A DNA stretch of 36,982 nucleotides, from positions 1-36,982 of IMG/VR virus record IMGVR_UViG_3300025130_000003, one strand, 5' to 3'. Origin of the DNA: a virus. The position numbers were made by a program, and so were the translations under genes. The notes beneath the pieces are model-generated. The model ran no database searches. It was given only the letters and a program-made list of their open reading frames with translations, and was not told the origin of the DNA. Positions 1-36,982 of the stretch are shown here, in pieces (the stretch's first letter is position 1; each line of letters begins with the position of its first letter).

Positions 1-147
1 GGCCATTATATGTAAATGCGCTTGGTTCTGCTAGTTTGGTTCCAAATGCTACGGCGAACGGGGATAACCCTTATTTGTTTTATTTTAATATAGCCTATGT
101 GGATACCCGAGCCTACCTAGTATCACCATTAGCACATTCATTTAGCA
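1..147. repeat. Direct terminal repeat, left copy (circular assembly)
   Basis: Bases 1-147 recur at 36836-36982. The copies differ only at positions 19 and 21 (c and c here, a and t at 36854 and 36856). The repeat lies inside one open reading frame that starts at 36784 and is closed by joining the ends. This is seen directly. The simplest inference is a circular or circularly permuted genome written out with a short overlap. A true fixed terminal repeat inside a tail gene is less likely. Confidence 0.9.
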
Positions 148-629
148 ACCAAGCGGGGCCGTTTTTCCGTTTTATACGAACAACTGGAAATAACCCTGCA
201 AATCTAATGGGCATAGAAGCTGGCGGGTGGCCTCCACCAGTAGGGAATAATTTATGGGGAAATGGTAGCGTTGATTCCAGTCAATCAGCATTCTGCTCCG
301 CAGAATACAACGGAATTTACACAACATTGATAATGGACTCTCCGTTATTAGGACGAATATCTTATGTTCATTCGCTAAATCCTATACCATATGGTGGGTA
401 TCACGAAGATTTTACGATACGACCACACTATGGTTCAACGCTAACCAATATCGTGTTCGTAGGTTCAAATTGGGGGGCGTATGGTTCTCCCTGTCAAGGA
501 GAGATTCCATCTAGCCATCGTGTAGCCGTATCCTCAACTGCTAAAATTTCTCATAATAGAATTTTAAAAGAGCACAGAACTGGAACAGAAGCTCAACGCT
601 TCCATGATTGGATGAAAAACGCAACATGA
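1..629 (+). CDS. Tail-tip/fibre-like protein A, 3' part (continues from 36784)
   Basis: The frame is open from base 3 and has no start codon of its own; joining the ends puts its start at 36784, giving about 225 residues. The middle is rich in G, N, Y and S with no recognised domain. The last 50 residues (GSPCQGEIPSSH, then STAKISHNRILKE) match the C-terminus of the protein encoded at 3250-3951, and the first ten residues (MSNPPFCQLG) match its N-terminus. Both copies lie next to the tail hub gene with ATGA stop/start overlaps, so a tail-tip or receptor-binding role is inferred from position and paralogy. The stop (627-629) overlaps an ATG at 626. Confidence 0.7.
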   Translation, partial: PLYVNALGSASLVPNATANGDNPYLFYFNIAYVDTRAYLVSPLAHSFSNQAGPFFRFIRTTGNNPANLMGIEAGGWPPPVGNNLWGNGSVDSSQSAFCSAEYNGIYTTLIMDSPLLGRISYVHSLNPIPYGGYHEDFTIRPHYGSTLTNIVFVGSNWGAYGSPCQGEIPSSHRVAVSSTAKISHNRILKEHRTGTEAQRFHDWMKNAT

Positions 630-3253
630 GAGCGGAACGAGAAGGGAAAATAAAGAGAGAAACAGAATATTTGGGGATCACCGAATGGACTGGTTTAAAC
701 CTTTACGACCCTCACGCTCTGCTTAACTCTGGCGAAATGCGAGGAGCAATCAATATTGATATATTCCCTAAGTTTTTAAAAAGCAGACGAGGTAGCGAAA
801 ATATTAACGGACTCACAAGAAAGCTAGCCGACGAAGCAGTTTTAAGCTCTATTCAATGGGATGTCGGAACGAGCGAATATGTGATAGTACAGACACTAAA
901 TGGCGCAACAAGCAAATTCTGGTACTGGAAAATAGACTCGGCGCAAGACCCGCAACAACTTTATATAAAAGGGGGAACGACTCAATTTACCATTGCTAGC
1001 CAGACAGCGAATGTAGACTGGTTTATTAGTGGAAATAGATTATTCGGATTCTGTTCACAACAAAACTTTCAATTTGAATGGGACGGTACCAGCGCATTTG
1101 TTAAAACTCAGATGGGATTACCATTGCCGATTTTAACCAGCGTATCGGGGACAGGGAGCGGAAATCTTACTGGAATTTATACCTACGGTATAGAGCTTGT
1201 ATATCGTCAAGGAGTAGATACTTTTGATTCGGCTGCATCTAGTCCTAACCGTAAAAATTCAGTTGGGAAAGTATTGAAAACTACATTCACAGGACAACAG
1301 GGTAGTATAGTTGTTGATTCAACAGTTTTAACCAGCGACACGCTTTGGACTCATATTAGACTTTATCGTTCAAAGAGGCTTGATGCAAACACAAGCGGGA
1401 GCCAATTCTTGGACGTGGTAGGTTTAGAAACAGAACTTTATCCTTGTCAATTGATTGCTAAAGCTGCTTTCATTTCAGCAGCATACACCTTTACGGACAA
1501 CTTAACGGACGATGAATTACCAAACGCAACGGCTGGAGCTTGGTATCCACTTTACACCATTGACAAAATAGAGCTTTCCCCAATAAGCGATAAACCTGCT
1601 AGAATAGGAACATACCATAAAGAAAGAGTATGGTTTGGAGGCGTATCAAACGATGCGACTCAGAGCCGAATTTATTACTCTAATTATGCAGGGACACCAT
1701 ACGCAGGCCAATATGATATTTATCAATATAGAGACGTAGATTCAGGAGATGGACAACAAACAATTAAATTAATCTCGTTTGAAAAGGATCTAGTCGCATT
1801 AAAAGAAGCTAAGACTTGCGTTTTGACTGATGGTAACCCTGAAATTGAATTTGATGTGAGAGATCATAAAATCGGCGTAACCCATATTCGGGCAGCTCAA
1901 TACATTCCAGGAATCGGAATTTGCGCCATCACAAACGACCAAGGCGACTTTAAAATATTTGGTTATAATCAATCGTGGACAAACGTTTCGAGCGTAGAGG
2001 TGAGCAGGACAATTCGAACAGTCACACAGACTGCAACGCTTTCGGTAGTATCTATTTTTTATCTAAACGGCAAACTTTGGCTTTCACTAGGAACTGGGAC
2101 TTTTTACGTTCTACACGTAGAAAACGAAAGAGGTTGGAGCCGATACGACTACCCAATGAATAGCAGAGCGGAAGTCGCTTTAACTTATAATAACGGTAGC
2201 AAGGGTCTTGTGATAAGCCGAAATACTTACATGGTGCAAATAGACGATGCAACAGTAAGTACAGACAGAAACACAGCAGACGACACTACTGATGATATTT
2301 ACGGAGATATTTACACTCACCAATTTAGCGTAAATAATGGGCGAGGGATTTTAGATTTTGAGAGGTTGTCAATTACCGCAGATTTAACCGATGCGTTAGT
2401 TGGAACGCCTTACGTGAATGGGCTTCCATGGCCTGGCGGAGTAAGCGCAACGCAAATAAATTTTATACTTGATCCGAATACTTACACAAGTACTGCACTA
2501 AGACAGATGGAGTACAACCTTTATATAGAACCACCAAGACCATTGGCGAATTACCTACATTTTAGACTCTACACGAAAGCCCCTTTTACAATTCAAACTG
2601 TGACTTTAGTCGCAATTATTGATACGGCTAATTTCCCTAACTTTGACCCATTCCAATACACGGTTTTTCATACAAGCGTTCCAAACTGGGGGAATCAAGT
2701 TATTTTGCACCTTCCTTTCGATGAATCCGCAGGGGATATAGCCTACGATATAAGTGGGCGTTCTAGGCATCACTCATGGGTAGCCGGAAGCCCTGCGGGC
2801 TCACACGCGTACGATTCGGCACTTGCGCCAGGCGGAGGACAGTCGATAATTGGTGGTACAAGTAGTTATTATGGTGATAGCGATTGGAGTGGTTTAGATT
2901 TATTGCAGGCTGACGGATATCTTAGCGATGCGATGACGTATGAATCTGAAGTTTATGTAACCACACTTGCCTCTGCGATAATTATTGATGAAAGCGGAGA
3001 CGGTTCGAATCTTTTGCGTTTTAAAATAAATACCGATGGAAGTCTAGAGTTTGATGTTTACACTCATAATTCTTCCTCTGCTGTAGTAATAAATAAGAAA
3101 TTTTACACAACCGCTGGTATCATTACGGTGAGTACAACACCATACACAATTCAATTCTGCTTAAGCAATGGCGGATTGAATGGACAGTTTTTTGCAGGAC
3201 TAAAAACTGGGAGCACGAGCCAAATTATAACGCAAAGCGGAGTTTTAGCATGA
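626..3253 (+). CDS. Tail hub / DNA-stabilisation protein with C-terminal LamG-like domain
   Basis: About 875 residues. It follows the adaptor and a fibre gene, the place of the P22 gp10-type stabilisation (tail hub) protein. The central region has repeated beta-rich segments (RIGTYHKERVWFGG, NDQGDFKIFG, YLNGKLWLSLG) resembling propeller blades of podovirus tail-hub/nozzle proteins. The last 200 residues begin with HLPFDESAGDIAYDISGRSR, a typical start of a laminin-G/concanavalin-like carbohydrate-binding fold, so the protein may combine a structural hub with a host-surface-binding domain. I chose ATG 626, which overlaps the previous stop as ATGA like its neighbours; ATG 608 is possible. Neither has a strong ribosome binding site. 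The fold assignment is inference. Confidence 0.65.
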   Translation: MRAEREGKIKRETEYLGITEWTGLNLYDPHALLNSGEMRGAINIDIFPKFLKSRRGSENINGLTRKLADEAVLSSIQWDVGTSEYVIVQTLNGATSKFWYWKIDSAQDPQQLYIKGGTTQFTIASQTANVDWFISGNRLFGFCSQQNFQFEWDGTSAFVKTQMGLPLPILTSVSGTGSGNLTGIYTYGIELVYRQGVDTFDSAASSPNRKNSVGKVLKTTFTGQQGSIVVDSTVLTSDTLWTHIRLYRSKRLDANTSGSQFLDVVGLETELYPCQLIAKAAFISAAYTFTDNLTDDELPNATAGAWYPLYTIDKIELSPISDKPARIGTYHKERVWFGGVSNDATQSRIYYSNYAGTPYAGQYDIYQYRDVDSGDGQQTIKLISFEKDLVALKEAKTCVLTDGNPEIEFDVRDHKIGVTHIRAAQYIPGIGICAITNDQGDFKIFGYNQSWTNVSSVEVSRTIRTVTQTATLSVVSIFYLNGKLWLSLGTGTFYVLHVENERGWSRYDYPMNSRAEVALTYNNGSKGLVISRNTYMVQIDDATVSTDRNTADDTTDDIYGDIYTHQFSVNNGRGILDFERLSITADLTDALVGTPYVNGLPWPGGVSATQINFILDPNTYTSTALRQMEYNLYIEPPRPLANYLHFRLYTKAPFTIQTVTLVAIIDTANFPNFDPFQYTVFHTSVPNWGNQVILHLPFDESAGDIAYDISGRSRHHSWVAGSPAGSHAYDSALAPGGGQSIIGGTSSYYGDSDWSGLDLLQADGYLSDAMTYESEVYVTTLASAIIIDESGDGSNLLRFKINTDGSLEFDVYTHNSSSAVVINKKFYTTAGIITVSTTPYTIQFCLSNGGLNGQFFAGLKTGSTSQIITQSGVLA

Positions 3254-3951
3254 GCAATCCTCCGTTTTGCCCGTTGGGTAGTAAGTATTTCAAAACTTCC
3301 TTTGATTCAGTTTCTGGATATGTACTTGAACCAACCTCAGAGATTAACAACGGTCAATTAAGGGCTAAAAGTGGATACGGTTTTAACAACGCTGTAGCCT
3401 TTGTTGACAATCCATCGGAGCTAATAACTGGTCCTTTCGAAACATCTGTTACGGTTTCCACCTATAATCTGGAAACTGGCTCAGTTTTTATGACGTTAAT
3501 GGCGGATGGAACACCGTATTACTCTCAGTCAGTATACATAGATGTATGGTCTAATGGGGATGTTGATTTCGGTCTGTATGGGTCAGGCCATGTTACTCTT
3601 ACCAACCCGTTTACAATATCAATTAGCTCAAATAACGATGAAACAGAAATCTATATCAAATATAATGGAAGTTTAATCAAGACAGTATATTTAGCTCCAC
3701 ATCCTGCGGCTTCGCTAGCAAAACGAATAACTGTACGTACTGGATATCTTCTAACTAGCGAAATGCGAATAGACGATTGGTATATTATTCATAAGAATTT
3801 AAATGGTTCCCCCTGTCAAGGTGAAATCCCTACTGAGCATAGTGTAGCCGTACCCTCAACTGCTAAAATTTCTCATAATAGAATTTTAAAAGAAGAGCGC
3901 GCTTTGGTTGGCGCTCAACAGTTCCACAACATAATGAAAGGATTGGCTTGA
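3250..3951 (+). CDS. Tail-tip/fibre-like protein B, paralogue of protein A
   Basis: 233 residues. The start ATG overlaps the hub stop (ATGA). The N-terminus MSNPPFCPLG and the C-terminal 50 residues nearly repeat those of the gene spanning the genome ends. A 40-nt stretch (3854-3893 versus 532-571) is identical, while the middle has no evident similarity. The middle is beta-rich and LamG-like (KTSFDSVSGYVLEP, FETSVTVSTYN, EIYIKYNGSLIKTVYL). Conserved ends with different centres suggest modular exchange of a binding domain between an attachment tip and a conserved tail. Role in receptor binding is inferred from context. Confidence 0.65.
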   Translation: MSNPPFCPLGSKYFKTSFDSVSGYVLEPTSEINNGQLRAKSGYGFNNAVAFVDNPSELITGPFETSVTVSTYNLETGSVFMTLMADGTPYYSQSVYIDVWSNGDVDFGLYGSGHVTLTNPFTISISSNNDETEIYIKYNGSLIKTVYLAPHPAASLAKRITVRTGYLLTSEMRIDDWYIIHKNLNGSPCQGEIPTEHSVAVPSTAKISHNRILKEERALVGAQQFHNIMKGLA

Positions 3952-4197
3952 ATGTCTCCAAGCGAATGGACAAAAACAGACGAAATAATTAAACAAGTTC
4001 AACACCTTGCGGTAGAATTTGGAGAAGAAAAAATCAAAATCAAAGGATTGGAGCATTCAATGGAAAAAATCTGGCAGAAATTCGAGGATTTACAAACAAA
4101 AATTCACGATGTAGAGAAGAGACTTGCTATAATTATGGCGTTCGGTGCAATTTTCCAGACCATTGCAATCAGTATTGTAATTAAACTTATAACATAG
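3952..4197 (+). CDS. Small coiled-coil protein with C-terminal membrane segment (XhlA-like)
   Basis: 81 residues: residues 1-58 form a charged amphipathic helix with heptad spacing, residues 60-80 are hydrophobic (IIMAFGAIFQTIAISIVIKL). This layout is that of haemolysin XhlA-like phage proteins, which sit next to lysis or tail genes and associate with the inner membrane. The start ATG abuts the previous stop (TGAATG). It could be a holin accessory or a membrane-attached tail factor; the real lysis genes seem to be at 14.4-14.9 kb. Confidence 0.55.
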   Translation: MSPSEWTKTDEIIKQVQHLAVEFGEEKIKIKGLEHSMEKIWQKFEDLQTKIHDVEKRLAIIMAFGAIFQTIAISIVIKLIT

Positions 4198-4207
4198 GAG
4201 AAAAAAC

Positions 4208-4774
4208 ATGAAAAAGATACTTATTCTTTTAGCTATCGGCTTGGGAGAATTAATCGCCTCGCCCAGCATGGACGTTAACGGAACAATTGCGCGCCATTAC
4301 CAGGTGAAAAATGAAAAAGGCGGGTTTTGGTGGAAAGTTTGTGCTGAATCAACTTATGTAGATAGTGGCGTTAGCACGCTAACGTCACCTGCGACATGGG
4401 TCAAGTCTAATTCTGGTTGGGCGTGTTTCCCGATGCGAAAAGATGGCGGGCAACAACCTATACAAATATCGACATTTGTTTCCGAATTTTTTGGTAGCAA
4501 AGCAGACTCAAGTTTATTCGATGTAAAGTTTCGAGTGAAGTATATCGGGAGTGACTCAGTTTCCAGATTTGGTTCGGGGTTAAATAACAGCCTAGATACG
4601 GGGTTTACTGTTTTAAATCACAACACCGCATACAAGAAATATTCCGTTGGTGGCCTTTGGTTCCCAGAAGCCGACTCGATTTGCATCGGAATTAGACCTG
4701 CAACGGCGACTCACAATGGGAATTGTGCAACGGATTCAACAAGGATCAGAAGCAATATTTTTATATTAAAATAA
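4208..4774 (+). CDS. Exported protein of unknown function
   Basis: 188 residues. The N-terminus MKKILILLAIGLGELIASPS is a signal peptide (two lysines, hydrophobic core, likely cleavage after IAS). The mature part is beta-rich, with four cysteines that could form disulfides (KVCAEST, WACFP, SICIG, NCATD), which fits a periplasmic or surface location. Ribosome binding site aggag lies at 4197-4201, well spaced from ATG 4208. No family is recognised. A phage protein with a Sec signal among tail genes is unusual; superinfection exclusion or envelope modification are guesses. Confidence 0.6.
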   Translation: MKKILILLAIGLGELIASPSMDVNGTIARHYQVKNEKGGFWWKVCAESTYVDSGVSTLTSPATWVKSNSGWACFPMRKDGGQQPIQISTFVSEFFGSKADSSLFDVKFRVKYIGSDSVSRFGSGLNNSLDTGFTVLNHNTAYKKYSVGGLWFPEADSICIGIRPATATHNGNCATDSTRIRSNIFILK

Positions 4775-4775
4775 C

Positions 4776-5285
4776 ATGGCTACAACGAAACAATTCACTA
4801 CAACTACAGCCACTGGCCAGACTGTGTACTGTATTGTGCGAAGAGATTCTGATGGAGCTTTACTTAGAGCCTCAGACGGAGCCTTTGAAAATAGCTTGAC
4901 AGCAACGCAAGCAGCACAAATACTAACAGAGAATACAACTCTAAAAGGTTTGTACGAGGGCACCGAGAATAGAACAGCTTGGAACGATGGCAGTTATACG
5001 TTTATTTGCTACGCTGAATTCCTTATCGGGACAGTCGCCCCCGTAAATGATTTAGTTACGGGAGTCACAAGGGTAAACTTTAGGAACGATATTGAGTTAA
5101 ATTTAACGGAAATTTACACACTTACAGCCTCAGTCGCAACTATTGTAAGCGGTAGCGGTTTAGCTGGAATAATAAAGGGTAGCATAACAGATTTAAGTAA
5201 ACAAATCACCGCGCTTTACAGCCTGGTAAGAGATTTGCAACAACGCATAGCAAAAAGTGGGGGCAATAATGGCAAAATGGTATAG
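4776..5285 (+). CDS. Small tail/fibre-like protein with coiled-coil end
   Basis: 169 residues. The N-terminal half looks like a beta domain (QFTTTTATGQTVYCIVRR, WNDGSYTFICYAEFLIG). The C-terminus (NLTEIYTLTASVATIV, then ITDLSKQITALYSLVRDLQQ) is helical with heptad hydrophobics, suggesting oligomerisation. It overlaps the next gene by 17 nt if that gene starts at 5269. Its place between exported and ejection proteins suggests a virion component. No family is recognised. Confidence 0.55.
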   Translation: MATTKQFTTTTATGQTVYCIVRRDSDGALLRASDGAFENSLTATQAAQILTENTTLKGLYEGTENRTAWNDGSYTFICYAEFLIGTVAPVNDLVTGVTRVNFRNDIELNLTEIYTLTASVATIVSGSGLAGIIKGSITDLSKQITALYSLVRDLQQRIAKSGGNNGKMV

Positions 5286-6555
5286 TCGAGTAGCGAGAGC
5301 CGTAGGAGACGCATTATCGAACACAGTAAGGGGCACCGCTCCAGTCAAAACGCCTCAAGAACTTGAGAAAGAACGAATTGCAGCTGCAAAAGCTCAAGAC
5401 GATATTGTTGCAGGACAAGTACGAAATCTTGATCCAGCACCAGACCCAAGGGTAAAACGATACAATTTGAAAGACTTTGATCGTGGCCCATTCAACAAAG
5501 CGGAGAGCATTTATCAAAATCAAACAATTCAAGGGTTGAAAACTGGTAAGTTTGCAGATGTAGAAGCCGCGATGCAGAGAACTGGACGAGATACTGCACT
5601 TAGAACTTCAAGAGGTCAACAGGCAGGCGAAGCAGCAGCAGCAGCAGCAGGATTTAAACCAGGAACCCCAGAGTACAATAGAGCTATTGAAATGGCTGTT
5701 TCGGGCGCAGAAACTCAGAATATGCAAGACACAAACGCTGTACGACAGATGCAGAGAAACTACTATACTGATGCGATGAATCGAGCACAAGGAATAGGCG
5801 ATCAGATGTATAGCCGAGCAACAGGAGAGAGAGGACACGAAGAAGCTGCGGACGCACTCGAATATTCAAGAAATGACAAAACATACACAAACAAACAGCA
5901 AGATATGAGAGATTTTATAGCGCAACAACCACCAAATATACAGAATAAGTTACGTCTTCTTTTAGCTCAAGGTAAAGACATTACTACCGCGTCAGGAATC
6001 TTCGACGCAACAGGGGCGATAGCTGCGCCTTACAGGGGCGCAACCCCAGCCGAACAGTCTTTCGCTTCGCAATGGCAAGAGATTGTCAACATAACTCCGC
6101 GACGACAAGGGGAGACTATAGAGAATTATAATGCAAGAATAGCGAAATTAACTAGAGATCGGCTTGGGCGGATAGACGAGGCAGCAATTAATCCGGTAAA
6201 CGAGGGCAATCGGGCTCAGAACATACAAAACGAAACTAATAAACAAGTAGAGCAATTGGCGCAGGCTGGAAAGGGTTTCGATGCGTCAAGCTGGAAGATA
6301 TTGAACAGCACAAGACCTGATTTGATTAAGTCTATGCCAGCAGTTACGATAATTAATACTGGATACGCTAAAAATGTAAAAACTGGTGATGTTATAAATT
6401 ATAATGGGAAAAAATATATGGTTGCAAACCCATCCTATCACACAACACGGAATAATTGGTATGGAAACACCAGGGCAAGGGATGGAATTTTAGCCTACGA
6501 TGAAAACGGCAATCAAGTAGAAATAGCTATGACTAAAGAATATGACCCAGACTAG
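5269..6555 (+). CDS. Probable internal virion (ejection) protein
   Basis: 428 residues from ATG 5269; gtggggg at 5257-5263 is the likely ribosome binding site, so the GTG at 5257 is less likely to be the start. The protein is mostly helical and rich in Q, A, R and N, with an alanine tract around residue 120 and few cysteines, which is the composition of podovirus ejection proteins. A C-terminal segment (KTGDVINYNGKKYMVANP) looks like a small beta domain. It opens a run of four genes (5.3-11.2 kb) placed like P22 gp7, gp20 and gp16. The TAG stop lies within the ribosome binding site of the next gene (taggagg), so the two are translationally coupled. Confidence 0.55.
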   Translation: MAKWYSRVARAVGDALSNTVRGTAPVKTPQELEKERIAAAKAQDDIVAGQVRNLDPAPDPRVKRYNLKDFDRGPFNKAESIYQNQTIQGLKTGKFADVEAAMQRTGRDTALRTSRGQQAGEAAAAAAGFKPGTPEYNRAIEMAVSGAETQNMQDTNAVRQMQRNYYTDAMNRAQGIGDQMYSRATGERGHEEAADALEYSRNDKTYTNKQQDMRDFIAQQPPNIQNKLRLLLAQGKDITTASGIFDATGAIAAPYRGATPAEQSFASQWQEIVNITPRRQGETIENYNARIAKLTRDRLGRIDEAAINPVNEGNRAQNIQNETNKQVEQLAQAGKGFDASSWKILNSTRPDLIKSMPAVTIINTGYAKNVKTGDVINYNGKKYMVANPSYHTTRNNWYGNTRARDGILAYDENGNQVEIAMTKEYDPD

Positions 6556-6564
6556 GAGGAATTT

Positions 6565-6996
6565 ATGAATCACGGACTACAATTGCCACAGAGCATGCCA
6601 AACCCTGAGTATGGGGGTTACAAGTTTCAACCTTCTACTGTTCCAATGCAACAAAGCTCAGGCAATGGAATGGCAGGATCTGTTTTAAGCCAAGCTGGAG
6701 GTTTAGCCATGTCTAGTGGAGCACCGCCACTAATGATAGCAGGTGCAGCGATGCAGGGAGCTGGACTTTTAGCCAATATTTACGGTGCTTATCAACAAGA
6801 CAAAGCGACAGAAGAAGCTGCGCGAGAAAATCAAAGGCGTTTTGATCTCCAGATGAAAATGCAACAACAGCAGCGTGACGATCAGTTAAAACAACAAGAC
6901 TTTTCCAATGACATTTCAAGCGGGCAATACGCTCAGGACTATAGACAGAACTTAGATTCAGCATACGGAAATTATTACACTAGAAACAGAATGTAA
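6565..6996 (+). CDS. Small ejection/internal virion protein with hydrophobic segment
   Basis: 143 residues. Residues about 35-73 are glycine- and alanine-rich and hydrophobic (MAGSVLSQAGGLAMSSG, PPLMIAGAAMQGAGLLANIYG), followed by a Q-rich helix (EENQRRFDLQMKMQQQQRDD-like). Such glycine-zipper segments with coiled coils occur in phage proteins that enter the host envelope during DNA ejection (P22 gp7 and T7 gp14 classes). The ribosome binding site aggagg (6554-6559) is strong. Assignment rests on composition and position. Confidence 0.55.
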   Translation: MNHGLQLPQSMPNPEYGGYKFQPSTVPMQQSSGNGMAGSVLSQAGGLAMSSGAPPLMIAGAAMQGAGLLANIYGAYQQDKATEEAARENQRRFDLQMKMQQQQRDDQLKQQDFSNDISSGQYAQDYRQNLDSAYGNYYTRNRM

Positions 6997-7007
6997 GGAG
7001 CAGTAGA

Positions 7008-8468
7008 ATGACAAAACCTCAAATGTGGCAGGAAATCGGCAGAAGCTTGATCGCAGGAGGTCAACTCATTCCCGAAACTTACAAGAATATTCAGGATGAC
7101 AAATTCCAATATTCACAACGGCAACAACAGCTTGAGGACATGATTCAACGCAGGATAGAGGCAAAAGACACGGCTTTTAGAGCGCAACAAGAGGAAAGCA
7201 GAAGACAAAGGGAATTTCAACAAAAACAAGATCGCATTGCTGCCGAAGAAAAAGTACGTCAAAAAATGATTGACGAACAAAACAAACGTATCGAGCAAGC
7301 AACTAGAGCGGCAGAAAAAGAAGCAGATCGCAACGCAGACAAAGCTCTGCAAAAACAACAACAAGCAGACTTATACGCTCAACAAACGGCGCAAGCCTTG
7401 GATAAAGCTAGAAGTATTCAGGGGATACCGACTCGGCATCAGAGGGCTACTCAACCAGGGGAGATGCAGGAAATAAGTATTCAAGGTGGGTTGGATGATA
7501 ACGTAGATCAACAAATTAACCAGATGGCACAGGATGGGGCAAATCGATTTCATATGGCAGGTATCGAAGACCTTGAAAGCAACCCTCCACAAGACCAAAC
7601 CTTTGAACCTTGGACAGCTGGAAGGTTAGCCAGAGAATCGTTCCAAGCTGGCGCTACAGGCGTGGACGAATACGAAAAAAGTTTGATCGCGCAACAGGAT
7701 AGAGCGCAAGGTGGGAGATTCGATAAAAAAACAATTCCTTATGAAGAAAAAGCACAGTTAGCGATTTTAAAAGAAGATTTAAGGGCTGGGCGGCCATTGA
7801 CAGAGTGGCAAAAGCAAATCTTACAATTAAGAAGCGAAGAACTAGGACTTAAGAAAAAAGGCTTGGGATTAAGCGAAGAACGTCTAAGCCTTGCGAAGGA
7901 AGACCAAAAAAGACAAGAAACATCTAAATTAACCAACTTTGTAAAAAACACTAAAGACCAAGCGGAAATATTATACGCATACCAAAACTTAGACAAGCTA
8001 GTACCAGGTGGAATATACGGAACCGATGGAATTGCTGGATATGGTTTTGGTACAAAGCCATTTAGAAAATTTTGGAAAACAGACGAGGCAAACAAGATTC
8101 GCCCTGGAGTCCAAGCTTTGATAAATAAAGTTTTAAAACAGCGTTCTGGTGCCGCAGTAACAGAGCAGGAATTAAATCGGCTTGAACAGGAATTTGGAGT
8201 CAACACCACAGGAACGATCGAAGAATTTAGACAGGGGCTTCAGAATTACTATGAGGCAATCAAAAACGACTACGATCGATTTGTTACCGCAGACCAAGAA
8301 TCAGCTAGAAGAGTCGATCGTCAAGGGTATGGGCAGCTTAAAAACGTTCCTAAAGTTATTGAAGAACAACGTCCCCAACAGAATTTAACTCAACCTACAT
8401 GGACTAGTGATAAAGCTCGCAGATTGGCCGAGCTTAGAGCAAAAAGAGCAGCGGGGAGATTACAATAA
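7008..8468 (+). CDS. Large coiled-coil internal virion (ejection) protein
   Basis: 486 residues. Residues about 40-130 form an uninterrupted charged helix rich in Q, K, E and R (QQQLEDMIQRRIEAKD, RIAAEEKVRQKMIDEQNK), and residues about 250-310 form a second (LQLRSEELGLKKKGLGLSEE). It has a good ribosome binding site (aaggag at 6995-7000). It sits between a small hydrophobic protein and a 900-residue protein, the arrangement of P22 ejection genes 7-20-16. It overlaps the next start by one base (TAATG). No enzyme motif is seen. Confidence 0.55.
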   Translation: MTKPQMWQEIGRSLIAGGQLIPETYKNIQDDKFQYSQRQQQLEDMIQRRIEAKDTAFRAQQEESRRQREFQQKQDRIAAEEKVRQKMIDEQNKRIEQATRAAEKEADRNADKALQKQQQADLYAQQTAQALDKARSIQGIPTRHQRATQPGEMQEISIQGGLDDNVDQQINQMAQDGANRFHMAGIEDLESNPPQDQTFEPWTAGRLARESFQAGATGVDEYEKSLIAQQDRAQGGRFDKKTIPYEEKAQLAILKEDLRAGRPLTEWQKQILQLRSEELGLKKKGLGLSEERLSLAKEDQKRQETSKLTNFVKNTKDQAEILYAYQNLDKLVPGGIYGTDGIAGYGFGTKPFRKFWKTDEANKIRPGVQALINKVLKQRSGAAVTEQELNRLEQEFGVNTTGTIEEFRQGLQNYYEAIKNDYDRFVTADQESARRVDRQGYGQLKNVPKVIEEQRPQQNLTQPTWTSDKARRLAELRAKRAAGRLQ

Positions 8469-11170
8469 TGTTAACAGAAGCGGAAGAACTTGAACTCTTA
8501 GAACTTGAAGAACAAGAAGCGATTGAAAATGGAGTTATAAAACCACAGCCAACGCAGAACTCAATTCCAAAAGGTATAAGAGGCCAGTATGGCCAGCTTC
8601 AACAAGCTTTGAGTCAGCCGATTCGTCAAGTTGATCCAAGATATCCAGACTTAGCAAAAAAAAGCGATCCTTTAGCTGCTCTTACTGTGCTCGGAAATGC
8701 CGTGCCCGTTGCAATCGATAGGATGGCTGGGTATAAGGAATCAAAAATTGGTGACCCGAAAGAATTTACCAGTTTTGCTAAGCCTATTTCCGAGCCGTTG
8801 GGAAAAATGGGACGAGCGGTTGGCGAAACCTACGGACGAGGAATGGCGTATCAAACCCCAATAGGTATGCAATCTAATCCAGAAGAATCAGCAAAATATA
8901 TGGGAAATATTGGGCAGAAAACAGGGGAGATGGTAGGAGAATTTGTTGCTAGCGCGGCTAGCGACCCAACATTATTAGCTTCTGGTGTACTAGGAGTAGC
9001 AGCAAAAGGTTATGGCGCAGCACGGCCAGCGATTAGAGAAGGGATTGCAGCAATAAGAGAATTAACAGCTAAACCATTCACAAATTTATCCGATGCAATA
9101 ACGAAAAGCGATGTAAGATTTTTGTCTAAAGACCTAAAAAAAGGTGCCAAAATTGAGACACTAAAAAAATATGGAATACACGGAGCAACTGAAGACGCGG
9201 AAGAAGTTTTAAGCGATAAAATAGCAGAATTGACAAACAAAGCAAGAAACATGTTAAAATCAGCAGGTAAAAAAAATCCGATAATTGATTTAAATAGAAG
9301 TATAGATAATGCGCTTGAAGAAACGTTTGCAAAGGGGACATTAGGTAGAGAAGCAAAATCAGAACAAGCGATAAATTCTTTAAAAGAGTCAATCAGATCG
9401 TTAATTGATAAAAATGGGCGCGTTGGACATGTTAACATTGCAGACGCTTTACAAATAAAATCAGCTTGGGGAGATGAAGCTGCTTTTGCAGCTGTAGGCC
9501 AAAAGATGGGAATAGACCCAAACGCGACAGTAACAAAAGAAGTTTACACTAAAGCTTTTACTGTTTTAAGAGATCATATTGAAAAAGCAGTTCAAGAAGC
9601 CTTTAAAAACCCAACAGCAAGGCGAGAATTGAACGAATTAAATCAAGACATTCATAGTTTGATCGCCGTAAAAAATGCCGTAAAATATCGAAACGGAGTA
9701 AAGGCCCGTCAAAATGTACTTCCTAGCCGTAATGTATGGGCGGGAGGATTGGGGGGAGTATTAGGAGGCGTAAAGGGGGCGGCTGTAGGAATGGTCGCGG
9801 ATGCAGCGTTGAAGAGTCCTGCAACAGCAAGGCTTTTAAACTGGATGGGAAAAAGAATACAAGGCAAAGGCGTAGCTGAACGCGAACAATTATTCGATGT
9901 CCTTCGAAAAAAAGGTATACCAGAAAACGAAATTGCCGATCTACGAGCTTACTACCGAAGAAGCGGACGTAACGAAGACTTTGACCAGGTTCAAACATTT
10001 GAATCGCTTCCAGAAAGAGATTGGGGCGAAACGGGGAAACAATGGAAAAATGAAAAAGCACCAGAATTCGAGAGAGCCAAAGAGCTTTTAAAAAGAAGAG
10101 GAAAGCCGACAAACGATGACGCAGTTTTAGAATTAATTAAATCTGGAGAACCTATCCCAGAAACGTTCCCGCCAAAAAAGCGCAAAGAAATTAAACCTGA
10201 AACTAAACTAAACGACAAAGGAGAACTTTTAGACGAAAATGGGAATGTATTGTTTCATACAGAAATTCCATTTCCTAAAGAAGGCTACCTAGGAAATAAA
10301 GATTACGAACAATCATATCGCAACGCTAGAGAATTAGACAGAAAAGCAGGTCTAGACCACAACCCAGACGAGGATTTGTACGAAGATGAAGTTTTCAGGA
10401 CAGAAGGTGGGATGACGATCACGACGTCGCCTACGCCGCATTCCAAAAGTGCTTATTTTGACCGACCATCCAGCGAACAGATTAAACCTAATAAGATTAA
10501 TTATTTAGGGAGAGAAGATGGAGCTAATTTACTAAATCAAAAATCTATAGAGCTTTCTAGGGTACCAGAAGGCAAATCGGACAACCCAAAAGACATCGCA
10601 TACCAAAAATCCAAATCGACTATCAAAGGAACAACCGTAAAAACAGACAAAGGCGCACGGATTGAGTTTGGTAAAGAAGCTGACCTTGAAACAGCATTAC
10701 ACGAAATTGACCACGCAGCAGACTACATGGACAAACTGCCAGACAGCGACCGTAAAGCGTTTGTTAAGGCTATGGGTTTGAAGGAATGGGACGATGAGGC
10801 ACGAGAAAGGATGGCCTACGGAGTAGCCTATTTAGCGCGTGAAGGTGAACTACCAAAAGAGTTTCCTAAGGCTCTGCAAAGCAGACTAAAGATTATTGCA
10901 GAAAAAGCTTATGGTCAAGGGGAAGAATTAAAGAAAGCGTTTGAGACTCAAATGAAAGCAGGAGACGACTACTTAGACTTAGCGATGAAAGGGCAGAGCG
11001 CGATGTGGGAGGGGATGCCAGAGAAGGCGAAAGATGCAATAAAATCTGCATTAAAGCGTGGGGTGGCCGAGAAACGGTTAAGAACGCTTTCATCCGCTGC
11101 GAAGAAAGCTACATCACCAGCAGTATTCGCTCGTATTGTTTCTCAAATTAACAGGGAGTACAACGAATGA
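8468..11170 (+). CDS. Very large internal virion protein with HEIDH zinc-protease motif
   Basis: 900 residues. The N-terminus is acidic (EELELLELEEQEA). Residues about 420-450 contain a glycine-rich hydrophobic stretch (AGGLGGVLGGVKGAAVGMV) that could enter membranes. Near residue 745 the motif LHEIDHAADYM fits the HExxH zinc-metallopeptidase signature, and acidic residues in DDEARERMAYGVAYLAREGE could supply the third ligand. The rest is helical. Position and size match the largest ejection protein of podoviruses (P22 gp16 or T7 gp16 class), which often carries a cell-wall enzyme. A peptidase domain instead of a transglycosylase would be a variation; activity is inferred from the motif only. 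Start TAATG overlap. Confidence 0.6.
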   Translation: MLTEAEELELLELEEQEAIENGVIKPQPTQNSIPKGIRGQYGQLQQALSQPIRQVDPRYPDLAKKSDPLAALTVLGNAVPVAIDRMAGYKESKIGDPKEFTSFAKPISEPLGKMGRAVGETYGRGMAYQTPIGMQSNPEESAKYMGNIGQKTGEMVGEFVASAASDPTLLASGVLGVAAKGYGAARPAIREGIAAIRELTAKPFTNLSDAITKSDVRFLSKDLKKGAKIETLKKYGIHGATEDAEEVLSDKIAELTNKARNMLKSAGKKNPIIDLNRSIDNALEETFAKGTLGREAKSEQAINSLKESIRSLIDKNGRVGHVNIADALQIKSAWGDEAAFAAVGQKMGIDPNATVTKEVYTKAFTVLRDHIEKAVQEAFKNPTARRELNELNQDIHSLIAVKNAVKYRNGVKARQNVLPSRNVWAGGLGGVLGGVKGAAVGMVADAALKSPATARLLNWMGKRIQGKGVAEREQLFDVLRKKGIPENEIADLRAYYRRSGRNEDFDQVQTFESLPERDWGETGKQWKNEKAPEFERAKELLKRRGKPTNDDAVLELIKSGEPIPETFPPKKRKEIKPETKLNDKGELLDENGNVLFHTEIPFPKEGYLGNKDYEQSYRNARELDRKAGLDHNPDEDLYEDEVFRTEGGMTITTSPTPHSKSAYFDRPSSEQIKPNKINYLGREDGANLLNQKSIELSRVPEGKSDNPKDIAYQKSKSTIKGTTVKTDKGARIEFGKEADLETALHEIDHAADYMDKLPDSDRKAFVKAMGLKEWDDEARERMAYGVAYLAREGELPKEFPKALQSRLKIIAEKAYGQGEELKKAFETQMKAGDDYLDLAMKGQSAMWEGMPEKAKDAIKSALKRGVAEKRLRTLSSAAKKATSPAVFARIVSQINREYNE

Positions 11171-12381
11171 TCGCCCCTGGTTTGGCTATTCCTAATCCTC
11201 TATCAATTAAATTTGGTGACAGCGCGAGCGTTGATGCTTTTGGTTATGCAAGAGTTTCCATGCCTGAAACTTTGTTTGATTCAAAACTAACCAACGATGC
11301 TCAACCGTTATTTTGGGATGACCAGCAAACCAGCGGAGCTGGGACAAGCTCAACATACAACACTAATCAAGCGAGCGTAACTCTATCAGTCGGCGCAAGC
11401 GCGGCAGGAACGAGAGTTAGGCAGACGTTTAGGCGTTTTGGATATCAACCAGGGAAAAGTCAGCTAATTAGAATGACTGGAGTGCTAGGCTCTGGAGCCG
11501 CAGGAATAACACGTAGAATCGGCTATTTTGATGAGAAAAATGGACTATTTTTCGAGCTTGCGGGTTCAATTTTGAGTGTGGCTCGCAGAACGTACACTAG
11601 CGGAAGCGCAGTAGATTCATCGGTTTCGCAATCTAATTGGAACCTAGACAAACTTGATGGAACAGGCAAAAGCGGGATTACGCTTGATACCAGCAAAACT
11701 CAAGTATTTTACATAGACTTTGAATGGCTTGGAGTCGGACGCGTTCGATTCGGTTTTGTGATTGGCGGTGAAATCGTTTACTGTCACGAAATGAACCACG
11801 CTAATAGCCTTAATGTGGTTTATATGTCCAATCCAAATCTTCCGTTACGCTATGAGATCGTAAACGATGGTAGCGGAGCCGCGAGTAACTTGGTGCAGAT
11901 CTGCTCTAGTGTTGTTTCTGAGGGTGGTCAGACCCCAGCTGGACGGGTTACAGGAATAGACCGTTCAATAGCCGTTTCCATAGGCTCTGGGGCGATCTAT
12001 CCAGTTTTAAGTATTAGGAAAAAATCAACACATTTAGATATTCCAATTAACACACTTTTCGTTTCTGTGCTCACGACTGGAGTTGCTAATTTCGCTTGGA
12101 GGCTGCTTGTTAACCCAACATTGACGGGGGCGAGCTGGAATTCGATAACCAATTCCGCAATTGAATACGATGTCGCGGCTACCGTTATTACTGGTGGAAC
12201 GCAAGGTTATATCTGTTACGTTTCCAATTCACAGGATGGGATTTCTCTTCCCTTGGATGACGCACTTAGGTTAGGCGCAAATATAGCTGGAACCTCGGAT
12301 ATTTTGTCGCTAGCGATTACAAATTTATCAGCTTCGCCTCAAAGTTTTCATGGCGCGCTCGTATGGCGAGAGCAGATTTAA
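11167..12381 (+). CDS. Lectin-like tail/fibre protein common in environmental phages
   Basis: 404 residues. The segments LFDSKLTNDAQPLFWDD, GTRVRQTFRRFGYQPGKSQL, RIGYFDEKNGLFFELAG and DFEWLGVGRVRFGFVI belong to a sequence type I know from many uncultured marine and gut phages. It is predicted to have a concanavalin-like beta-sandwich and is annotated as tail or receptor-related. The motif region SNPNLPLRYEI is also characteristic. The start ATG overlaps the previous stop (ATGA). Likely a minor virion or host-recognition protein, with function inferred. Confidence 0.6.
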   Translation: MIAPGLAIPNPLSIKFGDSASVDAFGYARVSMPETLFDSKLTNDAQPLFWDDQQTSGAGTSSTYNTNQASVTLSVGASAAGTRVRQTFRRFGYQPGKSQLIRMTGVLGSGAAGITRRIGYFDEKNGLFFELAGSILSVARRTYTSGSAVDSSVSQSNWNLDKLDGTGKSGITLDTSKTQVFYIDFEWLGVGRVRFGFVIGGEIVYCHEMNHANSLNVVYMSNPNLPLRYEIVNDGSGAASNLVQICSSVVSEGGQTPAGRVTGIDRSIAVSIGSGAIYPVLSIRKKSTHLDIPINTLFVSVLTTGVANFAWRLLVNPTLTGASWNSITNSAIEYDVAATVITGGTQGYICYVSNSQDGISLPLDDALRLGANIAGTSDILSLAITNLSASPQSFHGALVWREQI

Positions 12382-12406
12382 AACTTATATTTAGATGGGA
12401 GAGTTT

Positions 12407-12931
12407 ATGCACGAATTAGAGAACAGGAAAAAAGCTACGTTGTTTAGCCTTGCATCTTTAATAGTTATACTGCTCACATTTTTAGCTATGCGTGTGAGCG
12501 CTAAGGGGCAAAAATTAGATAAAAATTCTATAGCAGCTACAGCGACCAACGCCGATATTCTGTTTCCCCCAACTTCGAGCGACACGGAAAGCGTTTGTGT
12601 GGAGATTTGGAAAGGCGTTGATGGAAATATAAAACACGGAGAACATCTTCGAGTGCATTCTTTGCAAGATACTTTTTTTGTGGGGCCTGATGATGTAAAA
12701 TTATGGGCAGACGTTTGCCTTGATAGTTCCCCTAAAGCATGGGGCCGATTTCAACCTAGCGTGCAGGTCTGGAAGAAAGGGCAAAAAGAAAAATTCCTAA
12801 ACGATTCGGGTAACAGGTACGTTATTAATTTTAGTGACGTTACAAAATCTCAAAGAGATAAACTAAAAGATACAAATTCAAAAATAGTATCTCTCGGTAA
12901 TTATAGACTAGTAAAGGAGGCAAAAAAATGA
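12407..12931 (+). CDS. Membrane-anchored or exported protein of unknown function
   Basis: About 174 residues from ATG 12407; gggag at 12398-12402 supports this start over ATG 12395. After a short charged N-terminus, LFSLASLIVILLTFLAMRV is a membrane anchor or uncleaved signal. The rest is predicted outside (two cysteines in SVCVEIWKG and DVCLDSS). The C-terminal part is lysine-rich. First of three consecutive exported-type genes before the endolysin, with the next start overlapping its stop (ATGA). It might be a spanin-like or envelope protein, but no lipobox or coiled coil supports that. Confidence 0.5.
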   Translation: MHELENRKKATLFSLASLIVILLTFLAMRVSAKGQKLDKNSIAATATNADILFPPTSSDTESVCVEIWKGVDGNIKHGEHLRVHSLQDTFFVGPDDVKLWADVCLDSSPKAWGRFQPSVQVWKKGQKEKFLNDSGNRYVINFSDVTKSQRDKLKDTNSKIVSLGNYRLVKEAKK

Positions 12932-13443
12932 GATCTATTTATATATCATTCTTTTTAATAGAAGTCTGTTTGGCGGAAAATATTTCGCCTTGGGTAGGCG
13001 CAGTCGTTGAGGCTAGTGGAATTTATCAAAATGATCACCGAACAGGGGATAACGTTTTGGTTTGCTATGAATTTTTTAGGCCATGCCCTACAGACTCTAG
13101 CAAATCGATGATTAACGATGGTCAATGTGGGAATGATATTCCCTACACCATTGCCAGTATTCACGATTATAGCCCATTTGCCTGTACGCAAAGACCTGCG
13201 ATATTAGTGGATTCTACAAAACTTTTCGCTCTTTTAGCGATGCCTGATTCTTGGCATAAAAAAGCGAAAGACACTAAAAACTATTTTCAGAGTGACAGCT
13301 TGAAAGAAAAAGAGGGGTGGAAATTAAAACTATACGGGCTAAGCGAGCAAGATAAATTAAAATTGAAGACGTACGGCGTTGTAAGAGGAATGCTTGGGTC
13401 TAGCATTTATTTACAGGGTGAAAAATGCAAATCCTGCAATTAA
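12928..13443 (+). CDS. Exported cysteine-rich protein of unknown function
   Basis: 171 residues. The start has a strong ribosome binding site (aaggagg at 12915-12921). MRSIYISFFLIEVCLAEN resembles a signal peptide, with cleavage possibly after LAE or CLA; the cysteine might even be a lipobox (IEVCLA is a poor match). The mature part contains at least six cysteines (VCYEFFRPCP, GQCGND, FACTQ, CKSCN), consistent with disulfides in an oxidising compartment. No family is recognised. The CKSCN end overlaps the next gene by 19 nt. Confidence 0.5.
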   Translation: MRSIYISFFLIEVCLAENISPWVGAVVEASGIYQNDHRTGDNVLVCYEFFRPCPTDSSKSMINDGQCGNDIPYTIASIHDYSPFACTQRPAILVDSTKLFALLAMPDSWHKKAKDTKNYFQSDSLKEKEGWKLKLYGLSEQDKLKLKTYGVVRGMLGSSIYLQGEKCKSCN

Positions 13444-14384
13444 TATTATTATTTACAGCGTTTTGTTTTTCAGGCCAAAGGTATACTGTTAGAGCGGACG
13501 GGACAGGTGATTACCTTACACCCCAGCAATGCGAGGATTTTTTAACAAAAAACTATTCAGGTGTCGGCATTGATACTTGTGACGTGACTCAAGCGGGGAG
13601 GTATGTAGGTGCGCTCGTCATTACTGGACAAACGAATACGGATGCGACAAATTACCCGATGTTTATGAGCAGTCTAGGCTACAGTAAGGTCGAAATTTAT
13701 AACTCAACAACTCATACGGTTGATATAAATAATTCCCCTTTTGCTAGGGTATGTTGCTTAACAATTGCGCAAGGAAACAGCAGTCAATACGTAGTCAGAT
13801 ACAACTCAGCAGTAGAAGGGGTTATAGTTGATAAATGTTATATCAAAGCGATAGTAGATGCTTACGGCGTGACTTATTCCGCCTTGCCAGGTGGTACTCC
13901 TAGAGCGATATTGCAAAATAGCGTTGTGCGATGCAGTACTGGCTCTAGCACGAAGTCTGGGGTCTACGCACCCATAGCCTTAAATAATGTAACCGTGATA
14001 GGATTTAAGCAAGGGATAACGGAAGCACTACCCACTAACGTTGCAGTTGTAACAGAAAAATCAAGCCCGCAACCTGCCTTTTCAGCCTTAATAGCTGGAG
14101 GAAATTATAATTCAAGTTATGACGGTACTGCACCAGGGGCGAACAGCCTTTTAAGTATCACGGATATCAAACTTAAAAGTGATAGCGTTCACATTCTTAA
14201 GACTAGTCCTTTATTCGGTGTGGGGACGACCATAAGCGGTAGCTTTAGAGATATCGATAGCGAGCTTTGGCGCACTATGCGGAGTATCGGCGGTGATGAA
14301 CCTTATGACTCAAGCGATTCTACCACTTCCCGTAAATGCGGGAGGCTTTGGCGAGCAGGGATGGCCCCTTGCAAAGGGCCGTAA
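13425..14384 (+). CDS. Exported beta-helix-like protein
   Basis: 319 residues. The N-terminus MQILQLILLFTAFCFSGQ is a signal peptide. It is followed by YTVRADGTGDYLTPQQCEDF, close to the usual opening of right-handed beta-helix (pectate-lyase/pectinesterase-like) proteins, where V-x-x-D-G-x-G-D-Y/F marks the first rungs. Short repeated beta segments follow (VVRYNSAVEGVIVDKCYI, AILQNSVVRCS, PIALNNVTVIGF). No catalytic triad can be assigned. An exported polysaccharide-binding or -degrading protein, perhaps a depolymerase-like factor, is plausible. It ends just before the endolysin. Confidence 0.55.
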   Translation: MQILQLILLFTAFCFSGQRYTVRADGTGDYLTPQQCEDFLTKNYSGVGIDTCDVTQAGRYVGALVITGQTNTDATNYPMFMSSLGYSKVEIYNSTTHTVDINNSPFARVCCLTIAQGNSSQYVVRYNSAVEGVIVDKCYIKAIVDAYGVTYSALPGGTPRAILQNSVVRCSTGSSTKSGVYAPIALNNVTVIGFKQGITEALPTNVAVVTEKSSPQPAFSALIAGGNYNSSYDGTAPGANSLLSITDIKLKSDSVHILKTSPLFGVGTTISGSFRDIDSELWRTMRSIGGDEPYDSSDSTTSRKCGRLWRAGMAPCKGP

Positions 14385-14397
14385 AAAAAGGTGTGGC

Positions 14398-14715
14398 ATG
14401 GACTGGACTAAATTTAGCTGCAAATGTTGCGGTAAGGGAGCCCCAAATCCAATTCTAAAGGAAAAAGTTGAAAAACTGGAAGTGCTTTTGGGTGAAGAAT
14501 TATTTTGTAATTCTGGGTTTAGGTGCGAAAAACACAACAAAGAAGTTAGCGGAAAGCCAGCAAGCACACACTTAAAAGGCATGGCCATAGACTGTAGAGC
14601 AGCGCGCACAAAACCCAAGGAAATTTATCTTGCAATGCAAAGCGTAGGGTTTGGCGGAATACACGCTTATGAGACTTTTTGCCATGGTGATGTCGGCCCA
14701 AAAAGGAGATGGTGA
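14398..14715 (+). CDS. Endolysin, M15-family peptidase
   Basis: 105 residues from ATG 14398. It carries the M15A (D-Ala-D-Ala carboxypeptidase/endopeptidase-like) motifs: SGFRCEKHN near residue 39, STHLKGMAIDC with H58 and D65 as zinc ligands, and HGDVG with H96 and D98 as ligand and catalytic acid, ending in the typical GPKRRW. Length fits the compact Peptidase_M15_3 endolysins. The cysteine cluster CKCCGKG near the N-terminus may be structural. It would cut peptidoglycan cross-links at lysis. A longer upstream reading (14293) lies inside the previous gene and is not needed. The stop overlaps the holin start by one base. Confidence 0.88.
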   Translation: MDWTKFSCKCCGKGAPNPILKEKVEKLEVLLGEELFCNSGFRCEKHNKEVSGKPASTHLKGMAIDCRAARTKPKEIYLAMQSVGFGGIHAYETFCHGDVGPKRRW

Positions 14716-14903
14716 TGCTCGAAAAACTAAAAAAGCACCCACTTAGTGTGATGACAACGCTTGCAGCTATAGCTTTAGTTGTTCAATACACATTTCCAGA
14801 ATTTCAACAACTAAGCTGGTGGGCAGGGAAGGTTTCCGATTTGCTAACAGGTATTGCAACGGCACTCGCTGGTAAAAACCTTATCGCTGGCAAAAAATCT
14901 TAG
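14715..14903 (+). CDS. Putative holin / small membrane protein
   Basis: 62 residues from ATG 14715, with aaggag at 14702-14707 as ribosome binding site. There is one clear hydrophobic segment (VMTTLAAIALVVQYTF), then a weaker one (WWAGKVSDLLTGIATALAG), with a basic N-terminus and C-terminus. Size, topology and position immediately after the endolysin (TGATG coupling) fit a holin that would permeabilise the inner membrane. No specific family is recognised. Confidence 0.6.
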   Translation: MLEKLKKHPLSVMTTLAAIALVVQYTFPEFQQLSWWAGKVSDLLTGIATALAGKNLIAGKKS

Positions 14904-14911
14904 GAAGTGGC

Positions 14912-15007
14912 GTGATTTGCAAAACAGAAATAGAAAATAAAAAAGGCTACTATTTTTTAAACGAAGGCGTAACCTGGGTGGGTCAGAAACTACTCATACG
15001 CAGATAA
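14912..15007 (+). CDS. Possible 31-residue peptide gene (GTG start)
   Basis: GTG at 14912 follows taggaag, a possible ribosome binding site. The product MICKTEIENKKGYYFLNEGV continues with TWVGQKLLIRR. It lies directly after the holin-like gene and ends 6 nt before the first copy of the GTTGTTTGC box (15014-15022), much as ORFs run to the ends of integron cassettes. Too short for a function call; a chance ORF is possible. Confidence 0.35.
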   Translation: MICKTEIENKKGYYFLNEGVTWVGQKLLIRR

Positions 15008-15013
15008 GTATAA

Positions 15014-15083
15014 GTTGTTTGCAATTCTCCCGCACAAGACAGGGGAGTTGTAGGCGGCGCGGAATACAAAGAAGGAAAACAAA
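15014..15083 (+). other. Cassette-start module 1 (GTTGTTTGCAAT box to TTGTAGGCGGCG)
   Basis: GTTGTTTGCAAT at 15014-15025 is identical to 15465-15476. It is followed by a hairpin (caattctccc / ggggagttg) and TTGTAGGCGGCG, which recurs after the second box, then a purine-rich tract leading into ATG 15084. In an integron reading, GTTGTTT would be the R' core and the downstream part the conserved 5' end of a cassette. A left partner for this first site is weak (ggcgta at 14966-14971 with tacgc at 14997-15001). Confidence 0.45.
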
Positions 15084-15437
15084 ATGCACTACGCAATAAT
15101 GCACTGCGACGATAAAGTAATAGCCGAGGGTTTGACGTGGAAAGATTGTCAAGAGCTTGCGGACGATACGAAGATATGGAACACGCTCCCAGGCTCTTGT
15201 GCTCCTTATTGCATCACCACTCTTGCGCCAAGGGAGTGCTCGAATTGTGGTGGTTCTGGAAAAGTGTCTGATGGATACGAAGATTATGCTTGTAGCGCTT
15301 GTGAAGGTACTGGATATTCGATAAATTTTGAAGGAAGAAAAAAGACCGCGCCGCAGAAAACTAAGGAATGTGCGGGAGAACAGCAAACAACAGGCGCAGT
15401 ATGCAAAAATTGCAGTCTTTGTGGAAGTTGCTTATAG
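15084..15437 (+). CDS. Small protein with DnaJ-type zinc finger
   Basis: 117 residues. Residues about 52-75 read CSNCGGSGKVSDG and then CSACEGTGYS, two CxxCxGxG units as in the cysteine-rich zinc domain of DnaJ. The C-terminus adds another cysteine group (CKNCSLCGSC). The N-terminus MHYAIMHCDDKVIAEGLTW is unknown. No J domain is present, so this is not a DnaJ; single CxxCxGxG proteins are common as small phage or cassette genes of unknown role. Ribosome binding site aagga is at 15072-15076. The 3' end lies inside the hairpin at 15383-15473, typical of cassette genes. Confidence 0.6.
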   Translation: MHYAIMHCDDKVIAEGLTWKDCQELADDTKIWNTLPGSCAPYCITTLAPRECSNCGGSGKVSDGYEDYACSACEGTGYSINFEGRKKTAPQKTKECAGEQQTTGAVCKNCSLCGSCL

Positions 15438-15473
15438 GCAATTTCAGCATACATGCGCCGAACCGTTGTTTGC
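15383..15473 (+). repeat. attC-like recombination hairpin 2
   Basis: The ends GCAAACAAC (15383-15391) and GTTGTTTGC (15465-15473) are perfectly complementary. Inside, 15393-15413 (GGCGCA then GTATGC, ending AATTGC) pairs with 15438-15459 over about 20 bp with one bulged base and a few mismatches. The loop is 24 nt. The spacers between outer and inner stems are 1 nt on the left and 5 nt on the right. This matches the R''-L''-loop-L'-R' layout of integron attC sites, although the outer box GTTGTTT deviates from the GTTRRRY consensus. The preceding ORF ends within it. Confidence 0.55.
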
Positions 15474-15499
15474 AATATGTAAAGCACAAGGAAATTGTA

Positions 15500-15557
15500 G
15501 GCGGCGGCGGAAAGACAGAAGAAAAAAACAATAGAAAAATGGAAGACAGCCCCCGTT
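15500..15557 (+). repeat. GGCGGCGG ... CAGCCCCCGTT module, copy 1
   Basis: GGCGGCGGCGG (15500-15510), a purine-rich stretch, then CAGCCCCCGTT (15547-15557). The same pair occurs in direct orientation at 17435-17486, and as an inverted copy at 17257-17303. Copies 1 and 2 therefore bracket the first restriction-modification module as inverted repeats. The function is unknown; the module marks the 5' end of cassettes. Confidence 0.6.
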
Positions 15558-15571
15558 AAAAGGAAAGAGTC

Positions 15572-15637
15572 AAACGAATAAAAATAACAAGTTTCATGTG
15601 TGTCTAATAGTTATTTTTAGAGTAAATTTATTCGTTT
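15572..15637. promoter_or_regulatory. Inverted repeat upstream of methyltransferase 1
   Basis: AAACGAATAAA (15572-15582) and TTTATTCGTTT (15627-15637) are perfect inverted copies. Inside them, aaaataac (15581-15588) pairs with gttatttt (15610-15617). The element ends 26 bp before the methyltransferase start. It could be an operator controlling the restriction-modification genes, a transcript hairpin or a remnant recombination site. Only the symmetry is seen. Confidence 0.4.
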
Positions 15638-15663
15638 AAAGGCTTAAGCAATAGAAGGCTAAA

Positions 15664-16542
15664 ATGGAAATTAAAACAGATATTTATTTGGGAGACAGCA
15701 AGGTAGAGCTTCTTAAAATTCCTACTGATTCTGTAGACCTAATAGTTACTTCACCACCTTATGCAGACCAAAGAAAAGGGACTTATGGAGGAATACATCC
15801 AGATAGCTATGTCTCATGGTTTCTTCCAATAACACAGCAGTTACTTCGTGTTTTAAAGCCAAGTGGCACATTCATTTTAAACATAAAAGAAAAGGTAGTG
15901 AACGGTGAGCGTAGTACTTATGTCATGGAATTAATTTTAGAAATGCGAAAACAAGGGTGGCTTTGGACAGAAGAATTCATCTGGCATAAAAAAAACTGCT
16001 ACCCAGGAAAATGGCCAAATAGATTCCGTGATGCTTGGGAACGTCTCCTTCAGTTCAATAAATCAAAAAGTTTTAATATGTACCAAGAAAATGTCATGGT
16101 ACCCATGGGAGATTGGGCAAAAACTCGTTTAAAAAATCTGAGCGAAACAGATAAAACACGCGATAACTCCAAAGTTGGGAGTGGGTTTGGTAAAAACATT
16201 TCAAATTGGCTGGCAAGAGATAAAGCATACCCAGCAAATGTTCTTCATTTAGCTACTGAATGTAGCAATAAAAACCATAGTGCAGCGTTTCCTGCAGAAC
16301 TTCCTGAATGGTTTATTAAGTTGTTTACCAAAGAAAACGATATCGTTTTAGACCCCTTTATGGGTTCAGGAACAACTTTGGTTGTAGCAAATAGAATGCG
16401 CCGTAACTCAATAGGTATAGACATTGTCAAAGATTACTATGATATTGTTAAAAGTCAATTACCACCAGTGGAACTCTACCTTCTCGAACCAAAAGGAAAA
16501 TATGAAAAACCTAAACCTAAAAGACGTTACGCTGTACGTTGA
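15664..16542 (+). CDS. DNA methyltransferase (amino-type, beta class)
   Basis: 292 residues. The catalytic motif TSPPY is at residues 29-33 and the S-adenosylmethionine motif DPFMGSGTT at about 230-238, so the order is IV then I (beta class) of the N6_N4_Mtase family, which methylates exocyclic amino groups of A or C. The target-recognition region lies between. It appears intact, with good length. The following endonuclease gene overlaps its end by 41 nt, so this is a type II restriction-modification pair in which only the methyltransferase is intact. It would protect phage DNA from a host enzyme of the same specificity. Confidence 0.85.
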   Translation: MEIKTDIYLGDSKVELLKIPTDSVDLIVTSPPYADQRKGTYGGIHPDSYVSWFLPITQQLLRVLKPSGTFILNIKEKVVNGERSTYVMELILEMRKQGWLWTEEFIWHKKNCYPGKWPNRFRDAWERLLQFNKSKSFNMYQENVMVPMGDWAKTRLKNLSETDKTRDNSKVGSGFGKNISNWLARDKAYPANVLHLATECSNKNHSAAFPAELPEWFIKLFTKENDIVLDPFMGSGTTLVVANRMRRNSIGIDIVKDYYDIVKSQLPPVELYLLEPKGKYEKPKPKRRYAVR

Positions 16543-17236
16543 AGAAAATATCGGAACTTTTCATAAAAAAAGGATTCAAAGCCTTGACGGTTTAAAATTA
16601 AAACAGGTTCTAAAACGAAAAAATCCATACTTGTTTAAAGCCAAATATGTTCTTACTGCTGAGCAAATCATTAAAAGTTTGGTTGACGCTCATATTTCAT
16701 CCAGTGAAGAGGGCATTTTTGGGGATTGGCTTGAAGGCCTTTCGATTTTTATTAATGGGAAAGTGTTTGGGGGGCGGAAATCTGGAATTACTGGTATTGA
16801 CCTTGAATTCGATAATGATAAAGTAAGGAATATTGTAACAATTAAGTCTGGACCAAATTGGGGGAACAGCTCCCAAATAGCTAAAATGAAAAGTGACTTT
16901 AAGACAGCAAAAAAGGCTCTTAGGACTAGTAATTCACAATTAAATATTTTTGCAGTAAATGGTTGTTGTTATGGTCGTGATAATAAGCCAGACAAAGGTG
17001 AGTACTTTAAATATTGTGGGTAGAAATTTTGGGAATTTATTTCTGGTAATTCCACATTATACACTGAGATCATTGAACCGCTTGGTTATAAAGCAAAAGA
17101 AAAAAATGAAGCTTTTCTTGAGTCATACTCACAAATGATTAATAAATTCACAAAAGAATTTGCAAATACTTTTTGTGACGATAGTGGTCGTATTGATTGG
17201 AATAGCCTTGTAATATTTAATTCCTCAACCAAATAA
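16502..17236 (+). pseudogene. Type II restriction endonuclease (PmeII-like) with in-frame amber codon
   Basis: ATG 16502 has aagga just upstream. The frame reads 173 residues to a TAG at 17021-17023, then continues open for 70 more codons to TAA at 17234-17236. The stop falls in YFKYCG-stop-KFWEFISGN, where I recall relatives reading CGQ followed by FWEFISG, so a CAG-to-TAG change is likely. The sequence (EEGIFGDWLEGLSIFING, GITGIDLEFDND, VTIKSGPNWGNSSQI, NGCCYGRD) matches the PmeII-type endonuclease as I remember it. D in GIDLEF and K in TIKSG could belong to the nuclease core. The residues after the stop keep coding character, so the mutation is recent, or TAG is suppressed. Confidence 0.75.
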
Positions 17237-17256
17237 AACTGCATAAAAAAAGGCGA

Positions 17257-17303
17257 AACGGGGGCTGGAATGCCAGGGAAGAAATACAAAAAAACCGCCG
17301 CCG
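17257..17303 (-). repeat. GGCGGCGG ... CAGCCCCCGTT module, inverted copy
   Basis: On the minus strand this reads CGGCGGCGG (17303-17295), then CAGCCCCCGTT (17267-17257), the same order as the direct copies at 15500-15557 and 17435-17486. It lies between the endonuclease pseudogene and the second recombination hairpin, closing the first module as a nested inverted repeat. Confidence 0.55.
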
Positions 17304-17340
17304 AAGAACAGTAGCTGTAGTAGGTGCTTTACATACAGAC

Positions 17341-17404
17341 AAACAACAGGCCAAAGTTGACATGCGCAAAGCCGCACGATCAACTGTTGGCCACGACGTT
17401 AGGC
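17341..17404 (+). repeat. attC-like recombination hairpin 3
   Basis: Left AAACAAC (17341-17347), then inner arm ggccaaagttga (17349-17360) pairing with tcaactgttggcc (17380-17392) over 12 bp with a single extra G. Then a 5-nt spacer and GTTAGGC (17398-17404), an exact fit to the integron core GTTRRRY. The left CAAACAACAGGC matches hairpin 2, and CGTTaggcGCAAT on the right parallels CGTTgtttGCAAT there. The 1-nt and 5-nt spacers are also the same. The left core RYYYAAC is degenerate (GACAAAC at 17338-17344). Confidence 0.6.
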
Positions 17405-17434
17405 GCAATAAACCGGGCAAGAATGGATTATAGT

Positions 17435-17486
17435 CGGCGGCGGGGAGAAAGAAAAGAGCATGAAAAAGACGAAGACAGCCCCCGTT
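17435..17486 (+). repeat. GGCGGCGG ... CAGCCCCCGTT module, copy 3
   Basis: CGGCGGCGGGG (17435-17445), a purine-rich spacer, then gaagacagcccccgtt (17471-17486), which is identical to 15542-15557 over 16 nt. It sits about 30 nt after the core box of hairpin 3, as copy 1 sits after hairpin 2, so both modules start with the same kind of sequence. Confidence 0.6.
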
Positions 17487-17608
17487 CAAAACAAAGAGGC
17501 GGCGGTGTAAAATAGTATGAGGATTTTACCCGTTCAATTAGGTATTTTATGAAGCATATTTGCTGAAATGAGTAATAGGCTATAAAAATCAACGACTTGG
17601 AGATACTT

Positions 17609-18925
17609 TTGAGCGTAGCATACCAGACAACTTTGCCTTTGCTTTTACCCGACGAAACCAAAAATGAGGCCCCCGAGTTGGTTAGAGAGCGCGAAGGCAC
17701 TTTTACCGACAATATGAAATTGCCAATTCATCGTTGGTATCGTTATTCAGCAGGATTTTCGGCAGAATGGGTTGAAAGAACTTTGCGGCGAATGAAATTA
17801 AACAGTTCTTGCTATGTTCTCGACCCTTTTGCTGGTTCAGGAACAGTATTGGTATGTGCTGACGCCCTTGGCATTAATTCCGTTGGTTTTGAATCGCATC
17901 CGTTTGTAAGTAGAATCGCCACTGCGAAACTCCGCTGGAATGCCAATATTGATTTATTCTGCAAATTGTCAATAAAACTTCTCAATTTTGCCAAAAAGAA
18001 TCCTGTTGAATCCAAATTAAAAGCGGTCCCACTACTTTCCAAATGCTATACTCTTGAGAATTTATCAAAATTAGAATCTCTTCGTGACGCATTTTTTAAG
18101 TACAATGACGATTCTCCAGAATTTGAACTTTTGTGGCTTGCAATAACAAGTATCCTAAGAATCACAAGTACAGCCGGAACAGCCCAATGGCAATATATCT
18201 TACCAAATAAACCCAAGAGTAATGTCATTGACGCTTTCGATGCATTTTCATTAAAAGTTAACCAAATGTCAGAAGACATGCTTTGTGCTCAATCTTCGTT
18301 TGTCCACACCCATTCAACTCTGCTTAAGCATGATGCACGCGAAATATTACCATTCGGAAGCTATGAATTTGACGCATTAATCACATCACCACCTTACCCC
18401 AATAATTATGATTATGCTGATGCAACACGTCTTGAACTTCTCTTTTGGGGAGAACTCAATGGATGGGCTGGCTTGCAGGATAAAATCCGTAAATATTTGA
18501 TTCGTTCGTGTTCACAACATTCAGCGGCTGAAAGACTTACGCTTGACAATCTACTTAACTCCCCAGAAATAGACCCCATTAAACCTGAACTGTCTTCTGT
18601 ATGTGAGGAACTCTCCATAATTAGATTGTCAAAAGGTGGCAAAAAAACTTACCACACCATGATTGCAGCATATTATTTGGATATCGCCAAAACATTCATT
18701 GCATTGCGAAAAATCATGAAAAAAGATTCATTAATGTGTTTTGTGATTGACGATTCCGCACCATACGGAATCTATGCACCAGCGGATAAATGGTTTTCAG
18801 CCCTTGCCATTAATGCGGGATTTATTTCCTGCGACTTTGATAAAATAAGAGATAGAAATATAAAATGGAAAAACCGCAAACACCGAGTTCCTTTACAAGA
18901 AGGGCGACTTTGGATTAGGGGATGA
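17609..18925 (+). CDS. DNA methyltransferase (amino-type, motif I first)
   Basis: About 438 residues from TTG 17609, chosen because ggag (17599-17602) is well spaced; no ATG lies near the start. DPFAGSGTV (about residues 72-80) is the S-adenosylmethionine motif and TSPPYPNNYDYAD (about 259) the catalytic motif, so the order is I before IV, opposite to the first methyltransferase. HRWYRYSAGFSAEWVERTL and NSVGFESHPFVS are typical of this amino-methyltransferase group. It appears full length (conserved end NRKHRVPLQEGRLW). The next gene, 3 nt on, is its truncated endonuclease partner. Confidence 0.82.
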   Translation: MSVAYQTTLPLLLPDETKNEAPELVREREGTFTDNMKLPIHRWYRYSAGFSAEWVERTLRRMKLNSSCYVLDPFAGSGTVLVCADALGINSVGFESHPFVSRIATAKLRWNANIDLFCKLSIKLLNFAKKNPVESKLKAVPLLSKCYTLENLSKLESLRDAFFKYNDDSPEFELLWLAITSILRITSTAGTAQWQYILPNKPKSNVIDAFDAFSLKVNQMSEDMLCAQSSFVHTHSTLLKHDAREILPFGSYEFDALITSPPYPNNYDYADATRLELLFWGELNGWAGLQDKIRKYLIRSCSQHSAAERLTLDNLLNSPEIDPIKPELSSVCEELSIIRLSKGGKKTYHTMIAAYYLDIAKTFIALRKIMKKDSLMCFVIDDSAPYGIYAPADKWFSALAINAGFISCDFDKIRDRNIKWKNRKHRVPLQEGRLWIRG

Positions 18926-18928
18926 TTA

Positions 18929-19237
18929 ATGGCAGAATCACCGTCACATCTTTTCGGACAGGTCATCGGTAATTTATTGGAAGAAATTGTAAAACCGATT
19001 CTATCGGAGTTTTGCAGAAAACACCACTACTATCTTGATTCAAAAGGAAACCGAGGCAGTGCGAGAGAAGGGAAGAAAGTTTCATGGATTGACAAATACG
19101 GTAATTCACACGACCTTGATTTTGTTATCGAAAAAGATGGTACTTCTTGTGAAAAAGGTAGGCCACTCGCCTTCATAGAAGTTGCTTGGCGCAGGTATAC
19201 AAAGCACTCGCCCTACGGGCACATGTCCAGCGTTTGA
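18929..19237 (+). pseudogene. Truncated restriction endonuclease partner
   Basis: 102 residues. It starts 3 nt after the methyltransferase. FGQVIGNLLEEIVKPILSEF is a helical N-terminus, followed by DLDFVIEKDG and GRPLAFIEVAWRRYTKHS, which looks like a PD-(D/E)xK nuclease core (D, then E-V-A in place of ExK). From 19208 the sequence changes abruptly to GC-richer, palindromic DNA and the frame ends after PYGHMSSV. The core strands are present but the rest of the protein is missing, so activity is unlikely. The break coincides with the hairpin at 19210-19298. Confidence 0.65.
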
Positions 19238-19298
19238 AGAAAACGTGTCATGTCGCAAAACTCCGTCACGTTTTCCAACGCTGTCCACGTCGTAACAC
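19210..19298 (+). repeat. Diverged attC-like hairpin 4
   Basis: The inner arms 19228-19247 (cagcgttt ... aaacgtg) and 19267-19283 (cacgttttccaacgctg) form a long stem with extra unpaired bases on the left arm. Outside it, acgtc then GTAACAC (19287-19298) parallels acgac then GTTAGGC of hairpin 3. On the left, TAC (19214-19216) would pair with GTA, where the other hairpins have AAC with GTT. The covarying ends and the 5-nt spacer support homology with the other sites, but the match to the attC consensus is poor. Confidence 0.4.
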
Positions 19299-19492
19299 GG
19301 CACACGTTTAAAGAAAAGGATATTAAAATAAATAGCGAAGGCAAAGAAATAGTAAATTTGAGTGGGGGCATTTGGTTTACTAATATTGAACATGGTAAAG
19401 TACATAAGTCACTTTCATTAATGACTATGGAAGATAATATTAAATGTCCTTTCTCTCTTTTCTGGTTGTGGTGGAATGGATTTGGGTTTTGA
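19250..19492 (+). pseudogene. Remnant of a methyltransferase-like gene (EcoRI-type adenine methylase?)
   Basis: An open frame of 80 codons. Its first part lies in hairpin 4. The stretch from FKEKDIKINSEGKEIVNL to GGIWFTNIEHGKVHKSLSL resembles, from memory, the region around WFTN in EcoRI-type adenine methyltransferases, which also continue with an LMTMEDN-like sequence. The frame then enters the out-of-phase start of a cytosine methyltransferase and stops. It is therefore an internal fragment, not a functional gene. The family call is tentative. Confidence 0.4.
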
Positions 19493-19628
19493 AGGCGGTT
19501 TCTCCGTTTTATCTTCATCAGTAAATGAAATATTAACACCTCACTTCATTGACAAACAAATCGACAAAAAATTTATTCAACTTAAAAAGACAAGATTTCT
19601 TGTTCTTTCTCATTTAATATATAAATAA
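19427..19628 (+). pseudogene. N-terminal fragment of a C5-cytosine methyltransferase, frameshifted and truncated
   Basis: In the frame ending at TAA 19626-19628 the product reads LNVLSLFSGCGGMDLGFEGG, followed by FSVLSSSVNEILTPHFIDKQ. FSGCGGMDLGFE is motif I (S-adenosylmethionine binding) of C5 methyltransferases. The frame has no start codon; ATG 19427 (MEDNI) would lead into it if one A were removed from the run at 19442-19444. After KKTRF the family sequence is lost. All catalytic motifs, including the PC motif, are missing, so it cannot be active. It overlaps the end of the minus-strand gene 19582-19920. Confidence 0.7.
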
Positions 19629-19920
19629 GCTCTAATAGCATATAATTAATATGGTCAATGTATTTTTCTTTAGCAATGGCGATTTCTGGTAATTTTCCCG
19701 TCTCTTTAGCGCTCTCTAAAATATCATGAATTGAAATTCTATGTTTCAAGTCCATACCCCTCATTGCTTCCAAAACTGAAATATTATCCTGTCTAGCTGC
19801 CTCTACAAAATTATGGAATCTATCGCTATCGCTTGCGTATTCTTTTGCTTTGTTGGAAAGTAAAACCTTTATTTGCGCTAATATTATATCTAGCACAAAA
19901 TCGAAATCTGAATGCTTCAT
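19582..19920 (-). CDS. Small helical phage protein of unknown function
   Basis: 112 residues. The pattern NKAKEYASDSDRFHNFVEAA ... EAMRGMDLKHRISIHDILE ... EKYIDHINYMLLELI is of a kind common in tailed phages, where a KEYxxxxxRFxNF segment is followed by KH and an E-K-x-x-D-x-x-N-Y helix; such proteins are unassigned or compared with MazG/NMAD-like nucleotide enzymes. The last codons (KEQEILSF) are read from the opposite strand of the cytosine methyltransferase remnant, so the natural end was probably replaced when the island arrived. It is coupled by ATGA overlap to the gene before it. Confidence 0.6.
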   Translation of the reverse strand: MKHSDFDFVLDIILAQIKVLLSNKAKEYASDSDRFHNFVEAARQDNISVLEAMRGMDLKHRISIHDILESAKETGKLPEIAIAKEKYIDHINYMLLELIYILNEKEQEILSF

Positions 19921-20123
19921 TTTCCTTTTCTTTCCTGCTGCAATAAGTTGTAAAATTTCTCAAATTCGCGATGCCACCGCACGGCGTTTTTCCGCCAATA
20001 CTCAGACCGTTCGATTTCACAGCGCAACAACGCTTCTAGCGAAGAAACTTGTCTTTTGGAGGAAAGCCAGGTGAGAATCTTTATATCTATATCTTGTATC
20101 AAATTTCTCATATAATTTTTCAT
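19917..20123 (-). CDS. Small hypothetical protein
   Basis: 68 residues, helical and rich in R, E and W (KILTWLSSKRQVSSLEALLR, SEYWRKNAVRWHREFEKFYN). The stop overlaps the start of the next minus-strand gene by 4 nt, forming a two-gene operon read away from the replication operon. Start 20123 or 20111 (MRNLIQDIDI) are both possible. No family is recognised. Confidence 0.5.
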   Translation of the reverse strand: MKNYMRNLIQDIDIKILTWLSSKRQVSSLEALLRCEIERSEYWRKNAVRWHREFEKFYNLLQQERKGK

Positions 20124-20262
20124 GAGTGAATATTTATAATTAAAGCGAGTCTATATTTGTCACGATTGCGCAATGTTTTTGTAACCAAAGAAAATACAAT
20201 TCTGTGAATATTCTATGATAATTCTGTTTTTTGGTTATGTTAAATTATGGTTGGAGGTAAAA
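20124..20262. promoter_or_regulatory. Divergent promoter region between minus-strand pair and replication operon
   Basis: 139 bp without a gene between divergent starts, very AT-rich. It contains a perfect 10-bp palindrome ATTGCGCAAT (20165-20174), a candidate operator. Possible -10 hexamers for the plus strand are TACAAT (20195-20200) and TATGAT (20214-20219), but no good -35 lies 17 bp upstream. The palindrome is seen; promoter placement is uncertain. Confidence 0.4.
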
Positions 20263-21000
20263 ATGAGCGAAAATTTAGAATTATGGGATAAAGTTTCCCG
20301 ACCGCCTAAAGAATATCTAAAGCAGATAAAGGGCGGAAGACTGCAAGGCATGACCGATATTAACCCACAATGGCGGTTGAAGACCATGACTGAGAATTTT
20401 GGGCGGTGCGGCGACCGATGGACATACGCTATTGACAAAATATGGAACGAGGCGATAGGGGATGAGATTTTGTGTTTCGCGATGGTTACTCTAATAATTG
20501 GAGAATCACGTATACCAGGAATTGGAGGAAGCAAACTTTTAAGCAAAGAACGCGAAGGTTTACGAGCCTCAGATGAAGGTTACAAGATGGCGGTGACCGA
20601 TGCGTTAAGCGTAGCGATGAAAGCACTAGGCGTAGGCGCAGAAGTTTATTTTGGAAACTATGACGGCTCTAAATATCGAGACGAAAATTACAAACTACCA
20701 GAGAAATCGGACCCTGCGCCAGGTGGTGCAAAACCATGGCAGACGAAATCACAGCGCGATATGGGGACTTTCGTTGGATTCGTTAATGCCGTTGAAGAAA
20801 AAACTGGCACAAACGCTAAAGGGGCGTGGACATTATTTAAAATAGCGACAGAGAATGCAGTTTTAATTACGTTTGACAAAGCAATCGCAGCGCATTGCCG
20901 TCAGGCAATGACGTGGAAAACTAAAGTGGAATTTGTGACCCAGCCAAGTAAATATGGCTCTGAACTACTATCAGTTCACGGAATGAAGGAGAAAGCATAA
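20263..21000 (+). CDS. Single-strand annealing protein (Rad52/Sak3-like)
   Basis: 245 residues from ATG 20263 with ggaggt at 20253-20258; the upstream in-frame extension (20215) is not needed. The N-terminal core (LQGMTDINPQWRLKTMTENF, GRCGDRWTYAIDKIW, SKEREGLRASDEGYKMAVTD, ALSVAMKALGVGAEVYFG) matches a phage family related to Rad52/Sak3 annealing proteins. The C-terminal third (WTLFKIATENAVLITFD) may be an OB-like fold. It would bind ssDNA and promote recombination during replication. The SSB-like gene follows with a one-base overlap (TAATG), a usual pairing. Confidence 0.75.
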   Translation: MSENLELWDKVSRPPKEYLKQIKGGRLQGMTDINPQWRLKTMTENFGRCGDRWTYAIDKIWNEAIGDEILCFAMVTLIIGESRIPGIGGSKLLSKEREGLRASDEGYKMAVTDALSVAMKALGVGAEVYFGNYDGSKYRDENYKLPEKSDPAPGGAKPWQTKSQRDMGTFVGFVNAVEEKTGTNAKGAWTLFKIATENAVLITFDKAIAAHCRQAMTWKTKVEFVTQPSKYGSELLSVHGMKEKA

Positions 21001-21263
21001 TGGCATACGAGAGAAAACCTGGAGATGTTGTACTATTTTACAACAAATCGGAGTCGGCAAACGCACCAAAATATAAAGGGCGCGTTTTAGGTTTAAATGG
21101 CGAGGAGCTTGAAATAGCTCTTTGGGAAAAGTTTTCAGGAAGTGGCGGCCAAATGTTTTTTTCAGGTAAAATTTCTGTGCCGAGAAGGGTTGAAAATGGG
21201 CCACAAACAAAAAATGAGAGAGTCCCCAATAAGCAAGGAATGGATGACGACCTCCCATTTTAA
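21000..21263 (+). CDS. Small SSB-like protein with acidic DDDLPF tail
   Basis: 87 residues. The body (GDVVLFYNKSESANAPKYKG, RVLGLNGEELEIALWEKF) resembles a small beta-barrel protein, and the last six residues DDDLPF imitate the DDDIPF tip by which bacterial SSB recruits replication and repair enzymes. It is half the length of typical SSB, so it may be a minimal OB-fold ssDNA-binding protein or a mimic that captures host SSB partners. Translation is coupled to the annealing protein. A terminator follows at 21304. Confidence 0.7.
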   Translation: MAYERKPGDVVLFYNKSESANAPKYKGRVLGLNGEELEIALWEKFSGSGGQMFFSGKISVPRRVENGPQTKNERVPNKQGMDDDLPF

Positions 21264-21303
21264 CACGTGAATGACACAACACTATGACAATGTTATGACG
21301 ATG

Positions 21304-21328
21304 CCACTCAAAAAGAGTGGTATTTTTT
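21304..21328 (+). terminator. Rho-independent terminator
   Basis: CCACTC (21304-21309), a 5-nt A loop, then GAGTGG (21315-21320), followed by tattttttg. A perfect 6-bp stem with a T-run is a standard intrinsic terminator. It separates the annealing/SSB genes from the Gp157 gene, which starts 17 nt later, so some readthrough or an overlapping promoter must serve the latter. Confidence 0.75.
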
Positions 21329-21344
21329 GTTTATGGAGGTAATG

Positions 21345-21833
21345 ATGAATCTATTTGAATTAAATGTAGAATTTCGAGAGGCGATTAAACGAATGGAATT
21401 CTTCGCCCAAGAAAATGACGGAGAGATTTCAAGCGCTTTAGAGGAAGAACTTAACGGTCTAAAACTAGCTCGCGAGCAGAAGGTTCTTAATTTGGCTGGA
21501 TACATTAAAGAAATTGAGGCAGAATCATCGGCTATAAAGGCACAAGAAAAATTACTCGCTGATAGAAGGAGAGCGCTTGAAGCGAAGGCCGAAAGATTAA
21601 CTGATTGGCTTAAAACTAATTTAGAAGAAGGGGAAAAGCTATCATGTCCATGGGCGGCGATTGGCTGGAGAAAAAGTCAAGCCGTTCAAATAGTAGCCGA
21701 GAAGCTGATTCCAAAGTTGTATTTTAGGACGGTAAAGGAGCTTTTAAAACAGGAAATCAAAGATGCTTTAAAAGCAGGCAAGGAAATTCCTGGAGCGACT
21801 TTAGAAACTAGGTTTAATCTGGTGATTAAATAA
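21345..21833 (+). CDS. Gp157-family phage protein
   Basis: 162 residues from ATG 21345, with ggaggt at 21335-21340; ATG 21342 is too close. It begins with MNLFELNVEFREAIKRMEFF and continues with a long coiled coil (LKLAREQKVLNLAGYIKEIE, EKLLADRRRALEAKAERLTD), then a small beta region (SCPWAAIGWRKSQAVQI) and YFRTVKELLKQEIKDALKAG. This is the Siphovirus Gp157 family (PF05565), found beside phage recombination genes and linked to phage resistance in Streptococcus thermophilus; biochemical role unknown. Confidence 0.8.
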   Translation: MNLFELNVEFREAIKRMEFFAQENDGEISSALEEELNGLKLAREQKVLNLAGYIKEIEAESSAIKAQEKLLADRRRALEAKAERLTDWLKTNLEEGEKLSCPWAAIGWRKSQAVQIVAEKLIPKLYFRTVKELLKQEIKDALKAGKEIPGATLETRFNLVIK

Positions 21834-21839
21834 TTTTGC

Positions 21840-21868
21840 TTGACTTCTTTTTGTTTACAATTTAAATT
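21840..21868 (+). promoter_or_regulatory. Putative sigma70-type promoter for the structured leader
   Basis: TTGACT (21840-21845), 17 bp, TAAATT (21863-21868). Transcription would start near 21875, at the first helix of the structured leader. The same -35 hexamer TTGACT occurs in the proposed promoter before the portal gene. An upstream terminator at 21304 and the gap after Gp157 make a promoter here likely. Confidence 0.45.
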
Positions 21869-21873
21869 TATAT

Positions 21874-22004
21874 GGTCGGAAGACCGCTGCAGTGAGAAGC
21901 AGCGCGGAGATTATAATGAACTTGGCAACACTCAATAGATAAAATTCTCACCAGTTGACTTCAATTGAAAATCTCCGTTTATTGGGTGTTGCCTCATTTT
22001 GAGG
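21874..22004 (+). ncRNA. Highly structured leader RNA with interlocking helices (riboswitch-like)
   Basis: Helices by complementarity: GGTC/GACC closed by GGAA (21874-21885); GCTGC/GCAGC (21886-21903), whose loop GTGAGAA (21892-21898) complements TTCTCAC (21945-21951); CGGAGATT (21905-21912) with AATCTCCG (21970-21977); and a 14-bp helix 21924-21937 with 21980-21993 containing one G-U pair. The last two interleave, so they make a pseudoknot or alternate. CCTCA/TGAGG (21992-22004) masks the gagg ribosome binding site of ATG 22011 and competes with the 14-bp helix for 21992-21993. This suggests translational control. It is not a class I recognise. Confidence 0.55.
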
Positions 22005-22010
22005 TAAAAA

Positions 22011-22112
22011 ATGAACACTTTAGAAGTGAGAAGCGAATCTTCAAAAATCGAAATTCAAATAGATGTTGACGGCTGCATAGCCGTCACAGAAATAGCAGAC
22101 GGGAAATATTGA
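22011..22112 (+). CDS. Small 33-residue ORF behind the structured leader
   Basis: ATG 22011 has gagg at 22001-22004, inside a hairpin. The product is MNTLEVRSESSKIEIQIDVD then GCIAVTEIADGKY. It is acidic and predicted as a beta hairpin or two. It overlaps the upstream end of the initiator frame. No family is recognised; the clear ribosome binding site is the main support. It could act as a leader peptide for the initiator gene. Confidence 0.5.
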   Translation: MNTLEVRSESSKIEIQIDVDGCIAVTEIADGKY

Positions 22113-22177
22113 ATTTACAAAAGAAAACTCATTTAAGATTATGGAGTTTTTTAGAAAACAAATTGGAAAATTTGCAG

Positions 22178-22987
22178 ATGTCTGATGCTGGATGGCTGAA
22201 GCTTCATAGAGCTTTAATAGATTGGGAGTGGTTCAAAACTCCAAACATGGTGCATTTTTGGATATATTGCTTAATGAAAGCAAACCACGCTACTAAAAAA
22301 TGGCAGGGGATTGAAATATTGCCTGGCCAATTTGTCTCTGGCAGAGATGCGATGAGCCTAGAAACAGGTATCGGAGAGCAATCGATACGGACGTGCATAA
22401 ACAGGCTAAAATCAACCAACGAATTAACCAGCAAATCAACCAACAAATATACTATTTTTACGATAATTTCATGGAAAAAGTATCAATTAGACGAAGATTC
22501 TAACCAACAAATCAACCAACAACTAACCAGCAGCCAACCAGCAACTAACCAGCAACTAACCACAAACAAGAATGTAAAGAATGTAAAGAATGTAAAGAAA
22601 GATTTGTCCGAACAAGATTCGGACGAAGGGTTGACTGGTGAAATTTCAAAGACAGAAAGACAAAAAAAAGAAACTAAAAAAAATAAAATTTGGGAAGCAG
22701 TCAAAGTTTACTGGAATTTTTGCCCAGGAGGAAGCGAAATGGGGAGGGTTGTACGCGACTTGGAAAACATAGGTGCGACGCCATTCGCGATATGGGCTGT
22801 TTGGCACGGATGGGACCTTGTCCGTCCTGGATTGACGAGAGCAAACCCGCACAACTTCGCTTCAATTCATTTTGGTCAAGTGCGCGACGATTTGATGAAA
22901 GAAGAAAACAAATTAAAACTGGTTCAAAAGATAACTAGCCAAAAAATTGAAATTCCATTTGCAGAATCGGAAAGGATTTGGAAGTGA
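22178..22987 (+). CDS. Replication initiator-like protein (phage O/DnaD-like)
   Basis: About 269 residues from ATG 22178. GWLKLHRALIDWEWFKTPNM and PGQFVSGRDAMSLETGIGEQ are typical of a winged-helix N-terminal domain of phage replisome organisers (lambda O/DnaD-like), with helix-turn-helix near SIRTCINRLKSTNEL. The middle is a low-complexity N/Q/T and NVK repeat linker. The C-terminal part (KVYWNFCPGGSEMGRV, WHGWDLVRPGLTRANPHNF) may contact the helicase. It lies upstream of the primase-helicase, overlapping it as GTGA. An earlier in-frame TTG (22109) lacks a good ribosome binding site. The DNA repeats in the linker may be the origin. Confidence 0.65.
   Translation: MSDAGWLKLHRALIDWEWFKTPNMVHFWIYCLMKANHATKKWQGIEILPGQFVSGRDAMSLETGIGEQSIRTCINRLKSTNELTSKSTNKYTIFTIISWKKYQLDEDSNQQINQQLTSSQPATNQQLTTNKNVKNVKNVKKDLSEQDSDEGLTGEISKTERQKKETKKNKIWEAVKVYWNFCPGGSEMGRVVRDLENIGATPFAIWAVWHGWDLVRPGLTRANPHNFASIHFGQVRDDLMKEENKLKLVQKITSQKIEIPFAESERIWK
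22416..22600 (+). repeat. Iteron-like short repeats inside the initiator gene
   Basis: The motif aaccaac/aaccagc recurs about ten times between 22416 and 22563, spaced mostly 8-12 nt, followed by three copies of aatgtaaag (22570-22600). In lambda the O gene contains the iterons to which O protein binds to start replication. The same place, in the linker of an initiator gene, makes this a candidate replication origin. The repeats could also be simple slippage in a disordered linker. Confidence 0.45.
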
Positions 22988-24735
22988 AAAACTACGAAAA
23001 CGACAGAGAGTCGTTAATTCGATTCTTAGGGGAGATGGGGATTTCGTATAAAATCACAAACAATCAAGTGCGATTTCCATGCCCATCTTGTGGAAAATCG
23101 GACAAATTTTACATGAGCGCAGACACAACAGCGGCGATTTGTCACCACAGGAATAAATGCGGATGGACGGGGAATCTTTACTCGCTGATGAAGCACTACG
23201 GAAAATCTCCATTTGAGAGGCCAGAAAGGGCTAAATTAGACCAGAAAACATTCAGGCCATACATTGAGAGGGGTAAGACCCAAAAATGGCTTCTTGGCCA
23301 CGTTAGGGCCCTTGAAGGAATACCATTTGAAATTCTTACAAAATATGGGGTTTCTCTAGTCAAAAGATTTGACAGGGAGTGGATCGCATTCCCTCGAATT
23401 TTCGAAACTGGAGAAATCGCTGGTTTCAACTATCGCCTAAACTCAGACTCGGAAAAGACGTTTCAGCAAGAGCCTAAAACTGCTCAACCATTTTTCGGCC
23501 AGCATTTAGTAGAAGGAAACGAAGTTTTAAACATTGCAGAAGGAGAAAAAGATGCAATGGCGTTGGCATGGATGGGATTTGAAAACTGCGTTTCTGTGCC
23601 TGCTGGCGCAAACTCATACACCTACGAAATGCACGATTTTTTAATGAAAAACAAATTTAAGCGCATAAATCTTTTTGCAGACATGGATAAAGCAGGGGAA
23701 GAAATGGTAAAAATATTCCTTAAAAAGTGGAATGGGAAATTTTATCGAGTAGAATTGCCATGCAAAGACGCGCAAGAATGTCTTTTAAAGATAGAAAACG
23801 CTGCATTAACGGTAGCGCAATGCGTGGAAAATGCCATACTTCACGAACCAGAAATAAAATTAATAATAAAAGAACCCGAAGGGAAAGAATTAATTTTTAT
23901 ACCTAAAGAAAATCTTGATGAAAGCGCGCTGGAAATATGGGAAAAAGGCTATCCAAAAGGACTATCGCTTTCCATGGGAAAAGAAATGGACGAACATCTA
24001 AAACTTTTGCCTGGACAATTAACGATCATAACTGGAACACCAAATAGCGGAAAATCTGAACTTGCGGAATTGATGATTGTAAATTTGTCGATTCAATATG
24101 ATTGGAAATGGCTTTTGTTTATTCCAGAAACTTGGCCGCAGGGTATGATCAAGCACAGAATGATAAGCAAAAAGCTAAAGCGAAGGACGTTTGGGAAATA
24201 TATTTCAAAAGAAGAATTCGAGCGAGAGTCCGAGTGGTTTCATGAGCATTTTAAAATTATAGAGACAGAAGAGACGGTAACGCCAGAACAGCTAAAAGAC
24301 GAAATGCAAAATAACGATTACAACGGAATATTGATTGATCCTTGGAATGAACTTGATGTTGTTCGAGATAAAAATGATACGGAAACTGAATATATAAGAA
24401 AATATTTAATGGACTTAAAAAAAGTAGCGAGAAACAAACAGACTAGTGTTTTTCTCGTTGCGCACCCAGTAAAAATGCAAAGAGGAAAAGATGGTGAATA
24501 CCCAAAACCTAATCTTTTTGATATTGCTGGAAGTGCACAATTTTACAATAAAGCAGATAATGGGTTGACAATATGGAGGGATGCAAAAAAAAACGAAAGT
24601 GTTTTAACCATTGCAAAAGTAAAGCATGGAGTAATGGGGCGACTTGGCGAGCTCCCAATAATTTTTAATGAAGATTGGAGAGGATTTGAAATATTGAGCG
24701 AAAGCGATGAATGGAAGACGTTTTTAATCCCATAG
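22984..24735 (+). CDS. Primase-helicase (T7 gp4/Twinkle-like)
   Basis: 583 residues from GTG 22984 (overlap GTGA with the previous stop; aagga 22973-22977). N-terminal zinc-binding domain: C33-C36, then C53, H54 or H55 and C59 (CPSC ... CHHRNKCGW). Toprim-like core around residues 180-240 (LNIAEGEKDAMALAWMG, INLFADMDKAGEEMVKIF). RecA-type helicase domain with Walker A ITGTPNSGKSE near residue 350, Walker B-like YNGILIDPWNE and KQTSVFLVAHPVK. It would unwind DNA and lay primers at the phage fork. No separate DNA polymerase gene is seen, so the host polymerase is presumably used. Confidence 0.85.
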   Translation: MKNYENDRESLIRFLGEMGISYKITNNQVRFPCPSCGKSDKFYMSADTTAAICHHRNKCGWTGNLYSLMKHYGKSPFERPERAKLDQKTFRPYIERGKTQKWLLGHVRALEGIPFEILTKYGVSLVKRFDREWIAFPRIFETGEIAGFNYRLNSDSEKTFQQEPKTAQPFFGQHLVEGNEVLNIAEGEKDAMALAWMGFENCVSVPAGANSYTYEMHDFLMKNKFKRINLFADMDKAGEEMVKIFLKKWNGKFYRVELPCKDAQECLLKIENAALTVAQCVENAILHEPEIKLIIKEPEGKELIFIPKENLDESALEIWEKGYPKGLSLSMGKEMDEHLKLLPGQLTIITGTPNSGKSELAELMIVNLSIQYDWKWLLFIPETWPQGMIKHRMISKKLKRRTFGKYISKEEFERESEWFHEHFKIIETEETVTPEQLKDEMQNNDYNGILIDPWNELDVVRDKNDTETEYIRKYLMDLKKVARNKQTSVFLVAHPVKMQRGKDGEYPKPNLFDIAGSAQFYNKADNGLTIWRDAKKNESVLTIAKVKHGVMGRLGELPIIFNEDWRGFEILSESDEWKTFLIP

Positions 24736-24768
24736 AAGTGGCAAAATTTAGAAAATAAAGAGGGCAAA

Positions 24769-24939
24769 ATGACCGATTCGCAAATCATAGACAGCGCACA
24801 CGAGCAGAAAATCGATCTTGCAATTATTTGCAGATTATTGGGAAACCCTAAGGTAAAAATATCCAAAGCTAACCTAGCGGAAATAATGGCAGAAATTAGA
24901 GTTAGATGTGGTATTCACGCAACCAATACGCGCGCGTGA
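24769..24939 (+). CDS. Small hypothetical protein
   Basis: 56 residues: MTDSQIIDSAHEQKIDLAII then CRLLGNPKVKISKANLAEIM. ATG 24769 is preceded by agaggg (24760-24764), a fair ribosome binding site. It is helical and small, and follows the primase-helicase by 33 nt in the same direction. No family is recognised. Confidence 0.5.
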   Translation: MTDSQIIDSAHEQKIDLAIICRLLGNPKVKISKANLAEIMAEIRVRCGIHATNTRA

Positions 24940-24972
24940 CAATTCATATAGTGCATGTTGTAATTTATAGTT

Positions 24973-25080
24973 ATGTTAGTAAATTTTAAGAATTGGGCGG
25001 TGGTAGAGCTTTTTAAAACCATGAGAAATGTTTTTGAGAAGGATGAAATAAAAAACATGCCAATTGGGGCTAAGTCTTAG
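24973..25080 (+). CDS. Possible 35-residue peptide gene
   Basis: The frame reads MLVNFKNWAVVELFKTMRNV then FEKDEIKNMPIGAKS. No clear ribosome binding site precedes ATG 24973. It fills the gap between two better-supported small genes, but chance cannot be excluded. Confidence 0.25.
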   Translation: MLVNFKNWAVVELFKTMRNVFEKDEIKNMPIGAKS

Positions 25081-25086
25081 CCAATT

Positions 25087-25263
25087 ATGGAATTGCCCGA
25101 TCGTAAATTCGCAAAGAAAATCCACTCTGGATGCGAAACTTGCATAAACTTTTCGTCTTGCAGCCCTAGGCAGGTCAAAAATGTCAAATCATATACAAAT
25201 TATTGCCAATGGGCAACAGACAGATACAGTCAACGCAACGAAAAGCAAGACAATAAGAATTAA
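25087..25263 (+). CDS. Small cysteine-rich (zinc-binding?) protein
   Basis: 58 residues from ATG 25087: SGCETCINFSSCSPRQVKNV ... YCQWATDRYSQ. Four cysteines in C-x2-C-x5-C and C further on suit a small zinc or metal site; such proteins are frequent in phage replication regions. No strong ribosome binding site is seen. It lies 18 nt before the NinG gene in the same direction. Confidence 0.45.
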   Translation: MELPDRKFAKKIHSGCETCINFSSCSPRQVKNVKSYTNYCQWATDRYSQRNEKQDNKN

Positions 25264-25280
25264 AAGCGGAAGGAGCGAAA

Positions 25281-25700
25281 ATGAACTGGCAATGGAAAAA
25301 TATTCCGAAAATAAAAAAAGTTTCATCAAACTACCTAAAAAATAAACTTGACAGACTTTTCAGCGAATATATACGCCTTCGAGACACAAGAAATGGATAT
25401 GGGCGTTGCATTACGTGTGATAAAGTAATCGTTTATAACAATTGTGATTGTGGTCACTTTATTAGCAGGAATAAAATAACCACCAGATGGGACGAAAGAA
25501 ACGCGAACGCTCAATGCAAGAAATGCAACAGGTTTTTATCAGGGAAACAATACGAGCATGGGCGCGCAATAAATAATAAGTTTGGAGAGGGGATCGCTGA
25601 AATATTGCTTAATACGTCGAAATTAGGAAGAGTCAATCAAAAGCAGCTAATCGAATATTATCAACTAAAAATAAAGGAAATAAAAAATGAATCAAATTAA
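25281..25700 (+). CDS. ninG: NinG/Rap-like recombination nuclease
   Basis: 139 residues, ribosome binding site aaggag at 25270-25275. It has the NinG pattern CITCDKVI ... CDCGHFISRNKITTRWDER, NANAQCKKCNRFLSGKQYEH: two Cys pairs binding zinc and a histidine-containing nuclease core. Lambda NinG (Rap) is a Holliday-junction/D-loop nuclease that aids Red-dependent recombination. Here it would act with the annealing protein encoded at 20263. It overlaps the sigma gene by 14 nt. Length is shorter than lambda NinG (about 204 residues), as in many phages. Confidence 0.8.
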   Translation: MNWQWKNIPKIKKVSSNYLKNKLDRLFSEYIRLRDTRNGYGRCITCDKVIVYNNCDCGHFISRNKITTRWDERNANAQCKKCNRFLSGKQYEHGRAINNKFGEGIAEILLNTSKLGRVNQKQLIEYYQLKIKEIKNESN

Positions 25701-26325
25701 CGAAATGGTTTGCGAATATCAAAAAACAAAATGCTCCAAAATTCTTGGACAAATAATAAAAGCAAACGAAGGGCATTTGTGGAATGTTTCGCGAAAATAT
25801 GCGAACAGCAGCAATATAAAAGATTGCGTTTCCGAGGGGAAAATAGCTATCTGTGCAGCCGCTCTAAAATTTAATTCAAATATTGGAGTATCCTTCATAA
25901 CGTACGCAATTTGGCATATTCGCGCTAGAATTATGCGATATATTCAGAGCGATACGACTGTCAAGCTGCCAGCTCAAATAGCGATGAGTGCTTTTTCGAA
26001 GGCTTCAAAGAATAATAAAGAAAGCATGAATATGCTGAAAAATGCAAGAAAAACAGAAAATATAGAATGGGGCGATGGGGAATCTAAATTTGCAGAAAAT
26101 GAGATAGAAGACGATTTGGGGTTAGATGTAGAGTTGTTGCTTAAAAATCTAACATCGAATGAAAAACTACATCTAAAGCAGTTTTTTGGAATTGGAGTAG
26201 AGAAACGAACGCTCAGCGAGATCGGTGAGCAAAATGGAATATCCAAAGAAGGAGCAAGGCTAAGAATAAAGAAAATTCAGGAAAAAATTAGAAATTCGCA
26301 TTTAGCCAGCCGTGAAGTCTGGTGA
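25687..26325 (+). CDS. Phage-encoded sigma factor (sigma70-like)
   Basis: 212 residues. Region 2: IKDCVSEGKIAICAAALKFN followed by VSFITYAIWHIRARIMRYIQ, parallel to the DLxQEGxxGLxxAxxKFdxxxGxxFxTYAxWxIRxxI core of sigma70. Region 4: LTSNEKLHLKQFFGIGVEKR, then SEIGEQNGISKEGARLRIKK, a helix-turn-helix that reads the -35 element. Region 1.1 is absent and the middle is short and polar, as in compact alternative sigma factors. It would redirect host RNA polymerase, most likely to late phage promoters. It is the last gene of the early operon. Confidence 0.8.
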   Translation: MNQINEMVCEYQKTKCSKILGQIIKANEGHLWNVSRKYANSSNIKDCVSEGKIAICAAALKFNSNIGVSFITYAIWHIRARIMRYIQSDTTVKLPAQIAMSAFSKASKNNKESMNMLKNARKTENIEWGDGESKFAENEIEDDLGLDVELLLKNLTSNEKLHLKQFFGIGVEKRTLSEIGEQNGISKEGARLRIKKIQEKIRNSHLASREVW

Positions 26326-26333
26326 GGGCTAAA
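26301..26333. terminator. Possible bidirectional terminator between convergent operons
   Basis: TTTAGCC (26301-26307) and GGCTAAA (26327-26333) are perfect inverted 7-mers with a 19-nt loop containing ccag/ctgg, at the junction of the plus-strand sigma gene and the opposing operon. The flanking T and A tracts are short, so the call is tentative. Confidence 0.35.
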
Positions 26334-26334
26334 A

Positions 26335-26526
26335 TTAGGCTGAAACTGTTGACAAAATGTTCTCGATTTCATTAAGAGATTCTATTTTCCAGCCGATCGC
26401 AGCTCCACGCCTCCACGCACGAACACACTCTTCTTCAGATTTTCCGCTATCGATTGACCAGTCTCGGATAGCTAAGATTTCAAAATCCTCAAGTTTAATT
26501 CTTTTTGCGATTTCGTCTATGCTCAT
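26335..26526 (-). CDS. Small helical protein of unknown function
   Basis: 63 residues from ATG 26526 (MSIDEIAKRIKLEDFEILAI), preceded on the minus strand by gaggggg, a strong ribosome binding site; a longer reading from 26646 lies inside the HTH gene. It includes a tryptophan-rich helix (ECVRAWRRGAAIGWKIESLN). Last gene of the minus-strand operon, with a 4-nt overlap with the HTH gene. Confidence 0.55.
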   Translation of the reverse strand: MSIDEIAKRIKLEDFEILAIRDWSIDSGKSEEECVRAWRRGAAIGWKIESLNEIENILSTVSA

Positions 26527-26711
26527 TTTCCCCCCTCGCGTTTGCCTGCTTTCCTTGAAAATTTCTTTTTTGGAATTGCGCCAGCTGGGATTAACCACGA
26601 CGACCCGAACTTTTGGCAGTTTTCCCATCGGGCAAGTTTTGCCCATCTCCTAACTAATTGGGCAGAAATTGCTAGTTCTTTTGCTTTTTCCGAAACAGTG
26701 ATATATTTCAC
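26523..26711 (-). CDS. Helix-turn-helix DNA-binding protein (excisionase/MerR-like)
   Basis: 62 residues: YITVSEKAKELAISAQLVRR, then WAKLARWENCQKFGSSWLIP. The pattern (sensor helix, turn, R-R-W, small beta wing with G-S-x-W-x-I-P) is that of HTH_17/excisionase-type winged-helix proteins. It may regulate the opposing early operon. No integrase is present, so excision is unlikely. It is coupled by 4-nt overlaps on both sides. Confidence 0.65.
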   Translation of the reverse strand: MKYITVSEKAKELAISAQLVRRWAKLARWENCQKFGSSWLIPAGAIPKKKFSRKAGKREGGK

Positions 26712-26923
26712 GACGGCACCTCGTAAACGAATGAATTTGCTATCATAAAAATATTGGCAATCGGTTTTTTTTCATGAAAAAAATCAAGTTTGCAACCGCA
26801 ACCGCAAACTATCGATGAGATAGCAATATTTTCTGAGGTTGCGACTTTTTTTGATTTATTGAGACTTATTCTCAAGATATTTTCGCCCCCATGAGAATTT
26901 TTAATAACCATCGAGTATTTCAT
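26708..26923 (-). CDS. Small protein with CGCGC motif
   Basis: 71 residues: MKYSMVIKNSHGGENILRIS, AISSIVCGCGCKLDFFHEKK. The CGCGC cluster could bind a metal, as in small zinc proteins that start a beta hairpin. A middle gene of the minus-strand operon, overlapping the next start by 4 nt. No family is recognised. Confidence 0.5.
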   Translation of the reverse strand: MKYSMVIKNSHGGENILRISLNKSKKVATSENIAISSIVCGCGCKLDFFHEKKPIANIFMIANSFVYEVPS

Positions 26924-27167
26924 TTTCCCCCTTTCTGGAAAGAATATTATCCTTTAAAGCTTGAATATCTGAATCAATGAGACTATGAAATAAATCTCTC
27001 ATTTCTTGCGTGATAGGCATTGAGAAAAACGCGCGGATATTATGACTATTCATTGTTTTTTTTTGATCAGTTGCCCTACGGGTTTCTCGTTTCTTTTTTC
27101 GTAAAAAAAATATTACCGCTAGAGCCTGCTCGTATGTCAATGAACATACCAGCATTAAATTTATCAT
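26901..27167 (-). CDS. Small hypothetical protein with hydrophobic N-terminus
   Basis: 88 residues: MINLMLVCSLTYEQALAVIF is hydrophobic, followed by a basic stretch (FLRKKKRETRRATDQKK) and a helical end (EMRDLFHSLIDSDIQALKDN). Minus-strand ribosome binding site gaggaaaa precedes ATG 27167. A later start (27053, MNSHNIRAFF) is possible. It may be membrane-associated. Its start overlaps the stop of the upstream zinc-ribbon gene (ATGA). Confidence 0.5.
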   Translation of the reverse strand: MINLMLVCSLTYEQALAVIFFLRKKKRETRRATDQKKTMNSHNIRAFFSMPITQEMRDLFHSLIDSDIQALKDNILSRKGENEILDGY

Positions 27168-27307
27168 TTTTCCTCTTTCTTTAATAAGGCCGTTTCTTCA
27201 GATTTTAGCCTTAATTTCAGGAAATACTCATCGCATTTTTTACAAACCCCTCGTATTAGTTTTGACTGTGCCCCACAGGTTGGGCATTTTTTAAAATTTA
27301 TATTCAT
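27164..27307 (-). CDS. Small zinc-ribbon protein
   Basis: 47 residues: MNINFKKCPTCGAQSKLIRG, then VCKKCDEYFLKLRLKSEE. CPTCG and CKKC form a C4 zinc ribbon. The start has ggag upstream (27313-27317, read as aaaggagt). Such tiny zinc-ribbon proteins occur in phage early operons and may contact host polymerase or nucleases. The stop overlaps the next start by 4 nt. Confidence 0.6.
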   Translation of the reverse strand: MNINFKKCPTCGAQSKLIRGVCKKCDEYFLKLRLKSEETALLKKEEK

Positions 27308-27310
27308 TTT

Positions 27311-27405
27311 TTACTCCTTTTCCCTCATATTTTTCCTCAAGTAATCAATCATGTTGCTCTTCATTTCATTTCCTTTCTTCCACCCCAACATTGAGGCATC
27401 TTCAT
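27311..27405 (-). other. Two possible very short leader ORFs
   Basis: ATG 27405 gives a 14-residue peptide (MKMPQCWGGRKEMK), whose stop overlaps ATG 27364 for a 17-residue peptide (MKSNMIDYLRKNMREKE) ending just before the zinc-ribbon gene. The chained ATGA overlap resembles the other junctions of this operon. Both are too short for a firm call. Confidence 0.3.
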
Positions 27406-27443
27406 GTTATAAATATAGTCTAATAGTTGCTAACTCGAAACTA

Positions 27444-27473
27444 ATTTTAGTGTGGATTACACAATTGTTACAA
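27444..27473 (-). promoter_or_regulatory. Putative promoter for the minus-strand operon
   Basis: On the minus strand TTGTAA (27473-27468), 18 bp, TAAAAT (27449-27444). It lies about 40 bp upstream of the first short ORF and about 135 bp upstream of the zinc-ribbon gene. Direct repeats gttacaaacatg (27467-27478) and gttacaaaaatg (27506-27517) overlap or flank it and may be operator sites. Confidence 0.35.
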
Positions 27474-27555
27474 ACATGGCGTTTTTAGAAAAATTCTATC
27501 AATGCGTTACAAAAATGAGACAAAAAAAAGAATCAAATCAAAATAAATTAGAAAA

Positions 27556-27783
27556 ATGAACAATATAAATCGAATCTTCGCCGATAGAAGACAAAAAACA
27601 GACGATACAAAACCGAAAAAACGATGGAGCGATTTTGCTTCCAACAGGAAAGCCGCAATGGAAGGAAAACCGATTCCGCTTAACAGGCCGCCAAGATATA
27701 GCGTAGATGATATTGAATATCTTCCTGTAGAGCAATTAAAGGATAGGAATAAAGCTCTTGCGGAAAAAATCAAAAAATATTAA
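27556..27783 (+). CDS. Small basic protein before the terminase
   Basis: 75 residues: MNNINRIFADRRQKTDDTKP, KKRWSDFASNRKAAMEGKPI, then DDIEYLPVEQLKDRNKALAE. It is basic in the first half and acidic/helical at the end. It directly precedes the small terminase gene by 3 nt in the same direction. It could be a DNA-binding or packaging-related accessory protein. No family is recognised and the ribosome binding site is weak. Confidence 0.5.
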   Translation: MNNINRIFADRRQKTDDTKPKKRWSDFASNRKAAMEGKPIPLNRPPRYSVDDIEYLPVEQLKDRNKALAEKIKKY

Positions 27784-27786
27784 ATA

Positions 27787-28239
27787 ATGCAAATGGACCA
27801 TACAAAGCAGTCAAAAAAAAACGCAGATAAGCCTAAAAAACCATTTAGATCTCAGCCATGGGCAGCAGAGAACGGGAAATTAGGCGGGCGGCCACCAGAA
27901 TGGGATGAAGAAAAGATCGCGGACTTTGCAGAAAAACTAATCAAATGGGCAATGCTTCATACGTCTTGCTATTTAGAATCATTTTGCAAGCAAAATGGAA
28001 CTTACCCTCAAAAACTCTCAGAATTGGCAGAAAAAAATTCTAGGTTCAGCGAAGCTCTTAAGTTTGCACGCTCTTCTTTGGCTTCGAACCTTGCCGAGGC
28101 GACCGCAGGAGGGGAGATACCGCCAGCATTTGGAATCTTTGCTCTAAAAAATGTCGGTAGATGGACCGATCGTCAAGAAATTGAGCATTCGGGAGGATTG
28201 AAAAATACATTGCAGATTTATATCCCTGCTAAAAAATGA
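27787..28239 (+). CDS. Small terminase subunit
   Basis: 150 residues. The basic N-terminus (QPWAAENGKLGGRPPEWDEE) is followed by a helical domain (KIADFAEKLIKWAMLHTSCY, KLSELAEKNSRFSEALKFAR) and a short C-terminal tail (FGIFALKNVGRWTDRQEIEH). The GRPPxW and LKNVxxWxDxQ elements are characteristic of phage TerS proteins, which recognise the packaging site and activate TerL. The stop overlaps the large terminase start (ATGA). Confidence 0.8.
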   Translation: MQMDHTKQSKKNADKPKKPFRSQPWAAENGKLGGRPPEWDEEKIADFAEKLIKWAMLHTSCYLESFCKQNGTYPQKLSELAEKNSRFSEALKFARSSLASNLAEATAGGEIPPAFGIFALKNVGRWTDRQEIEHSGGLKNTLQIYIPAKK

Positions 28240-29711
28240 CAGCGATAATCAAGCCGTTCCCAGGCTCTCAAGAAGATTTTCTGCAAAGCTCGGCAACAGA
28301 GTGCTTTTATGGGGGAGAAGCAGGGGGGGGGAAAAGTTTTTGCCTTATCCTAGATGCGCTTAGATATTATAAAGAGGCAGCGTATAAAGCAGTGATTTTT
28401 CGCAGAAGTTATCCAGACTTGCAACATTTAATAGGCGAAGCAATGCAAATTTACAAGCCTTTGGGAGCGGAATATTCGCAGCAAAACCATTCTTTTCTAT
28501 TCCCAAGCGGAGCATTAGTCAAGTTTAACCATTTGAACCATATAAAAGACATTTACGATCATCAAGGGGCGCAATACGACTTCATCGCATTTGATGAATT
28601 ACCGCAGTTTCCAGTATTAGCGTATACATATCTTTTCAGTAGGTTAAGGGGAACCAATAGAGGTATACTCCGATACATTCGATCCACGGGGAACCCGGAC
28701 GGAGAACATCTTTTAGCGTATAAAAGCAGATTTATTGATAGACTCAAACCGTATGAAATCGGTTGGTTTTTAACAAGGAATAACAAAGATGTTCGAGTCC
28801 CAGCGGGCACACAAGGGGCGATTAGCCGCCAATGGATACCATGTATACGCAAAGAAAATACTGCTTTAGACAAAAACTATGAAGCAATGCTGGAGCAGCT
28901 CCCAGAGGATAAAAAACAAGCACTCAAATATGGGAAATGGGAGCAATCCGATAAACCAAATCAGCTAATAAGTGCTAAATGGTGGGAAAGGGCAATAAAC
29001 GGTGATGTAGCTCACGTTCCAGGAATGACGACCTTTGGCTTTGACTACGCAGAAATGGGGGCGGACAAATGTTGCTTGATTATCGGAAATGGAAATCAAC
29101 CGTTCTATGGCGAAACCTGGCCGTATTTGCCGCATGGAGTCGCCGCAGTAAAGTTAAGCGAGATATTCGATAAATACGGACGATATGAAACCTTCGGTTG
29201 CGTTGATTCCGTTGGGCCAGGCTCAGGAGTCTGGACTGCGTTGATTGACTTAGGGTTTTCCGACCAGATAGACCCTTTGCGATATAAACCAGATGAATAT
29301 AAGCGCGACCCAGAAAAAGCATTGGCCTTTGACACTTTGCGATCGGCTATTTGGTGGGAGCTTCGGAAAGATTTGGAAGAAGGAAATATCGATTTATCGC
29401 TTTTAATGACTGGAGTTTTAAAAGGCGACAACGTTACTTCGTTTTTCCAGGATTTTGCACTACTTCAAGAAGAAGTTTTGGCGATGACCTATCAAATGGT
29501 AAACGGAATTTTAAGAGTAATCAAAAAGTCAGACTTAAGAAAAGCAGAACATTTAGGCCGAAGCCCAGATATAGGAGACGCATTCGCATATTGGAATTAT
29601 GCAAGAAAAAGAAGCCGCATAACCGAACCTGCTAGACGAAAATATTCGAAAAACATTGATTTTGGAATTTACGAAGAGCAAGAAGAGCTACAAGGAAACG
29701 AATGGATATGA
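28236..29711 (+). CDS. Large terminase subunit (packaging ATPase/nuclease)
   Basis: 491 residues. ATPase domain: Walker A GGEAGGGKS at residues 26-34, Walker B YDFIAFDE at 114-121, coupling motif STGNPDGE about 148-155. C-terminal RNase H-like nuclease: FGFDYAEMGADKCCL near 263 with the first metal-binding aspartate, and further acidic residues in CVDSVGPGSG and ADAF-like SPDIGDAFAYWNY near 460. Length and motifs are those of phage terminases of the Terminase_6 group. It pumps DNA into the prohead and cuts concatemers. Confidence 0.92.
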   Translation: MTAIIKPFPGSQEDFLQSSATECFYGGEAGGGKSFCLILDALRYYKEAAYKAVIFRRSYPDLQHLIGEAMQIYKPLGAEYSQQNHSFLFPSGALVKFNHLNHIKDIYDHQGAQYDFIAFDELPQFPVLAYTYLFSRLRGTNRGILRYIRSTGNPDGEHLLAYKSRFIDRLKPYEIGWFLTRNNKDVRVPAGTQGAISRQWIPCIRKENTALDKNYEAMLEQLPEDKKQALKYGKWEQSDKPNQLISAKWWERAINGDVAHVPGMTTFGFDYAEMGADKCCLIIGNGNQPFYGETWPYLPHGVAAVKLSEIFDKYGRYETFGCVDSVGPGSGVWTALIDLGFSDQIDPLRYKPDEYKRDPEKALAFDTLRSAIWWELRKDLEEGNIDLSLLMTGVLKGDNVTSFFQDFALLQEEVLAMTYQMVNGILRVIKKSDLRKAEHLGRSPDIGDAFAYWNYARKRSRITEPARRKYSKNIDFGIYEEQEELQGNEWI

Positions 29712-29965
29712 AACAGTTCAAACTTAAATCACGATGTCAGAAATGCGGTGCTATAAAAGGGCGATTTTGGTATGCTGATGCGGCTTATCTCATTAAAGAG
29801 GAGAACGGAAAAGAATGCGAATTGATCAAGAGGCTATGTCCAGTTTGCGGCTTCCAATGGGACGAGACCCCGTTATTGGGGACGCAGTCAGAAAAATTAG
29901 CAATGCAATGGGTAAAAAAACTCATGACCTGGTTGCTACGATTATTTGCGGGGACGAAGGAGTAG
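29708..29965 (+). CDS. Small zinc-ribbon protein
   Basis: 85 residues from ATG 29708, which overlaps the TerL stop as ATGA (an ATG at 29702 is also in frame). CQKCGAIKGRFWYAD and LCPVCGFQWDE form a C4 zinc ribbon; the tail WVKKLMTWLLRLFAG is an amphipathic helix. It overlaps the next gene by 58 nt. Position between TerL and glycosyltransferase is unusual; no function is known. Confidence 0.6.
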   Translation: MKQFKLKSRCQKCGAIKGRFWYADAAYLIKEENGKECELIKRLCPVCGFQWDETPLLGTQSEKLAMQWVKKLMTWLLRLFAGTKE

Positions 29966-30858
29966 AAAGTTTAAAGGCAACAATAGACAGCCTCACATTT
30001 TGCGACTTGATCGTAATTTCGTTTAACGGATCAGCAGAAAACTTCGAGAAAGTAAAGACCTATAGCAACGGTAATATTGACGTCTTTAAAGGTATTTTCC
30101 AGAACTTTGCGTGGGCACGAAACACTTGTTTAGAGCGACTTACAGAAACGAACATAGACGCAGAATGGCTTTTGTGGGTAGACTCAGACGATATTTGCTC
30201 GGAAAAACTGCAAAAAGGATTGAAGCGATACATCCAAAAAGTAGAAGAGCAAGATAAAGATGGGAAAATAGACAAAATTGCTCTAGAGGTTGAGAATAAC
30301 CACGCAGGAGAGACATTTCTGCAAGTTAGACTATATAAACCGTATGCGAAGTGGGAACGATGCGTCCACGAGCAGATAATTTCCCCAGGGGAAACGGCAA
30401 ACATTGTGGGAGCGAAGATTGTCCACTATGGCTACGACGACCCAGACAAAGTAGCGTTTAAAAGAGTCAGGAATAAAGACCTTTTACTTCAATCGCTTGA
30501 AAAGATTGGGCTGAACCCAACCGATTGCATGGCTTTAGGACGTATGGAATTAATGGACGGCAAGCCAAACGAATCGTTAAAATGGCTATATGCGTGCCTC
30601 TGCTTTGATGTTCAAAAAGATGATTTAAACGCTGCAAACTACTACTTAGGAATGGCGTTCGAGGCTCTTGGAAAAACAGAGACAGCGAGCGAGCTTTACA
30701 GGGAAAGCACACATCCTGATGCTAAATTTAAACTTGGAATGCTCTGGAACGACATAAAACTACTTTCGCAGTATGTTTTAACTGGGCCAACAGTTAATAA
30801 GTATGGCACTCAGTACGCTGTGTTTTCGCAAATTGCAAAGGAAAAAATCTTTAAATAG
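29908..30858 (+). CDS. Family 2 glycosyltransferase
   Basis: 316 residues from ATG 29908 (an extended reading from 29815 overlaps the zinc-ribbon gene more). GT-A fold signs: LVATIICGDEGVESLKATID at the N-terminus, NFAWARNTCLE, and WLLWVDSDD with the metal-binding DxD. Then KWERCVHEQI and a TPR-like helical tail (MALGRMELMDGKPNESLKWL, AANYYLGMAFEALGKTETAS), an arrangement known in bacterial GT2-TPR proteins. Substrate unknown. Placed between terminase and portal, it may glycosylate a virion protein or DNA-linked group, or alter host surface sugars to exclude other phages. Confidence 0.75.
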   Translation: MGKKTHDLVATIICGDEGVESLKATIDSLTFCDLIVISFNGSAENFEKVKTYSNGNIDVFKGIFQNFAWARNTCLERLTETNIDAEWLLWVDSDDICSEKLQKGLKRYIQKVEEQDKDGKIDKIALEVENNHAGETFLQVRLYKPYAKWERCVHEQIISPGETANIVGAKIVHYGYDDPDKVAFKRVRNKDLLLQSLEKIGLNPTDCMALGRMELMDGKPNESLKWLYACLCFDVQKDDLNAANYYLGMAFEALGKTETASELYRESTHPDAKFKLGMLWNDIKLLSQYVLTGPTVNKYGTQYAVFSQIAKEKIFK

Positions 30859-30868
30859 TCTAATTTTA

Positions 30869-30918
30869 CATTTTGCGAAAAATACGGCTTGACTTTTTCA
30901 TTTTGCAAAATGCATATT
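30869..30918 (+). promoter_or_regulatory. Late promoter with palindromic operator before the portal gene
   Basis: TTGACT (30889-30894), 18 bp, CATATT (30913-30918). The spacer contains the perfect 14-bp palindrome CATTTTGCAAAATG (30899-30912), and an imperfect copy CATTTTGCGAAAAA lies 30 bp upstream (30869-30882). Two equal sites three helical turns apart over a -35/-10 pair are a classic regulator layout. The binding protein is unknown; the minus-strand HTH protein is a candidate. Confidence 0.5.
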
Positions 30919-30945
30919 TACATTATGCAAAAAGGCTCTAGCTGG

Positions 30946-32952
30946 ATGGATTCGGCGCAAAAAATGCACGAATCCCACGAGCATGCTGTTCAATGGTGGG
31001 GAAAGGATAACGACCGTTTTGTAACCGCAGTAAATTTTATTGGCGGTGACCAATGGACAGCAGAAGAAAAAGAGCTTTTCCGCAAAAAAAATAAAGCCCC
31101 AATCGTTTATAACTATGTTCGCCCAGCCCTCAGAACCGCCGTAGGACTGTTTATTCAAAACAAATACGCAGGGAAATTCGCTCCTTTCCAACCAGAGGAT
31201 CAACCACTTTCTGATGTTTTGGAATCGTTGAACGTCTGGAATTCCAATCAACAAAACGATCAATATCGAGACATCGATACGTTTCAAACAGGATGGGGCG
31301 CAGGAAGAGCTTGTCAAATTTGCTATATGCAGACATTCGAAGACGGGCGTTATCGAATGCGGACTGACAATCTGAGTCCGCTTCAAGTGTACTGGGATCC
31401 CAGTTCCAGGCACTATATCATCAGAGACGATGCAACATTTGTAGACGTTGTCTGGTGGTTAACGGCAGACCAAATAGCCGAAATGTTTCCAGATAAAGAA
31501 GACTTGCACGAGACTTTATACGCTTTGAACAGAGAAGAAAGTAACTATCAATCGACAACAAACAAAAAAACAGATCGAGACCACGAAACAAAGGACGAGC
31601 AAGACGGCACTTTTAAGGTAATTGAACGCTTTTACAAAAAGCGAGTTACCGAACGATTCGCTGTTTCCGATGAGGGACGGGTAGATTTTGAAAACGAAGA
31701 ACAAGCGAACGAATACAAACAGAAACACAAGAAACCTACAAAAAGTAGAACGGTAGAAAAATTGTTTCAGGCTGTTCTCATCCCCTATTGGTCACAAACT
31801 GAATTTGCCGTCAACGGGGAATATCATTGCCAGCCAAGAATGACCGATGCAGATTTCCCAGACGAAGGACAATTAATTTTCCCAGTCTTGGAATTTATAG
31901 CGGAATCTTTCAATGGTTCTATCAACAGCTTCACAGATGACCAAATTGCACCCAACAAAATGACCAACGGAATGTTATCTAATTGGTATCACAACGTCAA
32001 ACATAGCTCAAGTGCGCCAGGCTATTTAATCGACCCAACAGCTTTTAAATCGGAAAACGATGCTAAATTATTCGAAAAATATGGTTCAGAAGGCGATCGC
32101 AGATTTCGCGTAAACGCTGGACGAGCTGGTGATGCGCTATTCGAAATTCCAAAAGGGCAACCACTTAATAGCGATGTTAACAAACTAGTTGAGATGTCAG
32201 CGATGGCTCAAGAAGAGTTTAGCGCAGCTCCTAAAGCGTTAAAAGGAATGAGTCAAAGCGGTCAAAGCGGAATACTCCAAGAACAATTGATGCAGCAAGC
32301 GTACACGCAACATCAACAGGCAATCGCAAACTGGAAGATGTTCATGAAAATGCGAATTATGCTCCGTTACGCTTATTGGAGACAATATTACACAGATGAA
32401 AAAGTTATCCGTATCACAAAAGACGGTAAGAACGATTATCTTACAATCAATAAAGAGCAATGGGAGACGGATGAATACGGCTATCAAACTGGAAATATAA
32501 TTAAATGGAATGATATAAACGCTGCGCCTTATGACGTTGTGATCGAAGACTCAACCCAATCACCAAGTATTAGAAAGAAAAATCTTGACATTGTACAGGC
32601 TTTAATGCAATCGGGATCGGCTGCGCAAGACCCCGTTCTTCTAACAATGCTAACTATGTATTGGCTAGAGCAAAACGATGCAAGTCAGGATTTCAAAACT
32701 CAGGTAAAAGAATGGTCAACTGTTCTAAAGCAGCAGAAACAACAGCAAATGCAGAACGAGCAGCAACAGCAAGAGCTTGACCAGACTCAGCAAGCTCAAC
32801 AAATAGCGCAGACAGAGGCGGAGCAAGCACCCACCCAAAGAGGGGCGCAGCCAGACCAAGATGAGCTAATTCGACAATTTATGAACAAGCAAGCTGGATT
32901 AGCCAGCCAGACAATTCCCCAGTCTGAGTTAGTGGGGCATCCCAACCAATAG
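30946..32952 (+). CDS. Portal protein (P22-like)
   Basis: 668 residues from ATG 30946 (MDSAQKMHESHEHAVQWWGK); upstream in-frame codons lie in the proposed promoter. Features: DRFVTAVNFIGGDQWTAEEK, APIVYNYVRPALRTAVGLF, PLQVYWDPSSR, DQIAPNKMTNGMLSNWYHNV and SGILQEQLMQQAYTQHQQAI, matching large podovirus portals. The last 70 residues are Q-rich, which in P22 form the barrel. It forms the dodecameric ring for DNA entry and tail attachment. Size is close to P22 gp1 (725 residues). Confidence 0.85.
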   Translation: MDSAQKMHESHEHAVQWWGKDNDRFVTAVNFIGGDQWTAEEKELFRKKNKAPIVYNYVRPALRTAVGLFIQNKYAGKFAPFQPEDQPLSDVLESLNVWNSNQQNDQYRDIDTFQTGWGAGRACQICYMQTFEDGRYRMRTDNLSPLQVYWDPSSRHYIIRDDATFVDVVWWLTADQIAEMFPDKEDLHETLYALNREESNYQSTTNKKTDRDHETKDEQDGTFKVIERFYKKRVTERFAVSDEGRVDFENEEQANEYKQKHKKPTKSRTVEKLFQAVLIPYWSQTEFAVNGEYHCQPRMTDADFPDEGQLIFPVLEFIAESFNGSINSFTDDQIAPNKMTNGMLSNWYHNVKHSSSAPGYLIDPTAFKSENDAKLFEKYGSEGDRRFRVNAGRAGDALFEIPKGQPLNSDVNKLVEMSAMAQEEFSAAPKALKGMSQSGQSGILQEQLMQQAYTQHQQAIANWKMFMKMRIMLRYAYWRQYYTDEKVIRITKDGKNDYLTINKEQWETDEYGYQTGNIIKWNDINAAPYDVVIEDSTQSPSIRKKNLDIVQALMQSGSAAQDPVLLTMLTMYWLEQNDASQDFKTQVKEWSTVLKQQKQQQMQNEQQQQELDQTQQAQQIAQTEAEQAPTQRGAQPDQDELIRQFMNKQAGLASQTIPQSELVGHPNQ

Positions 32953-32962
32953 GCGGATATTA

Positions 32963-34237
32963 ATGAATCAATTACTTAAAATTTTACGGTCACCAGATAG
33001 CGTAGACGTTGGAGATGGAGGTGCCCCAGATTCGGCAAGCACTACCGCTGCAATGGATGCTACAAGTGATTTTGAATTCGGCAAGCCGACCGAATCCGAG
33101 CAAAACTTTGAAGGAGGCGACCAAGCCCAACCTGAAAAAAGCGATGCGAAATCAGACGGCCAGCGATTGAGTGAATTGCTCAAGAATAAAGAGGGCCATT
33201 TAACAGATGAGGACTTAGCCTTAGTGGAAAAATATGAGTCTGGTGAACTAGACCCAGAGGAACCCACAACGGAAGAGCCAAAAGAGCAACAACAGCCTAA
33301 AAGTGACCCCGTACAGGACGCTTTGAAGGAAGTTGGAGCTAAAAGCCTAGAAGAGCTTGCCTCAAAGATTAAAGAATTGAAGAGATTTATTGGTTCTAGG
33401 GACGCACAAGCGTATAAACAACTTGAGCAGCAGCACCATGATTTGAGTAAAAAAGCGCAAAACCACCAACAATGGCTGAAAGATTTACAGTCTGCACGAC
33501 CAGAGGCGATCGAATATCTCCAAACTGTGTTGGGTCAGAATAAACAGATTTTAAGCCAATTGCCACAAGGTGATTTTGACCAAATTATTGATGAAGATGA
33601 ATTCATTAGCCCAGATGCAGGACGAAAAGTTAACCGAATAATTGGTAGTTTGAAAAACCAAGTGGAGACATTGCAACAGCAGCTTTCCGAGGTTTACCAG
33701 TCCAGTCAAGAGGCTAGCGAATTTTATCGGAAGCAATCGCGTGAAGCCATGAGGAACGCAGCCAGACAGGATATTAAAACTGAATTGGCGACAATCGCTG
33801 GCAGGCCTGAATTTAGGGAATATTTCCTCCCAAAATCTGGAACAGTTCAGGAATTGATGGACGACTACTGGAAAGGTCACGACGGAGACCCGATTGACCC
33901 AAGGGCTAAACCTTTAGTAGAAATCTTTGAAAAAGCTAAAGAGCTTGGAATTGACGACTATAAGAAAGCCTTTGAGATCGCAGCTAGAACCATTGCTTTT
34001 GAGAAAATGCAAGGGAAACTATTAGGCGCAGAACAACGTGGTGTCCAAAAAATTCAGAACGCAAAAAGGTCCATCACGCCAGCGGCGAGCGGAACAAAAA
34101 CAGAAACAAACTATACCATCGAAGATGTCAACGCTATGGTAAAGGGCAATAAACCGATACCAAGTAAATGGCTAGACTCCTACGGTGATTTAGACTTAAA
34201 CAAAATCCCAGCAGCCATAAGGGCGCAACTGGAATAA
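32963..34237 (+). CDS. Capsid scaffolding-like protein
   Basis: 424 residues. The first 120 residues are acidic and disordered (PTEEPKEQQQPKSD), followed by long helices (LKELKRFIGSRDAQAYKQLE, NHQQWLKDLQSARPEAIEYL, KNQVETLQQQLSEVYQSSQE). The C-terminus is a short acidic/aromatic domain. Composition and position between portal and coat fit a scaffold. A DNA-binding or protease function is not seen. Confidence 0.7.
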   Translation: MNQLLKILRSPDSVDVGDGGAPDSASTTAAMDATSDFEFGKPTESEQNFEGGDQAQPEKSDAKSDGQRLSELLKNKEGHLTDEDLALVEKYESGELDPEEPTTEEPKEQQQPKSDPVQDALKEVGAKSLEELASKIKELKRFIGSRDAQAYKQLEQQHHDLSKKAQNHQQWLKDLQSARPEAIEYLQTVLGQNKQILSQLPQGDFDQIIDEDEFISPDAGRKVNRIIGSLKNQVETLQQQLSEVYQSSQEASEFYRKQSREAMRNAARQDIKTELATIAGRPEFREYFLPKSGTVQELMDDYWKGHDGDPIDPRAKPLVEIFEKAKELGIDDYKKAFEIAARTIAFEKMQGKLLGAEQRGVQKIQNAKRSITPAASGTKTETNYTIEDVNAMVKGNKPIPSKWLDSYGDLDLNKIPAAIRAQLE

Positions 34238-34252
34238 CAGAAAGGTTAAACA

Positions 34253-35524
34253 ATGGGCGCATCAGCGTTATCGACCGAACTCCGAGTTAAGGCTTGGAAA
34301 CAAAAAGGGATTAATAAATTGGTTAAAGAATCAAATTATTTTAATCTCTCAACCTACACGGACACAACCACCACACCGGCGAATCCAAAGGATTTCAAAA
34401 AAGTCCCATCGGCGTGTATGATGACAGTTGGCGATTCCTTGGAAACGGGAAAAACCTCAGTTACCATTCCATGGTTCGATGAACTCAAGAGCAGTTATCG
34501 TGGTGGTCTGCAAAAAGAAGAAGGTCACGAGGAAGAGAGAAGTCTCAAGCCTTTTACGGCATACTACAACGTTTTCCGGAAATCAACGCCAGTTTCCGAC
34601 GAATCCGTTGATGGCGATGCACAAGAATATTGGGACTTAGCGGCGAAAGCCAGCGATGCTTTGTACACTTATTTTGGAAAATACTTCGATTTCGCAGCCC
34701 ACAGAGCAATTTGCGAAGGCGCAAACGATTTGTTGACCGAGTCTTCATTTTGGACTGGTTCAACTTTCACTAGCGCTCCTGTAGCAAAGGCTATACATCC
34801 AAGAGTGTTAGTTACTGGAAACACGGATTTCGTGACTTGGAACAACACCACGGCTACTTATGACGGAAACATCAATACCGCAGCTGGCGCGCTTTCCGCA
34901 ACATCGGGAATGACCATCGCTAAGGTTTTTGAGGTTTCGCACATCGCCAGCCGTAGAATTCGTCCTTTAAAGTGGAACTATAAAGGCCAGGAAGTAAACT
35001 GGATTTTAATGGTTTCGCCGATTCAAGCTTACCAGATTGGGCAAGATTCAACCGCCATTACAGGAATGGTTGATCGTGCTCGTCAAGGCGATGACCGAGG
35101 CATGGAAAATCGTGCATTAACTGGAATTATCGGATGTTGGGGAGGCGTTTTGGTTGTTGTTGACCAATATGCTCCAGTTTACGATCATAGCTTAACCGCT
35201 GGAAGTCGTTTCGATTACTTCCAACCAGATTACGGCGTAAATGCAGACCCGACTCGTGTTGGACATGGAGCAGGAGCGGCTACAGGAACTTGTGAGGTAG
35301 CGCAACTTTTAGGCGATAAGGCTTTAGTTAACGCTTTTCCTATGTTGCCTAAGATCATGAAAAAGACCAGTACAGATTATGATTTCACCAAGGATATGGC
35401 GATTATGGCCAAATTGGGCGTTCAACGTCCTGATTTTCGAGCCAGCACAGATTCCACTATTCCTACTAATGAAACTTCATTTCTGTACTTAACCGCAACA
35501 CCTTCAACCTCTTACTTAGGGTAA
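34253..35524 (+). CDS. Major capsid protein (N4-gp56-like)
   Basis: 423 residues, ribosome binding site aaagg (34239-34245 region). GDSLETGKTSVTIPWFDELK, EEERSLKPFTAYYNVFRKST and SDALYTYFGKYFDFAAHRAI fit the N4-gp56 (DUF4043) coat family: conserved E-loop/N-arm, spine helix, and the C-terminal FGxxxDxxxxAI element. A central segment (KWNYKGQEVNWILMVSPIQA) is in the A-domain. Follows the scaffold by 15 nt. It builds the HK97-fold shell. A P22-type coat is possible, but the motifs favour N4-gp56. Confidence 0.8.
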   Translation: MGASALSTELRVKAWKQKGINKLVKESNYFNLSTYTDTTTTPANPKDFKKVPSACMMTVGDSLETGKTSVTIPWFDELKSSYRGGLQKEEGHEEERSLKPFTAYYNVFRKSTPVSDESVDGDAQEYWDLAAKASDALYTYFGKYFDFAAHRAICEGANDLLTESSFWTGSTFTSAPVAKAIHPRVLVTGNTDFVTWNNTTATYDGNINTAAGALSATSGMTIAKVFEVSHIASRRIRPLKWNYKGQEVNWILMVSPIQAYQIGQDSTAITGMVDRARQGDDRGMENRALTGIIGCWGGVLVVVDQYAPVYDHSLTAGSRFDYFQPDYGVNADPTRVGHGAGAATGTCEVAQLLGDKALVNAFPMLPKIMKKTSTDYDFTKDMAIMAKLGVQRPDFRASTDSTIPTNETSFLYLTATPSTSYLG

Positions 35525-35539
35525 GAAAGGAGTAATAAA

Positions 35540-35842
35540 ATGCCAACCACAACATTATTAGACGTTAAAACTAGAGGCGTTGAAGAGCGGCACGATGGTA
35601 CTCTTGCTTTAACATCGGTCGCCAATACGACTCACCTTGCAACTATTACGTTTGCAAGGGCTTATCGTAGCACCCCAAAGGTTAAACAAGTTGGAACAGA
35701 TTCTAGCTATGGAATGGTTCTTTCTAAGGGCATTTCCTCAGTTACCGCAACTCAAGTGGTGGTGGGATTTCGCTCGCACGCTAGTGGTTCGGGTGATGCT
35801 TCGATAACGGTCTATGCCGATGTCGAAGGGGAATTTAACTAA
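35540..35842 (+). CDS. Small head decoration/stabilisation-like protein
   Basis: 100 residues, ribosome binding site aaagga at 35525-35530. It is beta-rich (TLALTSVANTTHLATITFAR, VSSVTATQVVVGFRSH-like VTATQVVVGFRSHASGSGDA), without helices. Abundant capsid-associated small proteins are often placed right after the coat gene, so a decoration or stabilisation role is inferred. It overlaps the next gene by one base. Confidence 0.55.
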   Translation: MPTTTLLDVKTRGVEERHDGTLALTSVANTTHLATITFARAYRSTPKVKQVGTDSSYGMVLSKGISSVTATQVVVGFRSHASGSGDASITVYADVEGEFN

Positions 35843-36138
35843 TGGCTAAGGTTCAGAAAGGGGGTGAGAAATTGCCCTCATTCCAGCATAAGGTTTGGCG
35901 TAGCATTCTTTTCTTTTTCAAGGTTAAAACCAACCCCGTTATGCACGGTATGGACTGCCTTGATATCAAGAATAATGTAAACCAAGCAGCTCTATCAGTA
36001 AGCGGAGAACGTGACGGGGACTTTATGAAATACGAGATTCTTTACACACAGAGAAATCTTGATATTTGCAAAAGTTATCTTAATGAAGGAAGTTTTCTGA
36101 TAGTTGAACCAGACTCAGGGTTAGAATTGAAAGGTTAG
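35842..36138 (+). CDS. Small head-associated protein
   Basis: 98 residues (TAATG overlap). MAKVQKGGEKLPSFQHKVWR is basic, then a short beta/helix mix (AALSVSGERDGDFMKYEILY). Situated between a decoration-like protein and the adaptor, it is probably a head or connector component. No family is recognised. Confidence 0.45.
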   Translation: MAKVQKGGEKLPSFQHKVWRSILFFFKVKTNPVMHGMDCLDIKNNVNQAALSVSGERDGDFMKYEILYTQRNLDICKSYLNEGSFLIVEPDSGLELKG

Positions 36139-36139
36139 A

Positions 36140-36787
36140 ATGAATACTTCTAATATTATTGACAAAGTATTTCAGATTCAGAAAAACCGAGTCAGCAAGT
36201 CAGATATTCTAACCTTTTTGAATATTGCCCAGAAATGGGCTTTCAAAAAAGACTTGGAAGCGTTTAAGCTGTACGCTGCGCTAAGCACGACAACTTCTAC
36301 GCTTTCCTATTCTTTTGCAACTTTAGCAACACCAGTACGAAAACTTATTGGAGTGACGCAACTTACCGATGAAGAAATATTTGGTACCAATCCTGTTACC
36401 ATTGACCCAGACTACGATTACGGAATGAACAGAGATTGGGCGGATCAGAGAACGGAGAACGCGCCTGGACGAATCGATGTTTTTGGGCAAACGTTCACTT
36501 TTATCGAAGACCCAGGGACCGAAGCAAATAAATGGAGATGGATTTATTACCGAAACCCAAATGATCTAACTGGAGTAACAGACAACGCAAATTTGATTAT
36601 TCCTGAGCAATATCATTTAAGTCTAATAAATGCAACTTGCAGGATTTGCGACTTCGAGACTTACCAAGAGCCTTTTTCGGCAAATGAAATAGAACCATTC
36701 TTTAGAGATTTTTGGTCAGACATGGCAGAAAATACCCTTTTAATTGGGCAAGGTGGAAATGGGATAAGCGAAGGGAATCTGCCATGA
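36140..36787 (+). CDS. Head-tail adaptor (connector) protein
   Basis: 215 residues: a helical start (NTSNIIDKVFQIQKNRVSKS, DILTFLNIAQKWAFKKDLEA) and end (PEQYHLSLINATCRICDFET, PFFRDFWSDMAENTLLIGQG) around a beta region (TSTLSYSFATLATPVRKLIG, GQTFTFIEDPG). This pattern is common to podovirus adaptors placed under the portal (P22 gp4-like or phage adaptor). It precedes the tail-tip gene with an ATGA overlap. Assignment is by size, layout and position. Confidence 0.6.
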   Translation: MNTSNIIDKVFQIQKNRVSKSDILTFLNIAQKWAFKKDLEAFKLYAALSTTTSTLSYSFATLATPVRKLIGVTQLTDEEIFGTNPVTIDPDYDYGMNRDWADQRTENAPGRIDVFGQTFTFIEDPGTEANKWRWIYYRNPNDLTGVTDNANLIIPEQYHLSLINATCRICDFETYQEPFSANEIEPFFRDFWSDMAENTLLIGQGGNGISEGNLP

Positions 36788-36982
36788 GCAATCCTCCGTT
36801 TTGCCAGTTGGGACGTAGATTTTATTATAATCCAGGGCCATTATATGTAAATGAGTTTGGTTCTGCTAGTTTGGTTCCAAATGCTACGGCGAACGGGGAT
36901 AACCCTTATTTGTTTTATTTTAATATAGCCTATGTGGATACCCGAGCCTACCTAGTATCACCATTAGCACATTCATTTAGCA
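36784..36982 (+). CDS. Tail-tip/fibre-like protein A, 5' part (continues at base 1)
   Basis: ATG 36784 overlaps the adaptor stop. It reads MSNPPFCQLGRRFYYNPGPL, then YVNEFGSASLVPNATANGDN, and runs into the terminal repeat. In the left copy of the repeat the segment is YVNALGSAS, so the two mismatches change A to E and L to F. Joined to 1-629 it gives about 225 residues. The first 29 nt equal those of 3250-3278 with one difference, so the conserved 5' end is shared with paralogue B. Confidence 0.7.
   Translation, partial: MSNPPFCQLGRRFYYNPGPLYVNEFGSASLVPNATANGDNPYLFYFNIAYVDTRAYLVSPLAHSFS
36836..36982. repeat. Direct terminal repeat, right copy
   Basis: Repeats bases 1-147 with two differences (a at 36854, t at 36856). 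Both alter the protein (E-F instead of A-L), so the copies could stem from two strains in the sample or from end-of-contig read errors. Confidence 0.9.

Follow-up and report, generated by a model that had tools for sequence, protein, structure and literature searches.

A structured RNA leader before a phage replication operon and a covarying leader family in the same position in Bacteroidota phages

Introduction

Does the DNA between a Gp157 gene and the first small ORF of a phage replication operon encode a structured RNA, and could such an RNA control the operon? The question was raised by a prediction made from the letters of the sequence, which described a promoter, several hairpins and two interleaved helices that together mask a ribosome binding site. 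The window analyzed here is a complete stretch of 36,982 nucleotides, the IMG/VR virus record IMGVR_UViG_3300025130_000003, and it carries phage structural genes (P22-type portal, TerL and capsid). Within the window the leader element occupies positions 21840-22007. Its anatomy was compared with chance expectation, its ribosome binding site was modelled, and relatives were sought in the same position in other phages.

Results

Promoter-like site and replication operon

The features of the locus are collected in Table 1. The original prediction placed the leader before a small ORF and a replication initiator gene. The small ORF and a replication operon are indeed found there, but the gene is a DnaD-like helicase loader and not an initiator in the strict sense. 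The TGA of the small ORF and an in-frame TTG of the loader ORF overlap as TTGA, an arrangement that would permit coupling of their translation; homologues of the loader start at a position matching a later ATG, at 22178. Shine-Dalgarno (SD) sequences are used in this phage: the anti-SD duplex reached -4 kcal/mol or better at 16 of 28 starts, compared with a background of 22%.

The predicted promoter was borne out in part. A sigma70-like site is present, and its expected +1 lies close to P1's first G, yet promoter-like sites were no commoner in the region than in shuffled sequences (17 found versus 15.8 expected, i.e. background level). The match is plausible by its position, because P1 would start at +1. 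A perfect TATAAT hexamer with no recognizable -35 is also found inside the leader, at about 21913-21918.

Several further features were noted downstream. A strong 8-bp hairpin (TGACGGCTGCATAGCCGTCA) lies at 22067-22086, within the 33-aa small ORF. Iteron-like tandem repeats of 11-12 bp (CTAACCAGCAA / AAATCAACCAAC) were observed within the loader gene at 22409-22448 and 22500-22562, and they are likely to be the replication origin. An origin in the leader was considered and rejected, the iteron-like repeats being inside the loader gene. A gene for a phage-encoded sigma70-family factor with regions 2 and 4 occupies 25687-26325, and this factor possibly has a promoter specificity of its own, for later genes.

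Table 1. Coordinates of the window leader, its operon and leaders found upstream of replication genes in other loci. Window positions carry no prefix; positions in other loci follow the locus name.
Feature	Position	Strand	Remarks
Sigma70-like promoter, TTGACT-17-TAAATT	21840..21868	+	9/12 match; +1 expected about 21874
P1, 5' terminal hairpin	21873-21877/21882-21886	+	GGAA (GNRA) tetraloop
P2 hairpin	21885-21890/21899-21904	+	5-6 bp, K5 in loop
K5, GTGAGAA	21892-21898	+	P2 loop
Helix A, 5' arm (GCGGAGATT)	21904..21912	+	
Helix B, 5' arm (GGCAACACTCAATA..)	21924..21938	+	interleaved with A
K3, TTCTCAC	21945-21951	+	pairs with P2 loop: pseudoknot K, 7 bp
Weak hairpin between K3 and A3	21952..21967	+	6 bp
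Helix A, 3' arm (AATCTCCGT)	21970..21978	+	
Helix B, 3' arm (..TATTGGGTGTTGCC)	21979..21993	+	
SD-sequestering hairpin, TTGCCTCA/TGAGGTAA	21989-21996/22000-22007	+	
Shine-Dalgarno GAGG for ATG 22011	22001..22004	+	anti-SD duplex -6.9 kcal/mol
Small ORF, first gene of the operon	22011..22112	+	33 aa
DnaD-like helicase loader	22109..22987	+	
Primase/helicase (TOPRIM + DnaB-like)	22978..24735	+	same operon as loader
R1 family leaders (examples)	L191, L213, L206, L291:4385-4478, L292:4749-4842, L290:4578-4677		
Type II leaders	L010:801-900; L013:1001-1093		

Anatomy of the leader

Helices were located by helix enumeration across the leader (21873-22007), and all of those named in the prediction were present, agreeing to about one base pair. 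The 7-nt loop of P2 is a perfect complement of K3, as described. The two interleaved helices, given as 8 and 14 bp, were found as helix A with 9 bp (eight Watson-Crick pairs and one G-U) and helix B with 14 bp (21924-21937/21980-21993), extendable to 17. Helices A and B interleave, and K crosses both. It is topologically possible for A and B to be present together; the arrangement would be sterically tight, as both helices have to be bridged by an 11-nt connector, and A and B may be alternatives in time instead of coexisting. No stable hairpin enclosing the bases of K3 was found in the helix enumeration. Helix B is followed by TCATTTTGAGG, in which there is no U-run and no terminator.

The pseudoknot-free fold of positions 21840-22020 had an energy of -48.2 kcal/mol, versus -34.5 ± 3.8 kcal/mol for dinucleotide-shuffled controls (z = -3.6), and none of the 200 controls was as stable. 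The score of the interleaved helices A and B was matched in none of 2000 dinucleotide shuffles. Hairpin-loop pairing that equalled K arose in 36 of the 2000, while the A and B score and the K match were jointly reached in 0 of 2000. The leader before these phage replication genes is a real structured RNA.

Modelling of the SD region

The folding ensemble was restricted in two ways, with helix B formed or with the 5' arm of B blocked. When B was formed, the modelled probability of an unpaired SD was about 0.8. When the 5' arm was blocked, this probability fell to 0.01-0.02, the TGAGG/CCTCA hairpin pairing the SD to about 98%; with the arm unavailable, helix A formed in the pseudoknot-free fold. 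Helix B and the SD hairpin have five bases in common (21989-21993) and were mutually exclusive in the modelling, which agrees with the competition that had been proposed between the 14-bp helix and a hairpin over the gagg site. On this model helix B would serve as the anti-sequestor and the SD hairpin as the sequestor. With B formed, the AUG is caught in a weak A/U hairpin (UCAUUUU/AAAAUGA; probability unpaired about 0.2), so the ON and OFF states are not clean, the AUG being paired while the SD is free. The design of a translational switch is therefore upheld for the modelled exclusion of the two helices but not as a clean two-state device.

Search for relatives of the window leader

No Rfam entry matched within the window at the gathering score, and the best sub-threshold scores in the leader were far below it, consistent with the earlier view that the topology resembles no known riboswitch or ribozyme class. 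The exact pattern of helix B was not found in IMG/VR, a distant blastn search of the leader among phages returned only chance-level matches, and no close relatives were found by primase/helicase and TerL peptides. None of the TerL-based relatives (80 loci, best identity 41%) had the loader, Gp157 or the leader. The window leader thus has no detectable sequence homologue and, as a result, no covariation support of its own. The N-terminal domain of the loader is conserved, and an alignment of this domain retrieved 80 viral and 79 genomic loci. Upstream of the retrieved loaders, many loci hold a pseudoknotted RNA at the corresponding site.

A covarying leader family in Bacteroidota phages

A family of leaders described by the covariance model R1 lies directly before Bacteroidota phage replication operons at over 100 loci. 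The common structure has a Bacteroidota-type promoter (TAnnTTTG), followed by a 5-bp hairpin, P1, whose loop holds an 8-nt K5 and then ATTATA. Helix B of this family has 10 bp, and its 3' arm runs into a U-run, forming an intrinsic terminator. Inside B lies P3, a 4-bp hairpin with K3 in its loop, which kisses K5 of the 5' hairpin. The conserved unpaired bases are ATTATA in the P1 loop, AATGA before P3 and GGAT after it. The promoter and terminator bound a transcript of ~95 nt.

A first set of 20 members gave a good alignment, in which pairing was 96.5%, both sides had changed in 23 of 27 pairs, and the score was 0.782 versus 0.223 when shuffled. Because those 20 members had partly been chosen for their K match, K was retested. 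The retest used a model without K, and most of the loci to which it was applied had been retrieved with a DNA pattern whose sole fixed elements were the promoter, the two ends of B (ACCCT and GGGT) and the U-run. The outer pairs of B were conditioned by this pattern search, whereas P1, P3 and K were not; K was absent from both the model and the pattern by which the sequences were collected. There were 77 matches. When K was included in the count for these, 98.0% of cells were paired, 24 of 27 pairs were doubly changed, and the score was 0.779 versus 0.203 shuffled; when the partners were slid by one column as a control, pairing dropped to 46%. The main helix of K was 97.7% paired, with both-side changes in six of its seven pairs. 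Another 35 matches were obtained among the remaining loci.

No Rfam 15 entry matched the R1 family, and no description of it was found in the literature searched. There was one match in 395 Bacteroidota genomes, so the R1 RNA is essentially a phage RNA. A comparable covarying pseudoknotted leader, that of the R1 family, exists in the same slot of other phages, and this covarying family is the more solid discovery of the two.

Gene context of the R1 family

The gene upstream often ends 10-30 nt before the R1 element, and in the examples read it encodes a DnaA C-terminal-domain protein. In most members a start codon follows about 15-25 nt past the U-run, and this first start belongs to an ORF of 55-90 aa or directly to the loader. 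With a DnaD-like domain profile, a DnaD-like loader was identified among the first ORFs in 42 of 86 R1 loci. Many of the other loci have loader-like proteins (DUF6291, and some that have no Pfam name), followed by an ATPase that is DnaB-like by sequence. Because the loaders are of several kinds, the R1 RNA goes with the replication operon and not with one loader family.

The isolated Cellulophaga phages phi19:1 and phi10:1 carry the R1 RNA (E = 3e-8), and a weak match with an 8-bp K was obtained in another isolated phage, Flavobacterium tooticki (E = 0.016). The order in phi19:1 is RNA, small ORF, loader-position gene, HNH and primase/helicase, and in phi10:1 too the RNA precedes a small ORF, a loader-position gene and a primase/helicase. 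The primase/helicases of both phages are homologous to that of the window.

Discussion

Proposed mechanism and alternatives

Regulation of the replication operon by the window leader is likely. The full mechanism that we favor, a cis-acting and probably translational control leader, is given a probability of about 0.55. The promoter-like site and the helices were seen and the exclusion between helix B and the SD hairpin was computed; from these we infer the regulation, the coupling and the signal. The leader would fold co-transcriptionally in the order P1, P2, K, A, interleaved B and, lastly, the SD hairpin. Since B and the SD hairpin share bases, formation of B would open the SD and its loss would close it, and P2, K and A, forming first, could bias whether B forms. 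An effector (a phage protein, host factor or metabolite) might stabilize or block the pseudoknotted core and so set translation of the small ORF and, via the TTGA overlap, possibly that of the loader along with it. The logic would be like that of the R1 leaders, with a readout at the ribosome site replacing the terminator.

The leader might instead be an autogenous translational operator, to which the loader or another replication protein of the operon would bind and repress its own synthesis. The position before replication genes suits this idea, and there is precedent in T4 gene 32 and in the autoregulation of T4 gp43 (PMC3014915). However, the R1 RNA precedes loaders of several kinds and so does not track one loader, and the window leader does not have the A+U-rich, unstructured ribosome binding site seen in gene 32. 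We consider such an operator unlikely.

About equally unlikely is a structured 5' end with a purely constitutive role, either protecting the mRNA or fixing its expression level. No observation demands switching, and a stable hairpin stands right at the expected +1, an arrangement typical of protection from RNases; yet the elaborate interleaved helices and the exact way in which B overlaps the SD hairpin exceed the needs of protection, and regulation is favored by the presence of a covarying, terminator-linked family in that slot.

Another candidate, which we hold to be quite improbable, is a riboswitch that binds a metabolite or an ion and acts through a translational expression platform. There is no match to an Rfam riboswitch and no ligand candidate, and near absence from the 395 Bacteroidota genomes, as found for the R1 family, is unusual for metabolite riboswitches. 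These points are set against a compact pseudoknotted core that adjoins an SD sequestor with mutually exclusive helices, and against the conserved unpaired bases of the analogous R1 family. A trans-acting small RNA or a replication-origin RNA (primer or antisense target), for which the window's own promoter-like site and the bounded ~95-nt R1 transcript could speak, is very unlikely given the near-constant 15-25 nt to the R1 start codon, the lack of any minus-strand promoter-like site in the window leader, and the location of origin-like repeats inside the loader gene instead.

Beyond cis-acting control in the window, there may be a class of pseudoknotted replication-operon leaders in phages of unrelated hosts, which would sense the state of the infected cell and license the replication genes, using a terminator in Bacteroidota phages and an SD switch here. 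We put this forward tentatively and regard so general a class as doubtful. Control of replication operons by RNA may be widespread among phages. The covarying R1 leader, whose loci include two isolated, culturable Cellulophaga phages, and the window as its independent-looking counterpart are a concrete target for studying how phages time replication-gene expression through RNA.

Comparison with known and related systems

Model R1 gave no match to the window at E ≤ 1. In the R1 family and in the window alike, the loop of a 5' hairpin pairs with a site inside helix B (in the window K5/K3, 7 bp), the order is promoter, leader, small ORF, helicase loader and helicase, and B ends just before the start codon. 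The K3 of the R1 family sits in the loop of the P3 hairpin, whereas the window K3 is in no stable hairpin; the R1 helix B is followed by a terminator U-run, whereas the window has an SD hairpin in its stead; and the window has an extra helix A, crossing B and K, that the R1 family lacks. Because the model fails, P3 and the U-run are absent and there is an additional helix A, the window leader is not a member of the R1 family, and it appears to be analogous to it in position and logic only. The similarity of K between the two (GTGAGA/TCTCAC) was judged a coincidence, since K is free to vary among family members. SD sequences are lacking in Bacteroidota (PMC6847099), and from this we infer the difference in platform, a terminator readout being expected there and an SD readout in the window.

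Type II leaders, of which there are two distinct sequences only, were found upstream of a DnaD-like loader in IMG/VR contigs (L010/L011 and L013). That of L010 lies directly before the loader, and that of L013 before an HNH-like gene and the loader. Helices A and K each cross a long helix B, and the 5' order K5-A5-B5 is as in the window. In type II leaders A3 is in a hairpin loop before K3 and a U-run follows B, whereas in the window K3 comes before A3.

Outside the two types, a general occurrence of loop-to-SD pseudoknots at DnaD-loader genes was unsupported, the shuffle test giving p ≤ 0.01 at 5 of 127 loci and p ≤ 0.05 at 10 of 127. Hairpins whose loops complement the loader gene's SD region were noted at about 3900-3989 of L009 (CTTTGCTC:GAGCAAAG, p = 0.01) and at about 2780-2865 of L036 (CCAACAG:CTGTTGG, p = 0.06), both only suggestive, and also in L095. 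In three Bacilli loci (L089, L101 and L111) a conserved leader with complementary CTCCA/TGGAG segments lies just upstream of the loader, with GGTGGTGG near the start codon. An abiF RNA (Rfam RF03085) scored just above the gathering score on the minus strand of L036, at 1738-1775.

The HDV-like ribozyme shares with the window two interleaved helices and a small hairpin nested between B5 and A3. It was rejected on anatomy: the 0-2 nt between A3 and B3 leave no room for the catalytic J4/2, the short J1/2 of the ribozyme contrasts with the 11-nt connector of the window, and there was no Rfam match. In IncI-type rep leaders the pseudoknot is antisense-controlled, and the promoter of the antisense RNA lies opposite the leader; on the minus strand of the window no promoter-like site was seen across 21860-22010 in what is a weak test, and the window therefore differs from the IncI type in this feature.

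The nearest established mechanism is the leader pseudoknot of T4 gene 32, which lies 67 nt upstream of the start codon and binds gp32 in autogenous control (PMC3014915). The gene 32 leaders of T4, T2 and RB69 and the window leader alike have a pseudoknot in the leader ahead of a phage replication gene, and in gene 32 the readout is translational. The gene 32 leader is a single H-type pseudoknot, whereas the window has nested and interleaved helices and an SD hairpin that overlaps B; the ribosome binding site of gene 32 is separate, unstructured and A+U-rich, whereas that of the window is placed in a hairpin by the modelling.
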